Assembly: GCA_027006785.1 (NCBI GenBank)
Contig: JALTFR010000018.1
Location: 1 to 60,986, forward strand
Length of the DNA: 60,986 bases
DNA from: Thermoplasmata archaeon
GTDB taxonomy: Archaea; Thermoplasmatota; Thermoplasmata; WALJ01
Direction of reading: 5' to 3'
Of the stretch, positions 1 to 60,986 are shown one piece after another. The notes beneath the pieces are model-generated. The model searched no databases. It was given only the letters and a program-made list of their open reading frames with translations, and was not told the DNA's origin. Numbering within the stretch: the stretch's first letter is position 1; the number at the start of each line of letters is the position of its first letter. Made by a program: the position numbers and the translations under genes.

Positions 1-635
1 CCGCTGTAACCACCCACCTTGTTGGCCAGAACAGGCATTCCGGCATCCACATTTATCGCCATTCCCTTAACGGTGTTTATCGCAACAACTCCGGAAGCTC
101 CCGCTTCATAGGCTGCAAGTGCCAGAGCGCTTATGTCATGCGTGTTCGGGGTAAGTTTTGCGAAGACAGGTATCTTCACTGAGGAAACGGCGCTCTCCAC
201 CGCCTTTCTGACACCTTCGGGGCTGCTTCCCACCTCAAGGCCGTATCCCTTCGCATGAGGGCACGATAGGTTGAGTTCAACGGCATCAGCACCATATTCC
301 TCCATCCTTCCGGCAAGGTACCCGAATCCCTCAAAATCAGAGGAAAACACGCTTCCGATGACCGGCGCTCCGCCTTTCTTCGCTTCCGCTATCTCCTCGC
401 GGTAGTTCTCTATCCCAGGGTTCGCAAGGCCAACTGCATTGAGAATCCCGTGTTCCAGGGGTACCACTGCGGGGTTTCCGTATCCCTCGCGTGGCTCCAT
501 TCCAATTGACTTCGTGACGAGCGCTCCCGCCTGTTTGCCTATCTCGGCCATTGTGGAACCGACCTCATCGAGTATCCCCGAGGCGAGGATGAGCGGGTTC
601 TTCATGCGAAGGCCGGAGAGTTCTGTGTTGAGCAT
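1..635 (-). CDS. pyrD: dihydroorotate dehydrogenase (PyrD), partial, runs off the left edge
   Basis: Minus-strand translation MLNTELSGLRMKNPLILASGILDEVG...NPGIENYREEI...VELNLSCPHAKG...VFAKLTPNTHDI matches DHODH family motifs; start at 633-635. Confidence 0.9.
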   Translation of the reverse strand, partial: MLNTELSGLRMKNPLILASGILDEVGSTMAEIGKQAGALVTKSIGMEPREGYGNPAVVPLEHGILNAVGLANPGIENYREEIAEAKKGGAPVIGSVFSSDFEGFGYLAGRMEEYGADAVELNLSCPHAKGYGLEVGSSPEGVRKAVESAVSSVKIPVFAKLTPNTHDISALALAAYEAGASGVVAINTVKGMAINVDAGMPVLANKVGGYS

Positions 636-2126
636 CTATGCACCCCTTATCTCCGCATTCCTAAGCCACTCGAGGTCATCGTTGTAAAGCTCCCTCAGAT
701 CCTTTAGGCCCAGCCTGAGCATCGCCAGGCGCTCCAGCCCGAGTCCCCATGCGAGAACAGGGTATTTTATCCCGAATGTCTCCGTAACCTCTGGCCTGAA
801 TATCCCCGCTCCGCCGAGCTCCAGCCATTTTCCGTTGAACATCACCTCGACCTCTAAGCTTGGTTCAGTGTACGGGAAATATGCTGGCCTCACCCGTATC
901 TCGTCGAATCCCATCCTGCTGTAGAACTCCTTCAGAAGCCCGACGAGCATCCTGAGGTTCGCTCCTTCCTCGCACGCTATTCCCTCTATCTGATGGAACT
1001 CAGGCAGGTGCGTCGAGTCTATGGCCTCCCTTCTGAAGACGCGGCCTATTGACATCACCCTGAAAGGCGGCTCGTGCCCTTCCGCAAGGTATCTGACGCT
1101 GTTCACCGTGGTGTGCGTCCTAAGCATCCCTTTCTGCGCTTCCTCAAGGCTCCACTGGTATCCCCAGCCCCTGGATATGCCGGCTCCGTTCTCGTGGACC
1201 GCCCTCACCTTCTCTATGTACTGTGGCAGGTCTATTTCCACCCTGGCGGGCCTTTTCAGGTAGAATGTGTCCTGCATCTCGCGGGCAGGGTGGTCCTGAG
1301 GCATGAAAAGGGCATCCATGTCCCAGAAAGCGCTCTGCACATAGTCCCCCTCGATCTCCGTGAATCCCATCGAAATGAATATCTCCCTTATCTCCTCGAT
1401 TATGCGTGCCATCGGATGGGATTTCCCGCCGTACACCGCAGGCGCGAATGCGTTGACATCGTATTTCCTGATGTCCATCTCCTTCCACTTTCCGCCCCTT
1501 ATTATCTCCGGCGTTAGCTGGGAGATCTCATCCTTCAGCTCTATTCCCATCTCGAGGACCCTTCTGCCCTCATCCGTGAGCACCGCGCTCCTCTCCACCC
1601 TCTCGATCTCCTTCACCGCTTTCCTTGATTTGAGCGCCTTTCCCATCTTTGGGTCTATCTGCTCCCCTTTCCTGAGCTTTTCAAGTGCGACCTCGTCCTC
1701 TTCGAGAGCATTCAGAGCCTCCTTCCCTTTATCGGTTATCGTCAGTACGGTCTGCCCGTCCTCTTTGGAGATGTTCCCCCATCCCCTTCTCTTGAGCCAC
1801 CCCATTCCGACGGACACCTCCGAGGCATCCACGAAGCCCGCATTCCTGACCTCGTCCAGCGTGACCCTGCCTCCTTTCACGGCCATGTACTTGAGTATTG
1901 ACCTTTCGGGCAGTTCCGTCTCTCTGGTGGCCTCGTATTCCGTCCTCACATCCTCGTGTATCTCCACAAGCCCTTTGGATCTCAGCCATGAGATAGCGTT
2001 CATGACCTCAACCTGCGAGGAAAAGCCTCCCTTCTCCATGATCTCATCTATGTCCATCTCTCCGTCTTTGAGTGTGAGGAGCGCTCTCTTCTCAAGCGGG
2101 CTGAGTCTGTCGCGGATGTCTGTCAT
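636..2126 (-). CDS. pheS: phenylalanine--tRNA ligase alpha subunit
   Basis: ORF 636..2306; class II aaRS motifs (FYLKRPAR, TTVNSVRYLAEG, GRVFRREAIDSTHLPEFHQIEG, WLELGGAGIFRPEV); start chosen at MTDIRDRLSP, the longer ORF runs into a repeat. Confidence 0.93.
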   Translation of the reverse strand: MTDIRDRLSPLEKRALLTLKDGEMDIDEIMEKGGFSSQVEVMNAISWLRSKGLVEIHEDVRTEYEATRETELPERSILKYMAVKGGRVTLDEVRNAGFVDASEVSVGMGWLKRRGWGNISKEDGQTVLTITDKGKEALNALEEDEVALEKLRKGEQIDPKMGKALKSRKAVKEIERVERSAVLTDEGRRVLEMGIELKDEISQLTPEIIRGGKWKEMDIRKYDVNAFAPAVYGGKSHPMARIIEEIREIFISMGFTEIEGDYVQSAFWDMDALFMPQDHPAREMQDTFYLKRPARVEIDLPQYIEKVRAVHENGAGISRGWGYQWSLEEAQKGMLRTHTTVNSVRYLAEGHEPPFRVMSIGRVFRREAIDSTHLPEFHQIEGIACEEGANLRMLVGLLKEFYSRMGFDEIRVRPAYFPYTEPSLEVEVMFNGKWLELGGAGIFRPEVTETFGIKYPVLAWGLGLERLAMLRLGLKDLRELYNDDLEWLRNAEIRGA

Positions 2127-2224
2127 CGTGAGGGGAAAAACAGGAGGGTTAAAAAGGGTTTTCAAAAACAATGTGTGGAAAATAGTCTTTGGTTCAAAGT
2201 TGACGGGTCCACCAAGCAAAGTAC

Positions 2225-2316
2225 GGACTTCATACGAAGTCCTGCCGAAGAACGATAGTTCTGAGCCTGCCTTCCGAAGAAAAGGCTTGGTCGCAAAATA
2301 TTTCATATTTTGCTCG
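2225..2316 (+). repeat. four-hairpin array element, family 1, copy A
   Basis: GGACTTC/GAAGTCC, GAAC/GTTC, GCCTT/AAGGC and GCAAAATAT/ATATTTTGC stems separated by linkers shared with 57440-57633. Confidence 0.8.
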
Positions 2317-2359
2317 TTTGGACAAATCCGGTCTTTTTAATTGCATATTAATTGCATAG

Positions 2360-2546
2360 AGTGGGCCCGACGAGCAAACCCATGACTTCTTCCAGAAGTC
2401 TGGCTCGTTGCTTCCGCAACTCGTAGCGCCTTCGCGAGGCGGCCAAAAGTATGTGAGTGAGCAGGCCCACCCGATTTTCTTTCTCATCCGGTGGCTTTCT
2501 TTGGAGGGTGAGCCAGCGCAACGAGCAGAAAAGAAAGAGCCCGAAG
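2360..2546 (-). repeat. hairpin-rich tRNA-Pro-adjacent element(s), including a family 2 copy at about 2461-2546
   Basis: Bounded by AGTGGGCCCG repeat (2360-2369 and 2545-2554, the latter being the tRNA-Pro 3' end); the minus strand of 2461-2520 aligns without gaps to 57230-57290. Confidence 0.7.
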
Positions 2547-2619
2547 TGGGCCCGCCCGGATTTGAACCGGAGTCTATGGCTCCCGAAGCCACAAGTATGC
2601 CAAGCTAACCCACGGGCCC
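2547..2619 (-). tRNA. tRNA-Pro (CGG)
   Basis: Acceptor GGGCCCG/CGGGCCC, anticodon loop TTCGGGA, T-loop GGTTCAAATCC on minus strand. Confidence 0.9.
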
Positions 2620-2638
2620 TAGGTGATAAAATTAGGGT

Positions 2639-2830
2639 TTAAGAAAAGGGTTTTATCTCGTCGATTAGATCAACATGGCTTATTATCATCCTGCGGCAGC
2701 AGTATCTGGTTATTCCAAGGTCATCCAGGACCTTTGCAGGGTCCTCTCCGTTCTCAACCCTTGTCTTGAAGGGTTCGTAAGCGGAGCCGATGACCTTCCC
2801 GCAGGTGAAACATCTCACAGGGACTATCAT
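2639..2830 (-). CDS. rpoN: DNA-directed RNA polymerase subunit N
   Basis: [15 protein letters not shown]...[18 protein letters not shown]. Confidence 0.95.
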
Positions 2831-2834
2831 TCCA

Positions 2835-3245
2835 TCACCTGTAAGACTTCTGTCTCTTCTTTCTCGCACCACGGCCCAATGGCTTCTTCGGGAGCTTCCT
2901 TCTCGGGTCGTTCACGAGCATGCTTCTGTCGTACTGCCTGAGCACTGCCTCGAGTTCCCTGTCCTTGAAGTACTCAACAAGGGCACGGGCTATGGCCGTC
3001 CTTGCAGCGCTCGCCTGCCCCATGAATCCTCCTCCTTCGACGCGGACGTTGATATCCACCTTGGATATCCTCTTGTCTCCTGCGAGTACGAGGGGTTCCT
3101 GTATCTTCAGCCTTGAAAGCTCGTTTCCGTATATCTCCAGCGGCACTGAGTTTATCCTGACCCTTCCGGCACCCTTCTTTATGTGTGCCCTTGCAATGGC
3201 GGTCTTCCTCTTTCCGCTGGTTACCTTGGTGTCTTTCTTCTTCAT
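2835..3245 (-). CDS. rps9: 30S ribosomal protein S9
   Basis: [16 protein letters not shown]...[22 protein letters not shown]. Confidence 0.96.
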
Positions 3246-3256
3246 CTATTCACCCC

Positions 3257-3688
3257 TCAGAACTTGGCTCCCATGTGGCGCGCAAGGTCCCCCACTGTTA
3301 TGTAGGTGGTACCTTCTATTCCGTCTACCTTGGCATCTATCTCTGTAAGCTTCACCTTTTTAAGTTCAGCTGGAGTTCCTATATAAACCTTCAGGCGCTT
3401 GAGGGCCTCTCTTCCTCTTGTGTTCTCTTTGGGGAGCATTCCCTTCACGGTCCTCTTGACTATCCTGTCCGGCATCCTCGGGTAGAACGGCCCCTTTCTC
3501 TTGCTGTTCCCGTCTCCGAGGTGGCGCCTATCCCCGTATCTCCTGTATATCGTGTACTTGTTTCCGACGATGGCGGTCCTTTCCGCATTGAGAATGACAA
3601 CCTCCTCGCCGTTGAGAAGCATCTTGGCAACTATGCTGGACATCCTTCCGAGGATCATCTTGTCGGCATCGATGTATTTCACCATCAT
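3257..3688 (-). CDS. rpl13: 50S ribosomal protein L13
   Basis: MVKYIDADKMILGRMSSIVAKMLLNGEEVVILNAE... Confidence 0.95.
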   Translation of the reverse strand: MMVKYIDADKMILGRMSSIVAKMLLNGEEVVILNAERTAIVGNKYTIYRRYGDRRHLGDGNSKRKGPFYPRMPDRIVKRTVKGMLPKENTRGREALKRLKVYIGTPAELKKVKLTEIDAKVDGIEGTTYITVGDLARHMGAKF

Positions 3689-3689
3689 C

Positions 3690-4052
3690 TCACCTCATTA
3701 TCCTCACGCCTGAGCCCTTCGGGTTGCTTCCCGCGAGCTCCAGCATGCCGATGACCTTTCCACCGGCGCTCTCCACCTTCTTCACTGCGCTCTTCGATGC
3801 CCTGTATGTAGCTATGGTGACCTTCTTGTCTATATCTCCTGCTCCAAGAAGCTTTCCGGGTATCACTATCGTGTCGTTCTCCTCTGCGTACTTTGAAACC
3901 TTGCTCACATTGACCTCGGCCCAGTTACGGGCAGGGCCCTCAAGTCTGCGAGCAACGTCTCGCCAGATAGGGGCATCGTTCTCGCGAGCCACTGTCTTCA
4001 ACTCGCTTATCAGCCCCATCAGGTTCGGGTCTGTTTTCTTCATCTTCTTCAT
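3690..4052 (-). CDS. rpl18e: 50S ribosomal protein L18e
   Basis: KTDPNLMGLISELKTVARENDAPIWRDVARRLEGPARNWAEVNVSKV; start placed at MKKMKKTD. Confidence 0.93.
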   Translation of the reverse strand: MKKMKKTDPNLMGLISELKTVARENDAPIWRDVARRLEGPARNWAEVNVSKVSKYAEENDTIVIPGKLLGAGDIDKKVTIATYRASKSAVKKVESAGGKVIGMLELAGSNPKGSGVRIMR

Positions 4053-4199
4053 GTCAATTCCTCCTTCGCCGAGGCATCTCTGACTCATGCGACGTTGCTG
4101 AGGTGCGCTCACAACTGAAACTCCGATATAAAGCTTTGGTAGTCCGTGGCCCTCTCCTGAACGATAAGTATTTAAGCGTGCAGGCACTTTGAAGACGCG

Positions 4200-4424
4200 A
4201 TGAAGACCTATATCACGATATTCTTCAACAGCGACGGCGGACGGCCCTCAGATGTGGTGGATTCACTGGTACAGCTGGGTTTCAAACCGATAGCAGGGCC
4301 ATACGACATGGTGTATGAGTGGCCCAATAGCGCAAATGTCAGGGACGCTGTCATATTCGCTGACCAGATCCAGATGACCCTCGAGGGCATGGGCGTCTTC
4401 TTCAAGATCGAGACCGTAGAGTGA
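4200..4424 (+). CDS. small conserved hypothetical protein, paralogous to 53398..53616
   Basis: MKTYITIFFNSDGGRPSDVVDSLVQLGFKPIAGPYDMVYEW; same length and motif spacing as the second copy. Confidence 0.8.
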   Translation: MKTYITIFFNSDGGRPSDVVDSLVQLGFKPIAGPYDMVYEWPNSANVRDAVIFADQIQMTLEGMGVFFKIETVE

Positions 4425-4427
4425 GCA

Positions 4428-5024
4428 TCAGCGCCGTATCTTTTTGGCGTAGACCCTTACTATATCTCTGGCAGGTACAGAACCGTTCTCAACGAATCCG
4501 TATGTCGCCTTTATCTTGTGTATTACAACATAGTCCCTGTCTATCTGGAAGTAGTCCCCGATTATGAACTCCTCATCCGGCTCGGCACTTATCTTCCGTG
4601 ATACCGTCCTTTCCCCCTTATTTATGGAGAACTTGACCTCCACATGGTCGAACCTTTTGAGCCATATCGTCTCTATGTCCGATGCGTGGGCCTGTTGCAC
4701 CCTTCTTCCGCCTGATTCTATGGCGGTTATCCGTACAAGGCTGCCTTCGTGCATGAACTCGTCACCCACCATCACCAGTTCCTCGGGAGGTATGGCAACC
4801 GATGTCCTTCTGGATTCCCTTCCCTCGCTGATTATCGTCCTTATGTCAAGGGGAGCGCTCTCCTTTATCACTGCATGGTGTACCGTTCCACACTTGGTGC
4901 ATTTCACCGTGCCTTCGAAGCTTATGGCACCCTTCTTCTCGCTAACCTTTCCCTTTATCACCGTGTGCCTCGTTTCCTCCCCACATGTGGGGCATTCGAC
5001 CGAGACAGAACCTGGCGTTCCCAT
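4428..5024 (-). CDS. HVO_0476-type zinc finger protein
   Basis: VECPTCGEETRHTVIKGK...VKCTKCGTVHHAVIKE and downstream IESGGRRVQQAHASDIETIW. Confidence 0.8.
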   Translation of the reverse strand: MGTPGSVSVECPTCGEETRHTVIKGKVSEKKGAISFEGTVKCTKCGTVHHAVIKESAPLDIRTIISEGRESRRTSVAIPPEELVMVGDEFMHEGSLVRITAIESGGRRVQQAHASDIETIWLKRFDHVEVKFSINKGERTVSRKISAEPDEEFIIGDYFQIDRDYVVIHKIKATYGFVENGSVPARDIVRVYAKKIRR

Positions 5025-5028
5025 TACA

Positions 5029-5895
5029 TCACTCTCCGTATTCCTCGAGTATCAACCGGACGATGTCCTCCTTGTCTATTCCCTTCAGGTCATCGTCCCT
5101 CATGTTCTTCAGCGAGTTCCTTATCTTCACATATGCGCTCTCCGGCATCTCGCTCCGATGCGCGGCCAGTTCCCTCGCTATCTGCTGAGCCGCCTTCCTG
5201 CTCCTCGTGGGATGGTATGGCTTCGTGTCCACAACAACTCCCAGCCCTCCAACTATCACATACCTGTGGTATGTGTCGCTGTGCCTTGTGCTGCGCGCCT
5301 TCACTATCTTCAGGTACCTGTTGCTCTCCTCAGTGGCCCTGTAGTTCAGGTGTATCACATTGTCAGCAAGGTACATCGGTATCACGACCTCAGGCCCGGA
5401 CAGGTCCCCTTTGCCGTGCTCCTCCAGAGTCGCCACGACGGTGCCTATCTTCCTCATCTCCTTCAGCATGAAGCCTATGACATCCCTCTGCTCATACCTG
5501 TCCTTTAAAGCCCACACAACCGGGGTCAGAGGGTCTATTGCTATTCTGGCATCCGCACCTTCCCAGCGCTTCACGAATGAGGGCAATTCCTTTTTTATGA
5601 ATGTGGAGAAGTCCTTTCCTGAGGCATCTATGAATACTAGGCTCTTGTTCTTCACATGGTCCAGTATGTCGGTCCAGCCCATCTCTATGGCCTCTTTGAT
5701 TATCTGCTCCTTGTTCTCGTCAAGGCTCACGAAAACGCCTTCCTGTCCCTCCTCAAGCCCTCTTCTGATGAATTGCGTGGCGAAGGTCGTCTTTCCAGCC
5801 CCCGAACATCCTATGACCACTGTGGTCGAGTTTGCGTTTATCCCGCCGTCCATTATCGCGTTCAGTCCGTAAACTCCGCTCTTTATCTTCTTCAT
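5029..5895 (-). CDS. RecA-superfamily ATPase (KaiC/GvpD/RAD55-like)
   Basis: SGVYGLNAIMDGGINANSTTVVIGCSGAGKTTFATQFI; Walker A and FVSLDEN. Confidence 0.88.
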   Translation of the reverse strand: MKKIKSGVYGLNAIMDGGINANSTTVVIGCSGAGKTTFATQFIRRGLEEGQEGVFVSLDENKEQIIKEAIEMGWTDILDHVKNKSLVFIDASGKDFSTFIKKELPSFVKRWEGADARIAIDPLTPVVWALKDRYEQRDVIGFMLKEMRKIGTVVATLEEHGKGDLSGPEVVIPMYLADNVIHLNYRATEESNRYLKIVKARSTRHSDTYHRYVIVGGLGVVVDTKPYHPTRSRKAAQQIARELAAHRSEMPESAYVKIRNSLKNMRDDDLKGIDKEDIVRLILEEYGE

Positions 5896-6368
5896 GTGCC
5901 GTCCTCCACATCCCTGCACATATCGTCAGGCAGTTCTCCTGTTTCAAGGTAGGTGTTGAAGTGCTCAAGCCATCTGGGCTGCCTCGGCGCCAGCTGGATG
6001 AACTCCACGAACTTGGTAAGCAATTCGGTGGTATCAGGGTGAAGGTGGTGCTCTATTCCACAGGCGTCCTCCTCAGCTATCTCAGGGTCTATGCCCAGAA
6101 TAGTCAGGAAGTTCTTCAGAACCCTGTGCTTGTCCGCCACGGACCTTGCCACCTCCCTTCCCTCTTCAGAGAGCGTTATGGGCTTGTAGGGCTCGTATAC
6201 CACATAACCAGAATCGGACAGCTTCTTTATCATGTCCGTGACACTGGGAGGCTTCACCGATAGGCGCTGCGCCACATCGGAGACCGTTGCGTATCCCTTC
6301 TCCTCGGAGAGCTCGTATATCGCCCTGAGGTAATCTTCCTCGGTCTCGCTCATTCCCTTCTTCCTCAT
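5892..6368 (-). CDS. DtxR/MntR-family metal-dependent transcriptional regulator
   Basis: SETEEDYLRAIYELSEEKGYATVSDVAQRLSVKPPSVTDMIKKLSDSGYVVYEPY...EEDACGIEHHL. Confidence 0.93.
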   Translation of the reverse strand: MRKKGMSETEEDYLRAIYELSEEKGYATVSDVAQRLSVKPPSVTDMIKKLSDSGYVVYEPYKPITLSEEGREVARSVADKHRVLKNFLTILGIDPEIAEEDACGIEHHLHPDTTELLTKFVEFIQLAPRQPRWLEHFNTYLETGELPDDMCRDVEDGT

Positions 6369-6425
6369 GGTACCGCCTTCAACCTAACTTATTTAGACGA
6401 ACTTAAACCTAGTATTTGTTCTTTT

Positions 6426-6911
6426 CTACCAGAAATGGAGAATATCCACGAAATCCTGGAATATGCCAAAGATGTAGAGCGCTCCCATGCAGGCGAGGTC
6501 TATTCCGAGGTTCGCAGGTATGCTGTCGTACCTGACCCACCCCTTGTACTTCCGTGAATTGATGGGCCAGAGCATGAGGACTCCGGAATATGTCATGGAA
6601 TCAAGTATGACATGGGAGAACGCCGCCGAGAACGAAAGAAGCCCTATGATAGCGGATTCCTTCGCGCTCATCGAGAACAGGAAGTATGCGGATATCCCTG
6701 CGGTGATTCCCATTATCATGGAAGCGCCGAGGCTGTGGCTGTAGGCTCCCCTGTGCTCCGCCAGATGGAGCTTGTCCAGTATTATGTCCCCATCGGGAAG
6801 AACGCCGAACAGACCTCCTATGAGTCCATAGAGAACATAGTCTCCGCCGAGGAAACGGGCGAACAGCAGACCTACGGTGATTCCGGTTATGAAATGTGTG
6901 CTCCATTTCAC
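6426..6911 (-). CDS. membrane-bound metal-dependent hydrolase (YdjM/DUF457-like)
   Basis: THFITGITVG...LPDGDIILDKLHLAEHRGAYSHSLG...HVILDSMTYSGVLMLWP. Confidence 0.85.
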   Translation of the reverse strand: MKWSTHFITGITVGLLFARFLGGDYVLYGLIGGLFGVLPDGDIILDKLHLAEHRGAYSHSLGASMIMGITAGISAYFLFSMSAKESAIIGLLSFSAAFSHVILDSMTYSGVLMLWPINSRKYKGWVRYDSIPANLGIDLACMGALYIFGIFQDFVDILHFW

Positions 6912-6957
6912 GGGAGGAAATCGTGAGATTTATTTAGTATATCGCCCTCGGGACATC

Positions 6958-8070
6958 ATGGCCGAGTTCGAGGTTACTCCCTGGGAAGTAAGCGGGGACA
7001 TAGACTACGACGAGCTTATGAAGAGGTTCGGGACCACGCCGATAGATGATGCCCTCATAGACAGGATGCGGAAATACGGGGAGCCGCACCTGCTTCTCCG
7101 GAGAAAGATATTCTACTCCCACAGGGACCTCGATAAGATGCTCGATGACTATGAGAAGGGAAAGGGATTCTACCTTTACACCGGAAGAGGCCCCTCGGGG
7201 ATGACGCATCTCGGCCACCTGATGCCCTGGATATTCACCAAATGGGTGCAGGACACCTTCGGCGCCCATCTCTATTTCCAGATAACCGATGATGAGAAGT
7301 TCCTTTTCAAGGACGATATGAGCCTGGAACAGACAAAGGATTACGCATACGAGAACATACTGGACATCATCGCCCTTGGCTTCGACCCCGAAAAGACGCA
7401 CATATTCATAGACACGGAGTACATACACCACCTCTACCCGATAGCCCTGAGGGTTGCGAAGAAGATAACATTCTCAACGGCCAGAGCGGTCTTCGGCTTC
7501 CAGAACTCCAGCAACATCGGCCAGATATTCTACACCAGCATCCAGAGCGCTCCCGCCTTCCTCGGTTCCGTGCTCAACGGTAGGCCCACTAACTGCCTCG
7601 TCCCCTGTGGAATAGACCAGGACCCGCATTTCAGGGTGACGAGGGATGTGGCTCCCGGGCTGGGATATCCGAAAACGACGATGCTCTACTGCAAACTATT
7701 TCCCTCACTTAGCGGAGGGGACAAGATGTCCTCATCCTCTCCGGATGCCACCATATACACCACCGACACGCCGAAGAAGGTGAAGAAGAAGATAGGGAGG
7801 GCGTTCACGGGCGGAGCGGTATCTGTGGAGGAGCAGAGGAAGAACGGTGGGAATCCGGAAGTGTGCACGGTGTACAAGTACTTCTACTACATGTTCGAAG
7901 AGGACGATAAAAAACTGAGGCAGATCTACGACGAGTGCAGGGCCGGTGAAAGGCTCTGTGGCCAGTGCAAGATGGAACTGACGGAGAAGATAAACGCATT
8001 CCTCCAGAGACATCAGGAGAACAGGGAGAAGGCTAAGGACAGGATAGAGGAGTTCATGCTGAGGGACTGA
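6958..8070 (+). CDS. trpS: tryptophan--tRNA ligase
   Basis: GRGPSGMTHLGHLMPW (HIGH-like) and KMSSSSPD (KMSKS-like). Confidence 0.95.
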   Translation: MAEFEVTPWEVSGDIDYDELMKRFGTTPIDDALIDRMRKYGEPHLLLRRKIFYSHRDLDKMLDDYEKGKGFYLYTGRGPSGMTHLGHLMPWIFTKWVQDTFGAHLYFQITDDEKFLFKDDMSLEQTKDYAYENILDIIALGFDPEKTHIFIDTEYIHHLYPIALRVAKKITFSTARAVFGFQNSSNIGQIFYTSIQSAPAFLGSVLNGRPTNCLVPCGIDQDPHFRVTRDVAPGLGYPKTTMLYCKLFPSLSGGDKMSSSSPDATIYTTDTPKKVKKKIGRAFTGGAVSVEEQRKNGGNPEVCTVYKYFYYMFEEDDKKLRQIYDECRAGERLCGQCKMELTEKINAFLQRHQENREKAKDRIEEFMLRD

Positions 8071-8194
8071 TAAAAGTAATTTTCCCTATCTCCCCTCTTC
8101 TAAACTTTATGTATGCGGAACATAATGTTTGACAAACATAAAGAATGTGCGCGGATGAGGTTCTGTTACAGGGAAAAGAAGATCAAAAAGTGAA

Positions 8195-8557
8195 TCATTC
8201 CGGTTTTTCGCTTTTAGAATTCGCCTTTTCCCACCAGATTTTGGGTTTGCTCCTTTTTTTCTGCACTTCATACTCTCGGATCTCACAGACCATATGTCCA
8301 GCTTTTCCCACAAAGAACAGGGAAACGAGCTCTATACCCGCGGCCAGTAATGCAAGTTGCTGGTCTTCGAAAAATAGCAAGAAGAGTGACAGGAGAAACA
8401 GAGGTATGCTCGCATACAGAAATATCTTAGCGGTATGTATTTCCTTCTGAAAAGAGGTCTTTCCACCTGCATGAAAAAGCTCTCTGCATCTGATTGCCTG
8501 AAGAGATAAACTGACATAGAAAAGGGAGAAGGTGAGCATGGTCAATGTGTATGCCAT
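8195..8557 (-). CDS. small membrane protein of unknown function
   Basis: 120 aa with predicted hydrophobic segments and a basic tail. Confidence 0.55.
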   Translation of the reverse strand: MAYTLTMLTFSLFYVSLSLQAIRCRELFHAGGKTSFQKEIHTAKIFLYASIPLFLLSLFLLFFEDQQLALLAAGIELVSLFFVGKAGHMVCEIREYEVQKKRSKPKIWWEKANSKSEKPE

Positions 8558-8667
8558 TCCATGTCCCTCCGAGACAGTAATTTTCCGATGGTTTTCTCAT
8601 TCTTCAGCACTATCACCATTCGGAAGATATGCATATCTTATATTTATCTATTTCCTTTCTTTATCCG

Positions 8668-9627
8668 TCAATCGCCAGCGGTTTTCCACACCCTCGGGTA
8701 TGTCCCTGCTTCCATGTAAACGCGCCTCGGCCTCGCAGCGATGCCCCCGTTCCTCTTGAGCATCTCCATGCTGCTCATCTCGGCCGTTGCGCTCTCTATC
8801 ACCTCTCCTTTGAGGGTGAATATCGCGATCATATCCCCTTTCTTTATGCCCTCGTCCACGGCCACTATCCCCTTCACCGATAGCTCGGCTCCGTGGCAGA
8901 GGGCATCCACCGCTGTGTCCTTCACGATGACCTTAGGCATTTTATCGAATATCCTTTCAACCGGAAGAAGCACCTTCCTGAGATACGACCCGTCCCCTTC
9001 CTTCCAGAAGACATACGCATCCTTGAGGTCGTGCAGGGTTATCGCCTCGGATTCAAGGAAGTGAGCGCTCCTCGTCCGTCTCAGTTCAACCATGTTCGCC
9101 CCGACGCCCATGGCCTCGCCTATGTCGTGGCATAGCGTCCTTATGTATGTGCCGGACTGAACCGATGCCCTGAAAAGCGCGTAATTTCCCTTCATCTCGA
9201 TCAGTTCAAGGCTGTATATCTCACGAACCCTGAGAGCCCTTTTGACAGCGGAGCGCACGGGTGGCATCTGGTAGATCCTGCCTGTGAACTCCTTGAACAT
9301 ACGCTCCACATCCCTCTTTGAGACCGAACTGTGGAACTTCATCAGCCCGACATACTCCTTTCCTTCGTCCAGCAGAACATCAATTGCTTTGGTTGCCCTT
9401 CCTATCGCTACAGGAAGCACTCCCGTCACATGGGGGTCCAGTGTACCGCTGTGCCCTGTGTTGTCCACCTCGAGTATCTGCTTCACCCATGCGGAGACCT
9501 GATGGCTCGTCGGTCCCTGCGGCTTATCTATTATCACGATTGATGATTTTAACAGTTCCTTTATGCTCCTATCCTCGGGCCTCTTTCCGTACGGCCCTGG
9601 CCGCTCCCCTTCAATCCTCGTGAGCAT
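8668..9627 (-). CDS. cbf5: tRNA/rRNA pseudouridine synthase Cbf5/TruB
   Basis: IIDKPQGPTSHQVSAWVKQILEVDNTGHSGTLDPHVTGVLPVAIGRATK; PUA domain; start estimated at MLTRIEGE. Confidence 0.95.
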   Translation of the reverse strand: MLTRIEGERPGPYGKRPEDRSIKELLKSSIVIIDKPQGPTSHQVSAWVKQILEVDNTGHSGTLDPHVTGVLPVAIGRATKAIDVLLDEGKEYVGLMKFHSSVSKRDVERMFKEFTGRIYQMPPVRSAVKRALRVREIYSLELIEMKGNYALFRASVQSGTYIRTLCHDIGEAMGVGANMVELRRTRSAHFLESEAITLHDLKDAYVFWKEGDGSYLRKVLLPVERIFDKMPKVIVKDTAVDALCHGAELSVKGIVAVDEGIKKGDMIAIFTLKGEVIESATAEMSSMEMLKRNGGIAARPRRVYMEAGTYPRVWKTAGD

Positions 9628-10156
9628 GCTCCACCCCTGCCTCATGAAGAAGCCTCTCTGCAAGTGCTTCAGGGCCCATGTGGGATGAATCCAGGACAAG
9701 GTCGTATATGGATGTGTCCCTGATGTCTATTCCGTAGTATTTCATGTATCGCTCATACTCCGACCTTTCGCGCTCCAGAAGCTCCTGTTCAACCCTAGAT
9801 ATGTCCTTTCCCTCGCGCCCTGCGATGCGCTCCGCCCTTATGGGAAAATCTGCGGTGACATACACCCTGAAAGCAGGGATTCCGTGCTTATATGTCATGT
9901 ATCCGGTGAGCCTTCCGTCGAAGATCGCATCCTCATTCTCCTTTGCTATCTCCACCATCCTCTCGTCCAGGCCCCTGTCTATGCTCTCATCCTTTTCTGC
10001 AAGCCTTCCGAAGTCCTCAAGGCTCATCCCCCGCTCCTCCGCCATGTCCCTGAAGATCTGGCCGGCATATATCAGTTCCATCCCTGTTCTCTCGGATATC
10101 AGCCTTGCGAGGGTCGTCTTACCGCTTCCCGGTGGGCCGCTGATGGTTATCCTCAC
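9611..10156 (-). CDS. cmk: cytidylate kinase, GTG start
   Basis: VRITISGPPGSGKTTLARLISERTGMELIYAGQIFRDMAEERGMSLEDF. Confidence 0.9.
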   Translation of the reverse strand: MRITISGPPGSGKTTLARLISERTGMELIYAGQIFRDMAEERGMSLEDFGRLAEKDESIDRGLDERMVEIAKENEDAIFDGRLTGYMTYKHGIPAFRVYVTADFPIRAERIAGREGKDISRVEQELLERERSEYERYMKYYGIDIRDTSIYDLVLDSSHMGPEALAERLLHEAGVEHAHED

Positions 10157-10157
10157 T

Positions 10158-10820
10158 TCATTCCTCCAGTCTGGCGAGTTCTCTCTTAAAAATGTAAATC
10201 TTTCCCATATTGCGTATGACGTAACCGAATGGTATTGACATAAGAGAATACAGAAGAACCCACACCTGCAGAACATACTTGCTGAACAGAGAGACTTTCA
10301 TATTCCATGGTACACTTATATACTGATACGGAAGGGCCTCCACAAGGAGATACAGCCACGCAAAAACCGATATGAAGATTACCATGGTGTATGCCATGAC
10401 CTTGTACTGTCCGCTCATGGCCTTTGTCTGCATCTGCATCATTTCGGGCTGTATTTTCCTCAGCTTTTCCACCTTTGTGGTTTTGTTAGCCATTCTGGCG
10501 GCATTGAGCTCTTTGTTAAATGCGCTCATTATCTTCTGCACCCTCGCCTGCTCTACGAGATCAGTATGGTAAAATGTGACTGCACTTGAAAAAGCTGCCA
10601 TCGTAACGCTGGAAAGAAAGATTGTGAGGAGTATGTACTTTCCATGAAAGCCGAAAAGAGGGTAGAAGACTATGCCGACTATGGCTCCAAGAGCCATCCT
10701 CAGTTCATTGTCAAACATTGCCCATATTGCAAGAAGGGCCAGAAATATCATTATGAACCTGGACACGTCGAATATCTTAACAGGTTCTTCATTGCCTTTG
10801 CCTGTATCAACAGCCTCCAA
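10158..10820 (-). CDS. DUF106/EMC3-TMCO1-type (YidC-like) membrane protein
   Basis: FYPLFGFHGKYILLTIFLSSVTMAAFSS...IQPEMMQMQTKAMSGQYKVMAYTM. Confidence 0.88.
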   Translation of the reverse strand: MEAVDTGKGNEEPVKIFDVSRFIMIFLALLAIWAMFDNELRMALGAIVGIVFYPLFGFHGKYILLTIFLSSVTMAAFSSAVTFYHTDLVEQARVQKIMSAFNKELNAARMANKTTKVEKLRKIQPEMMQMQTKAMSGQYKVMAYTMVIFISVFAWLYLLVEALPYQYISVPWNMKVSLFSKYVLQVWVLLYSLMSIPFGYVIRNMGKIYIFKRELARLEE

Positions 10821-10869
10821 AGAATGGGAAGAGGATTGGTCGGTAATGGGTTTCTCATCCTTGCCCAGA

Positions 10870-12603
10870 TTATCCCTCCTTTCCGAAGAACTGTCTGAGC
10901 ATCGGGTGCATCTCCACCATCTGCTCCTTGCCCATGGCCTCGTACATCTGTATCATTATTCCCACGGCAAGCAGCACTCCAGTACCACTGGTATTTCCGA
11001 CCGTTCCTATCAGGTCAGCACCTGCGGCCAGCGCACCCACAAAGGCACCGCTGAACTTTGTGACCGCCGGAATATACCTTTCCAGCACCTTCTCGAGCAC
11101 CCTCGGGTCCCTTCTGAACCCGGGTATTTGCATCCCGCTCCTCTGGATGTTCTCAGCCACGGCCCTCGGGCCCATGTTCGTCGTCTCAATCCAGAATACG
11201 GCGAATATCATGGAACCGAAAATCATCACGGTCAGAAAGATTATCACCCTGGCCAGAACCTGCCACCAGCCGTGCCCGGTATACTGAAGGTATCTGGTAG
11301 GATATGCAAGAGGTAGAAGCCAGTCTCCGACACCTCTTATAGGTGTCAGATACCATGCAAGTCCTCCGGATGGCTTTGTTGAGCCGGGTTCGTAGTATCC
11401 GAGAAGAGGATTGTGGCCCAGTATCGGGAAGTTCTGAAGGGCGGGGTGCGACCAGAACAGGAGTGCAAACATTCCAATGTTGGCCAGAAGGGCCGACATC
11501 AGGATGACAGGTATGTTCGATGCATAAATCAGGTTTATCGGGTACCTACCCCTTGCTCCTCTCGCCCTTTCGTGTGACAGCGGCAGTTCCACCCTTGTGG
11601 ACTGGAAGTATGAAACAACCAGGAATATGGTTGTTGTACCAAGCAACGCCACTATCGGATTGGGCTGACTGAGGAACATCCTCTCAAAGCCCCCGTTTGC
11701 CATCTGTGATGCCGAGTAGTGCGTGAGGTAATACACTGTCTTCGGAAGGGCTCCACTCGGTATCACACTGTTCTGTATCGGCTCCCAGTTAAATGTACCG
11801 ACTATTATGGCCTGAGCAACACCTGCAGCGATGAACAGAGATATCCCTGAGCCGATACCCCATTTTGAAACGACCTCATCCATGAGAAATACTATGTAGC
11901 TGCCTGCGAAAAGCTGAAGAACTATTATCAACCTTGCGAGGAGCTGGCCATTTCCCGGACTTATGCCATCCAGCATGCTTATGAATCCGCTGTCTGGAAC
12001 GAGATATCCATATACCTGCGGTATGGCCTCAACGAATATCATGATTATGACAAGCAGTTTCTGAGTGCTCTGATACACCGCTTTATCCTCATCCTTCGTG
12101 AGGTTGAGTTTTATTATCTTTGCACCTGCGAACAACTGCATTATGATGGATGCAGTGACTATCGGCCCGATACCTAGGTGCATTATCGAACCGGATGCTC
12201 CTGCCATTATCGCCCTGAACTCTGAGAACAGGTCCAGTGTTTTCTGCTGGTCCAGACCGAATATCATGACGTTAGTGAGGGCAAAATATGTTATCAGAAT
12301 GACCAGGTCCCATGTCATCTTCATCTTGAAAGAGACATGACCGTCCGGTTTCTTTATAACGGGTATGTAACGAAGAACAGGCTTTAAGCCGTGGAGCCTG
12401 CTCTCATCCTCATCTCTTGGTACGTATGAAGCAACCATGTAAGTGAAATATGCCATCGGTGCGACGGCAAGTAGGGTCAGTGCTGTAGACAGCCAGTTGG
12501 GCTGGGCATACTTGTACCATGCGAGGACGAAAGCTGCCCAGAACAGCACGGATATCAGGCCATATACCTGATTCCTCTCCTGTTCATCGTTATCTTCAGG
12601 CAT
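10870..12603 (-). CDS. secY: preprotein translocase subunit SecY
   Basis: 577 aa, multi-TM; LMDEVVSKWGIGSGISLFIAAGVAQAI and FRRDPRVLEKVLERYIPAVTKFSGAFVG. Confidence 0.96.
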   Translation of the reverse strand: MPEDNDEQERNQVYGLISVLFWAAFVLAWYKYAQPNWLSTALTLLAVAPMAYFTYMVASYVPRDEDESRLHGLKPVLRYIPVIKKPDGHVSFKMKMTWDLVILITYFALTNVMIFGLDQQKTLDLFSEFRAIMAGASGSIMHLGIGPIVTASIIMQLFAGAKIIKLNLTKDEDKAVYQSTQKLLVIIMIFVEAIPQVYGYLVPDSGFISMLDGISPGNGQLLARLIIVLQLFAGSYIVFLMDEVVSKWGIGSGISLFIAAGVAQAIIVGTFNWEPIQNSVIPSGALPKTVYYLTHYSASQMANGGFERMFLSQPNPIVALLGTTTIFLVVSYFQSTRVELPLSHERARGARGRYPINLIYASNIPVILMSALLANIGMFALLFWSHPALQNFPILGHNPLLGYYEPGSTKPSGGLAWYLTPIRGVGDWLLPLAYPTRYLQYTGHGWWQVLARVIIFLTVMIFGSMIFAVFWIETTNMGPRAVAENIQRSGMQIPGFRRDPRVLEKVLERYIPAVTKFSGAFVGALAAGADLIGTVGNTSGTGVLLAVGIMIQMYEAMGKEQMVEMHPMLRQFFGKEG

Positions 12604-13030
12604 TTACCTCAACCTCGCCCCCAACATTCTTTATCTTATCAATCGCTCTTTCTGTTGCCTCATCGACCTTTATCCTCATGGGAGTGCTTACCTTTCCGGC
12701 ACCCAGAAGTTTGTCTATTCCCATGGCTGTGAGGTCGATCACATAGATTTCTCCGTCCTTCACTGCTATGCCCTGATCTTCAAGGCTCTTGAGGCGATCC
12801 TGTATCTCTCCGACATTGATGGTCACAGGCTTCTCCACAAGTTCAGGCGCTCTCTTGAAGCCATGTCTTCCGAAGTGGAGCGGATCCTCCTTCATTATAG
12901 CGATCTTTCGGTGCTTCCATATCCCTGCGTTTCCGACGCCGCCTCTCTTTCCGTGTCCTCTGCGGGCCTTTTTTCCGTGTCCATGTGTCCTCATTCCTCT
13001 GAACTTCTCATTCCTCTTTGACATCATCAT
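12596..13030 (-). CDS. rpl15: 50S ribosomal protein L15
   Basis: FRGMRTHGHGKKARRGHGKRGGVGNAG. Confidence 0.96.
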   Translation of the reverse strand: MMMSKRNEKFRGMRTHGHGKKARRGHGKRGGVGNAGIWKHRKIAIMKEDPLHFGRHGFKRAPELVEKPVTINVGEIQDRLKSLEDQGIAVKDGEIYVIDLTAMGIDKLLGAGKVSTPMRIKVDEATERAIDKIKNVGGEVEVNA

Positions 13031-13508
13031 TCCCCCGCTCGTCCATCATTCTTTCAAGGAGGGCATTTATGTCCTTTCCTCTGTATCCGAGGGCTCCACC
13101 CACAGAGTAAGCCCTCTTTATCGTTCTGTATCCCTTTCTGGGAGGGTTCAGCCTGAATACCGGCTTGAATCCATCTATCTTCGAAAGGTTTAGCTTATTA
13201 TCACATACTGCCTTTGCGAGTTCGCCTATACTATTATATTCGGTATTCTCCCTCACAAAACCCTCACTTATCGGGTGGCCGCCATCTATGCGCCCCCTGA
13301 GGAGGAGCAGTTGTGTCATGGTGGGCTCGTCTATCTCGCCCCATGTGACATAGTCCTTTACCTTCTGAAGCATGCCTCTGTAAGATGGAGTGTCGGGAAT
13401 CACCACACAGTGGTTTACCCTGTTGAGCCTGAGCATCTCCATGGTATCTTCTATATCCTCTTTTATGTTTACGGTACCTCTTACTCTGATAACAGCATAG
13501 GCCATCAT
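13008..13508 (-). CDS. rpl30: 50S ribosomal protein L30
   Basis: [55 protein letters not shown]. Confidence 0.95.
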
Positions 13509-14128
13509 TCACCACCTCTTGAGAGCTCTTCGTGCATTCTCGTTGCAGAGAGGTTCTTAAGTGCGTTATACACCGCATAAGCATAGTTCACAGTAGTCTT
13601 TGTGTGACCCTTGGTGAATCCCCATACATCCTTCACTCCTGCAAGACCGAGAATTATCTTTGCAGTGTTTCCGGTAGCAAGACCCACACCTCTGGGAGCC
13701 GGCTTGAGCGTGACTCTGGCCGATCCACTCCTTCCTTCCGTCTTTATCAGCAGAGAATGTGGCTGCCCGCACCCACATTCCCACGAGCCGCAGCCTCTCT
13801 TGACCTCGATTATGTGAAGCTTGGCATTGTCTATGGCCTTCCTTATGGTGGGCCCTACCTCTTTTCCCTTTGCCATGCCTATGCCCACAAAGCCATCCCT
13901 GTTTCCGACAACAGCCGCAACCGAGAATCTGGGCCTTCTTCCTGAATCCGTCATCCTCTGAACCATTCTAACGTCAAGTACTTCGTCCTCAAGTTCTGGG
14001 AGGAGTATGTCCACTATCTGCGGCTCTTTAAGAGGAAGCCTGGAATCGAGAGCTTCCTTCATGCTCGTAATCTTTCCCTCTTTGACGAGCATTCCCAGCC
14101 TTGTCTTTGGTTCCCACTCTTCCGCCAT
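13505..14128 (-). CDS. rps5: 30S ribosomal protein S5
   Basis: [51 protein letters not shown]. Confidence 0.96.
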
Positions 14129-14130
14129 GT

Positions 14131-14637
14131 TTATGCCTCCTCTATTCTGGCCTTCACTTCCTCAAACATCCCGACCACATCTTCTGATATGTGAGCACCC
14201 TTTATCCTCTCATCGTCCGGAAGCTCCGATTCACCGTGAGATATCTCCAATCCAGCATCTACGAGTCCTTTGAGTGCTGCAAATGCCCTGCATCCTCTGG
14301 AGGGCTTGCTGAGGCCCATATCGAATACGGCTTTGGTGATGCCGTTCTTGAGCGCCTTCTTTCCTGCAAGATAGCCTGTAAGGTATGCAGCCGGTGTGCT
14401 GCCATAGCTTCTTGACCAGCCATATTTCGAAAGCTCTTTGGATGTTGCGTGTGCAAGTATCCTGTCACCGGCATAGTCGAATGCGGCCACCTGCACGATA
14501 ATATATCTGTTGCTTCTCCTGTAAAGAGCCCTTGGAAGCCCGGATTTCAGAAGCCTGAGCCTGTATCTGAAATCGGTCTTTCCCTCTCTTCTTCTCCTGA
14601 ATGGAGCCCTGTATCTAGGTCCGCCTGCCATCTTCAT
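14131..14637 (-). CDS. rpl18: 50S ribosomal protein L18
   Basis: [42 protein letters not shown]. Confidence 0.95.
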
Positions 14638-15089
14638 TCCTCCTCGATATGCCCGTCTGACTTCAGATGAAGTTTAAGATGGGCCTTGCTCCTATACATT
14701 CCTCCTTTGGCTCTCATGTAGTATTTCCTGTACTCCTGAGGGGTTATTTTCCCGGAATCCCTGAGCTCTTTCAACTCCGACCTTATGGGCCTTATCCTGG
14801 TCATCCACTTCTCTTTCTTGGATGTGCCGGCGAGCTTCTTTCCCTTTCTGCTTCCTGGGCCCTTTCTTCTTCCTTTCTTCTTTTGCTCGGAGATATACCG
14901 GGCTCTTCCACGGGAAACGCCTTTTTTCTGCCTCTTCTGAATCACATTCCGGTCTATAAGCTCTTTGATATCCTCTCTTGTTATGGCATCTGCCACTTCA
15001 TCTAGGTGTTCAGGGCTTATCCAAACACGGTTCACACCGCATTTGAGCATATCCGCTGCAATCCTTTTCTGATACTTGACATCCATCAT
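14634..15089 (-). CDS. rpl19e: 50S ribosomal protein L19e
   Basis: YQKRIAADMLKCGVNRVWISPEHLDEVADAITREDIKELI. Confidence 0.95.
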   Translation of the reverse strand: MMDVKYQKRIAADMLKCGVNRVWISPEHLDEVADAITREDIKELIDRNVIQKRQKKGVSRGRARYISEQKKKGRRKGPGSRKGKKLAGTSKKEKWMTRIRPIRSELKELRDSGKITPQEYRKYYMRAKGGMYRSKAHLKLHLKSDGHIEEE

Positions 15090-15535
15090 TACGACCCCCT
15101 GTTGAGCACTCTTATTCCGAGCTTCTCCGCCTTCTCTATTATCGCTATTCTCTTCCTTGTGCCCACGCCATGAGCTATCCTTGCTGCCTCTTTCTTAGGG
15201 TCCATACCCTCAAGGTCGGATGGATTGTTAACCAGAACCTCTTTGAAACCAGAAGGATGCAGCCCCCTGGCCATTTTAGGGCCTCTGTATCCTATCGAGA
15301 CCTTTTTAGGCCTGTATCCGTATCCTCTTCTCATGCTGGAGTGAAGCCCTCTCGGCTTTCTCCACCTTCCATCTGAGAGCCTTTTGAATCTGAACCATTC
15401 CTGTCTGTGGAACTCTGGCCTCTTTCTGTTCTTCTCATCGCGTAGTTTGAGAGCCTCTACTGTCTCATTGTCCAGTTCGGGCTTTTGTTTCATAAGGCTC
15501 TTATCCTGCTTCTTTTTTCTGGCCAAGTCAATCAC
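15089..15535 (-). CDS. rpl32e: 50S ribosomal protein L32e
   Basis: RPEFHRQEWFRFKRLSDGRWRKPRGLHSSMRRGYGYRPKKVSIGYRGPK. Confidence 0.95.
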   Translation of the reverse strand: MIDLARKKKQDKSLMKQKPELDNETVEALKLRDEKNRKRPEFHRQEWFRFKRLSDGRWRKPRGLHSSMRRGYGYRPKKVSIGYRGPKMARGLHPSGFKEVLVNNPSDLEGMDPKKEAARIAHGVGTRKRIAIIEKAEKLGIRVLNRGS

Positions 15536-16071
15536 CCTTTCTTGATTATGTATATTCCATCCTGGAACACACGAATATCATATCCTTTTATCTTTGTCGC
15601 TCTCTCTATGTTAGCCGCCGTCTGTCCTGCCTTCTCCTTGTCTATGCTGGATATCTTGACGATGTCCTTGTCTATGTTTACCTTGACTCCGTCCAGTATC
15701 TTCGCTGTCCTTGGCTTCTTTTCACCGAGGAAGTTCTCTATGACAAAGGTATCTCCCTTTACGGATATCTTCACAGGGAAATGCGAGTAAACAAGCTTCA
15801 TGTGGTACTCGAATCCCTCGGTAACACCCTTTATCATGTTGTTTATGTGGGCCGCCCACGTACCGACGAGGGCCTTTTCCTCTTTTCTTGGAAATTCACA
15901 GTAAACTGAGACTTTGTCTCCCTTCACCTCGATCTGCAACTTCGGGTGTATGAACTGCCTTCTAAGATCTCCCTTCGGTCCGCTGACGATTATCTCGTCA
16001 CCTGACTTCTCGACCTTTACTTCAGGGGGAACCGTTATGTCCTTTCTGATTATTCCTGCAACCGGCATCAT
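15532..16071 (-). CDS. rpl6: 50S ribosomal protein L6
   Basis: KSGDEIIVSGPKGDLRRQFIHPKLQIEVKGD. Confidence 0.95.
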   Translation of the reverse strand: MMPVAGIIRKDITVPPEVKVEKSGDEIIVSGPKGDLRRQFIHPKLQIEVKGDKVSVYCEFPRKEEKALVGTWAAHINNMIKGVTEGFEYHMKLVYSHFPVKISVKGDTFVIENFLGEKKPRTAKILDGVKVNIDKDIVKISSIDKEKAGQTAANIERATKIKGYDIRVFQDGIYIIKKG

Positions 16072-16077
16072 ATCACC

Positions 16078-16467
16078 TCAGTACACATAGGCTAGGAGTT
16101 TTCCCCCTATGCCCATGTCCTTAGCCTCGCTGTTCGATATCACTCCTTTTGTCGTGGATATAACCAGTATTCCGAAGTTCTTTCCCGGAAGGTATCTTCT
16201 CTCGAATTTCTCTATCTCATCCTTTTTAACGGAGAACCTTGGCTTCACAACACCGCAGCTGTTCAGCATGCCGTTGAGCTTCACCACGAACTCTCCGCCC
16301 CTTCCGTTCTCAACAAGTTCGAATTCCTGGATATAACCGTATTTCTGCATCACATTGAGTACTCTTCCGGTGAGCTTGGATGCGGGAGACACCGTACATT
16401 CCATCTTTCCGCTCAGTTTTGCGTTCTTGATGGATATGAGAGCATCGTTAAGTGGATCGTGCTGCAT
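16078..16467 (-). CDS. rps8: 30S ribosomal protein S8
   Basis: DPLNDALISIKNAKLSGKMECTVSPASKLTGRVLNVMQKYGYI. Confidence 0.95.
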   Translation of the reverse strand: MQHDPLNDALISIKNAKLSGKMECTVSPASKLTGRVLNVMQKYGYIQEFELVENGRGGEFVVKLNGMLNSCGVVKPRFSVKKDEIEKFERRYLPGKNFGILVISTTKGVISNSEAKDMGIGGKLLAYVY

Positions 16468-16479
16468 CTTTATACCTCC

Positions 16480-16626
16480 TTATGAATGCTTCTTGAATCC
16501 GAGCTGCGGGGCAATCTCTCTGAAGCACTGCCTGCAGAGGTGCATCCCGTATCTCCTCACGATTCCTCTCTTCCTTCCGCATCTTTCGCATCCTTCCTTC
16601 CTTCCAAACTTCTTCTTGGGCTCCAT
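16480..16626 (-). CDS. rps14: 30S ribosomal protein S14 (zinc-binding type)
   Basis: Absent from the supplied ORF track (48 aa); [48 protein letters not shown], four Cys, between L5 and S8. Confidence 0.95.
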
Positions 16627-17156
16627 CAGCTCACCTCTCTGATTATGACGGCATTGAATTCCTTCTCGGCGAACTCGATACCTTCTTCCCTGCTTATCCT
16701 CTGCTTGGCAGGGAGCTTTTTCCTTTCCTTCTTCCTCTCAGCTATCCTGTAACCCTTTCTTTTGAGAACTACTGATATGTCCATTCCGAAGACACCTATC
16801 TCGGGGTCATATTTCACGCCCTCAAATGTTGTATGGTCCTTTATGCCGAAGGAGAAATTGCCTTCAGGGTCGAACGAGTAGTCTGCAAGCCTGTATTCTT
16901 TTGTCCAGAGCGCTCTCTTCACAAAATCCGTGGCATCCTTGCCTCTTAGGGTAACCTTGACACCAATGGGCATATGCTTCCTGATGTTGAAATCCCTGTT
17001 TGTCATGCGTGACTGGGTCCTTACCGGCTTATGTCCCGTGAGCATCTGGAGGACCTTCTCTGCCTTGACAAGACGCTCTCCAGCCTCTCCTACTCCGATG
17101 TTAACAACAACCTTGTAAACTCCTATTTTTCTCATGGGATTGGACTTCTCACTCAT
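16626..17156 (-). CDS. rpl5: 50S ribosomal protein L5
   Basis: [58 protein letters not shown]. Confidence 0.96.
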
Positions 17157-17862
17157 CTATACCAACCTCCGGAAGCTTTATTTCGGGGGTATCAAGGCCC
17201 ACTATGAAGACGTTGTCCTTCACTGTCTCGAATCCTTCTTTGAACCTGACGATATTCGGATGCGGCCCTTTTATGACCTCATACTCGGAGAGCACAGCGA
17301 GACTTCCCCTGTGGCTTCCGCCTATAATGAGCGCTCTGCTGCCCTCTTCCATCTTCAGATGCTTCAGTATCTTCTGTTCTGGCACAGATATCTTCAGAAC
17401 ATCTCCGGTTTTGTAAATATCTTTTTCAACCAGAATGTTCCTTCCATCGTGCAGATTCAACTGTATAACTCCGTGCCTTATCGTTGTCTTGTCATCTATC
17501 CTTACAAGCTTCCATTTTGCCCTTTCGGAATCTATCGCCGTCAGAGCAAGCCTTCCGCGGGCATCGAAAAGCATCCTGTAATGTTCGCCGGTTTCAGGTA
17601 TGGATACGACATCCATCAGACCTACGGGGGCCTTATAGTCTCTCTCGGGTCTGCCATCAATATATATCTTTCTTGAGCCAATTATTTTTCTGGCCTCTTT
17701 CATTGTATCGGCATAATTCAATATATCTCTGACCACGACTCCGAGTGGCATTGCATGGGATATCGGGTGCTTTCCCGGAGAGGGCTTTACAAACCATACT
17801 TTCTGTTTTCTCGGGAGTTTCCATGACTTTGGTATGGTAATGGCCTTTATATGATTGCTCAT
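17149..17862 (-). CDS. rps4e: 30S ribosomal protein S4e
   Basis: NHIKAITIPKSWKLPRKQKVWFVKPSPGKHPISHAMPLGVVVRDIL. Confidence 0.95.
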   Translation of the reverse strand: MSNHIKAITIPKSWKLPRKQKVWFVKPSPGKHPISHAMPLGVVVRDILNYADTMKEARKIIGSRKIYIDGRPERDYKAPVGLMDVVSIPETGEHYRMLFDARGRLALTAIDSERAKWKLVRIDDKTTIRHGVIQLNLHDGRNILVEKDIYKTGDVLKISVPEQKILKHLKMEEGSRALIIGGSHRGSLAVLSEYEVIKGPHPNIVRFKEGFETVKDNVFIVGLDTPEIKLPEVGIDE

Positions 17863-18239
17863 TCAGATGCCTCCTTTGCTTTCTTTTCAAGTTCATCCAG
17901 CTTTCTCTTTCTCCACGGGTCTGATGTGTCGAGTTTGGTTATTATTACATTCGAAGGGTGTATCGGCCTGCTTACCTGTTTTTCATCCGATTTTGCTATG
18001 GTAACTCCCTCTATGTGAAGCAGATATCTTGTTCTGTCAACAGAAGATACCTTTTCAGTGTGCCCTGTAAATGCACCTCTCACTATCTGAACCACATCTC
18101 CCTTCCTTACAGTCATTGACCTTATACCGTATTTTTTCCTGAGTTCAGGGCTTAGGTGGGCGGACAGCAACCTGCCTTTTCTGTGTATGGGCATGTTCCT
18201 GAGCATTTTCCTCTGCTTTCTCGGTTTAGTACTGTTCAT
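17859..18239 (-). CDS. rpl24: 50S ribosomal protein L24
   Basis: KPRKQRKMLRNMPIHRKGRLLSAHLSPELRKKYGIRSMTVRKGDVVQIVRG. Confidence 0.95.
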   Translation of the reverse strand: MNSTKPRKQRKMLRNMPIHRKGRLLSAHLSPELRKKYGIRSMTVRKGDVVQIVRGAFTGHTEKVSSVDRTRYLLHIEGVTIAKSDEKQVSRPIHPSNVIITKLDTSDPWRKRKLDELEKKAKEASE

Positions 18240-18249
18240 TCGATCACCT

Positions 18250-18648
18250 TCACACGATTATAGAGGCAGTGGCTGCTATCCTCGGCCAGCGCTCTGCCGC
18301 TTCCCTTGCCACGGGCCCCTTTATCTCGGACCCCTTCGTCTCACCCTTCGGCGTGGTTATAACTGCAGCGTTGTCCTCGAACTGCACCATCGTGCCATCC
18401 GGCCTCCTGAAAGGCCTTCTCTGGCGGACTATCACCGCGTTTATCACCTGTCTTCTCATCTCAGGAGTTCCCTTCTTCACGGAAACGACCAGAAGGTCAC
18501 CCACACCTGCGCTCGGTATCCTGTTCTTCACACCGTGGTAATTGAGCACGGATATTATCTGCACCTTCTTGGCTCCGGTGTTGTCAACGCAATCCAGAAC
18601 AGCTCCTGCCGGAAGCCCTCTGGTCTGCTTTCCTGCCAGTCCCTTCAT
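18250..18648 (-). CDS. rpl14: 50S ribosomal protein L14
   Basis: [76 protein letters not shown]. Confidence 0.95.
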
Positions 18649-19022
18649 GAGTTCACCTCCACCACAACAAATGAGACTGTTTTGCTGAGGGGCCTGCACT
18701 CCATTATTTTAACTTCATCTCCCGGCTTGGCTTCCATACATTCCGGGAGGTGCGCAGAGATCCTCTTGAACCTCTTTTCATACCTCTCATACTTCTTAAC
18801 ATAATGAAGCCTCTCAAGTTCCACAACAACCGAACCGTTCATCTTGGCTGTCTTCACCTTTCCTTGGAACATCTGTCCCCTCACGGAAAGTGTGCCGTGG
18901 AACGGGCAGTTGGGGTCATCGCACACCTTTGCTGGCGGCCTGACATCTATTCCTATGTCCCTGTGTTGGGGCTTCTTCTCCGGTTTTCCGGCTTTCTTTA
19001 TCTTCTTAACTTCCTCTGCCAT
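18645..19022 (-). CDS. rps17: 30S ribosomal protein S17
   Basis: [49 protein letters not shown]. Confidence 0.94.
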
Positions 19023-19026
19023 CAGC

Positions 19027-19284
19027 TCACCTGACCTTCTTTATCCTGTCTTCTGGCCTGTACCTTATCCTCTTTCCATCCATTATAATTCCATAATTGT
19101 CGAAGGCAAGGGTCACCACATCCTTGGCCACCCTTATCTCCTTTCCATTGCTCTCAAGCACGAGCATGTTCCTGCTCTCGTCCACAACGGTTCCCTTCCT
19201 TCCCACAAGTGTCGGGTCGCTGGAATCCGCTATGCGAACCTGCATTCCTATGAACTCATGCCTTGCGAGAGTCTTTGAGTTCAG
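19027..19284 (-). CDS. rnp1: ribonuclease P protein component 1 (p29/Pop4), probable CTG start
   Basis: [50 protein letters not shown]; no ATG/GTG/TTG in frame near the expected N-terminus, CTG at 19284-19282 preceded by GGAGGTGA. Confidence 0.85.
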
Positions 19285-19583
19285 TGAATCACCTCCACGG
19301 TGAAACCCATATCTGTGAGTATCTCCTCCACCTTCTTGGCATGGTCGCCCTGAAGCTCTATCTTTCCGTCTTTCACCGTTCCTCCGGACGCGCACTTGGT
19401 CTTCAGGGTCTTCGCCAGTTCGTTGAGGTCTATATCCTGGCTCTCTATGCCTTCGACTATGGTGACGGTCTTTCCATACCTGCGCTTGCCAAGATACACC
19501 TTTACCGACTGCTGTTCCTTGGCTATATCCTCGCATATGCACAGTTCCTCGGGAAGACCACACCTCGGACATATTCCACCCAT
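19281..19583 (-). CDS. translation initiation factor SUI1/aIF1
   Basis: [42 protein letters not shown]...[42 protein letters not shown]. Confidence 0.95.
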
Positions 19584-19585
19584 CC

Positions 19586-19789
19586 TTACCTTTCCTCCTT
19601 CTCTTCATTCAGTATGGTAAGAATCCTGGCGATATCCGCCCTGAGAGACCTTATCTTGCCCGGACTCTTGGGTGCACCGCCCATGGCGGCTATTCCTCTC
19701 TCGTGCATCAGTTCGTTCCTCAGTTCCCTGAGCTTCTCCAGTTTCTTCTCGTGATTGAGCTTCCTTATCTCCGCCGGTTTGAGTGTCAT
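19586..19789 (-). CDS. rpl29: 50S ribosomal protein L29
   Basis: [56 protein letters not shown]. Confidence 0.93.
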
Positions 19790-20841
19790 TCCTCAGCCTC
19801 CTTCTTCTCCTCTGCAGGAGCCTTCGGTTCTTCCTTCTTCTCTTCAGGTGCCGGTGCAGGTTCCGGAGAGGGTTCGGGACTCTTTTCTTCCGGCTTTGCC
19901 TCAGGTTTTGCATCGGTTTTCTCTTCCGGCTTATTCTCAGGCTTCAGTTCGGCATTCTTTGCAGGTTCCTTTACTGGCTCTTTCGCAGCCTCTGCAGGGG
20001 TTTCGTTTTGGGGATTATCGGGAGCGCGCTCCTTCTTCTCCGTCTTATCAGACGGGGCTGCTGAGTGCTGTGGCTTTCCTGACCTGGGCTTCCTGTCCCT
20101 GCGGTCTCTTCTTCCGCCTTTGCGGTCACGGCCCCTCTTTTCCTCACGCTTTTTGCGGGCCTCCTGCCTGCGGTCCTCTCTCTTCTGGGCCTCTTCCCTG
20201 TCCTTCTTGTCCGCTGCCGCCTTCTCTGCCTTCCTGTCCTCCGGAAGCATCACAGATACCTCATCGGGAAGCTTTGCCTTGGGGTCCATTATCTGTACCG
20301 TAACCCCTATCACGCCGGCTTTCAGCTTGGCAACGGCATAGCCTTCATGCATCCACTGGGCCCTAGGCTCACCACAGAACTTTATGTGACCTTCCTTGTA
20401 TTTCTCGGTTCTGTGCCTCTCTCCCCTGAGCTTTCCGGCTATTATGACCTGACATCCCTTGGCTCCGGCCTGCATTATCCTCCTTACAGTGGAATGGCCC
20501 GCCCTTCTAAAATGCCAGCCTCTTTCAAGGGATGATGCCAGTTTCTCTGCCATTATCTGGGCATTCAGGGATGGATCATCCACCTCTTTGACCTCAATCT
20601 GCGGATTATCGAACTTAAATCTGTACTGAACGGCCTCAGTGAGGTCCTTTATGGCTCCTCCTTTGCGCCCGATGACAAAGCCCGGCCTTTCGACTATGAG
20701 GGCTATGCTCGTACCCATCGGCGTTCTCTGGATATCCACTCCGCCGAATCCTGCCCTTTTCGTCTCTCTCATCATGTACTCCTTCAGAAGGACCCTGCGA
20801 ATGTTCTCCTGAATGAATTTTCTCTCGTTTGCCAAGTTCAA
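19786..20841 (-). CDS. rps3: 30S ribosomal protein S3 with long low-complexity C-terminal extension
   Basis: ERPGFVIGRKGGAIKDLTEAVQ; K/R-rich then P/E/K/A-rich tail of about 140 aa. Confidence 0.95.
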   Translation of the reverse strand: MNLANERKFIQENIRRVLLKEYMMRETKRAGFGGVDIQRTPMGTSIALIVERPGFVIGRKGGAIKDLTEAVQYRFKFDNPQIEVKEVDDPSLNAQIMAEKLASSLERGWHFRRAGHSTVRRIMQAGAKGCQVIIAGKLRGERHRTEKYKEGHIKFCGEPRAQWMHEGYAVAKLKAGVIGVTVQIMDPKAKLPDEVSVMLPEDRKAEKAAADKKDREEAQKREDRRQEARKKREEKRGRDRKGGRRDRRDRKPRSGKPQHSAAPSDKTEKKERAPDNPQNETPAEAAKEPVKEPAKNAELKPENKPEEKTDAKPEAKPEEKSPEPSPEPAPAPEEKKEEPKAPAEEKKEAEE

Positions 20842-21362
20842 TCCTCCATGCTCTCAAGAATTACTTCTATGTTCGTCGTCTTCTCATCCCAGGGTGTGAA
20901 CCTGCCGTGTGCTCTCGGCATATATCCCTTGTAGACCCTTCCAGGATGTGCTGCTATGCTCTTTATGTAAAGGGTGTCTGTATCAAGGCCGTTGTACTCC
21001 GCATTGTTCTCTGCGCTCTCTATGACCTTCAGGACATATTTTGCCACCTTTACAGGGTATTTTCCCGGGCCAATTCCTTTCTTATGTCCTGCTCCGGTGG
21101 TGTATCTCCGGATGGGGACGGCCTTTTTCTTGGCTATGACATCTTCAAGGTAATCCTTTGCTTTCTGCACTTCCATACCCCTTATGGCTCTGCAGAGTTC
21201 CATGGATTTCTTTCTTGATATCGGTAGGTCTATGCCCCTTGCTCTGGCTGTCTTTTCCGGGTCGAAAGGCATGGAATAGCCCTTGGCGTGTATGATCTCG
21301 CTTTTTTTGGATTCCTTTTCGGTTTCCTTTCCGGATTTCTTCTTTTCCTTTTTATCTGCCAT
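20838..21362 (-). CDS. rpl22: 50S ribosomal protein L22
   Basis: ARARGIDLPISRKKSMELCRAIRGMEVQKAKDYLEDVIAKKKAVPIRRY. Confidence 0.95.
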   Translation of the reverse strand: MADKKEKKKSGKETEKESKKSEIIHAKGYSMPFDPEKTARARGIDLPISRKKSMELCRAIRGMEVQKAKDYLEDVIAKKKAVPIRRYTTGAGHKKGIGPGKYPVKVAKYVLKVIESAENNAEYNGLDTDTLYIKSIAAHPGRVYKGYMPRAHGRFTPWDEKTTNIEVILESMED

Positions 21363-21372
21363 AGCATCACCT

Positions 21373-21846
21373 TTACTTCAGAGGCATGTATTTGGACGAC
21401 CTTGTGGCTCCGACACCCGGACCTGAATGCTTCACTGCCCTTCTCGTGGAGGCAAACTCCCCGAGGAAGTGTCCTATCATCTCCGGAGCTACAGTAATCT
21501 CCTGGAAGTCCTTTCCATTGTATATCGCTATCTTCTTTCCAACAAAGGAGGGCATTATTATCATTTCCCTCCGGTGAGTGCGGACAGCCCTGCTGCCGTC
21601 GCTCTTCTTCATCTTCTCGAGGAATGCTATCTCCTCCGGGTTGTAGCCCCTCTTCATCTTTCTTCTGACACGGGCCGGGAAGAGGTTCATGAGCTGCTCG
21701 TCGGACATCTTCTGGAGCTGCTCAAGCGTGTAGCCGCGGTATGTGAATTCCTTCTTCCTTCTCTCCTGTATCTGGCTCTTCTTCTTCCTCTGCTGCCTTC
21801 TTGCCGCCTTGGCCCTGCCTGCGGTCTTTACCTTTGCCATGCTCAC
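21373..21846 (-). CDS. rps19: 30S ribosomal protein S19
   Basis: FTYRGYTLEQLQKMSDEQLMNLFPARVRRKMKRG...VRTHRREMIIMPSFVGKKIAIYNGKDFQEI. Confidence 0.95.
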   Translation of the reverse strand: MSMAKVKTAGRAKAARRQQRKKKSQIQERRKKEFTYRGYTLEQLQKMSDEQLMNLFPARVRRKMKRGYNPEEIAFLEKMKKSDGSRAVRTHRREMIIMPSFVGKKIAIYNGKDFQEITVAPEMIGHFLGEFASTRRAVKHSGPGVGATRSSKYMPLK

Positions 21847-22556
21847 TTCCTCCTCTTCTTCTTATTTCTCTTCTTGGGAGCGAGTCTTCCGACCTTCCTT
21901 CCCGGATGTGTTCCTCTGGCCATGCTGCTCGGTCCACCGACATGCCTGTGCGAACCTCCTCCGTGCGGGTGGTCCACAGGGTTCATGTTGACGCCGCTTA
22001 CCTTGAACGACCTCCTGGCCCTGCTCTGATATGCATGTACCTTCTTTCCTGCCTTTGCGAAGGGTATATCTGTCCTTCCGCCACCGGAGACTATTCCCAG
22101 AATTGCCCTGCAATTGTTGTCGAAGGCCTTGAACTCCTTTGACGGAAGCTGTACAACTGTCTTATCTCCATGGCTTATAACAAGTCCTGAAGTCCCAGGG
22201 GTCCTTACGAGCTTTCCTCCATCACCCGGTGTTATCTCGATATTGTATATTGATGTACCTTCAGGTATGTCTCCAAGAGGCATTATGCTTCCGCGCTCTA
22301 TAGGTGCCATGGAACCGACATGTATCTCCTGTCCGACATACATCCCTGCCGGAGCAAGCATGTTGAAAGTATATCCCTGCATCTTAACTATTGCCACAGG
22401 TGCATAGTGACCGGGGTCATGGATTATGTCCTCAACCCTTCCGGTTCCATCACGCATCGGGAGCTTTATCTCTCCCTTGTGCCTGTGGCTTGGTGAGCGG
22501 TATGTGGAACTTCCATGTCCACGGCTCTGTATTATGAGTCTTTTACCCATGTTCAC
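21843..22556 (-). CDS. rpl2: 50S ribosomal protein L2
   Basis: GKRLIIQSRGHGSSTYRSPSHRHKGEIKLP...GVNMNPVDHPHGGGSHRHVGGPSSMARGTHPGRKVG. Confidence 0.96.
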   Translation of the reverse strand: MNMGKRLIIQSRGHGSSTYRSPSHRHKGEIKLPMRDGTGRVEDIIHDPGHYAPVAIVKMQGYTFNMLAPAGMYVGQEIHVGSMAPIERGSIMPLGDIPEGTSIYNIEITPGDGGKLVRTPGTSGLVISHGDKTVVQLPSKEFKAFDNNCRAILGIVSGGGRTDIPFAKAGKKVHAYQSRARRSFKVSGVNMNPVDHPHGGGSHRHVGGPSSMARGTHPGRKVGRLAPKKRNKKKRRK

Positions 22557-22561
22557 ACACC

Positions 22562-22837
22562 TCAGAATATTCCTATCCTCATTCCGAGTTCCTCTGCAGA
22601 GTACTCGGGTTTCAGTTTCACGGTCGCCTTCTTTCCATTCTTTGTTATCATGGTGGTCACTGATTCAACCTTAACATCGAAGATATCTTCCATGGCTGCC
22701 TTTATCTCTGCCTTGGTGGCATCCCTCTTGACTATGAACTGCAGCTTGTTCTCATGGTCCATGAGAGCGAGGGATTTTTCAGCCACATACGGATGGAGTA
22801 TTATCTCATAACTGTGCCTGCTGTGCTTTGCACTCAT
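22562..22837 (-). CDS. rpl23: 50S ribosomal protein L23
   Basis: YEIILHPYVAEKSLALMDHENKLQFIVKRDATKAEIKAAMEDIFDVKV. Confidence 0.95.
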   Translation of the reverse strand: MSAKHSRHSYEIILHPYVAEKSLALMDHENKLQFIVKRDATKAEIKAAMEDIFDVKVESVTTMITKNGKKATVKLKPEYSAEELGMRIGIF

Positions 22838-23604
22838 AACTGCCACTCTCCTATCTCTTTAAGGGCTTTCTCACTCATAACTACAAGCCTTCCGGGATCT
22901 CCACCCGGCGCAAGTATTTCCACATTCAGCTTTGACGGTTCGGCAATATCTACTCCTTCAAGGTTTCTGAATGCCTTTTCCGCCTTTTGCCTGTTCGAAA
23001 GCACAACGAGTATGCTCCTGGCTCTCTTATATTTCCTTCCTCTCATCTTTCCTCTTCCTGCTCTTATGTGCTTTTTCTCTATGGCGCGCTCCACATCCTC
23101 GTAAAGCCCGAGCTTTGAGAGCAGCTCCACCGCCTCTTTTGTGGTTTCTATGCTCTCCAGCTTGTCTTCTACAACGACAGGAAGGGTCACTTTGTCAGAG
23201 AACCTGTGACCTCTTGCCCTTACTATCTCGGGATTTGAAGTGGCTGACAGGGCGGAAAACCTTGCGAACCTCATCTCCTTTCTGTTCATCTTCTCATTCC
23301 AGTTCCTGTATGGTCTCGGCGGATGTGCTCTCCTGCCCCCGACATTGTTCGGGGATTCTGCAGCGGTGCTGCTTCCCTTGAGCCTCTGAACCCTCGAGAC
23401 ACCTCTTCCCTTTCCCCATGTGGATACAGCATGCCTCATGCCCGACATGGGGTTAGGGCCGTAGGCCTGCCTTCTGTTGGAGCGAGTTATATTGACCGCC
23501 TTCCTTATGAGGTCGGGTCTGAACGGAACAGAGAAGACCTTCGGCAGATCCACAGATTTTTTCTTCTTTCCGGCAATGGAATAAACATTGACCTTATCTA
23601 TCAT
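22834..23604 (-). CDS. rpl4: 50S ribosomal protein L4
   Basis: VDLPKVFSVPFRPDLIRKAVNITRSNRRQAYGPNPMSGMRHAVSTWGKGRGVSRVQR. Confidence 0.95.
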   Translation of the reverse strand: MIDKVNVYSIAGKKKKSVDLPKVFSVPFRPDLIRKAVNITRSNRRQAYGPNPMSGMRHAVSTWGKGRGVSRVQRLKGSSTAAESPNNVGGRRAHPPRPYRNWNEKMNRKEMRFARFSALSATSNPEIVRARGHRFSDKVTLPVVVEDKLESIETTKEAVELLSKLGLYEDVERAIEKKHIRAGRGKMRGRKYKRARSILVVLSNRQKAEKAFRNLEGVDIAEPSKLNVEILAPGGDPGRLVVMSEKALKEIGEWQL

Positions 23605-23607
23605 TCA

Positions 23608-24606
23608 TCACACCCCCTGCTTGGACTCCCGCGATATATAGCTTATCTCCGGAGCCACGTCCTCTCCTCTGAACCTTGTGGCATCTCTCATCTTAATCAG
23701 CCTTTTTGCCGGTCCCGGGATAGAGCCGTGGATTATCACATACTTGTTCCTTACCTCTCCGTAGTGGAGGAAACCTCCTTTGGGGTTAATCTCCTCGGGA
23801 TTTTCTCCTATCGAAAGTATCCTCTTGTTGTATTCGGTCCTGTGATGGTATCCTGTCTGACCCGCCTGCGGCACAGTGGGCTTGATGTATCCTGGCCTCT
23901 TGGGTCCGGTGTTAGCGGCTTTTCTCCTCTTCTTGCTGTTCTTATGGGAAAGCACCTTGACACCCCATCTCTTGACAGCGCTCTGCCATCCTTTTCCCTT
24001 GGTCACTCCCATAACATCAACCATTTTTCCAGCCTCAATAAAGTCTGTTATGTCCAGATCTTTACCGAGCAGTTTCTTTGCATATTCCACCCTCTCAGCT
24101 ATGGTTCCTCCGCCAACGCGGAATTCCATTATCTCGGGAACCTTCTTTGGAATGCCTGTAACGAGCTTTGGCTGAGTATGCACTATGAGCCTTACGTCAT
24201 CAACCTCATCCATATCTATCTTCTTCAGAATTTCGGAGGGTTTCCTCACATTCTTCGGAACAGGAAGCCTTCTTGCCAGTTCCTTGTCCAGCTTCTTGGT
24301 CCAGACCTCTGCAACTGACCTGAGCCCATATGGCTCTCTGGCATACAGCCTCAGCGCCGCTACCTTCATCGGTGGAACCTCGACAACGGTTGCAGGGGCC
24401 ATGACTTCCTGCCCTGCTGTGGTGCTTTTCTTTCTGTAGTCTGTCATGAATACATGCGTCATTCCCGCCTTGTATCCTGCGAATCCCTGTATCTTAGGGC
24501 CTTCGCTGAGCTCTGGCCATGACTTTATGTGCGGTACGGGCGACTTTGCCCTCTTCCTTGGCGAATAGCCATGGGATCCTCTCTTTGGTCCGTGTGGTTT
24601 TGCCAT
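23608..24606 (-). CDS. rpl3: 50S ribosomal protein L3
   Basis: KPHGPKRGSHGYSPRKRAKSPVPHIKSWPE...GVTKGKGWQSAVKRWGVKVLSHKNSKKRRKAANTGPKRPGYI. Confidence 0.96.
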   Translation of the reverse strand: MAKPHGPKRGSHGYSPRKRAKSPVPHIKSWPELSEGPKIQGFAGYKAGMTHVFMTDYRKKSTTAGQEVMAPATVVEVPPMKVAALRLYAREPYGLRSVAEVWTKKLDKELARRLPVPKNVRKPSEILKKIDMDEVDDVRLIVHTQPKLVTGIPKKVPEIMEFRVGGGTIAERVEYAKKLLGKDLDITDFIEAGKMVDVMGVTKGKGWQSAVKRWGVKVLSHKNSKKRRKAANTGPKRPGYIKPTVPQAGQTGYHHRTEYNKRILSIGENPEEINPKGGFLHYGEVRNKYVIIHGSIPGPAKRLIKMRDATRFRGEDVAPEISYISRESKQGV

Positions 24607-24635
24607 TTTAAACCTCCATAGGTTTTTCTCTCTGT

Positions 24636-24727
24636 GTCAACCGTAACGCGCAGCCAACGCTCAAAACACCACGAAAGTGGCGTTGCACGGGGTTGCTCGA
24701 GGCATTGCCCCTTTGCGTTTGGTTGAC
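24636..24727 (-). promoter_or_regulatory. 92-bp closed inverted-repeat structure in the presumed leader of the ribosomal superoperon
   Basis: GTCAACC (24636-24642) pairs with GGTTGAC (24721-24727), ACGC with GCGT; inner stems CAACGC/GCGTTG and GGGG/CCCC. Confidence 0.6.
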
Positions 24728-24765
24728 CCATATTTTTCAGGAGTGGAGCCAAGTAATAGGTTCAG

Positions 24766-24773
24766 TATATAAA
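24766..24773 (-). promoter_or_regulatory. putative TATA box for the rpl3 operon
   Basis: Minus-strand CTTTATATA between rpl3 and orc1. Confidence 0.55.
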
Positions 24774-24885
24774 GATTGTGGACCGGGAAAAAAGAATTCC
24801 CTGTGCAAATTCTCGAAAGAACCTAAGTCCCGAATCGGCCATACTGCCGACAAAGGTATTATTCGGTATTGTTCGATAGAGATGT

Positions 24886-26142
24886 TCACAGGTACGTCTG
24901 CTTCAACCTGTAATCTCCGATTTCCTTTATGTCCGAATCCTGCATAAGTATCCTCTTGGCATCTTTAAGCGATACACTTGACTGTATCTCCTTTGTCCTT
25001 CCACCCCTTCCGAAGGATTTGACCTTTGCGTTTATTATTCCGAGCATATCAAGCTCAGATATCAGGTCGGTTATCCTGCGCTGGGTAAGTGGCTTTGTAC
25101 CGACAAAATCACAGAGTTCCGCATATGCCGAATAAACCTCTCCGGTGGTAAGTCTGTTCCTTCCCTGCTCCCCGTGCATGATTATCGCCATTAGTACGAG
25201 CTTTGACTGAAGCGGCAGGGTCTTTATGGTCTCTGCAGTACAGTCAAGTTCTATCTTGTCCTTTGCAGCATATACGTGATTTGCAGTCACTCTTCTGTCC
25301 CCGGACCTCTCAGCTATCTCGCCTGCAACTCTCAGAAGGTCCAGTGCCCTTCTTGCATCCCCGTGCTCCTGTGCCGCAAGGGCAGCACACACTGCGGTGA
25401 CCCCTTCATCAACCGTTCCCGGATTGAATGCAAGCCTCGCCCTTTCTTCAAGTATGTCCTTGAGTTCGGATGCGTTGTACGGCGGAAATACCATCTTCTC
25501 CTCGCTGAGCCTGCTTCTGACACGCGGGTCAAGGAACTCCATGAACTTCAGGTCATTGGATATGCCGATTATGCTGAGCTTTGAGTTCTTCATATCATCG
25601 TTTATCTTTGCAAGATAATAGAGAACATCATCACCGCTGTTGTATACGAGTTTGTCTATCTCATCCAGAACAACTATGACAATCTTGGGACTTTCATCTA
25701 GTTTGCTTACCAGCATGTTGTAGACCTTTTCAGTCGGCCATCCCGTAAACGGTATCATGCTTGAGAAGTCCTTTATGAACCTGTTGCCTATGTTCTGCAG
25801 TATTCCGTAGGGGGTATTGACAATCTCACAGTTGAGATATATGAAGGCCATATCCGGTATATCGAGCACCTCTTTCTCCACGAGTTCTTCCGTCCTCTGA
25901 ACCTCTCTTGCCAGATACTTTATCACTGCTGTCTTTCCGGTGCCTGTCTTTCCGAATATAATGACATTCGAAGGTCTACCACCACGCATTGCGGTGGACA
26001 TAATAGATGCCAGCTGCTCTATCTCGTTTTCTCTGTGAGGAAGCTTTTCAGGAAGGTATGACGGTCTCAGTATCTCTCTGTCCTTTCTGAAGATGTGTGG
26101 GGCGTTCAGGTAGCGATGGAATATCGTCGTCGGTTCTGTCAT
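24886..26142 (-). CDS. cdc6: Orc1/Cdc6-type replication initiator (AAA+)
   Basis: PHRENEIEQLASIMSTAMRGGRPSNVIIFGKTGTGKTAVIKYL...VVLDEIDKLV; C-terminal winged helix. Confidence 0.94.
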   Translation of the reverse strand: MTEPTTIFHRYLNAPHIFRKDREILRPSYLPEKLPHRENEIEQLASIMSTAMRGGRPSNVIIFGKTGTGKTAVIKYLAREVQRTEELVEKEVLDIPDMAFIYLNCEIVNTPYGILQNIGNRFIKDFSSMIPFTGWPTEKVYNMLVSKLDESPKIVIVVLDEIDKLVYNSGDDVLYYLAKINDDMKNSKLSIIGISNDLKFMEFLDPRVRSRLSEEKMVFPPYNASELKDILEERARLAFNPGTVDEGVTAVCAALAAQEHGDARRALDLLRVAGEIAERSGDRRVTANHVYAAKDKIELDCTAETIKTLPLQSKLVLMAIIMHGEQGRNRLTTGEVYSAYAELCDFVGTKPLTQRRITDLISELDMLGIINAKVKSFGRGGRTKEIQSSVSLKDAKRILMQDSDIKEIGDYRLKQTYL

Positions 26143-26223
26143 CTGTTAATCCTCCATTTATTTCGGTTTTTAAGAGGTTTGAGCGGCTTCTCCTCGCAAG
26201 GGGAAGGACAGACAAATCATCTT

Positions 26224-26895
26224 TTAAAAGCTTTCGGAATCACTTAATGACGATGACGAATAATATATGAGAGAGGACTGAGACATGGCCAAATGCCTGT
26301 CTGCACCCCCTATAACAGCCTTTCCGTGACCCGGGCAAAGGGATGATGGTTTCATAGAGCTCAGGCGCTCCACAGAGGACATGAGCGCTCCGAATTCCCC
26401 TGTTGGAAGGTCCCACCTACCGATCCCACCATCGGCGAAAACAGTATCGCCGGAAAAGAGGGCCATTGAAGAGCGCTCCACAAGGGAAATGCTACCTATG
26501 GTGTGCCCCGGGGTCTCCATCACTTCAAGTTCATGATTGCCCATATCTATGGAATCGCCCTCACTTATTGGTATAACATCCACGGCTTCGACCCCGAGCC
26601 CGAAGGCCCGCGCTCCCGCGCTGTCGTCCGCATTCCTTATGGCATCCGCATCTCCCTTTCCGGCATAGATTTCGGATATTCCGAATGCCTCCGCAATCCT
26701 CCTGGCGCCTCCGATATGGTCCACATGCCGGTGTGTGAGCACCATTATCTCTGGCTTAAGCCCTGTGGCCCTTATCCTTGCAATGCTCTGCTCGGCATCC
26801 TCAAGGGTTCCCGCATCTATGACCGCAGGCCGTTCCGCTTCTATGACATAGATGTTGGAGGATATCCCGTATCCCTCTATCACATGCACTTTCAA
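26224..26895 (-). CDS. metallo-beta-lactamase-fold hydrolase
   Basis: VLTHRHVDHIGGARRIAEAFG...ETPGHTIGSISLVE...LFSGDTVFADGGIGRWDLP. Confidence 0.92.
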   Translation of the reverse strand: MKVHVIEGYGISSNIYVIEAERPAVIDAGTLEDAEQSIARIRATGLKPEIMVLTHRHVDHIGGARRIAEAFGISEIYAGKGDADAIRNADDSAGARAFGLGVEAVDVIPISEGDSIDMGNHELEVMETPGHTIGSISLVERSSMALFSGDTVFADGGIGRWDLPTGEFGALMSSVERLSSMKPSSLCPGHGKAVIGGADRHLAMSQSSLIYYSSSSLSDSESF

Positions 26896-27989
26896 AGCTC
26901 TATCAGCTCCTTGGGGAATGATGTCAGCACCTCGGCTCCGTTCTTCTTCACGAGCACATCGTCCTCTATGCGCACTCCGCCCCAGCCGGGAAGGTATATG
27001 CCGGGTTCCACAGTAATCACCATGTTCTCCTTCACATCCATCTCAAGCCGGGGGGAGAAGCCTCCGCCGTCATGCACCTTCAGGCCGAGCCCGTGGCCGA
27101 GGGAGTGTATGAACCTGTCTCCGTATCCTGCCTTTTCTATGACCTTTCTGGCTGCGGCATCCACATCAGGCCCCTTCACTCCGGGCCTTATGGCATCTAT
27201 GCCAGCCTGCTGGGCTTCCCTGACTATCTCGTATATCTCCCTGTGCTTTTTGTCCGCCTTCCCCATGACGAATGTCCTCGTTATGTCGGAATTGTACCTT
27301 TCAAAGCGGGCTCCGAAGTCGAAGAGCGCATAATCCCCTTTCTTCAGTTTCCTCGAGCCTGCGGTGTAATGCGGCTCGGCACTGTTCTCTCCGAAGGACG
27401 CTATCGTCTCGAAGGCAGGTCCGGTCGCTCCTCTCTTCATCATCTCATATATCAGAAGGGCCGCTGCCTCGGATTCAAGCATCCCCTCGTGAAGTTCGTT
27501 CTTCATAACCTCAAGGGCATCGGTGGCTATCTTTCCGGCCTTTCGTATCCTCTCTATCTCCACCTCATCCTTTATCATCCTTGCATCTGACAGGGCCTTC
27601 GAAACATCCGTGAACGGTATTCCCTTTGCGGCGCTCTTCATATCTCTGTACAATGAGTGCGGCAGGTCCGTGTAGTTCACTCCGACCTTTCCATCCACAT
27701 CCAGGGCCTCCCGAACCATCCTCCTCAGGTCCTGCCTTGTCCGGAAGAACCTCTTTTCCATTGGCGAACGGGAAGCGCTCTCCGCCTCAAGTTCGCTCGT
27801 TATTATCACTCCTTTTCCATCGGGATATATGACGACACCGGAGCGCTCGAAAAGCCCCTTCGTGAGGTCCGTGACATAGTAGAAGTTCACATCCGTGTGG
27901 GGCTCGTCCCCGTTGAATATCATTATCGCCCCTACATCTTCGCCTGCAAGCTTGAATATCCTCTTTATCCTCTTCTCTGTGTGGTGCAT
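26892..27989 (-). CDS. Xaa-Pro aminopeptidase/M24 peptidase
   Basis: DYALFDFGARFERYNSDITRTF...HSLGHGLGLKVHDGG...NMVITVEPGIYLPGWGGVRIEDDVLV. Confidence 0.93.
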   Translation of the reverse strand: MHHTEKRIKRIFKLAGEDVGAIMIFNGDEPHTDVNFYYVTDLTKGLFERSGVVIYPDGKGVIITSELEAESASRSPMEKRFFRTRQDLRRMVREALDVDGKVGVNYTDLPHSLYRDMKSAAKGIPFTDVSKALSDARMIKDEVEIERIRKAGKIATDALEVMKNELHEGMLESEAAALLIYEMMKRGATGPAFETIASFGENSAEPHYTAGSRKLKKGDYALFDFGARFERYNSDITRTFVMGKADKKHREIYEIVREAQQAGIDAIRPGVKGPDVDAAARKVIEKAGYGDRFIHSLGHGLGLKVHDGGGFSPRLEMDVKENMVITVEPGIYLPGWGGVRIEDDVLVKKNGAEVLTSFPKELIEL

Positions 27990-28011
27990 ACCACCTGAAC
28001 GCCTGCTGCGT

Positions 28012-28470
28012 TTAAACCTTTTTCACCACTGCGACCACAACGATGAGGAGTCCAGAGATGGCTATGAGTGCGAATATGGCCTGTATGAAGACCTCATTGT
28101 GTACATCATAAGGGTGTGCAGTAAGGTACTCGAAAGTAACAAAACCGCCTATGCCAATCTCTTTCACTGTGCATCTGACATATATGCTTTGCCCTTCCCT
28201 GAAATGTCCGCTCAGATTTCCATCAACAGTTATCGGAACATCTGTCTGCCCGTCGAGAACAAGTACTGTCGTGTCTTTTTTGATGTCCATTCTTGTTATC
28301 ATTCCATAGACAAAAACACGATCACCTTCCGAATAATCCTCAAAGTCGGACCCCGAGTAGTCGTCAGACATTTCTTCCGCGCTCTCCCCTATCATTGGAA
28401 AGAAGCCCACAAAGAGCAGTATTCCCATGGAAAAGAGAGCAAACCCCAGTACAATAGTTTTTGCACCCAT
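28012..28470 (-). CDS. membrane protein with two TMs flanking an extracytoplasmic domain (paralog of 28472..28951)
   Basis: N- and C-terminal hydrophobic helices; GDRVFVYGMITRMD...GQTDVPITVDGNLSGHFREGQSIYVRCTV. Confidence 0.7.
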   Translation of the reverse strand: MGAKTIVLGFALFSMGILLFVGFFPMIGESAEEMSDDYSGSDFEDYSEGDRVFVYGMITRMDIKKDTTVLVLDGQTDVPITVDGNLSGHFREGQSIYVRCTVKEIGIGGFVTFEYLTAHPYDVHNEVFIQAIFALIAISGLLIVVVAVVKKV

Positions 28471-28471
28471 T

Positions 28472-28951
28472 CTATAACCTCCTTATTCCCACTACCAGGA
28501 CAATGGCCCCTGCAGATGTCACAATGATAAATGTCACATTTACCCATATCGTTTCGTGTATGCCGTCAGAACTGCTTCTGAGTATCTCGGAATAGGAAAT
28601 GTTATCTGAGATATTGGTTAAAGGCATGTAAACATAGCATTTAACATATATACGCTCTCCTTTCTCAAGCGTTCCGCTTATCTTTCCATCTACATAAATG
28701 GGTATGTTGCTCCGTGTATTAAGAATGATTCTTGTAACACCACCCTCGCCTATGTTATCGAGATATTCTATATCTGTGACCTTTCCATAAACTGTCACGC
28801 GGTCTCCCGAAGCATATTTATCAAAGTCCCCATTGTGGTATTCCATAGAAAGCTTGTCGGCGCTCTCTCCTATCAGCGGCAGGTAGCCGAAGAAAAGGGC
28901 TATGCCCACCAGAAGAACGGCGGAACCTATCGCTGTTATCTTCTCATCCAT
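28472..28951 (-). CDS. membrane protein, tandem paralog of 28012..28470
   Basis: GDRVTVYGKVTDIEY...RSNIPIYVDGKISGTLEKGERIYVKCYV aligns with the downstream copy. Confidence 0.7.
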   Translation of the reverse strand: MDEKITAIGSAVLLVGIALFFGYLPLIGESADKLSMEYHNGDFDKYASGDRVTVYGKVTDIEYLDNIGEGGVTRIILNTRSNIPIYVDGKISGTLEKGERIYVKCYVYMPLTNISDNISYSEILRSSSDGIHETIWVNVTFIIVTSAGAIVLVVGIRRL

Positions 28952-29008
28952 GCCGGGGGATGTGCTTCATGAATAAGTCTTTTATGCTCGCAGGGACTGT
29001 GCAATGCC

Positions 29009-29755
29009 ATGACCGATATCCCGCCATCCCATCCAAGATACCTTTCGCTGATAACGAGGGAGAGGCTGGTGGAGATGGTGCACAGGGGAATCGCCAGCGA
29101 GGCGGGACTCATAGCGCATGGAAGGGGTGAGGCATACGATTATCTCATCGGAGAGAGGACCAATGACTTCGCCGAAAAGGCCGAAAGAGCCGCTGTGGCA
29201 TCGCTTCTTCTTGCGGAGCACCCCGTAATTTCCATAAACGGGAATGCTGCAGCGCTCTCCGGGAAGGAACTGATAGAACTGGGAAGGGAAACTGGCTCTC
29301 TTCTGGAAGTGAACCTCTTCCACAGGACAGGGGAAAGGGTGGAAAGGATAACCGAATACCTGATATCACTGGGCGCCAAGCATATCCTCGGCCCGGAACC
29401 TGATGCAAGGATTCCCGGGCTGGACCACGCCAGAGCGCTCTGCCATAAAGACGGGATATACTCTGCGGATGTCGTCCTTGTTCCGCTTGAGGACGGGGAC
29501 AGAGCGCAGGCCCTCAAAAAGATGGGAAAGAAGGTGATAACCATAGACCTCAACCCGCTTTCCAGAACTGCCCGCGCTGCGGATATAACCATAGTGGACA
29601 ACATCATAAGGGCGATTCCGAACATGGTAAGTCTGGCAAAGGAAATGAAGAAGACGGCGGAAGAGGAATTGCAAAAGATCATAGATTCCTACGACAATGA
29701 ACACATCCTGCGCTCCGCACTTGAGGAAATCGGCAGGGCAGTTGATAGGCTGTGA
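29009..29755 (+). CDS. 4-phosphopantoate--beta-alanine ligase (archaeal phosphopantothenate synthetase)
   Basis: HPRYLSLITRERLVEMVHRGIASEAGLIAHGRGEAYDYLIGE...GNAAALSGKELIELG...DLNPLSRTARAADITIVDNI. Confidence 0.9.
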   Translation: MTDIPPSHPRYLSLITRERLVEMVHRGIASEAGLIAHGRGEAYDYLIGERTNDFAEKAERAAVASLLLAEHPVISINGNAAALSGKELIELGRETGSLLEVNLFHRTGERVERITEYLISLGAKHILGPEPDARIPGLDHARALCHKDGIYSADVVLVPLEDGDRAQALKKMGKKVITIDLNPLSRTARAADITIVDNIIRAIPNMVSLAKEMKKTAEEELQKIIDSYDNEHILRSALEEIGRAVDRL

Positions 29756-29830
29756 ACATCACTTTTAAATATATCCTTGAGTTAAGCCCGAATTACCCGA
29801 TGAGGGATGAAAACGGTTAAAAAGCAGAAC

Positions 29831-29961
29831 AGCCCCTAGTGTCACGAACTCCTTACAGGAGTTCTGGTCGCAAAGGCAATACTTTGCTCCCACGACCTTC
29901 GCTCAGCAAAGGTCTGCTCGTGCCGGCGTAACGGCACTCGAGCGGTCAATCATCTCGGACT
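29831..29961 (+). pseudogene. 5'-half copy of tRNA-Gln interrupted by a 98-nt hairpin chain
   Basis: AGCCCCTAGTGT (29831-29842) plus AGCGGTCAATCATCTCGGACT (29941-29961) equal the first half of tRNA-Gln at 29982. Confidence 0.85.
29843..29940 (+). mobile_element. 98-nt hairpin-chain insertion
   Basis: CGAACTCC/GGAGTTC, GCAAAG/CTTTGC, GACCTT/AAGGTC and TGCCG/CGGCA hairpins inside the tRNA-Gln half copy. Confidence 0.65.
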
Positions 29962-29981
29962 GAAATCCCTTACAACATAAC

Positions 29982-30054
29982 AGCCCCGTAGTGTAGCGGT
30001 CAATCATCTCGGACTCTGGATCCGAGGACGGCAGTTCGAATCTGCCCGGGGCTA
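29982..30054 (+). tRNA. tRNA-Gln (CTG)
   Basis: AGCCCCG/CGGGGCT acceptor, anticodon loop CTCTGGA, T-loop GTTCGAATC. Confidence 0.9.
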
Positions 30055-30175
30055 CTAACCAACTTTTAACCCATTAACAGGGGCAGATGAGAACAAGGTT
30101 TTCACCGATAGGATGTAAGCGAAGCGCCAGCTATTTTTCCGAGGTGCGCTTTGCCCGAAGGGGAAAGGGCACTGA

Positions 30176-30191
30176 GAATCTGCCCGGGGCT
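30176..30191 (+). repeat. tRNA-Gln 3'-end copy 2
   Basis: GAATCTGCCCGGGGCT, followed by the shared ACTAACCAACTTTT. Confidence 0.9.
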
Positions 30192-30274
30192 ACTAACCAA
30201 CTTTTCTCCAACCACCTGTGGGGAGATTCGAACCAGACCTTTTTAACCTACTGCACAGTAAAAGGTCGTGGCGA

Positions 30275-30290
30275 GAATCTGCCCGGGGCT
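30275..30290 (+). repeat. tRNA-Gln 3'-end copy 3
   Basis: GAATCTGCCCGGGGCT. Confidence 0.9.
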
Positions 30291-30309
30291 CTTTTCAGCC
30301 TTTTCTAAC

Positions 30310-31593
30310 TCACATATATTCTTCATCATCGTCCTCATCATCGTATTCTTCCACGGCCTTTTTACTCCTTTTTCGTTTAACCACGAGGTAGGAGATGATT
30401 GCAACGGATACTACTACTATTCCGGCACATAACGCCCAGCTGTAAGAGCCTGAAAAACTTCCTTCTCCAATGCAGTAGAGGTTCCCGTCATGGGCGGTAA
30501 CATAGATGTTTCCGTTGGATGCTATGGCAGGAGATGCCCTTATCATTTTTCCGAGATTGGTCTTCCATCTCAGGTTTCCGGAAGAATCAAGGCTGTAGAG
30601 GTTGCCGTCATCACATCCGAAGAATATGTTGCCTTTGCTGTCGATTGCCGGCGAAGAAACTATATCGTCACCTGTGCTGAAATTCCATAGTTCATTGCCG
30701 TATCTGTTGACGGCGAAGAATCGCCCTGAGTTCGTACCAAAGTAAATACTACCGTCATTTCCTATGGCCGGTGTGCTCCATATCTCGCTATGAGCATCGA
30801 ATTTCCACTTGAGATCTCCATTTGATGAGATTGCATAGAGGTTTCCATCATCTGATCCGAGATATATGGTGTCTCCATCAACGACAGGTGTCGGATAACC
30901 GAAGGATGAGTTATCCGGCGTATAGTTCCACAGGAAATCACCTTCAGGGGTCATTGCATAGAGAGTACTATTGGAGGCGATGTAAACGGTTCCATCAAGA
31001 CCTACCGCAGGAGCCATGATATCCTCTTTGAAGCTGTGCTCCATAACTTTTTCTCCGTTTTCATTCAGTACATACAGAGTACCATTCTGAGAGCATGCGT
31101 ATATCCGTCCGTCATATACGGTCAATGACGCTGCTAGTCCAGATTCAATTTTGTATTTCCACTTCAGATTTCCGTTTTTATCAACGGCATACACCGAGGA
31201 CATGTCTTCAAAATAAATCGTGTCCTTGAATATAGCAGCTGGGTCTCCGACGCTGACATCTTCGTATTTCCACAGTATCTTCCCATCTTCAGAAATCGCA
31301 TAGAATCCCAGAACGCCCCCCATGTAGATGACACCATCGGAATCTATTACTGCGGACACGCCTGGTGCGACCAATTGCAGTTTCCCACATATTTCTCCTG
31401 TATTGCTAGATGCGTCGTATGCGCTCAACCCTGTGTGCTGTGCGTTACCGTGGAACATGAACCAGCCTTCGGTTGCCTCTGCGGAGCTCCCTCTTTCGGG
31501 AATCAGATATATCGCCCCCATGAGCAGAATCATTACCAGACCGATTGAAATGACGGCTCTCATCCTGTTCCTTCGCGCATTATTAGGTTTCAC
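30310..31593 (-). CDS. secreted/membrane-anchored PQQ-like beta-propeller protein
   Basis: Signal peptide, repeated DGxIYxGSxDGxLYAxxxxGxLKWKF units, C-terminal TM plus acidic tail. Confidence 0.88.
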   Translation of the reverse strand: MKPNNARRNRMRAVISIGLVMILLMGAIYLIPERGSSAEATEGWFMFHGNAQHTGLSAYDASSNTGEICGKLQLVAPGVSAVIDSDGVIYMGGVLGFYAISEDGKILWKYEDVSVGDPAAIFKDTIYFEDMSSVYAVDKNGNLKWKYKIESGLAASLTVYDGRIYACSQNGTLYVLNENGEKVMEHSFKEDIMAPAVGLDGTVYIASNSTLYAMTPEGDFLWNYTPDNSSFGYPTPVVDGDTIYLGSDDGNLYAISSNGDLKWKFDAHSEIWSTPAIGNDGSIYFGTNSGRFFAVNRYGNELWNFSTGDDIVSSPAIDSKGNIFFGCDDGNLYSLDSSGNLRWKTNLGKMIRASPAIASNGNIYVTAHDGNLYCIGEGSFSGSYSWALCAGIVVVSVAIISYLVVKRKRSKKAVEEYDDEDDDEEYM

Positions 31594-31782
31594 TTTTTCA
31601 CCCCGGTTATCGTGAGCCTGTGTTTTTCGGCTCGCTATTGGAAGATATGACTAGCATATATTTATATTTTTTGTAGTTGTTGGCTAATATTCGCATGGGG
31701 CTGCACCATCCTTTCTTTCGCTCATTCTCAGCCTCCGTTCCCTACAAATCTTTTTAACCCTCTCCCCTTTCCCTTTTTCCAT

Positions 31783-31856
31783 GGGCCTGTAGGGTAGTCT
31801 GGATATCCTTCCGGCCTTCGGAGCCGGGGACCGGGGTTCGAATCCCCGCAGGTCCG
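31783..31856 (+). tRNA. tRNA-Arg (TCG)
   Basis: GGGCCTG/CAGGTCC acceptor, anticodon loop CTTCGGA, T-loop GGTTCGAATCC. Confidence 0.9.
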
Positions 31857-31909
31857 CTTCGGGCCCTTCCGAACCGTTAGGTGAGGTGCGGACTTCGGAA
31901 GGAAGCTAG

Positions 31910-32014
31910 TGTCTTTGCTTAGCGCTCCGCCGCGAGCTCGTCATCGGTAACATAGATGAAAAGGAGTATGAGGAAAGGTTGAAAGCCCTTGAAGAGCGCT
32001 ATAGAGCGATGTAA
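31910..32014 (+). pseudogene. start-less C-terminal fragment resembling a SHOCT domain
   Basis: Open frame ...ALRRELVIGNIDEKEYEERLKALEERYRAM*, preceded by TAG, no upstream start. Confidence 0.6.
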
Positions 32015-32874
32015 TCCATCGCGTCCGAAACCCCTTTCTCCACAATTTTCATGTCCGGAACGAACGGATAATTGTAGAGTTCCTTTCCTGGCCTCTCGTT
32101 GTAGAATGGCCTGTTGCATCCGGGACAGCCAGAGGTCATGAACGCTTTTCTTGCAGCGCTCTCCACCGCATCTCCCCCTGCTTCAAATCCGGTCAGTTTT
32201 CCATCCCTGAAATGGAAATCGCTTATTCCAGAATCATATATCAGATAGCGAGCCAGCTGTATCACCCTGTATCTTCTTATGTCAGGCGGATTCCCCCAGT
32301 TCACAGGGGTGTATGCGAAGAGCGCGGTCTGTACGCCCATATCCCTGAGTTCGAGCATGACTCCGATGATGTCCTCGTCGCTCTCCCCCAGCCCGACTAT
32401 GAGATGGGTATTCCCCTTTCCGAAAACCTCGACGCTGGTCCGGAGCGCTCTCCAGTGCCCTTCCCATGTGAACCTGTTCCCAGCCCCTTTGCCCTTTATT
32501 CTGGTGAATATCTCCGGATTCGCTGCATCAAGGGCTATGCTCAGATATTCAACACCTGCATCCTTCAGCCTTCGCATATCGTCCTCATCCACGGGAACCA
32601 TTGAAACGGATACTGGATATATGTCGGACAATTGCCCTGCTATCCTTATGGAGTCCTCCACCATGCCATCATAATCAAGTGTTTGAAGGCACACCCTCGC
32701 AAAGATTCGATCATGGTGGAGCGCATCTATGAGTTCTCTTTCACCGTATTCCGGCCAGACCACACGGGATAATCTGTCGCTATGCGGGTTCTCCCTTCTC
32801 TGTGTACAGAAGGAGCAGTTGGACCTGCAGCGCTCCCCGAGCATGATATATGCTGTGGTGGGCATCGCAGCCAT
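31999..32874 (-). CDS. radical SAM protein (biotin synthase-related)
   Basis: LGERCRSNCSFCTQRR; DGMVEDSIRIAGQLSDIYPVSVSMVP. Confidence 0.85.
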   Translation of the reverse strand: MAAMPTTAYIMLGERCRSNCSFCTQRRENPHSDRLSRVVWPEYGERELIDALHHDRIFARVCLQTLDYDGMVEDSIRIAGQLSDIYPVSVSMVPVDEDDMRRLKDAGVEYLSIALDAANPEIFTRIKGKGAGNRFTWEGHWRALRTSVEVFGKGNTHLIVGLGESDEDIIGVMLELRDMGVQTALFAYTPVNWGNPPDIRRYRVIQLARYLIYDSGISDFHFRDGKLTGFEAGGDAVESAARKAFMTSGCPGCNRPFYNERPGKELYNYPFVPDMKIVEKGVSDAMDYIAL

Positions 32875-32920
32875 CTTTACATCTTTCAGGCCGAGGGCAC
32901 CAAGGGTTCCCAGTGACGGC

Positions 32921-33586
32921 CTAACGGACGCGCTCGTAATCTGCGATCACCTCTGATGTCACCGTCCAGACCTTCAGAATCCCGTCGTAGATGGACACCT
33001 TCCGATCCGCTATCTCATACACCGGGCTCCTGTAATCTCCTTCCGGAAATCCGCCTATTATCACTATATAATCACCTTTCTTTCTGAATATTCCACCGAG
33101 CTTCGCCTTCTCACCCTCGGGAGACATCGCGATTATCTCCTCGTCCCTCCGTATGTCCTCGATGTACTCCTTCAGCGGATAGCCGTATGTCAGTTCCAGC
33201 AGCGGGTTCTTCCTGCTTGGGACTGCCTCCATGTCATAGAGGGATTCCATCAACCCGATGAACCGGTCATAGTGCTTCGGCAGCCTTGTTTCTGGGTTCA
33301 CCTCTATTATCTCGTCGTTCCTCGTGTGCACAGCCACCCTCACCTCACCTTCCTGATTGGCTATGGAATCCAGCGCAAGGAGCATGAACATATGCACTAT
33401 GTCCGGCCTTCCCCTTCTGCCTCCATCATCCAGTTCCTTCATCGCGGAGTGGTGGTATGTTGCATCCAGCATGCACATCTTGGCCTTCTTCTTCCTGCGC
33501 TTCGTGTATGCGACGACCGCCGGGTGGCCCCATAACTTCTGGGGTATAAGTTCGAGTTCGGCGTCCGCAAGTATGAGGGTGAGCAT
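32921..33586 (-). CDS. nep1: rRNA small-subunit pseudouridine methyltransferase Nep1
   Basis: LILADAELELIPQKLWGHPAVV...MLDATYHHSAMKELDDGGRRGRPDIVHMFMLLALDSIAN. Confidence 0.9.
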   Translation of the reverse strand: MLTLILADAELELIPQKLWGHPAVVAYTKRRKKKAKMCMLDATYHHSAMKELDDGGRRGRPDIVHMFMLLALDSIANQEGEVRVAVHTRNDEIIEVNPETRLPKHYDRFIGLMESLYDMEAVPSRKNPLLELTYGYPLKEYIEDIRRDEEIIAMSPEGEKAKLGGIFRKKGDYIVIIGGFPEGDYRSPVYEIADRKVSIYDGILKVWTVTSEVIADYERVR

Positions 33587-33613
33587 GGTGGGTAAATGCC
33601 CTTCTTATTTAAT

Positions 33614-34375
33614 TTACTCCATCACCAGTTCTATCGGGCAGTGGTCGGAGCCCATGACCTCATTGAGTATGTTGGCCTCCTTTATCCTGTCCTTCAGTTC
33701 CTCGCTGACGATGAAGTAGTCTATGCGCCATCCGATATTTCTCTCCCTCGCCCTTGTCCTGTAGCTCCACCACGAGTATTTCACCTCGTCGGGATGCAGA
33801 TACCTGAATGTGTCTATGTACCCGTGCTCGAGGAACTTCGTCATCCATTCCCTTTCCTCCCTCGTGAATCCCGGGTTTCCCTCGTTGTCCTTCGGCCTTG
33901 CTATGTCTATCTCCCGATGGGCAACATTGAAATCCCCACATATCACCACAGGCTTTCTCTTCCTCAATTTCTCTGCGAATTCCAGCAGTTTATCATCAAA
34001 ATCTATCTTGAAGTCCAGCCTCGTCAGGCCGTGCTGGGAATTAGGAAAATAGGTGTTTATCAGGTAAAAGCCCTCAAACTCAAGGGTCAGCACCCTTCCC
34101 TCTGAATCGTATTCAGGATGCCCCATTCCGTATATGACATCCTGCGGCCTTATCTTCGTATAGGTGACGACACCGCTGTACCCCTTCCTCTGCGCAGGGT
34201 ACCAGTATGCCTCGTATCTATCCACATGCCGCAGTTCAGCGGGAAAATCGTTCGGTCCCCCTTTCGTTTCCTGAAAGCAGTAGACATCAGCGTTAAGTTC
34301 ATGTATCAGCCCGGGAAGTATCTCCTTGCGGTGCACAGCCCGCATTCCGTTGACATTCCATGAGATAAGGCGCAT
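33614..34375 (-). CDS. xth: exodeoxyribonuclease III/AP endonuclease
   Basis: MRLISWNVNGMRAVHRKEI...CFQETKG...GDFNVAHREIDIARPK...WRIDYFIVSEEL...MGSDHCPIEL. Confidence 0.95.
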   Translation of the reverse strand: MRLISWNVNGMRAVHRKEILPGLIHELNADVYCFQETKGGPNDFPAELRHVDRYEAYWYPAQRKGYSGVVTYTKIRPQDVIYGMGHPEYDSEGRVLTLEFEGFYLINTYFPNSQHGLTRLDFKIDFDDKLLEFAEKLRKRKPVVICGDFNVAHREIDIARPKDNEGNPGFTREEREWMTKFLEHGYIDTFRYLHPDEVKYSWWSYRTRARERNIGWRIDYFIVSEELKDRIKEANILNEVMGSDHCPIELVME

Positions 34376-34446
34376 GATGATGCATAGGAGCGCTCTTAAA
34401 AAGCCTTTCGTGAAAATCTTTAAGCCCACAACAGCGATGTGATGAC

Positions 34447-35373
34447 ATGAACTCCCTCGCCTTCGGACCTGTGCCTTCCAGGAGGCTCGGGCGCAGCCTC
34501 GGTATAAACAACATACCTCCGAAGATATGCACATACGACTGCGTTTACTGCCAGCTCGGAGGCACGGTGAGAAAAACGATAAGCCGTCAGGTATTCTACA
34601 AGCCTGAGGAAATCTTCGATGAGGCTGAAAAGACTGTTGAAGGCTCTGGACACATAGATTATCTGACCTTCGTTCCGGACGGCGAGCCTACGCTTGACAT
34701 CAATCTCGGAAAGGAGAGGGAAATGCTCAAAGCCCTTGGAAGAACCGCGATAATCACGAACTCATCCCTCATGTGGATGGAAGATGTGAGGGAGGACCTC
34801 ATTGGTTTTGACCTGGTTTCCGTAAAGGTGGATGCGCTCTCCACCGAACTCTGGAAAAGAATAGACAGGCCGCACGATGCTCTTGACATAGAAAAAATAG
34901 CCGAATGCCTTCTTGAGTTCAGGGACTCCTTCAAAGGAAGGCTGATAACCGAAACCATGCTCATCGGAGGCGTGGATTATTCTGGAGAACTTGAAAAGAT
35001 AGGAAGGTTCCTGTCGGAGTTGAAGCCGGATATGGCATACATCTCAGTGCCAACGCGCCCGCCTTCGGAATCGTGGGTCACTCCGCCTTCCGAAGAACTT
35101 CTCGCATCTGCATTCCATGAATTCTCAAGATACACAGAGACCGAGTTCCTTATCTCCTACGAAGGCGACGATTTCTCCACATCCGGGGATGCAGAGAAGG
35201 ACATACTGTCCATATCCTCTGTCCACCCTCTCAGGTATGACGCAGTGGAAAAGATACTCAAAAGCGATGGTGCGGACTGGGGCCTCGTGGAATCCCTGAT
35301 ATCATCCAGAAGGCTGGTGCGCATAGAATACAGCGGTGAGGAGTACTTCGTGAGGAAATTGCCGCTCCGCTAA
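34447..35373 (+). CDS. radical SAM protein (COG0731-like)
   Basis: FGPVPSRRLGRSLGINNIPPKICTYDCVYCQLG. Confidence 0.9.
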   Translation: MNSLAFGPVPSRRLGRSLGINNIPPKICTYDCVYCQLGGTVRKTISRQVFYKPEEIFDEAEKTVEGSGHIDYLTFVPDGEPTLDINLGKEREMLKALGRTAIITNSSLMWMEDVREDLIGFDLVSVKVDALSTELWKRIDRPHDALDIEKIAECLLEFRDSFKGRLITETMLIGGVDYSGELEKIGRFLSELKPDMAYISVPTRPPSESWVTPPSEELLASAFHEFSRYTETEFLISYEGDDFSTSGDAEKDILSISSVHPLRYDAVEKILKSDGADWGLVESLISSRRLVRIEYSGEEYFVRKLPLR

Positions 35374-35454
35374 CCCTCACCTATTTATACCAGTAGAATT
35401 TCGATGGGCTGAAAGGGGATGTGCCTCCATGGTGAACCCTAAGGAGTTGAAAAC

Positions 35455-36123
35455 ATGACGGAAGAAGAGATCGTTGAACAGACGGCTGAGACTCCGGCCG
35501 AGACATCGTATGGTGACGATGAGGAGAAGGCCCCGAAGAAGCCGAAGAACATGTACGGCTATGTGGGCGAGATGTGGAAGAAGCCAAGGCACGATGAGAT
35601 GAAGAGGCTTCAGTGGGAGCGCATGATAGAGTGGAGGAAGGAGCCTTCCATAAAGCGCATAGAGTATCCCACGAGGATAGACCGCGCCAGAGCCCTCGGT
35701 TATAAGGCGAAGCAGGGCTATGTCCTTGTCCGTGTCAAGGTCAGAAGGGGCGGGCTCAGGAAGAGAAGGATAAAAGGCGGAAGGAAGGCCAGCAAGAAGG
35801 GTATCCTCAAAATAACAATGGGCAAGAGCCTTCAGAGGATAGCCGAGGAAAGGGCCTCCAAGAAGTACCCGAACCTCGAAGTGCTCAATTCATACTGGGT
35901 CGGCCAGGATGGAAAGCAGAAGTACTACGAGGTCATACTCGTTGATCCCCATCACCCTGTGATAAAGAGCGATTCGAAGATAAACTGGATAAGCAAACAC
36001 AAGGACCGTGCAGGCAGAGGGCTCACAAGCGCTGGAAAGAAAGGCCGTGGAATGAGAAGGAAGGGCAAGGGCACCGAGAAGAACAGGCCTTCCATAAGGG
36101 CACACGGAAGGAAGGGCAAGTGA
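35455..36123 (+). CDS. rpl15e: 50S ribosomal protein L15e with N-terminal extension
   Basis: [13 protein letters not shown]...[38 protein letters not shown]. Confidence 0.95.
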
Positions 36124-36127
36124 TATC

Positions 36128-36448
36128 ATGGCCATGATGTTCTGCCCTAAATGCCATTCCATAATGGTTCCTCAGAGGAACGATAAGGGCGAAGAGGTCC
36201 TCGTCTGTACGAAGTGCGGCTATACCAAGGACATAAAAGGAGGCACCATCATCAAAGAGAATGCCGAGGAAAAGGAGATGGTGGTCATAGAGGGTGACGA
36301 AGGCATACTGCCAAAGACAAAGGTGGAATGCCCGAAGTGCGGAAACGACGAGGCCTACTGGAGGCTGGAACAGACCAGGTCCGCAGATGAGCCCGAAACA
36401 AGGATATACCGCTGTACGAAATGCGGCCACACATGGAGAGAGTACTGA
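36128..36448 (+). CDS. transcription factor S (TFS/RPB9-TFIIS-like)
   Basis: MFCPKCHSIMVPQ...VECPKCGNDEAYWRLEQTRSADEPETRIYRCTKCGHTWREY. Confidence 0.95.
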   Translation: MAMMFCPKCHSIMVPQRNDKGEEVLVCTKCGYTKDIKGGTIIKENAEEKEMVVIEGDEGILPKTKVECPKCGNDEAYWRLEQTRSADEPETRIYRCTKCGHTWREY

Positions 36449-36475
36449 AAACCCTTCTTATTTCAATCCATTTTC

Positions 36476-38392
36476 CTATTTCAACCTCACGGTCTCAAGG
36501 TTCTTTGGAATGATGGTATCTATGCCATATTTCCTCTTTATCGCATAGGCCAGTTCTATGGACTTTGATTCCTCTCCGTGACACATGCTTATCCTTTTCG
36601 GCTGTGGGTCGAGCGCTGAAACATACCTCATCAACTGCCTTCTGTCCGAGTGCCCCGAGAATCCCTCCGAGCTCTCGATGTCCATCTTTATGTCTATGGT
36701 TATCGGATTTCCCCTTTCCATCAGGGTTACGTCCTTCCAGCCGCGCTGGATCTTGTTACCCAGCGTTCCTTCAGCCTGATAGCCCACAAATATGAGAGTG
36801 TTGTTCTCGTCATCGGCCCAGTGCTTGAAGTACTCCATGACCGGCCCTCCGTTCATCATACCTGATGTGGCCAGCACTATCTTCGGGTCAGGGTCTCCGA
36901 TTATCGCCTCCCTCTGCGCTCCGGTCTCAACACGGTTGAATATATCCGAAAGGAACGGGTTGCCCTCATCTGCAAATATCTTGCGCCTGAGGTCGCTGTT
37001 AAGGTATTCGGGATATGCAGTGTGTATCGCAGTTGCCTCCCATATCATACCGTCAAGATATACCGGGAGTTTCGGTATCTCTTCCTTCCTCATCAGTTCT
37101 TCAAGGACGAGCATGACCTCCTGTGAACGTCCGACCGCGAAAACAGGTATGAGAACCTTTCCTTTCTTTGCAAGAGTGCGGGTCACGATCTCTTTCAGAT
37201 CCTCGGTCGCTTCCTTCCTCGTTGGCTGTGTGTTGTTGTAGCCTCCGTATGTGGACTCCATTATAACTGTGTCAAGCCTTGGATACTTGACATTGGCAGC
37301 GTTGAAAAGCCATGTCTTTTCGTACTTTATGTCCCCTGTTATCATCAGATTATGCGCCCCGTTCCCTATGTTGAAATGAACCGATGCTGAGCCCAGGATG
37401 TGCCCTGCATTGTGAAATGTTACCTTGATGTCAGGAGCTATATCCGTGGTTTCCTTGTATTTCAGAGCTATGCAGTGTTTGACAGCGTTTCTTATATCCC
37501 CCGAACTGTAAGGGCTTTTTCCATTGTCTCCGTGTGCGACCTTGATATAATCTAGTTGAAGCAGAGCAGCAAGATCCCTTGTTGGTGGTGTGCAGTATAC
37601 TGGCCCCTCGTACCCGTACTTATATAGGGCAGGGATCAGTCCTGAATGGTCCAGATGTGCGTGGGTGAGAACTATACCATCTATAGAGTCAAGAGGCTGA
37701 AGTTCCGGAGCCTCAAGGAAGGGCGTTCTTTTATCAGGGTCGGTTGAAACATCGACTCCCACATCTATGAGTATCTTGCTGTTCTTTGTCATGAGCAGGG
37801 TTGCGCTACGCCCGACCTCGCGATATCCTCCGAGAGCCGTGAAACGAACCCAGTACTCTCCCTTCTCGATTGTGTCCCTGTTCAGCCTCTTTCCAAGCCT
37901 TTCCAGAAATACGCGCCTCTCAGCTCCAACCATCCGCAGATATTTCCTTATATCCTCTATGGTCTTCGAAGGTATGGGTGGCGTACGAATTACCTGGGGT
38001 GCCCAACCCGTCCTTCTCTTTATATCGTTCAAAAGCGCTCCTTTCTTTCCTATGACCTTACCGGGAGCCTTTGCCTCGATGGTCACCTGTCCGGTCTCTT
38101 TCTCGAAATAATACCCAGTTATTCCGGCATCATCAGGTACTATCCTCTCTATCTCAGATTTGGCATCCTCTTCCGGAAGTGTTATGGAGGGATCAGGCCT
38201 AACTATCACCCTTTTCTTAAGCTTTCTTGCCAGAGCATTGATTATCTCATCACTCTGGGCGAATGATGCCATGTCTCTCGTATATATTACAATCTCTGGT
38301 CCCTCGAAGGTCACCTTTACAAGGTCGCCTCTTCCTCCGAGAACCTCGTTTACGGCCTGTCTTGCCTCCCGAAGTACGTCGTCGAAGCTCAT
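36476..38392 (-). CDS. KH-domain beta-CASP ribonuclease aCPSF1
   Basis: N-terminal KH domains; ILIDVGVDVS, VLTHAHLDHSGLIPALYKYGYEGPVYCTPPTRDL, SGHSDRRQLMRYV. Confidence 0.95.
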   Translation of the reverse strand: MSFDDVLREARQAVNEVLGGRGDLVKVTFEGPEIVIYTRDMASFAQSDEIINALARKLKKRVIVRPDPSITLPEEDAKSEIERIVPDDAGITGYYFEKETGQVTIEAKAPGKVIGKKGALLNDIKRRTGWAPQVIRTPPIPSKTIEDIRKYLRMVGAERRVFLERLGKRLNRDTIEKGEYWVRFTALGGYREVGRSATLLMTKNSKILIDVGVDVSTDPDKRTPFLEAPELQPLDSIDGIVLTHAHLDHSGLIPALYKYGYEGPVYCTPPTRDLAALLQLDYIKVAHGDNGKSPYSSGDIRNAVKHCIALKYKETTDIAPDIKVTFHNAGHILGSASVHFNIGNGAHNLMITGDIKYEKTWLFNAANVKYPRLDTVIMESTYGGYNNTQPTRKEATEDLKEIVTRTLAKKGKVLIPVFAVGRSQEVMLVLEELMRKEEIPKLPVYLDGMIWEATAIHTAYPEYLNSDLRRKIFADEGNPFLSDIFNRVETGAQREAIIGDPDPKIVLATSGMMNGGPVMEYFKHWADDENNTLIFVGYQAEGTLGNKIQRGWKDVTLMERGNPITIDIKMDIESSEGFSGHSDRRQLMRYVSALDPQPKRISMCHGEESKSIELAYAIKRKYGIDTIIPKNLETVRLK

Positions 38393-38417
38393 AACGATTC
38401 CTGCCAGTTATTTCACT

Positions 38418-39053
38418 CTATTGATACTTTTTTCTGAAGGGTTCCAGCTCTTTGTCGGTGTATCTCTTGAATCCTTCCTTTGTTATTGTGGCGAGATTTA
38501 TCCACCCTCCTGATGCGGAGTCCCTTCTCATGGCCATCGAAAGTGCCCTGACCGCAAGGTCCACACCATCCTTTATGCTCATGTCCTTTTTGTAGTGGTC
38601 TTCGAGCACACCGTAGACATAAGGGGAACCGGATCCGGTGGTCACATACTCATCCTCTATGGCCCCGCCTGCAGCATCCAGCGAGAACACATGACCCCCA
38701 GTACTGTCTATTCCCGCCACTATGAGCTGAACCCAGTACGGATAATATCGTCTTCCGTTCAGTATGTTGGACATCATGGTGGCAGAGCCCTTTATACTGA
38801 GGGGTGTCTCGTTCTTTATTCTGTATAGCTGCACCTCTGCCGAGAGATATCTTGCCAGCATCTGTGCGTCACCGACAAGACCAGCTATCGTCATCCCGAT
38901 GTGCTCATCTATCTTGAACAATTTGTTCGTCCTTTTGTTGGAAATGAGAGTTCCCATTGTGGCCCTCGACTCGGTAGCCATGACTATTCCGCCCTTGCAT
39001 ATCATTCCAAGAGTGGTAGTACCTTCCTTCAATTCAGGGTTTTCTTCTTTCAT
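38418..39053 (-). CDS. psmB: proteasome subunit beta
   Basis: GTTTLGMICKGGIVMATESRATMGTLISNK. Confidence 0.95.
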   Translation of the reverse strand: MKEENPELKEGTTTLGMICKGGIVMATESRATMGTLISNKRTNKLFKIDEHIGMTIAGLVGDAQMLARYLSAEVQLYRIKNETPLSIKGSATMMSNILNGRRYYPYWVQLIVAGIDSTGGHVFSLDAAGGAIEDEYVTTGSGSPYVYGVLEDHYKKDMSIKDGVDLAVRALSMAMRRDSASGGWINLATITKEGFKRYTDKELEPFRKKYQ

Positions 39054-39189
39054 AGTATCAACCTTTAAATTTTATTTTTTCAGGGCTCTTTCTCCCTTCA
39101 TCAGCACAGGAGTTCACCTCCGAAAAGTGCTGTGTGGAGGATTGCACAGCCATATTTAATGATTTCGCCCCAATATGGGGCTTTTTCTA

Positions 39190-39399
39190 TTACTTAGGAG
39201 CTATGCTAACAACGTTGTTTCCCCGAAGAACCACTTTACCAAGGCGTCTGACCCTCTCTTCGGTGGTCTCTTCGGTGTCCTCAAGGACCATGTTCATGTA
39301 GTCGTCAAAGCCGATAAGCTTTCCTTCCAGTACTCTGCCGTCCTTCAGAAGAAGAACGACCCTTTTGTTTATGGACTGTTCGAGCAGTGTGTTGGGCAT
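39190..39399 (-). CDS. Lsm/Sm-like RNA-binding protein
   Basis: MPNTLLEQSINKRVVLLLKDGRVLEGKLIGFDDYMNMVLEDTEE. Confidence 0.93.
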   Translation of the reverse strand: MPNTLLEQSINKRVVLLLKDGRVLEGKLIGFDDYMNMVLEDTEETTEERVRRLGKVVLRGNNVVSIAPK

Positions 39400-39509
39400 G
39401 ACCATGTCGTTTCCCTCACTCGCCCATACACACGGGGGATTTAAAGTTTTTTGTATAAAACGACAATCTTCCCCGTCTAAGAGAAAGCACATCATCTTTT
39501 TTATACCAA

Positions 39510-41363
39510 ATGAGATTCCGAGACGGTGATATCTTGAAGATACTGCTTATCCATTCGGATTACATCGAGTACGAAGCGAAGAAAAAGGCCATGAAAGGCG
39601 CAGAAGAGATTCCGGAAAATATGGCGAAAGGAAGGATGGACGAGGCCCTTGTTGTCTTCACGGCGGTGGAGAGAGAGGACGGGATTGACGATGTCATGCT
39701 TGCAAAGGAAGAGATACTGAAGACCGCAGAGACAGTCAAGGCAGAGAGGATAATGCTCTATCCGTATGCACACCTCAGCAGCAACCTCGCAAAGCCGAAT
39801 ATAGCCATAGAATTGATGAAAAATCTTGAAGATGAGCTTCGCTCCTCCTTCGAAGGGGATGTCGGGAGAGCGCCCTTCGGATGGTACAAGGCCTTCAAGA
39901 TATCCTGCAAAGGACATCCGCTCAGCGAACTTTCAAGGGAGATAAAGGCAAAGAAGGAGGCGGAAAAACCGAAGGGCGAGGAGAGTTTCCTTATACTGAA
40001 CCACGACGGTACGGAGATAGAGGTCGAGAAGGCGGAACTCGGTAAGGATGCCTTTTCAGTGATGGTTAAGAAGGAGGCCCTGCGCAAAGAGGCGGGTAAG
40101 TCCGAGCCGAAATACGCCCGTCTCTGCCATAAGTTCGGTATAGAATGGGAGGAGATGAGCGATGCCGGCCACATGCATTTCGCACCGAAGGGGGCCCTCA
40201 TAATGGACCTTGTCTCTGATTACTCGTGGAATGTGGTCAATGACCTCGGAATACCTGTGATGACCGTCAAGGGAACCAACATGTTCAATGTTGACGAGCC
40301 CGCCGTTAAGGAGCATGCTGACCTCTTCGGAGACAGGCTTTACTTCATAGACACCGGCGATAAGCGCCTTATTCTGAGATATGCGGCCTGCCACCAGCAG
40401 TTCGCTATGATGCGGAAGTGGAACATGAGCTATAAACAGCTGCCTTTCGGAGCATTTGAGGTGGCTGATGCATATCGTTTGGAGCAGTCCGGGGAGACCA
40501 TGCTCTGCTTCCGAACAAGGCGTATGAACATGCCGGACCTCCATGTCGTATGCAAGGACGAGGAGGATGCGAGAGAGTGGTTCGCAAAGGTGCACGAGCG
40601 CATATTTGAGGAGATCGAGAAGATAGGCAGGGACTACGAGATGCTGATTAACTTTTCATCCAGAAAGGCATACGATGATTCGAAGGAATGGCTGTTGAGT
40701 CTCCTCGGGCCAAGGAAGAAGAGAGCCCTTCTGCACTTCTACCCCGAGGGAATAAACTACTACTGGACAATAAACATAGAGTATCATATCAAGGACTACA
40801 ACAACAGGATGAGGGAGATCGGCACGGTCCAGATGGATGTTGGGAATGCTAAGAGGTTCGGAATAAAGTATGTGGATCCCGAAGGTAAGGAGCGATATCC
40901 GATAATCCTGCACACCGCCGTAATAGGCACCCTTGAAAGATACATCTACACCATCTTTGACTCCGCTGTGATACGGGAATCGCAGGGAAAAACAGGTACG
41001 ATACCCCTGTGGCTCAACCCCGAACAGGTGCGCTTCCTTCCTGTGAAAGATACGCATATGGAGAAAGCGAAGGAGATGGCCGAGTTCCTGACAGAGAACG
41101 GAATAAGGGCCGGATACGACGACAGGGACATCAGCGTCGGAAAGAAGGTCCGGAATGCAAAGCAGGACTGGGTGGGGTATGTCATAGTCATCGGTGATAA
41201 GGAGATTGAGTCCGAGAACCTGACTGTCTATGTCCGTGAGGAAAATGCCAACAGGGAAATGACCATTGATGCGCTCCTCACCGAGATCAAAGAAAAGACA
41301 GAGGGAATGCCCTACCGCCCGATGTACTTCCCGATGGAGGTCTCGAAAAGGGTATTCGAGTGA
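39510..41363 (+). CDS. thrS: threonine--tRNA ligase (archaeal type)
   Basis: MKILLIHSDYIEYEAKKK archaeal editing domain; ISVGKKVRNAKQDWVGYVIVIGDKE. Confidence 0.95.
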   Translation: MRFRDGDILKILLIHSDYIEYEAKKKAMKGAEEIPENMAKGRMDEALVVFTAVEREDGIDDVMLAKEEILKTAETVKAERIMLYPYAHLSSNLAKPNIAIELMKNLEDELRSSFEGDVGRAPFGWYKAFKISCKGHPLSELSREIKAKKEAEKPKGEESFLILNHDGTEIEVEKAELGKDAFSVMVKKEALRKEAGKSEPKYARLCHKFGIEWEEMSDAGHMHFAPKGALIMDLVSDYSWNVVNDLGIPVMTVKGTNMFNVDEPAVKEHADLFGDRLYFIDTGDKRLILRYAACHQQFAMMRKWNMSYKQLPFGAFEVADAYRLEQSGETMLCFRTRRMNMPDLHVVCKDEEDAREWFAKVHERIFEEIEKIGRDYEMLINFSSRKAYDDSKEWLLSLLGPRKKRALLHFYPEGINYYWTINIEYHIKDYNNRMREIGTVQMDVGNAKRFGIKYVDPEGKERYPIILHTAVIGTLERYIYTIFDSAVIRESQGKTGTIPLWLNPEQVRFLPVKDTHMEKAKEMAEFLTENGIRAGYDDRDISVGKKVRNAKQDWVGYVIVIGDKEIESENLTVYVREENANREMTIDALLTEIKEKTEGMPYRPMYFPMEVSKRVFE

Positions 41364-41432
41364 GCGGGCTTTAATGCCCTGAAACACTTTTAGCAAAATC
41401 TTTTTATATCTGATATTATTGGTGGATATCAG

Positions 41433-43835
41433 GTGTGGTATATGAGGAAAATTGTGGGACTTCTGCTGGCCTCAATACTCATTCTCATGGGGCTGGGGAA
41501 CATCGTCATTCCGGTTGAAAGCCATATGAGTGTAAGTTCGACAAATGAGCATGGTATAGGGGCTATATTTAAGGAACCTGAACAGGACAAGATAGTTGAC
41601 CACATCTATCCTGAGAACGGTGCTCCTGATGTGAGAAGAGACAAAAGCAATGGTGAGAATACGGTTTCATCGGTTGATAATTCTTATTACCTCCCGCCTG
41701 TGGGCGACCAAGGATATCAGGGCTCATGTGTCGCCTGGTCAATGGGTTATTATCATAAAGGTTATGAGGAGAACAAAGAGCACGACTGGACCGGCAGTGA
41801 GAAATACGACCCTGCTCACCAGATGAGCCCTGCATTCGTTTACAATCATGCCAACGGCGGGCAGGATGGGGGGCTCTATTTCTCAGATGCAGCTTCCCTC
41901 ATAGTTGACATGGGAATAGCTACCATGAAAGATATGCCTTATGATGATTCGGATTATACGACATGGCCGGATACGAGAACCTATTTCGATGCTCTGCAGT
42001 ACAGGGCTAGTGATTATCACTGGATATATGTGGGTGATGACGACGGCATAGATAACCTGAAACAGCATCTGGCAAATGGAAACACAGCAGTTCTTGGAAT
42101 CTATGTGTGGGGAAACTTCGATAATATAGGTGATTACAATTATACCTACTGTGTCGCCGATGAGACCGGAAATAACCGCGGGGGGCACGGAGTGTGTGTC
42201 ATCGGATATGACGATAACAAAGAAACCCATGATGGAAAAGGAGCATTTAAGCTGGTAAATTCATGGGGAACTGGCTGGGGAGACAATGGATTCTGGTGGA
42301 TGTCCTATGAAGCCGTAAAGAATGACGACCTTTCACAGAAATGGGTGATATATCTAGATGACCGGACAGACTATCATCCAAAGACAGTGGCTGAATTGAA
42401 GATAGACCACACCCACAGAGGAGACATAATGAAAGAAGGAATAGAGATTGGAACAGGTACTGGAAACAACAAGAAGTGGTCTCATTCCTTTATGGAGTTC
42501 TATATGCTCAATCATGTGGGTGATTCAAACTACCAGAGATATCCATTTCCGAAAAATACAATGGTGTTTGACCTTACGGATGGAATATCCTCACTGCCGT
42601 CAGACGGAGAAGATTTCTTTGTTGGGTGCGAGGACACCATAAACGGCACAACGGGAAGCCTCAGACATTTTGAGGTCCACTATCTGCCGGAGAAATCATC
42701 ATGGTATTCCTCTGAAGAACCCAAAAGTATACCGGACAACACAGATTCTCAGACATTTCTGAATATGCATCTCGATTCCGGAGGTGAGTTCCATGCACCT
42801 ATAAGAATAGACTCTGATCATGATTTCTACGAACTCAGGGGTGTTTTTAGTGGCAATGGGACAAACAACAATCCTTATATCATAGAAAAATATGATATAA
42901 ATGCTGTTGGACGTGGAAACGGAATTTACTTGGGAAACACCACTGCACACGTCAGAATTAGCAATTGTACTTTACACGATGCCACTGGGGATTCAGGAAA
43001 ATATCATTTTAATTCTGGTATATTTATGTATCGCACAAGCAACGTTACACTCCTAAACAGCACGATATCTGAAAATGGATACGGCATCTATCTTGATTCG
43101 TCCGAGAAGAATTTAATTTATCATAACAACCTAATAAAAAATTTAAATCAATCATATGACAACTCGGGAAGTAATTTCTGGAACTCATCTTACCCCACAG
43201 GAGGAAATTACTGGAGTGATTATGGCGGGACGGATATATTCTCCGGACCCGCACAGAATAAAAGTGGTAGCGACGGTATTGGCGACACAGAATACACCAA
43301 CATAAGTGGTGGGGGAGGAGCACAGGACAATTATCCTCTGATGCAACCTGCGGGCCTCATGAAAATAGATTTGAATGCGGGGTGGAATCTCATCTCACTT
43401 CCATGGGAGAAGAATCCAGTGAATATAACGAGGGCATTGAATGATATTTCATGGGACCGGGCCATGGTGTATATCAACGGAACCTGGCATACATACAACA
43501 AGAACAGGAATGCAAAATACAATGCAGGCTTCCCCACTGTTGATAACACAATCGGAATATGGGTGCACTGCCCAGAAAGCACGTCTCTTTTCGGCTCCGA
43601 TAAAGATATAGGTAGCACTAGCATACCATTGCACAAAGGATGGACTCTCGTCGGATTTCCAACAGGCCATGACCATAAAGTATCGAGTGCTCTCTCCGGA
43701 ATACCGTGGGAACATCTGGAAACATCGGACGCAAATGGAGACACATATGCCCTCTCATACGAAGACTATATGCTTGCAGGAAAAGCATACTGGATATATG
43801 TTGATGAGGACTGTGTGTGGACGGTTGAGTGGTAG
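41433..43835 (+). CDS. secreted papain-like (C1A) cysteine protease with NosD-like beta-helix and GWNLISLP C-terminal domains
   Basis: Signal peptide; VGDQGYQGSCVAWSMGY (Cys), GGHGVCVIGYDD (His), KLVNSWGTGWGDNGFWW (Asn); YGIYLDSSEKNLIYHNNL, NYWSDYGG; NAGWNLISLPW. Confidence 0.9.
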   Translation: MWYMRKIVGLLLASILILMGLGNIVIPVESHMSVSSTNEHGIGAIFKEPEQDKIVDHIYPENGAPDVRRDKSNGENTVSSVDNSYYLPPVGDQGYQGSCVAWSMGYYHKGYEENKEHDWTGSEKYDPAHQMSPAFVYNHANGGQDGGLYFSDAASLIVDMGIATMKDMPYDDSDYTTWPDTRTYFDALQYRASDYHWIYVGDDDGIDNLKQHLANGNTAVLGIYVWGNFDNIGDYNYTYCVADETGNNRGGHGVCVIGYDDNKETHDGKGAFKLVNSWGTGWGDNGFWWMSYEAVKNDDLSQKWVIYLDDRTDYHPKTVAELKIDHTHRGDIMKEGIEIGTGTGNNKKWSHSFMEFYMLNHVGDSNYQRYPFPKNTMVFDLTDGISSLPSDGEDFFVGCEDTINGTTGSLRHFEVHYLPEKSSWYSSEEPKSIPDNTDSQTFLNMHLDSGGEFHAPIRIDSDHDFYELRGVFSGNGTNNNPYIIEKYDINAVGRGNGIYLGNTTAHVRISNCTLHDATGDSGKYHFNSGIFMYRTSNVTLLNSTISENGYGIYLDSSEKNLIYHNNLIKNLNQSYDNSGSNFWNSSYPTGGNYWSDYGGTDIFSGPAQNKSGSDGIGDTEYTNISGGGGAQDNYPLMQPAGLMKIDLNAGWNLISLPWEKNPVNITRALNDISWDRAMVYINGTWHTYNKNRNAKYNAGFPTVDNTIGIWVHCPESTSLFGSDKDIGSTSIPLHKGWTLVGFPTGHDHKVSSALSGIPWEHLETSDANGDTYALSYEDYMLAGKAYWIYVDEDCVWTVEW

Positions 43836-43838
43836 GAA

Positions 43839-45785
43839 TCACCCGTAAAACTCCTTACAAACATTCTTTATCCCTTCTACTTTCTCCGGCCTCATAGTCT
43901 CCGGAAGGAAACGCGCGTACCTGTCCTGAGCAAATCTCTCGTCCATCAGCACGATTAACGCCCTGTCGTCCTTGTCCCTTATGGCCCTTCCTGCGGCCTG
44001 CATGGCCTTGTTAACAGCCGGGTATACGAAGACATAGTCCCATCCCTTTCCGCTGCCGAACTTCTCATCGTAGTACCTTCTCAGAGCTTCGGTCTCAGCA
44101 TTTGGAGGTGCTACCGCAAGACCGATCACCATCACGACCGAAAGCAGGTTACCGCTGTAATCCACACCTTCGGAGAGTGAGCCCCCCTGAACCCCCAGAA
44201 GAAGAGCGCCACCCATGCTTCGTGCATTCTCAAGATTTCCGAGTATCTGTTCCCTCTCACGCTTGCTCATACTCCTGCGCTCCACTATTATCTCCTTGTC
44301 GTGCTCCAGAACCTCCATTCTCTCCATTATGCTCTCCATCATGCTGTATGATGGAAAAAATACCGCTATGTTTCCGGGACAGAATCTTGCGGCATCAACT
44401 ATATGATTCGCATATGCCTGATACATTCTGGCATTTCTCCTTCTGTAGGCAGTGCTCAGATAATCTGTGACCACAACCTTCCTATTCTCCGGGGGATACG
44501 GGCTTTTGTACTCCTTTATCACCGCCTCGCTTATACCCAACAGGTCGGCATACATCTCCCCTGGGTAGAGAGTGCCACTCATGAGTACGGAAGAATGCAC
44601 ACCGTTGAATATGTCAGCTGAGAGCAGGGATGGGTCCAGAAGGCTGCACCTTATCCACTTCTCCTTTCCGTTGGCTATGTGGACGATGGAAGATGATTCA
44701 TTTGACCAGACATCTATGAACTGAGATAGGTATAGTGACATGGGTTCTCTTCCGTCCAGTGCCTCTTTGGTCCCCCGCTCATACAGCCTTTCCTGAAATT
44801 CATCCACGCTTATCTGCTCAAGGCTGCCTTTGAGCGCCGAATCCAGTATGTCCATGAAGAAATCCCTGCCGACCTCAATTTCCGTCTCGCCCATCTCGTT
44901 GAGCTTTTCTTCCAGACCCTGCTCTATTCTCCTTATTATCCCTGCGAGAAGCCCGTCATCCTTCAGGTCTCGCCTTGCTTCCTGCAGAATATCTGGATTC
45001 AGAAAACTGCGCAGGTCAGATCTCAGACGGTCCGGAAGGTTGTGTGCCTCGTCGACGATAATATTTATGTCAGAGAGGGAGCGCTTCATTTTGGTAAAGA
45101 CCTTTTCGTTCAGTTCGGTGAATATGAGGCTGTAATCGCATATCACGAGATTTGCCTTCTCTATCGCATCAACGGCAGCTTTGTGCGGGCAAACACCGTT
45201 CTTTTTTGCCAGATTTACCATTTCTTCCACACTCATTGGTCCGGAGAGTATGGCCTCCACCACCTTCTTGTTGTCCTTTCTGAAGAACTCACATCTACCT
45301 TTCTTTACCATCTCCTGACAGAGCTTTGAAAAAACGGGATACGGCAGGCGGGATTCTTCCATCGGGCACATCTCTTGCTTGGATATTATGTCCACTAACC
45401 TTATATCCCCCTCCATTCGTCGTGCGGTTTCAACTGCTATTCTGTGCTGAGAGCGCTTTGAGGTGAGAAAAAATGTGGTTCTTCCGCTATCAAGAGAATC
45501 TTCCATCGCAGCGCTCAATGCAGCCGCTGTCTTACCTATACCGGTAGGCGCATGGGCTATCAGATGACGCCCGTTCCGAACCGCCTCCCTGCAGTCCTCC
45601 AGAAACTCTCTCTGTCCCTCCCGGACGTCCCTGAAAGGAAAGAGTCCGTTTCCGTATGATGCCTTATCAACACTATCTTTGCCATAGTTGCTGTCGTCGC
45701 CCTCGACATATCCACATCTCGGGCACTTCATCCTTTCTCCGACCTTAATCATAAGGGTTCCGCATACAGGGCAGAATACGGGCAT
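43839..45785 (-). CDS. XPD/DinG-type Fe-S DNA helicase with N-terminal zinc ribbon
   Basis: CPVCGTLMIKVGERMKCPRCGY; HAPTGIGKTAAALSAAM; cysteine cluster CPMEE...KLCQ...RCEFF...VCPHKAA; IVDEAHNLPDRLR. Confidence 0.9.
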   Translation of the reverse strand: MPVFCPVCGTLMIKVGERMKCPRCGYVEGDDSNYGKDSVDKASYGNGLFPFRDVREGQREFLEDCREAVRNGRHLIAHAPTGIGKTAAALSAAMEDSLDSGRTTFFLTSKRSQHRIAVETARRMEGDIRLVDIISKQEMCPMEESRLPYPVFSKLCQEMVKKGRCEFFRKDNKKVVEAILSGPMSVEEMVNLAKKNGVCPHKAAVDAIEKANLVICDYSLIFTELNEKVFTKMKRSLSDINIIVDEAHNLPDRLRSDLRSFLNPDILQEARRDLKDDGLLAGIIRRIEQGLEEKLNEMGETEIEVGRDFFMDILDSALKGSLEQISVDEFQERLYERGTKEALDGREPMSLYLSQFIDVWSNESSSIVHIANGKEKWIRCSLLDPSLLSADIFNGVHSSVLMSGTLYPGEMYADLLGISEAVIKEYKSPYPPENRKVVVTDYLSTAYRRRNARMYQAYANHIVDAARFCPGNIAVFFPSYSMMESIMERMEVLEHDKEIIVERRSMSKREREQILGNLENARSMGGALLLGVQGGSLSEGVDYSGNLLSVVMVIGLAVAPPNAETEALRRYYDEKFGSGKGWDYVFVYPAVNKAMQAAGRAIRDKDDRALIVLMDERFAQDRYARFLPETMRPEKVEGIKNVCKEFYG

Positions 45786-45860
45786 CGGACAGGCAATATC
45801 GAGCGCCTTTTAAGGTTTGGCAGTGGGCAAAGAAATCTAATATCAGGAGCTTTTAACACC

Positions 45861-46565
45861 GTGAGAGCAAAGCCAATATTCGGGAATCCGGCACTTGTAA
45901 TCGAAGATGCTCTGGTGATATCCGATCTGCACATAGGTATCGAGTATTATCTGCAAAAAAAGGGGATACATATACCCTCTCAGTGGAGAGAGATGGCTGC
46001 TGCTGTAAAGGAATTGAAAAAGGAGAGCGAGACAAAGACACTCATAATAAACGGCGACCTGAAACACGGCATATCCGCAGGAAAACGTGAATTGAGTGAC
46101 GCCCGGCATTTCATAAAGGAGATATCCGGGGATTTCGAGAAGATATATCTTGTAAAAGGCAACCATGATGGAGGTATCCAGGATGAAATCAGGCATCTTC
46201 TTACAATCATTCCAAGCTCGGGCTTTGTATATGGGGGAACGGGCATCTTTCACGGACACGCATGGCCGTCGGAAGAGGTTATGAAGACAGATACCCTTGT
46301 AATCGGACACATGCACCCATCCTATGAATTCCTTGACAGTCTTGGAAATTCACAGAAGGAACCATGCTGGATTCGCGGAAAATATAAGGGAAAGGCCGTC
46401 ATTGTCATGCCTTCCATGAATCGCTTCTACGGCGGTGTCGCCGTTAACAGAGGGGAGTTTCTCGGGCCTTTGCTTAAATCGGATGACTTCATTCCGGAAG
46501 AGATCATACTTCTGGACGGAACAGTGGTGAAAAAAGGTTTGGTGGGGGAAAAATCCCCCGAATAG
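45861..46565 (+). CDS. metallophosphoesterase
   Basis: LVISDLHIGIEYYLQKKG, INGDLKHG, VKGNHDGGI, GHMHPSYEF. Confidence 0.92.
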   Translation: MRAKPIFGNPALVIEDALVISDLHIGIEYYLQKKGIHIPSQWREMAAAVKELKKESETKTLIINGDLKHGISAGKRELSDARHFIKEISGDFEKIYLVKGNHDGGIQDEIRHLLTIIPSSGFVYGGTGIFHGHAWPSEEVMKTDTLVIGHMHPSYEFLDSLGNSQKEPCWIRGKYKGKAVIVMPSMNRFYGGVAVNRGEFLGPLLKSDDFIPEEIILLDGTVVKKGLVGEKSPE

Positions 46566-46743
46566 GTGCTTGTTCTGGGTGAGTTGCTCCGTGCAATCTT
46601 ACTTTTTACCTTCTCCCATAAGAAGTATTTGGTACAATCTTATTCGAAGGCAGACAGAGGCTTTAAAGAGCAACAGAACTGCTGTGAACTCTTATATATT
46701 GCGTGAGTATGGTGGCTCTATCGTTCAAATGGAGATGATAAAC

Positions 46744-49449
46744 ATGACAAAATACGTCTATATGTTCACAGAAGGAGATGGCAAGAACAAGATGCTCCTT
46801 GGAGGAAAAGGAGCAGGGCTCTGCGAGATGACTCAAATAGGACTTCCCGTACCTCCGGGTTTCACCATAACGACGGAAGCATGCATGAAATACTTCGAAG
46901 AGGGAGGGCTTCCCGAAGGGCTCTGGAACGAAGTTCAGGCTGCCATGAAAAAGCTCGAAGAAGAGACCGGGAAGAAGTTCGGAAGTGAGGAGAATCCTCT
47001 TCTTGTTTCAGTGAGATCCGGCGCTCCGGTCTCAATGCCGGGAATGATGGACACCATACTGAACCTCGGGCTGACCGATAAAAGCGTACTTGGACTTGCC
47101 CAGCAGACAGGTAACGAGTGGTTTGCATGGGATGCATACAGAAGGCTTCTTCAGATGTTCGGAAATGTCGTTATGGGAATACCTCACGAGGACTTTGAAA
47201 AGCGCATGGACGCCATAAAAAGAAAGAAAGGGATAAAACTCGATGTGAATATGAGTGTGAACGATTTGAAGTCTCTGGTCAGGGATTATAAAAGAATCTA
47301 TGGGAGATACAGTTATGAGTTTCCGCAGAGGCCCGAAGAGCAGCTGCGCCTATCCATAAGAGCTGTTTTCGAATCGTGGAACAATGAAAGGGCCAAGGTA
47401 TACAGGCAGATAAATGGCATACCGGATGACGTGGGAACTGCGGTCAATATCGTTAGCATGGTCTTCGGAAATATGGGAGATGACAGCGGTACCGGCGTCG
47501 CATTCACCAGAGATCCGCGTCTAGGGGACAAACATCTCTACGGAGAATTTCTAATAAATGCACAAGGAGAGGATGTGGTTGCAGGTATTCGGACACCCCA
47601 TGCCATAAACGAGTATTCTAAACAGGATACCAACCGAAGCCTTCCGACCATGGAAGAGATAATGCCCGAACAGTATGCTGAACTTCTCAGGGTTGCGGAA
47701 CTCCTTGAAAAACATTACAGAGACATGCAGGACATAGAGTTCACGATAGAGAAAGGCAGACTCTACATACTTCAGACAAGGACAGGTAAAAGGACGGCAA
47801 AAGCCGCCGTTAAAATCGCTGTTGATATGGTCGAAGAGGGATTCATAGAGAAAAGAGAGGCACTCATGAGGATAACTCCTGATCAGGTTGACACACTCCT
47901 GCATCCTCAGATAGATCCCACAGCAGAACATACGGCTATTGCCAAGGGACTTGCGGCATCACCAGGAGCTGCTGTAGGCCATGTGATCTTTGACCCTGAA
48001 AAAGCTGTGGCTCTTTCAAAGAAAGGAGAGAAAATAATCCTTGTGAGGCCGGAGACCACCCCTGATGACATTCACGGCATGCATGCCTCGGAAGGAATAT
48101 TGACTGCAAGAGGAGGTATGACATCTCATGCTGCTGTTGTGGCCAGAGCCATGGGTAAGCCAGCCATAGTCGGTTGCGCAGAGCTTGAAATACATATGGA
48201 AGAGTCCTACTTTGCATCAAGAGGAACACGCATATACGAAGGAGACCTGATAACTATCGACGGAACCACAGGGGAGGTTTATGCAGGCAGCGTACCGCTT
48301 ATAAAACCGACTCTGAGCGGTGACCTTGAGAAGATACTTACATGGGCTGACGAGACGAGAGCACTCGGCATACGCGCCAATGCGGACACACCCGAACAGG
48401 CAAAGACAGCCAGGGAATTCGGAGCCGAAGGAATAGGTCTTGCAAGGACAGAGCACATGTTTTTTGGCTCGGAGAGACTCCCGATAATGCAGGAAATGAT
48501 AATGGCGCAGTCCAGAAAGGACAGGATAAAGGCTCTTCGTAAGCTCCTCCCCATGCAGAGAAGCGATTTTGTGGAATTCTTCAGAACAATGGAGGGATAT
48601 CCCGTAATCATAAGGCTTCTTGACCCTCCGCTTCACGAGTTCCTGCCAAGTATAGAAGAGCTCACGCTGGAGATAACCGAACTGAAAATGAAGCTGAAAA
48701 ATGCCAAGACAATGGGGGAGATGGATGTCGTTCTGAACGAGATATCCGAGAAGAAAAGGCTTCTTGATGTGGTCAGTGAGCTGCATGAAATAAATCCGAT
48801 GCTTGGATTCAGAGGATGCAGGCTTGGAATCATATACCCTGAGATATACGAGATGCAGGTGATGGCCATAATACAGGCAGCAGCGGAGGTCATAAGAGAT
48901 GGCAAAAATATATATCCTGAGATAATGATACCTCTCATAGGGCATGTGAATGAGCTTGAAACCCTGAAAGAGCATCTTACAAAGGTGGCCGGTGAGGAGA
49001 TGAAAAAAGAAGGCGTGGACATAGAGTATATGTTCGGTACCATGATTGAGATACCCCGGGCTGCGCTCACCGCCGATGAAATAGCTAAGGTGGCTGAGTT
49101 CTTCTCCTTCGGAACCAACGACCTTACCCAGATGACCTTCGGATACAGCAGGGACGATGCACAGGCGAAGTTTCTCAGAAAATACGTCGAGATGAAGATT
49201 CTCGATAAAGACCCGTTTGCCACAATAGACCGTGACGGTGTGGGGCAGCTTGTAAAGATTGGAACCGAAAAAGGAAAGAAAGCCAGAACAGGCCTCGAAG
49301 TAGGTGTATGCGGAGAACACGGAGGAGACCCCGACAGCATAGAATTCTTCCATCTTTCCGGTCTGGACTATGTATCCTGTTCACCGTACAGGGTCCCGAT
49401 AGCCAGACTTGCCGCAGCCCAATCGGAGATACAACACCCAAGAAATTAA
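46744..49449 (+). CDS. ppdK: pyruvate, phosphate dikinase
   Basis: GGKGAGLCEMTQIGLPVPPGFTITT...GGMTSHAAVVARAMGKPAIVG...FGTNDLTQMTFGYSRDD. Confidence 0.96.
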   Translation: MTKYVYMFTEGDGKNKMLLGGKGAGLCEMTQIGLPVPPGFTITTEACMKYFEEGGLPEGLWNEVQAAMKKLEEETGKKFGSEENPLLVSVRSGAPVSMPGMMDTILNLGLTDKSVLGLAQQTGNEWFAWDAYRRLLQMFGNVVMGIPHEDFEKRMDAIKRKKGIKLDVNMSVNDLKSLVRDYKRIYGRYSYEFPQRPEEQLRLSIRAVFESWNNERAKVYRQINGIPDDVGTAVNIVSMVFGNMGDDSGTGVAFTRDPRLGDKHLYGEFLINAQGEDVVAGIRTPHAINEYSKQDTNRSLPTMEEIMPEQYAELLRVAELLEKHYRDMQDIEFTIEKGRLYILQTRTGKRTAKAAVKIAVDMVEEGFIEKREALMRITPDQVDTLLHPQIDPTAEHTAIAKGLAASPGAAVGHVIFDPEKAVALSKKGEKIILVRPETTPDDIHGMHASEGILTARGGMTSHAAVVARAMGKPAIVGCAELEIHMEESYFASRGTRIYEGDLITIDGTTGEVYAGSVPLIKPTLSGDLEKILTWADETRALGIRANADTPEQAKTAREFGAEGIGLARTEHMFFGSERLPIMQEMIMAQSRKDRIKALRKLLPMQRSDFVEFFRTMEGYPVIIRLLDPPLHEFLPSIEELTLEITELKMKLKNAKTMGEMDVVLNEISEKKRLLDVVSELHEINPMLGFRGCRLGIIYPEIYEMQVMAIIQAAAEVIRDGKNIYPEIMIPLIGHVNELETLKEHLTKVAGEEMKKEGVDIEYMFGTMIEIPRAALTADEIAKVAEFFSFGTNDLTQMTFGYSRDDAQAKFLRKYVEMKILDKDPFATIDRDGVGQLVKIGTEKGKKARTGLEVGVCGEHGGDPDSIEFFHLSGLDYVSCSPYRVPIARLAAAQSEIQHPRN

Positions 49450-49742
49450 ACCTTTTTTTCACCTTTTCCTGTTTTTTCGTGCGCCATCTCCATGACTTTA
49501 TCTATATCTATCTCGTCAAACATCCCTGTGACCGCCTCATAATGCCCTTTTAGCTTTCTATCCATATCATCCATACTATCTCTCATATGTATTACGTGGC
49601 TTTCGAGGTGATCCATATGCTCCTTCAGCATTTCAGTATGCTCCTTAAGAGAGCGGAGATGATGGTAGAGCGCTATCAAAACAATTATCTCTATTAAAAG
49701 TACCGCCGTTTCAATCACTGCCAGAACTTCTTCGCTGTTCAC
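49446..49742 (-). CDS. small N-terminally membrane-anchored coiled-coil protein
   Basis: EEVLAVIETAVLLIEIIVLIALYHHL followed by a heptad-like helix. Confidence 0.6.
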   Translation of the reverse strand: MNSEEVLAVIETAVLLIEIIVLIALYHHLRSLKEHTEMLKEHMDHLESHVIHMRDSMDDMDRKLKGHYEAVTGMFDEIDIDKVMEMAHEKTGKGEKKV

Positions 49743-49840
49743 AACCCCGTAACATCCTAAGTCTAAAAAGACTTTTGGATAACTTTAACAGAAAACTTTG
49801 AAAAAAAGAGCCTGTCTTCCAAGCCTGCAAATCCCATATA

Positions 49841-49913
49841 TGCGGCTGCCGGGATTCGAACCCGGGCAAGAGGCTTGGGAAGCCCCTATCCTAACCAGCT
49901 AGATCACAGCCGC
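49841..49913 (-). tRNA. tRNA-Gly (CCC)
   Basis: GCGGCTG/CAGCCGC acceptor, anticodon loop TTCCCAA, T-loop GGTTCGAATCC. Confidence 0.9.
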
Positions 49914-50031
49914 ATTGCGCTTCTGCGAGGGGATGCACATGTCCGATATAAAGATTTCAGATGAGAAAGAAGATGAGAGGAAAGGACGTGGGAAAGTTTA
50001 ATATGCTTTAATGGTATGATATGGTGATAAC

Positions 50032-50382
50032 ATGGGCGATCCAGAAGATATTATAAGAGACATCATGAAGAATACCGGAAGCACGATACAAATAGAGAAC
50101 CTCATGATGGAATCATTCAGAGAGGTTCTTAAAGACGAGATAAAGAACAGGATGCAGGAAAGTCTTGAAAGAAACCCCGAAATAAAAAAAGAGATAAGCG
50201 AGGCAATAGACATATTGATGGAAGCCAGATTGAAAGAGGCTCTAGCACTTATGAAACTTGCCAAGGCCTCCACAAAGCTGGGAGTTGAATCCACTCCGCC
50301 GGATGTGCGTAAAGAAATGATTAAGTCATTCACAGCACTCTTTGAAAAGGAACTTGGGGAGCTGCTCGAGAATACACTGTGA
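50032..50382 (+). CDS. helical hypothetical protein
   Basis: 116 aa, charged helices; open frame with plausible upstream start context. Confidence 0.6.
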   Translation: MGDPEDIIRDIMKNTGSTIQIENLMMESFREVLKDEIKNRMQESLERNPEIKKEISEAIDILMEARLKEALALMKLAKASTKLGVESTPPDVRKEMIKSFTALFEKELGELLENTL

Positions 50383-50480
50383 CCGAAACTTTGATATAAA
50401 GAAGGCAGTAAGGGATGCTAAATCCAGTGGCTTCACGGCCATACAGGACGGAATGCCATAAAACCCATTAAAATCACAAA

Positions 50481-50553
50481 GCTCCCGTAGTGTAGCGGCC
50501 AATCATGCGGGCCTCTCGAGCCCGCGACCCGGGTTCAAATCCCGGCGGGAGCA
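50481..50553 (+). tRNA. tRNA-Glu (CTC)
   Basis: GCTCCCG/CGGGAGC acceptor, anticodon loop CTCTCGA, T-loop GGTTCAAATCC. Confidence 0.92.
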
Positions 50554-50566
50554 TATAATTTTCAAT

Positions 50567-51124
50567 TCAAGTCTCCTTTTTTTTAAGCCACCTTACCATC
50601 TTCTCTATTGCCCTTCCTCTGTGGGATATGGCATTCTTTTCGGAAGCGCTCATCTCCGCGAATGTCCTTTCCTCACCTTCGGGAATGAAGATCGGGTCAT
50701 AGCCGAAACCGTTCTCTCCCCTGGGATTCCTAGAAACAGTGCCCTTCACCACTCCTTTGAATGTATGGAACTCTCTTCCATCCCAGTATGCGATGACCGC
50801 CTCGAACCTCGCGCTCCTCTCCGTCTTACACCTCATCAGCCTGAGGATTCCCCCATAGCCAATGGTGTCGAATACATATGCTGAATAGACCCCGGGAAAA
50901 CCTTTCAGGTAATCAACGAAGAACCCCGCATCCTCCAGAAAGAAGGGTTCCTGCGACCTCTCAACCACCCATTTAGCAGAGAACAATGCCACCTCTTCCA
51001 GTGTGTCGGCCTGAACCTCCGGAGGCTTCATGTTGTCCTGCACTACCTCATATCCGAGCTCTGCAAGGCGCTCTCCTGCCTCCCTGACCTTGTTCTTATT
51101 CCCGGTTATGAACCTGAGCCTCAT
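50567..51124 (-). CDS. XTP/dITP diphosphatase (HAM1/RdgB)
   Basis: FITGNKNKVREAGERL...FLEDAGFFVDYLKGFPGVYSAYV...GENGFGYDPIFIPEG. Confidence 0.94.
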   Translation of the reverse strand: MRLRFITGNKNKVREAGERLAELGYEVVQDNMKPPEVQADTLEEVALFSAKWVVERSQEPFFLEDAGFFVDYLKGFPGVYSAYVFDTIGYGGILRLMRCKTERSARFEAVIAYWDGREFHTFKGVVKGTVSRNPRGENGFGYDPIFIPEGEERTFAEMSASEKNAISHRGRAIEKMVRWLKKKET

Positions 51125-51222
51125 CGCAGGGAGAACAGCACCGAATTAAAAAGGATTGTTCATGCCCACCCGGAAAGAGACCATCCTTCCATGACCGTGA
51201 AGAAGTTACATCCGGCGGTGCC

Positions 51223-51380
51223 GAGGTTTTGAAAAAAACGAAACTAGCCCTGCACATACGACTGAATCAAACTATAAATCGCACAGGGGGAGGGGGATGT
51301 TGAGGTTTTGAAAAAACCGAAACTACCCCTCAACGCGCGACTGAGCGAAGCGAAGGAGCGCGGGGAGGGGGATTCGAACC
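51223..51380 (-). repeat. 79-bp diverged tandem duplication that includes the tRNA-Ser 3' end
   Basis: GAGGTTTTGAAAAAA..CGAAACTA.CCCT...GACTGA...CGC..GGGAGGGGGAT at 51223 and again at 51302. Confidence 0.8.
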
Positions 51381-51442
51381 CCCGTGGGAATACTCCCAAC
51401 GGATTAGCAATCCGTCGCCTTGCCGGGCTGGGCCATCCCCGC
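51359..51442 (-). tRNA. tRNA-Ser (GCT)
   Basis: GCGGGGA/TCCCCGC acceptor, anticodon loop TTGCTAA, long variable arm. Confidence 0.9.
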
Positions 51443-51518
51443 ATGCTGTTCTGCGTACTTTTTTAGATTTGATGGGTTTTGGTGGTTGTTTCGTGTATTG
51501 CGAACTTTGGAAAGAAGA

Positions 51519-51839
51519 TCACTCTTCCCTCACGATGTTCTTCTGGCCGCCCTCCTTGTAGACAGTCACAACCATGAATGTCTTGGTTTCCTTGATACCT
51601 TCTATAGAGGGAAGGGTGGTTGTAACAAAGTCCCTGAAAGATGCATAGTTCTTGAAAGCGGCCTTAACAAGCATGTCCACATCGCCTGTTACGAGATAGA
51701 GATCTATTATTTGAGGGAAGTCAGAGACTTTTTCAGCAATCTCGTCTACTTTCTGGGTCTCTACTTTTATACCTATCATACTGCGTACCATATCGTCGCC
51801 GTAATAGCTCGAAAGCAGTTCGTCGTAATCGTCGTTCAT
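51519..51839 (-). CDS. Lrp/AsnC ligand-binding-domain protein
   Basis: IGIKVETQKVDEIAEKVSDFPQIIDLYLVTGDVDMLVKAAFKNYASFRDFVTTTLPSIEGIKETKTFMVV. Confidence 0.8.
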   Translation of the reverse strand: MNDDYDELLSSYYGDDMVRSMIGIKVETQKVDEIAEKVSDFPQIIDLYLVTGDVDMLVKAAFKNYASFRDFVTTTLPSIEGIKETKTFMVVTVYKEGGQKNIVREE

Positions 51840-51891
51840 GATATCACCGGGATTTGGCAGGAATATTGCACTTGGATAAAAGGGTTTTGCA

Positions 51892-52365
51892 CTAGATAAG
51901 GTGTTTCTCGGGGTCGTCCAGTTCCCTGTCGCAGTATACGCACCTAAGCTTCAAAGGATTCACAGATTCCACTATGAATTCGGGTTCTACCGGTTCGTAT
52001 GTATCCAACTCAGTCCGTGCATTGGTTATGCAGTTGGGGTTGGCGCACCGAACTATTCCAACGACGCGCTCCGGCGCCTTTACCGCGCTCTTTTTGACCA
52101 CTTCGTAGTCCCTTATGATATTTATCGTGGCGTGCGGGGCTATGAGGGCTATCTTCTGCAGCTGCTTAGGGTTCAGTTCCTTGTCCTCAACCTTCACGAT
52201 GTCCTTGTACTCGTTCTTCGCGCTCTGCACATGCATTATAACGCTGACCGTGGACTTCACCGTCTCGTCTATGTTCAGTATCTTCAGCACATCCAGTGCC
52301 TTTCCGCTGTCTATGTGGTCTATCACCGTTCCGTTCCTTATCGGCTGAACCTTGAATTCCTTCAC
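51892..52365 (-). CDS. pyrI: aspartate carbamoyltransferase regulatory subunit
   Basis: VQPIRNGTVIDHIDSGKALDVLKIL...RCANPNCITN...LRCVYCDREL. Confidence 0.95.
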   Translation of the reverse strand: MKEFKVQPIRNGTVIDHIDSGKALDVLKILNIDETVKSTVSVIMHVQSAKNEYKDIVKVEDKELNPKQLQKIALIAPHATINIIRDYEVVKKSAVKAPERVVGIVRCANPNCITNARTELDTYEPVEPEFIVESVNPLKLRCVYCDRELDDPEKHLI

Positions 52366-53300
52366 TCGCTCACCCCCAGAACCAGAGAGAGCAGTGCCAT
52401 CCGCACAGGAACTCCGTTGAATGCCTGCACGAAGTACTTCGCATTGCGCGTCTCATCAACCTCGGGCGCTATTTCGGTCACCCTCGGAAGTGGATGCATG
52501 ATTATCACATCGCTCTTCGCTTTTTCCAGAAGCTCCAGGTCAACCCTGTATGCTCCCGCCACCTTCTCATACTCGGCCATGTCAGGGAACCTCTCCTTCT
52601 GAATTCTGGTCACATATAGCACATCTGAATCGTGCACGGACTCATCCAGGGATGTGTAGATGTGGGGCTCTATTCCGTAGCTGCGCACATCCTTTATCAC
52701 ATGCTCGGGCATCTGAAGCTCGGGTGGAGCGGTGAACGAGAGGTCAGCGCCGAACATGGCGAGGGCATGGGCCAGTGAATGCACGGTCCTTCCGTACTTA
52801 AGGTCGCCCACGAGATTGATGTTCAGCCCGCCTATCTTCCCTTTCTCGCTTCTTATAGTGAAGAGGTCCAGAAGTGTCTGTGTGGGGTGCTGTCCCGCTC
52901 CATCCCCTGCATTTATCACCGGTTTCTCAGAGAACTTTGCGGCAAGCCTTGCGGCTCCTTCTCTGGGGTGCCTCAGGACTATGACATCCGAGTAGGACTC
53001 TGCCATCCTTATTGTGTCAGCAAGGGTCTCTCCCTTTGTGGCCGATGTTCCCTTTGGATTTGCGAAACCCAGCACGCTGCCTCCGAGGCGTAGCATTGCG
53101 CTCTCGAAGCTCAGTTTGGTCCTTGTACTGGGCTCGAAGAAGAAGGCCGCCAGTATCTTACCGTCCAGCAGATTGCTCTTCCTCTCTCCCTTTGCTATCG
53201 GCACCATGTCCTGGGCCAGGTCAAGTATTCCGTTTATCTCATCAACCGTGAAATCCCCTATCGAGACCACATCTCTTCCTTTCATGTCTAGCATATCCAT
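52362..53300 (-). CDS. pyrB: aspartate carbamoyltransferase catalytic subunit
   Basis: AAFFFEPSTRTKLSFESAMLRLGGSVLGF...NAGDGAGQHPTQTLLDLFTI...DVIIMHPLPRVTEIAPEVDETRNAKYFVQAFNGVPVRMALL. Confidence 0.96.
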   Translation of the reverse strand: MDMLDMKGRDVVSIGDFTVDEINGILDLAQDMVPIAKGERKSNLLDGKILAAFFFEPSTRTKLSFESAMLRLGGSVLGFANPKGTSATKGETLADTIRMAESYSDVIVLRHPREGAARLAAKFSEKPVINAGDGAGQHPTQTLLDLFTIRSEKGKIGGLNINLVGDLKYGRTVHSLAHALAMFGADLSFTAPPELQMPEHVIKDVRSYGIEPHIYTSLDESVHDSDVLYVTRIQKERFPDMAEYEKVAGAYRVDLELLEKAKSDVIIMHPLPRVTEIAPEVDETRNAKYFVQAFNGVPVRMALLSLVLGVSE

Positions 53301-53397
53301 CGAAAGTGAAGAGAAAAACGCCATGTAATTAAGGCTTGTGATGTGGATAAGCATCAGGCTTAAAAACCAGATAGATATTGGCTGGATGGAGATTATC

Positions 53398-53616
53398 ATG
53401 AAGCTATATGTGAAGCTCTACTTCAGCAGCGAATCCATATCCCCACTCGAGATAGTGAAGTCCATCAAAGAACTAGGATTCAGACCAGTTGTCGGGGACT
53501 ACGATTTCATGGCAGAGTTCGAGACACCTGAGGAATACGGAGTGCTCGTTGAAAGTCTCCATGAGACCCTTGCAGGAACCAGCACCACATACCGCCTCAC
53601 GACCCGTCCCGAGTGA
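53398..53616 (+). CDS. small conserved hypothetical protein, paralog of 4200..4424
   Basis: MKLYVKLYFSSESISPLEIVKSIKELGFRPVVGDYDFMAEFETPEE. Confidence 0.75.
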   Translation: MKLYVKLYFSSESISPLEIVKSIKELGFRPVVGDYDFMAEFETPEEYGVLVESLHETLAGTSTTYRLTTRPE

Positions 53617-55183
53617 AAAGATAGACGCTGCCGTGCGCGTCCGAGTATATGAGGTAGCCTGAGTCGAAGTCCTCATCTATTGAGAGCGTGCTGTCCTTCC
53701 ATGAGAAAACGGCGTATTTTGACATCCTGTCGGTGATGAGCACATATTCAGCAGGATAATCTGAGTTCTGAGGGTCCTCGAAGAAAGAGCGGGCGTCGTC
53801 CCAGCTGACATTGTGCTGTCCGAAGGATACCAGCACAGAACTGAGACGATGATCCGTGGTTATGTTCCCCGGAAGACCGGATGCTACGGATATCGCAGGG
53901 ACCTCGTTCCACTCTGTTCCCTCGGTGAAGTTCTGAAGTGCCTGAGGTGGAGGATAACAGGTGAGAGCGCTCCCCACCAGAAGAAGAACCGTTCCCACGG
54001 CGATTGCCCGGGAGCGCGAGGGGCTTGTGCGTAGCAGTATCATAGTAATCCCGATGCCGAACATCAGGGCCATGGGTATGGCCATATATTCCATATGCCT
54101 GAACGGTATGAGCATCTCGCTCTCTGTAAGCCAGCCGAGGAGGGCCGAGATGCCTATTGCAAGCAGTATCATGAGGTTATCCGTGCCCACATGGTGCAGT
54201 TTCATAAGGTATATTCCGGACAATGAGGATATGGACAGCAGGATGAGAGGTATGTAGAATGCGATAGCGTAGGGTTGCACCGGTTCGCCGGTCCCGGGAA
54301 CGCTGAAAAAGAGCATATATGCCAGAATTATGGCTGTTACGGCTAATCCAATGATAACGGGGTATGCCTGCTTCTTTGTCTCCGGTATGGCATGACCGCT
54401 TTCTTCATGAGTAGGTATTATGGCCTCGAGGAGAATGACAGCGGGTATGATGAGGATGGTTCCCGCAAGGAAAAGGTACTGAGGTATGCCTGTTGCAGGG
54501 CCTATGAAAGGATATGCCACCCATCCCCAGTATATTATAAGCAATGTGATGTATTCGATCAGGAAATAGCGGAGGACTCCGCGCTCCCTCCCTCTGTAAA
54601 GCCGGTAAAGATACATCATTCCGAGGCTGAGAAGGAGGATGTAGGATGACATCGGGTGCGTGAATATAAGGGCGATGCCGGTGATGTGGGGGAATAAGCG
54701 CATGCGCAGGTCAGCCCTCTTCTCTATGGTCCAGAATGCGAGAAGCGTTGCCATGAAAAGCACATGCCCCAGAGATTCAGGGGCGGGGTGCGAGTTCTGA
54801 TAGACGAATGGCATTATGACAGCGAGAAAGGCTGCAGAAAGAACTGCGGACCTCGTTCCCATGAACTTCTTTGCGATAAGGAATATGAAAACTATGGAAA
54901 TGAAGGATGAAAAGACGAGGGCCCACGTCGAGTAATGGACCGATATGCCGGATATTGAGGAGAAAGTGGCAGTGAATGCAAAGTAGCCCTGAAAATAGGG
55001 GTATCCCTGCGTCCAGCCGTTATAATCCGGAAGTATGAGGCCTCTGGTCACGATGTTCTTCGTCATCGCTATGTATTCTCCCTCATCCATTCCCCAGAAT
55101 GCGTACCTCTGAAAAGGCACATACATGAGGGCAATGTAGAGAAGTATAATGGCGGTGAGCGCTGAGAGGCCTGACCTTTTCAC
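53597..55183 (-). CDS. polytopic membrane protein, likely GT-C-type glycosyltransferase
   Basis: N-terminal FWGMDEGEYIAMTKNIVTRG loop and about a dozen hydrophobic segments. Confidence 0.7.
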   Translation of the reverse strand: MKRSGLSALTAIILLYIALMYVPFQRYAFWGMDEGEYIAMTKNIVTRGLILPDYNGWTQGYPYFQGYFAFTATFSSISGISVHYSTWALVFSSFISIVFIFLIAKKFMGTRSAVLSAAFLAVIMPFVYQNSHPAPESLGHVLFMATLLAFWTIEKRADLRMRLFPHITGIALIFTHPMSSYILLLSLGMMYLYRLYRGRERGVLRYFLIEYITLLIIYWGWVAYPFIGPATGIPQYLFLAGTILIIPAVILLEAIIPTHEESGHAIPETKKQAYPVIIGLAVTAIILAYMLFFSVPGTGEPVQPYAIAFYIPLILLSISSLSGIYLMKLHHVGTDNLMILLAIGISALLGWLTESEMLIPFRHMEYMAIPMALMFGIGITMILLRTSPSRSRAIAVGTVLLLVGSALTCYPPPQALQNFTEGTEWNEVPAISVASGLPGNITTDHRLSSVLVSFGQHNVSWDDARSFFEDPQNSDYPAEYVLITDRMSKYAVFSWKDSTLSIDEDFDSGYLIYSDAHGSVYLFTRDGS

Positions 55184-55260
55184 GACACCGTATAGGCCTC
55201 GAATTAATTAAATTTTGTATTCCCAGCCGGCAAAAACTACAAATACACCCTGAGAAGTGA

Positions 55261-55375
55261 AGGCGTGGATGGGTAGTGCGTAAGTCCTTCCCGACTGCAC
55301 GTATCAAGGACCGTGCCCCAAAATAAAATTCCGGGAGGCGGCGCGTCAGGCTCTTCTGCCTGCCCATCCATCCCT
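55261..55375 (+). ncRNA. candidate structured RNA/leader upstream of a DUF2721 gene
   Basis: 11-bp closing helix TGGATGGGTAG (55266-55276)/CTGCCCATCCA (55360-55370) with inner stems CAGGC/GCCTG and GTCCTT/AAGGAC; GC-rich in AT-rich flanks. Confidence 0.45.
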
Positions 55376-55388
55376 CCGGGGTGAAATA

Positions 55389-55847
55389 TTGAGTGACTAT
55401 GTCGACGTAATATCAAGCGTGCTCGCACCCGTCCTTCTAATCTCGGGCGCAGGGCTTCTTGCACTCTCCATACAGACAAGGTACGGGAGGGTCATCGACA
55501 GGATAAGAGAGTTCGATGCTGAGATAAGGAGCTCATATCCCGATTGTGGCAGTGAGAATATAAAGAAAAGGAGGAAAGAAAGCGTTGTCACTCAAACAAA
55601 GATACTACTCAAAAGGGGAAAATATCTCAGAAATGCCCTGTTTTCTCTCTACCTTGCAGTGCTCTTCGCATCTCTCACCTCATTCATTATCCTCGCTTCA
55701 TTCTTCATCGGAACAGGGGGCGCGGAGATGGCCCTTCTTTCAACAGGTCTTCTTTTCCTTGTGGTAGGCATGGGATACGCAATAGAGGACGTGGCGCTCT
55801 CCTACAGGGCAGTTGAGCTTGAAATAGAACTTGAAGAACTCATCTAG
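55389..55847 (+). CDS. DUF2721 family membrane protein
   Basis: SSVLAPVLLISGAGLLALSIQTRYGRVIDRIREFDAEI. Confidence 0.8.
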   Translation: MSDYVDVISSVLAPVLLISGAGLLALSIQTRYGRVIDRIREFDAEIRSSYPDCGSENIKKRRKESVVTQTKILLKRGKYLRNALFSLYLAVLFASLTSFIILASFFIGTGGAEMALLSTGLLFLVVGMGYAIEDVALSYRAVELEIELEELI

Positions 55848-56944
55848 TTCCGGATGATTATGCTTATTATGTCCCCGTCCTCAAGGACATGGTTCAGCCC
55901 TACCTGCTGGCCGTCGAACTTGGCGCTCTTCCCCCAGACCTTTGCATACCTGAACTTCTCCACGAAATCACGGTGTATGGAGTTGCAGACCATCTCCACC
56001 GTTGAACCCCTCTTCACAACAAGAGGCTCTTCTAGGTCAGCCTTTCCACCCTTCGGCTTCAGGTAGATGTTCATAAGGTCAAGATTCTCATATATGGCTT
56101 CCTTCAGTTCCTCCATACCGATGTCTTTCTCTGCAGATATAGGAACCACATTCCAGCCGGAGAATCTCTTCTTCAGTTTGTCAATATATTCAGGAGTCAC
56201 CAAATCTATCTTGTTCAGCACGACAAAGGCCCGGGTGTATACACGATTCCCCGCGAGATAATCTATGAGGTCTTCAGGCTCTATGTCCTCCCTTATGACA
56301 AGGGTTCCGTTGACAATACCATATTCCTTCAGTATATCTTCGGCGAGGCTAACATCCATCCTCGTGAGCTCCACGGTGGTGTTTATTGTAAGTCCACCAC
56401 GCTCCGCCTTTATCAGATTGATGTCTGCGGGCTTCTTATTCAGCCTTATGGCAGCGCTCTCCAGTTCATCCACGAGAACATCCACATTGGTCTCGAAGAC
56501 ATCTATGTTCAGTAGTATGAGGTCAACATTTCGGGCCACAGATATGACCTCTCTTCCCCTCCCCTTGCCTCTGGCCGCACCCCTTATTATTCCGGGCATA
56601 TCCAGTATCTGTATCTTGGCGCTCCGGTACTCCATAACTCCAGGGACTATGTCCAGGGTGGTGAACTGATAGGCTCCGACCTCGCTCTCCGCATTCGTCA
56701 GCCTGTTGAGGAGCGTGCTCTTTCCGACGCTCGGAAAACCGACAAGGCCCACTGTAGCATTGCCCGATTTCTTGACGGCATACCCTTTGCCTCCGCCCTG
56801 GGATGCCTTTCTCTTCTCGACCTGCTCCTTGAGGTAGGCTATCCTAGCCTTCAGCCTTCCGATATGGTGCTGCGTGGCCTTGTTGTACTCGGTCTTCGAT
56901 ATCTCGTCCTCGAGCTCCTTTATTCGCTCCTCGATGGTCGCCAT
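55844..56944 (-). CDS. Drg/Obg-family GTPase with TGS domain
   Basis: KSGNATVGLVGFPSVGKSTLLNRLTNAESEVGAYQFTTLDIVPGVMEYRSAKIQILDMPGIIRGAARGKGRGREVI. Confidence 0.95.
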   Translation of the reverse strand: MATIEERIKELEDEISKTEYNKATQHHIGRLKARIAYLKEQVEKRKASQGGGKGYAVKKSGNATVGLVGFPSVGKSTLLNRLTNAESEVGAYQFTTLDIVPGVMEYRSAKIQILDMPGIIRGAARGKGRGREVISVARNVDLILLNIDVFETNVDVLVDELESAAIRLNKKPADINLIKAERGGLTINTTVELTRMDVSLAEDILKEYGIVNGTLVIREDIEPEDLIDYLAGNRVYTRAFVVLNKIDLVTPEYIDKLKKRFSGWNVVPISAEKDIGMEELKEAIYENLDLMNIYLKPKGGKADLEEPLVVKRGSTVEMVCNSIHRDFVEKFRYAKVWGKSAKFDGQQVGLNHVLEDGDIISIIIRN

Positions 56945-57047
56945 CTGCCTGCCTATCAAAAGCTTTATTTAAAGGTTTGAGGATGGGAGAGCGCAAAGGA
57001 TATATGCAGGTTCGATTTACGCCTGCTTACTCGCATCCGGACATATT

Positions 57048-57121
57048 GGGCCAGTAGCTCAGCTAGGTGGAGCGGCGGACTCTTAATCCGTTGGCCGGGG
57101 GTTCGAATCCCTCCTGGCCCG
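57048..57121 (+). tRNA. tRNA-Lys (CTT)
   Basis: GGGCCAG/CTGGCCC acceptor, anticodon loop CTCTTAA, T-loop GGTTCGAATCC. Confidence 0.92.
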
Positions 57122-57163
57122 CTAATCCATTATCGAATCGTTATGGATTCGTCAATACGATCG

Positions 57164-57202
57164 AAACCGTTTACTCCGTCTGTGCAGGGGTAGCCAAGCC
57201 AG
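57164..57202 (+). repeat. 39-nt direct repeat carrying the first 19 nt of tRNA-Leu
   Basis: AAACCGTTTACTCCGTCTGTGCAGGGGTAGCCAAGCCAG; second copy 57302-57340 with one mismatch. Confidence 0.92.
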
Positions 57203-57301
57203 AGTCCGGGCCTTTTCTTCGGGCCGGTCTGCGCTGGCTCGCCCTCTGAAGAAAAGCACCGGATGGAAAAGAAGCTCGGGTTCACCTGCTCGCCGGCCGA
57301 T
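57203..57301 (+). mobile_element. 99-nt structured element, family 2
   Basis: Lies between the 39-nt direct repeats; CTTTTCTTC / GAAGAAAAG / GAAAAGAAG triple; homologous to the minus strand of about 2461-2546. Confidence 0.65.
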
Positions 57302-57321
57302 AAACCGTTTACTCCCTCTGT

Positions 57322-57405
57322 GCAGGGGTAGCCAAGCCAGGTCAACGGCGCCAGATTCAGGGTCTGGTCCTCAGTGGTTCAAGGGTTCGAATCCCTTCCC
57401 CTGCA
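57322..57405 (+). tRNA. tRNA-Leu (CAG)
   Basis: GCAGGGG/CCCCTGC acceptor, anticodon loop TTCAGGG, variable arm, T-loop GGTTCGAATCC. Confidence 0.9.
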
Positions 57406-57439
57406 CTCGCTCTTTACCCTCGCTCGTGCAGTTGCCTTC

Positions 57440-57633
57440 GACTCTTTTCTGAAGAAAAGAGTCTTAGCGAGTAACGATAGTTATGAGCCTGCCTTCTGAA
57501 AGAAGGCTTGGTTGCAGAGGCGTAACTCTGCTCTCATGGACTTTTCAAAGAAAAGTCTTTCCGAGGAACGATAGTTCTGAGACTGCCTTCCAAAGGAAGG
57601 CTTGGCCGCAAAAATATTCCATATTTTTGCTCG
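57440..57633 (+). repeat. two tandem four-hairpin array elements, family 1, copies D1 and D2
   Basis: Stems GACTCTTTTC/GAAAAGAGTC, TAAC/GTTA, GCCTTC/GAAGGC, GCAGAG/CTCTGC, then GACTTTTC/GAAAAGTC, GAAC/GTTC, GCCTTCC/GGAAGGC, GCAAAAATAT/ATATTTTTGC. Confidence 0.85.
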
Positions 57634-57712
57634 TCCTGCCCCCGCACCATATTTTAAGTTCAATCTACGAACTTCTACCAAAGCCATTTATATCTCTCTC
57701 TGATGACCCATT

Positions 57713-58918
57713 ATGTTCGAGCGCCCGAGAGGAACCCGTGATTTCGGACCTGAGGAGATGGCAGAGCGCAGGAAGCTTGAGAATATCCTGAGAAGGACCT
57801 TTGAGAGCTATGGATATCATGAAGTGATGACACCCACATTCGAGCATGCCGAATTGTTTGTGGAGCGCTCCGGCCCGGGAATACTGGATGAAATGTATAC
57901 CTTCAAGGACAAGGGTGGAAGGGAACTCTCGCTTCGGCCCGAACTTACGGCACCTGTCATGAGGTTCTACGCTCAGGATATGCAACGCTCCCCTAAACCC
58001 CTGAAATTGTACTACTTCGGCCCTGCCTTCAGGTATGAAAGACCTCAAAAAGGGAGATACCGCGAGTTCTGGCAGATGGGCCTCGAACTGATAGGTGCGG
58101 ATACTCCGCAGGCGACGGCGGAGATGATATCTGTGGCCTATGATTCTATGAAGAATGCGGGGCTCAAGAACTTCAGGCTCAGGATAGGTGATGTTAAGAT
58201 CCTTAAGAACTTCCTTGACAGCATCGGAAAGAACGACAGGGACACCATGAGAGCAATAGACAAGAGGGATACAGAACTTCCGGATGAGATAATGGAATTC
58301 ATTTCAATGAATAATCCCGAAGAACTTGAGAATCATGGTCCCGAGGACGAGGTGGAGCATTACAGGAATGTCCTGGACCTTCTCTCATCGGCAGGGGTTG
58401 AGTATGTGATGGACCTCGGGATAGCGAGGGGGCTGGATTACTACACCGGAGTCGTCTTTGAGATAGAAGCGCCCGAACTGGGTGCTGAGAAGCAGATATG
58501 CGGCGGCGGAGAATACAGGCTTGCGGAACTCTTCGGCGCCCAGCCGGTCGCCACCTCCGGATTCGCCATAGGCTTCGACAGAACCCTTCTCGCTCTGAAA
58601 AAAGATGGATTCAAGGCGGAACTGAAAGGGCCGGATGCCTATGTCATAGGGTCAAAGGAGACAATATCCGAGGCCTTCGCGCTCGCCAGAAAGATGAGAA
58701 ATGCGGGTTGCATCGTTGAGATGGAACTCACCGGAAAGGGCATGGGCAAGGCGCTCAAGAAAGCCTCCTCCATAGGTTCAAAATACGCTGTGCTCGTAGG
58801 TGAGGATGAGGTTGAGAGCGGAGAATATACCATAAAGGACCTGTCCAGCGGGGAACAGAGGAAAATGCCCCTTGAAGAACTTCTCTCTCTATGCCCTTCC
58901 GACAAGGAAGGCTATTAA
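57713..58918 (+). CDS. hisS: histidine--tRNA ligase
   Basis: ERPRGTRDFGPEEMAERRKLE...YYFGPAFRYERPQKGRYREFWQMGLELIG...GLDYYTGVVFEI...CGGGEYR. Confidence 0.95.
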   Translation: MFERPRGTRDFGPEEMAERRKLENILRRTFESYGYHEVMTPTFEHAELFVERSGPGILDEMYTFKDKGGRELSLRPELTAPVMRFYAQDMQRSPKPLKLYYFGPAFRYERPQKGRYREFWQMGLELIGADTPQATAEMISVAYDSMKNAGLKNFRLRIGDVKILKNFLDSIGKNDRDTMRAIDKRDTELPDEIMEFISMNNPEELENHGPEDEVEHYRNVLDLLSSAGVEYVMDLGIARGLDYYTGVVFEIEAPELGAEKQICGGGEYRLAELFGAQPVATSGFAIGFDRTLLALKKDGFKAELKGPDAYVIGSKETISEAFALARKMRNAGCIVEMELTGKGMGKALKKASSIGSKYAVLVGEDEVESGEYTIKDLSSGEQRKMPLEELLSLCPSDKEGY

Positions 58919-59719
58919 TCCCACGAGCATTGCGAGCTTAGCCATCTTCTGGGACTTTCTTGCATCTGTGATTGCAAGGTATGCAGTATAGAAGAAAAGG
59001 ACATCTGCGATGCTGACCACAAGCAAATATGCCGTATTGAAGCCCCTGCCGTATGGTATTGCGCTCAGAGACACCGCTGCCATGAAGAATCCCGCGGCAA
59101 CCATGCCGGCCATCTCCTTTCCTATGGATTTCGGAAGGGTCTTTCTGTCCCTATCTCCTTCCATGTCCTCTATGTCCTTGACTATTTCCCTTCCCATGTT
59201 TGCGAGCATGGCCATTAAGGAGAATATGAGCGCTCTCTCCGGCTTTCCCACGGATGCGGCGCCGAAAAGGAAGAGAAGGCCCACCAGCACGGCTATCTCT
59301 GCATTTCCCGGAAGACCTTTGCTCTTGAACCTGAGTTCGTAGGATATCATCAAAACCTCTGCGAGAAGTATTATCAGGAAGGATGTCAGGTTTATGAACA
59401 CGCCGAGGAACAAGGGTATGGCAAGGGATATGATAGCGATGTGGAGCGCGGTGGGTGGCTTCATATCTCCGGATGGTATCGGCCTTTCCGGATGGTTCTC
59501 CTTGTCTGTCCCACGGTCTATGTAGTCGTTGAGCGCGTTCCCCCCACCTGTGAAGAAGAAGACCACGAAAAATGCCAGAAGGACATCCTGCCACATGCCC
59601 AGCATATCCGGTCCTGCTGCGATGAATGCTCCAGCTATCACCGCTATGCCTGCCATGATGTTGTTGATAGGGCGGTAGAGTTTGAGGAGCGCTCTCACGC
59701 TTCCTGTATTCCGTTGCAT
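58889..59719 (-). CDS. UbiA prenyltransferase (geranylgeranylglycerol-phosphate geranylgeranyltransferase-like)
   Basis: GGNALNDYIDRGTDKENHPERPIPSG; NMGREIVKDIEDMEGDRDRKTLPKSIG. Confidence 0.92.
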   Translation of the reverse strand: MQRNTGSVRALLKLYRPINNIMAGIAVIAGAFIAAGPDMLGMWQDVLLAFFVVFFFTGGGNALNDYIDRGTDKENHPERPIPSGDMKPPTALHIAIISLAIPLFLGVFINLTSFLIILLAEVLMISYELRFKSKGLPGNAEIAVLVGLLFLFGAASVGKPERALIFSLMAMLANMGREIVKDIEDMEGDRDRKTLPKSIGKEMAGMVAAGFFMAAVSLSAIPYGRGFNTAYLLVVSIADVLFFYTAYLAITDARKSQKMAKLAMLVGLIAFLVGRA

Positions 59720-59780
59720 TATTTAATCTTCTCCCATTTGTACCACAAATTTATTAAATATGCTGTGTATGCTCCATCGT

Positions 59781-60728
59781 ATGTCACTGGAAGAGGGTGC
59801 TAAGAACGCTGTAGCAACATGCATGGGTGTGCGTATGGGTGAGAGGGTTCTGGTTCTTTCGGATGGATGGAAACCGTCCATTCCCAAAGCCCTTTTCAGT
59901 GCGGCAGAGGCTCTGGGTGCAGAAGCGATGCTGATGCAGTTCCTTCCTCAATCCGAAGAAAAGGCACTGCCCCCTCCGGTTGCAAAGGCCATGCTGGCCA
60001 GCGATGTGGTCCTTGCACCAACGGGAAACTCGATAAGCCACACAAAAGCAAGGATTGCGGCAACAAAGGCCGGGGTTCGTATAGCTTCCATGCCCGGAAT
60101 AACTCTCAGGGAAATGAACGGACCCATGACCGCGGATTTCGAGGAGATGGCTGCCAATATCCGCAGGATATATGAGGGCATAAGAAGAAAGAAAAAGGTT
60201 CATATCTCCTCTTCCTCAGGAACGGACATAACGCTTTCTGTTGACGGCAGGATGTGGATTACAGAAGACCACGGTCTCGCAAGGGAGAAGGGCGCTTTCA
60301 CGAATCTCCCGGCCGGCAATCTCTTCACACCGGTTATAGAAAAGAAAGGAGACGGTACAATAGTCATTGACGGTACAATTGACAATAACAAAGTGTCCAA
60401 ACCGATTAAACTGACGGTTAAGAAGGGAATGATAAAGGAATATTCCGGTGGAAAAGAGGTGGAGTACATTGAAAAAATCTTTGAGAAAGGTGGGAACAAA
60501 GCGAGATACATCGGCGGTCTTGGAATTGGCATGAACCCTAAAGCAAAAGTCGTCGGGCATCCGCTGCAGGACGAGATAGCGCTTGGCACAACGCATTTCT
60601 ACATAGGTGAGAACTATTCCTTCGGCGGACGCATTCGCGGTGCTGTGAGGATGAGCGCTCTGATAAAGAAAGCTACCGTAAAGATAGGTGAGATAACAAT
60701 AATAGAAAATGGGGAACTGGTTTATTAA
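59781..60728 (+). CDS. aminopeptidase-like protein (M29/leucyl aminopeptidase-like)
   Basis: SGTDITLSVDGRMWITEDHG...FTNLPAGNLFTPVIEKKGDGTIVIDGTI...GIGMNPKA...ALGTTHFYIGENYSFGG. Confidence 0.8.
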   Translation: MSLEEGAKNAVATCMGVRMGERVLVLSDGWKPSIPKALFSAAEALGAEAMLMQFLPQSEEKALPPPVAKAMLASDVVLAPTGNSISHTKARIAATKAGVRIASMPGITLREMNGPMTADFEEMAANIRRIYEGIRRKKKVHISSSSGTDITLSVDGRMWITEDHGLAREKGAFTNLPAGNLFTPVIEKKGDGTIVIDGTIDNNKVSKPIKLTVKKGMIKEYSGGKEVEYIEKIFEKGGNKARYIGGLGIGMNPKAKVVGHPLQDEIALGTTHFYIGENYSFGGRIRGAVRMSALIKKATVKIGEITIIENGELVY

Positions 60729-60729
60729 T

Positions 60730-60986
60730 TTATTTCTTTTTCCACCAGCCGGGTGGAAGCTCTGCACCACAGGCATAACATATTGTGGCGTCCTTGCTGA
60801 GCATTGTTCCGCAGTAGGGGCAGGGTGCCTCTCCTTCCTCGGATTCGTCCGAAGAAGAGCCTGATCCTTCCGAGCCGGATGCCCAGCCTTCGGGTAGTTC
60901 CGCACCACAGGCATAGCAGACCGTTGCATCGGTGCTGAGCATTGTTCCGCAGTAGGGGCAGGGTGCCTCAGCCGGTTCTTCCTTCT
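60730..60986 (-). CDS. tandem zinc-ribbon protein, partial, extends beyond the right edge
   Basis: CPYCGTMLSTDATVCYACGAELPEGW... and CPYCGTMLSKDATICYACGAELPPGW; frame stays open to the window end. Confidence 0.85.
   Translation of the reverse strand, partial: KEEPAEAPCPYCGTMLSTDATVCYACGAELPEGWASGSEGSGSSSDESEEGEAPCPYCGTMLSKDATICYACGAELPPGWWKKK

Follow-up and report, generated by a model that had tools for sequence, protein, structure and literature searches.

Natural triple helices in genomes have mostly been inferred from low-complexity sequence, and in H-type pseudoknots with an A-rich loop 3 this loop runs antiparallel to the purine strand of stem 1. The bacterial intrastrand triplex motif TM_ECO of the ITxF database is 37 nt long and G/C-rich, has loops of 3-6 nt, and was reported to be unlinked to mobile elements (PMC4666352). 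Islands that target tRNA genes regenerate the target gene and leave a displaced fragment of it at their other end (Islander, PMC4383910; PYG1, PMC9897764).

We describe here a non-coding element of about 95 bases that is scattered across many genomes of the archaeal Thermoplasmatota, where it adjoins tRNA genes and gene ends. Two copies lie in the window, the whole stretch of 60,986 nucleotides that was analysed. Among published systems, the bacterial intrastrand triplex motif (PMC4666352) comes closest to the fold and the tRNA-gene island to the insertion pattern, but the element does not match either on all of its defining features. We lean towards the view that it forms the core of an integrative, non-autonomous DNA element in Thermoplasmatota, whose single strand adopts a pseudoknotted fold in which a purine tract serves as third strand.

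As in the ITxF motifs, a pyrimidine arm, its purine complement and a mirror purine third strand follow each other in order in an intergenic, multi-copy sequence, and the layout of a purine (class II) intrastrand triplex, with Y, complementary R and mirror-R arms on one strand, is present. Unlike in TM_ECO, the tracts are A-rich, loop 1, about 27 nt long, contains one half of another helix interleaved with the first, and the copies sit at target duplications. The element shares its short, non-coding, multi-copy and structured character with REP/RAYT palindromes and MITEs. In contrast to REP/RAYT systems, the Y1 transposase (PF01797) is absent from the element-bearing genomes G000 (that of the window), G003 and G015, which excludes this enzyme as a common factor. 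The element also differs from MITEs, since its flanking repeats measure 23-214 bp in place of a short fixed target duplication, and it has no terminal inverted repeats, its Y and S3b ends not being inverted copies of one another.

Layout and distribution

The order of segments is S1a (equal to Y), S3a, a conserved T[G/C]CGCT, S2a, 3 nt, R, a linker, M, NTC, S2b, TGCTC and S3b. In the plus-strand copy the S1a/Y arm, CGGGC followed by the Y tract CTTTTCTTC (57207-57220, with Y at 57212-57220), pairs with the R tract GAAGAAAAG (57248-57256). S3a (GGGCCGG, 57221-57227) pairs with S3b (GCCGGCC), which together with the conserved TGCTC spans 57287-57298, and S2a (GGCTCGCCC, 57236-57244) pairs with S2b (GGGTTCACC, 57278-57286), interleaved with Y:R. 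The mirror tract M (GAAAAGAAG, 57266-57274) is the putative third strand. This copy is wedged between two versions of one tRNA-Leu segment. An orphan, truncated duplicate of the tRNA-Leu 5' piece with its promoter region (57158-57206) ends at the left edge of the element, and the intact version (57298-57343; 92% identity over 49 nt) continues on the right into the intact tRNA-Leu (57322-57406, plus strand).

The minus-strand copy directly follows the 3' end of a tRNA-Pro (2546-2619). Its S1a/Y arm is CGGGCTCTTTCTTT (2530-2543), with the Y tract CTTTCTTT at 2537-2530, and is followed by S2a (GGCTCACCC, 2506-2514), R (AAAGAAAG, 2495-2502), the mirror tract (GAAAGAAA, 2476-2483), S2b (GGGTGGGCC, 2464-2472) and TGCTC plus S3b (2452-2463). 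On direct check, the tract positions given for both copies in the initial annotation were correct to the base, and so were the spacings (Y-R 27 and R-M 9 in the plus copy, 27 and 11 in the minus copy) and the conserved flanks. The description of a "triplex-capable element" was apt in part; it had overlooked the S2+S3 hairpin, the tRNA and gene-terminus context and the flanking direct repeats.

Further genomic copies had been predicted and were found. A covariance model was trained on 18 copies, including both window copies, which score E 4e-20 and 3e-27 against this model trained partly on them. Of 400 class genomes searched with the model, 21, from 11 genera, carry the element, as do two genomes of the phylum outside this class. 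Named relatives that carry it are Thermoplasmata MAGs, and all five genomes examined from the family of the window carry it. Thirteen genomes counted in depth contain 6-32 matches each. An earlier search within the window's own genome had yielded ten hits, nine of which are real and adjoin tRNA genes or tRNA fragments. About 138 copies were aligned in total. The conserved core is about 95 bp long, and the length reaches 95-270 bp with extra hairpins. In the long forms L012, L013, L024 and L036 another repeat, CGGCTTTTCCCC..GGAAAA..GGGGAAAA, is inserted within R, and it again comprises one Y and two purine tracts.

Interleaved helices

The second hairpin, S2+S3, is interleaved with Y:R in the order A B A' B', which is a pseudoknot topology. 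Y:R pairing is retained in 863 of 882 cells (98 copies). Changes on both sides were seen in 15 of 26 helix pairs, with a covariation score that none of 500 shuffles reached (MAFFT alignment). In the S2+S3 helix, 493 cells carry double changes against a shuffled expectation of 173 (115 copies, in an alignment that was fitted to S2+S3). Of 1461 cells in this hairpin, 1366 are Watson-Crick, 16 are G.T and 30 are A.C. Only 0-3 nt separate Y from S3a, so the whole of S2+S3 may be unable to coexist with Y:R; perhaps full pairing needs a kink in the conserved internal loop, or the two folds alternate. Comparison by eye with K-turn and HDV-like folds gave no matching motif.

The strand order is that of an H-type pseudoknot, in which loop 3 runs antiparallel to the purine strand of stem 1. 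Unlike in such pseudoknots, loop 3 and stem 1 are in a base-specific G-to-G register, stem 2 is about 20 bp long, and there is almost no loop 1. The element might thus be read as a structured RNA (a processed tRNA or 5S trailer, a leader or an attenuator) in which an A-rich loop 3 occupies the Y:R groove and which was spread secondarily by transposition. The classical H-type layout with its A-rich loop, the covariation of the helices and the many copies that directly follow tRNA or 5S genes all fit this idea. However, G.U cells are almost absent and fewer than A.C cells, no curated Rfam model matches the element, and its orientation follows the gene terminus, being antisense at the 3' ends of coding genes and sense at their 5' ends. 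Since G.T pairs are nearly absent and orientation tracks the terminus and not transcription, DNA is favoured over RNA as the folded molecule, and we regard the RNA explanation as unlikely.

Insertion pattern

The element targets tRNAs, 5S rRNA and the ends of coding genes. Coding targets, named from their translated sequence without database search, include the 3' end of aspS, the 5' end of an mvhD-like gene, the start of an etfB-like gene and a gene ending in ...VPADTVWVVDW. Direct repeats of 23-214 bp flank about 40 of 113 copies and abut the element; the left repeat stops a few bases at most from where the element starts, and the right repeat begins mostly 0-40 nt past the element end. The left boundary is exact, and in many copies one flank holds a displaced, diverged version of the gene end. 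At the 21 coding loci with a clear answer, the intact gene was on the right. Seven calls went the other way, most of them at tandem, tRNA or 5S sites, where extending the ORF tells nothing about which side is intact. Insertions at tRNA 3' ends have the intact tRNA to their left, mostly without a detectable repeat.

The orphan and intact gene copies differ in a way that keeps the protein, with 135 of 184 differences in one codon phase (counted in the best phase per locus, which is a mild upward bias). The two repeat copies therefore come from diverged homologues, and a simple target-site duplication is disfavoured. Occupancy varies between relatives. Within one genus the aspS end is empty in G042 and G034 and occupied, at different codons, in G014 and G087, and the rpoN-tRNA-Pro locus is occupied in the window genome and empty in its relative G002. 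At three places (G003:C18:2044, G003:C13:8064 and G015:C106:11012) a tyrosine-integrase gene lies no more than about 1 kb from an element and a tRNA gene.

A regenerated target with a displaced fragment, found in about 40 of 113 copies, is the published signature of tyrosine-integrase islands (PMC4383910, PMC9897764). The copies could accordingly be remnants of larger islands, namely a conserved attachment-site arm that remained after the island body was lost, and the three integrase genes near elements agree with such an origin. Yet the insert is non-coding and 95-270 bp long, no integrase gene fits it, and the repeats are merely about 100 bp apart. There is also no one fixed crossover per target, as the integration point varies within the same gene end at aspS. 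Searches of plasmids and phages gave no match; of nine pattern matches in viral contigs, eight look like chance and the ninth, L167, is marginal (model E 0.004). The window genome, which is 90% complete, yielded no tyrosine integrase (PF00589). We consider remnants of islands quite unlikely as the source of the element.

Other structures were seen nearby. Truncated duplicates of tRNA 5' halves, reaching to the anticodon, lie directly upstream of the intact tRNA at 29840-29985 of the window and at L004, L009, L178 and L180. Inside their D-arm they carry hairpin arrays in which two types alternate, linked by TGCTC/TGGTC, and they probably form a related family of insertions. A second family, AAGCG[A/G]AGCGCC...TTTCCGAGGTGCGCTTTGCC...GGGCACT, occurs inside duplicated tRNA 3' ends (window 30060-30290, L008 and L015). 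The tRNA-Pro downstream of L030 carries, immediately 3' of its anticodon, an anticodon-loop insert with a minimal Y-R-M set, CTTTCTTT ... AAAGAAAG ... GGGAAAGAAA.

The mirror tract

For the three-way test, R was the purine run that comes first downstream of S2a, and M was placed at a fixed distance from S2b, so that neither was picked for its mirror match. Over 8 positions in register, R-M mirror identity was 0.82 (77 distinct copies). Permuting M gave 0.69 globally and 0.74 within genomes, with 0 of 2000 permutations reaching the observed value, and composition-shuffled M gave 0.64 with a maximum of 0.69. The match was repeated at 21 further loci (0.80 versus 0.65; 0 of 5000). The concerted change of the three segments reported initially for two copies hence exceeds that of shuffled purine tracts, and loss of the mirror from copies that keep Y-R is not the general pattern, since 88 of the 108 copies agree with it at 7-8 of 8 positions. 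An early impression from four divergent copies that M was independent of R was dropped after 110 copies had been parsed.

Run lengths gave information regarding the direction of the match. The A-run before the G in R and the A-run after the G in M are correlated (Spearman 0.95), agreeing as 3/3, 4/4, 5/5 and 6/6 with several classes within single genomes, whereas the comparison expected of a direct copy gave rho -0.50. These opposite correlations exclude M as a second direct copy of R, that is, as an alternative Watson-Crick partner of Y. That the copies are ordinary hairpin or T-rich terminator repeats with a chance mirror match is highly improbable: the tracts are A-rich and T-runs could terminate archaeal transcription, but the permuted, shuffled and new-locus controls rule out chance or low complexity as the source of the match, and the S2/S3 covariation contradicts this explanation as well.

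The mirror register is supported only over the 5-9 nt adjoining stem S2; the far-side A-runs of R and M are uncorrelated (rho 0.008). The purine motif allows A or T on A-T and G on G-C. The base facing the G of R is G in 65 cases, A in 24, C in 9 and T in 6, and in a sub-family (G464, L099 and L191) it is C. The purine motif does not allow C at this position, and with the far A-runs uncorrelated as well, the data fall short of establishing a textbook purine triplex over the full tract. The Pu.Pu.Py geometry proposed in the initial annotation is partly supported: the register near S2 agrees with it, whereas the far A-runs and this sub-family do not. Judged from the aligned sequences, the mirror is real and constrained in shape near S2. 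A mirror copy cannot arise via DNA copying, and selection on shape is therefore its natural cause.

Proposed model

The multi-copy nature of the element, its two interleaved covarying helices, the mirror register, the boundaries and the presence/absence differences between relatives are supported directly. From these we infer that the strand folds in vivo in a triplex geometry, and that an enzyme acts on it and transfer between species takes place. In the proposed integrative DNA element, M would lie antiparallel along Y:R in the pseudoknot, either forming purine-motif triads or as a loop strand bound in the groove, and a recombinase acting in trans would recognise the folded single strand. 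The unit would move between strains as "element plus gene-end segment", and the incoming segment would restore the target gene and displace its original end, as tRNA-targeting islands do. A tyrosine integrase is a possible enzyme. Counting against this model are that no recombinase was found, the crowding of Y and S3a, the far half of M, which does not track R, and the insertions at tRNA 3' ends that lack repeats. We advance more tentatively, as a doubtful proposition, that integration of this mobile archaeal DNA element needs a strand folded as a pseudoknotted triple helix, and that the element carries the target gene-end segment between species and repairs the gene at each insertion.

More than 70 distinct copies show strand-specific, in-register concerted change of a kind impossible via DNA copying, which makes it possible to test directly for selection on a three-stranded fold. 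Should the DNA reading hold, these archaea would harbour an integrative element that is small, has an unusual fold for its recognition and is flanked by homologue-derived repeats of unusual length.
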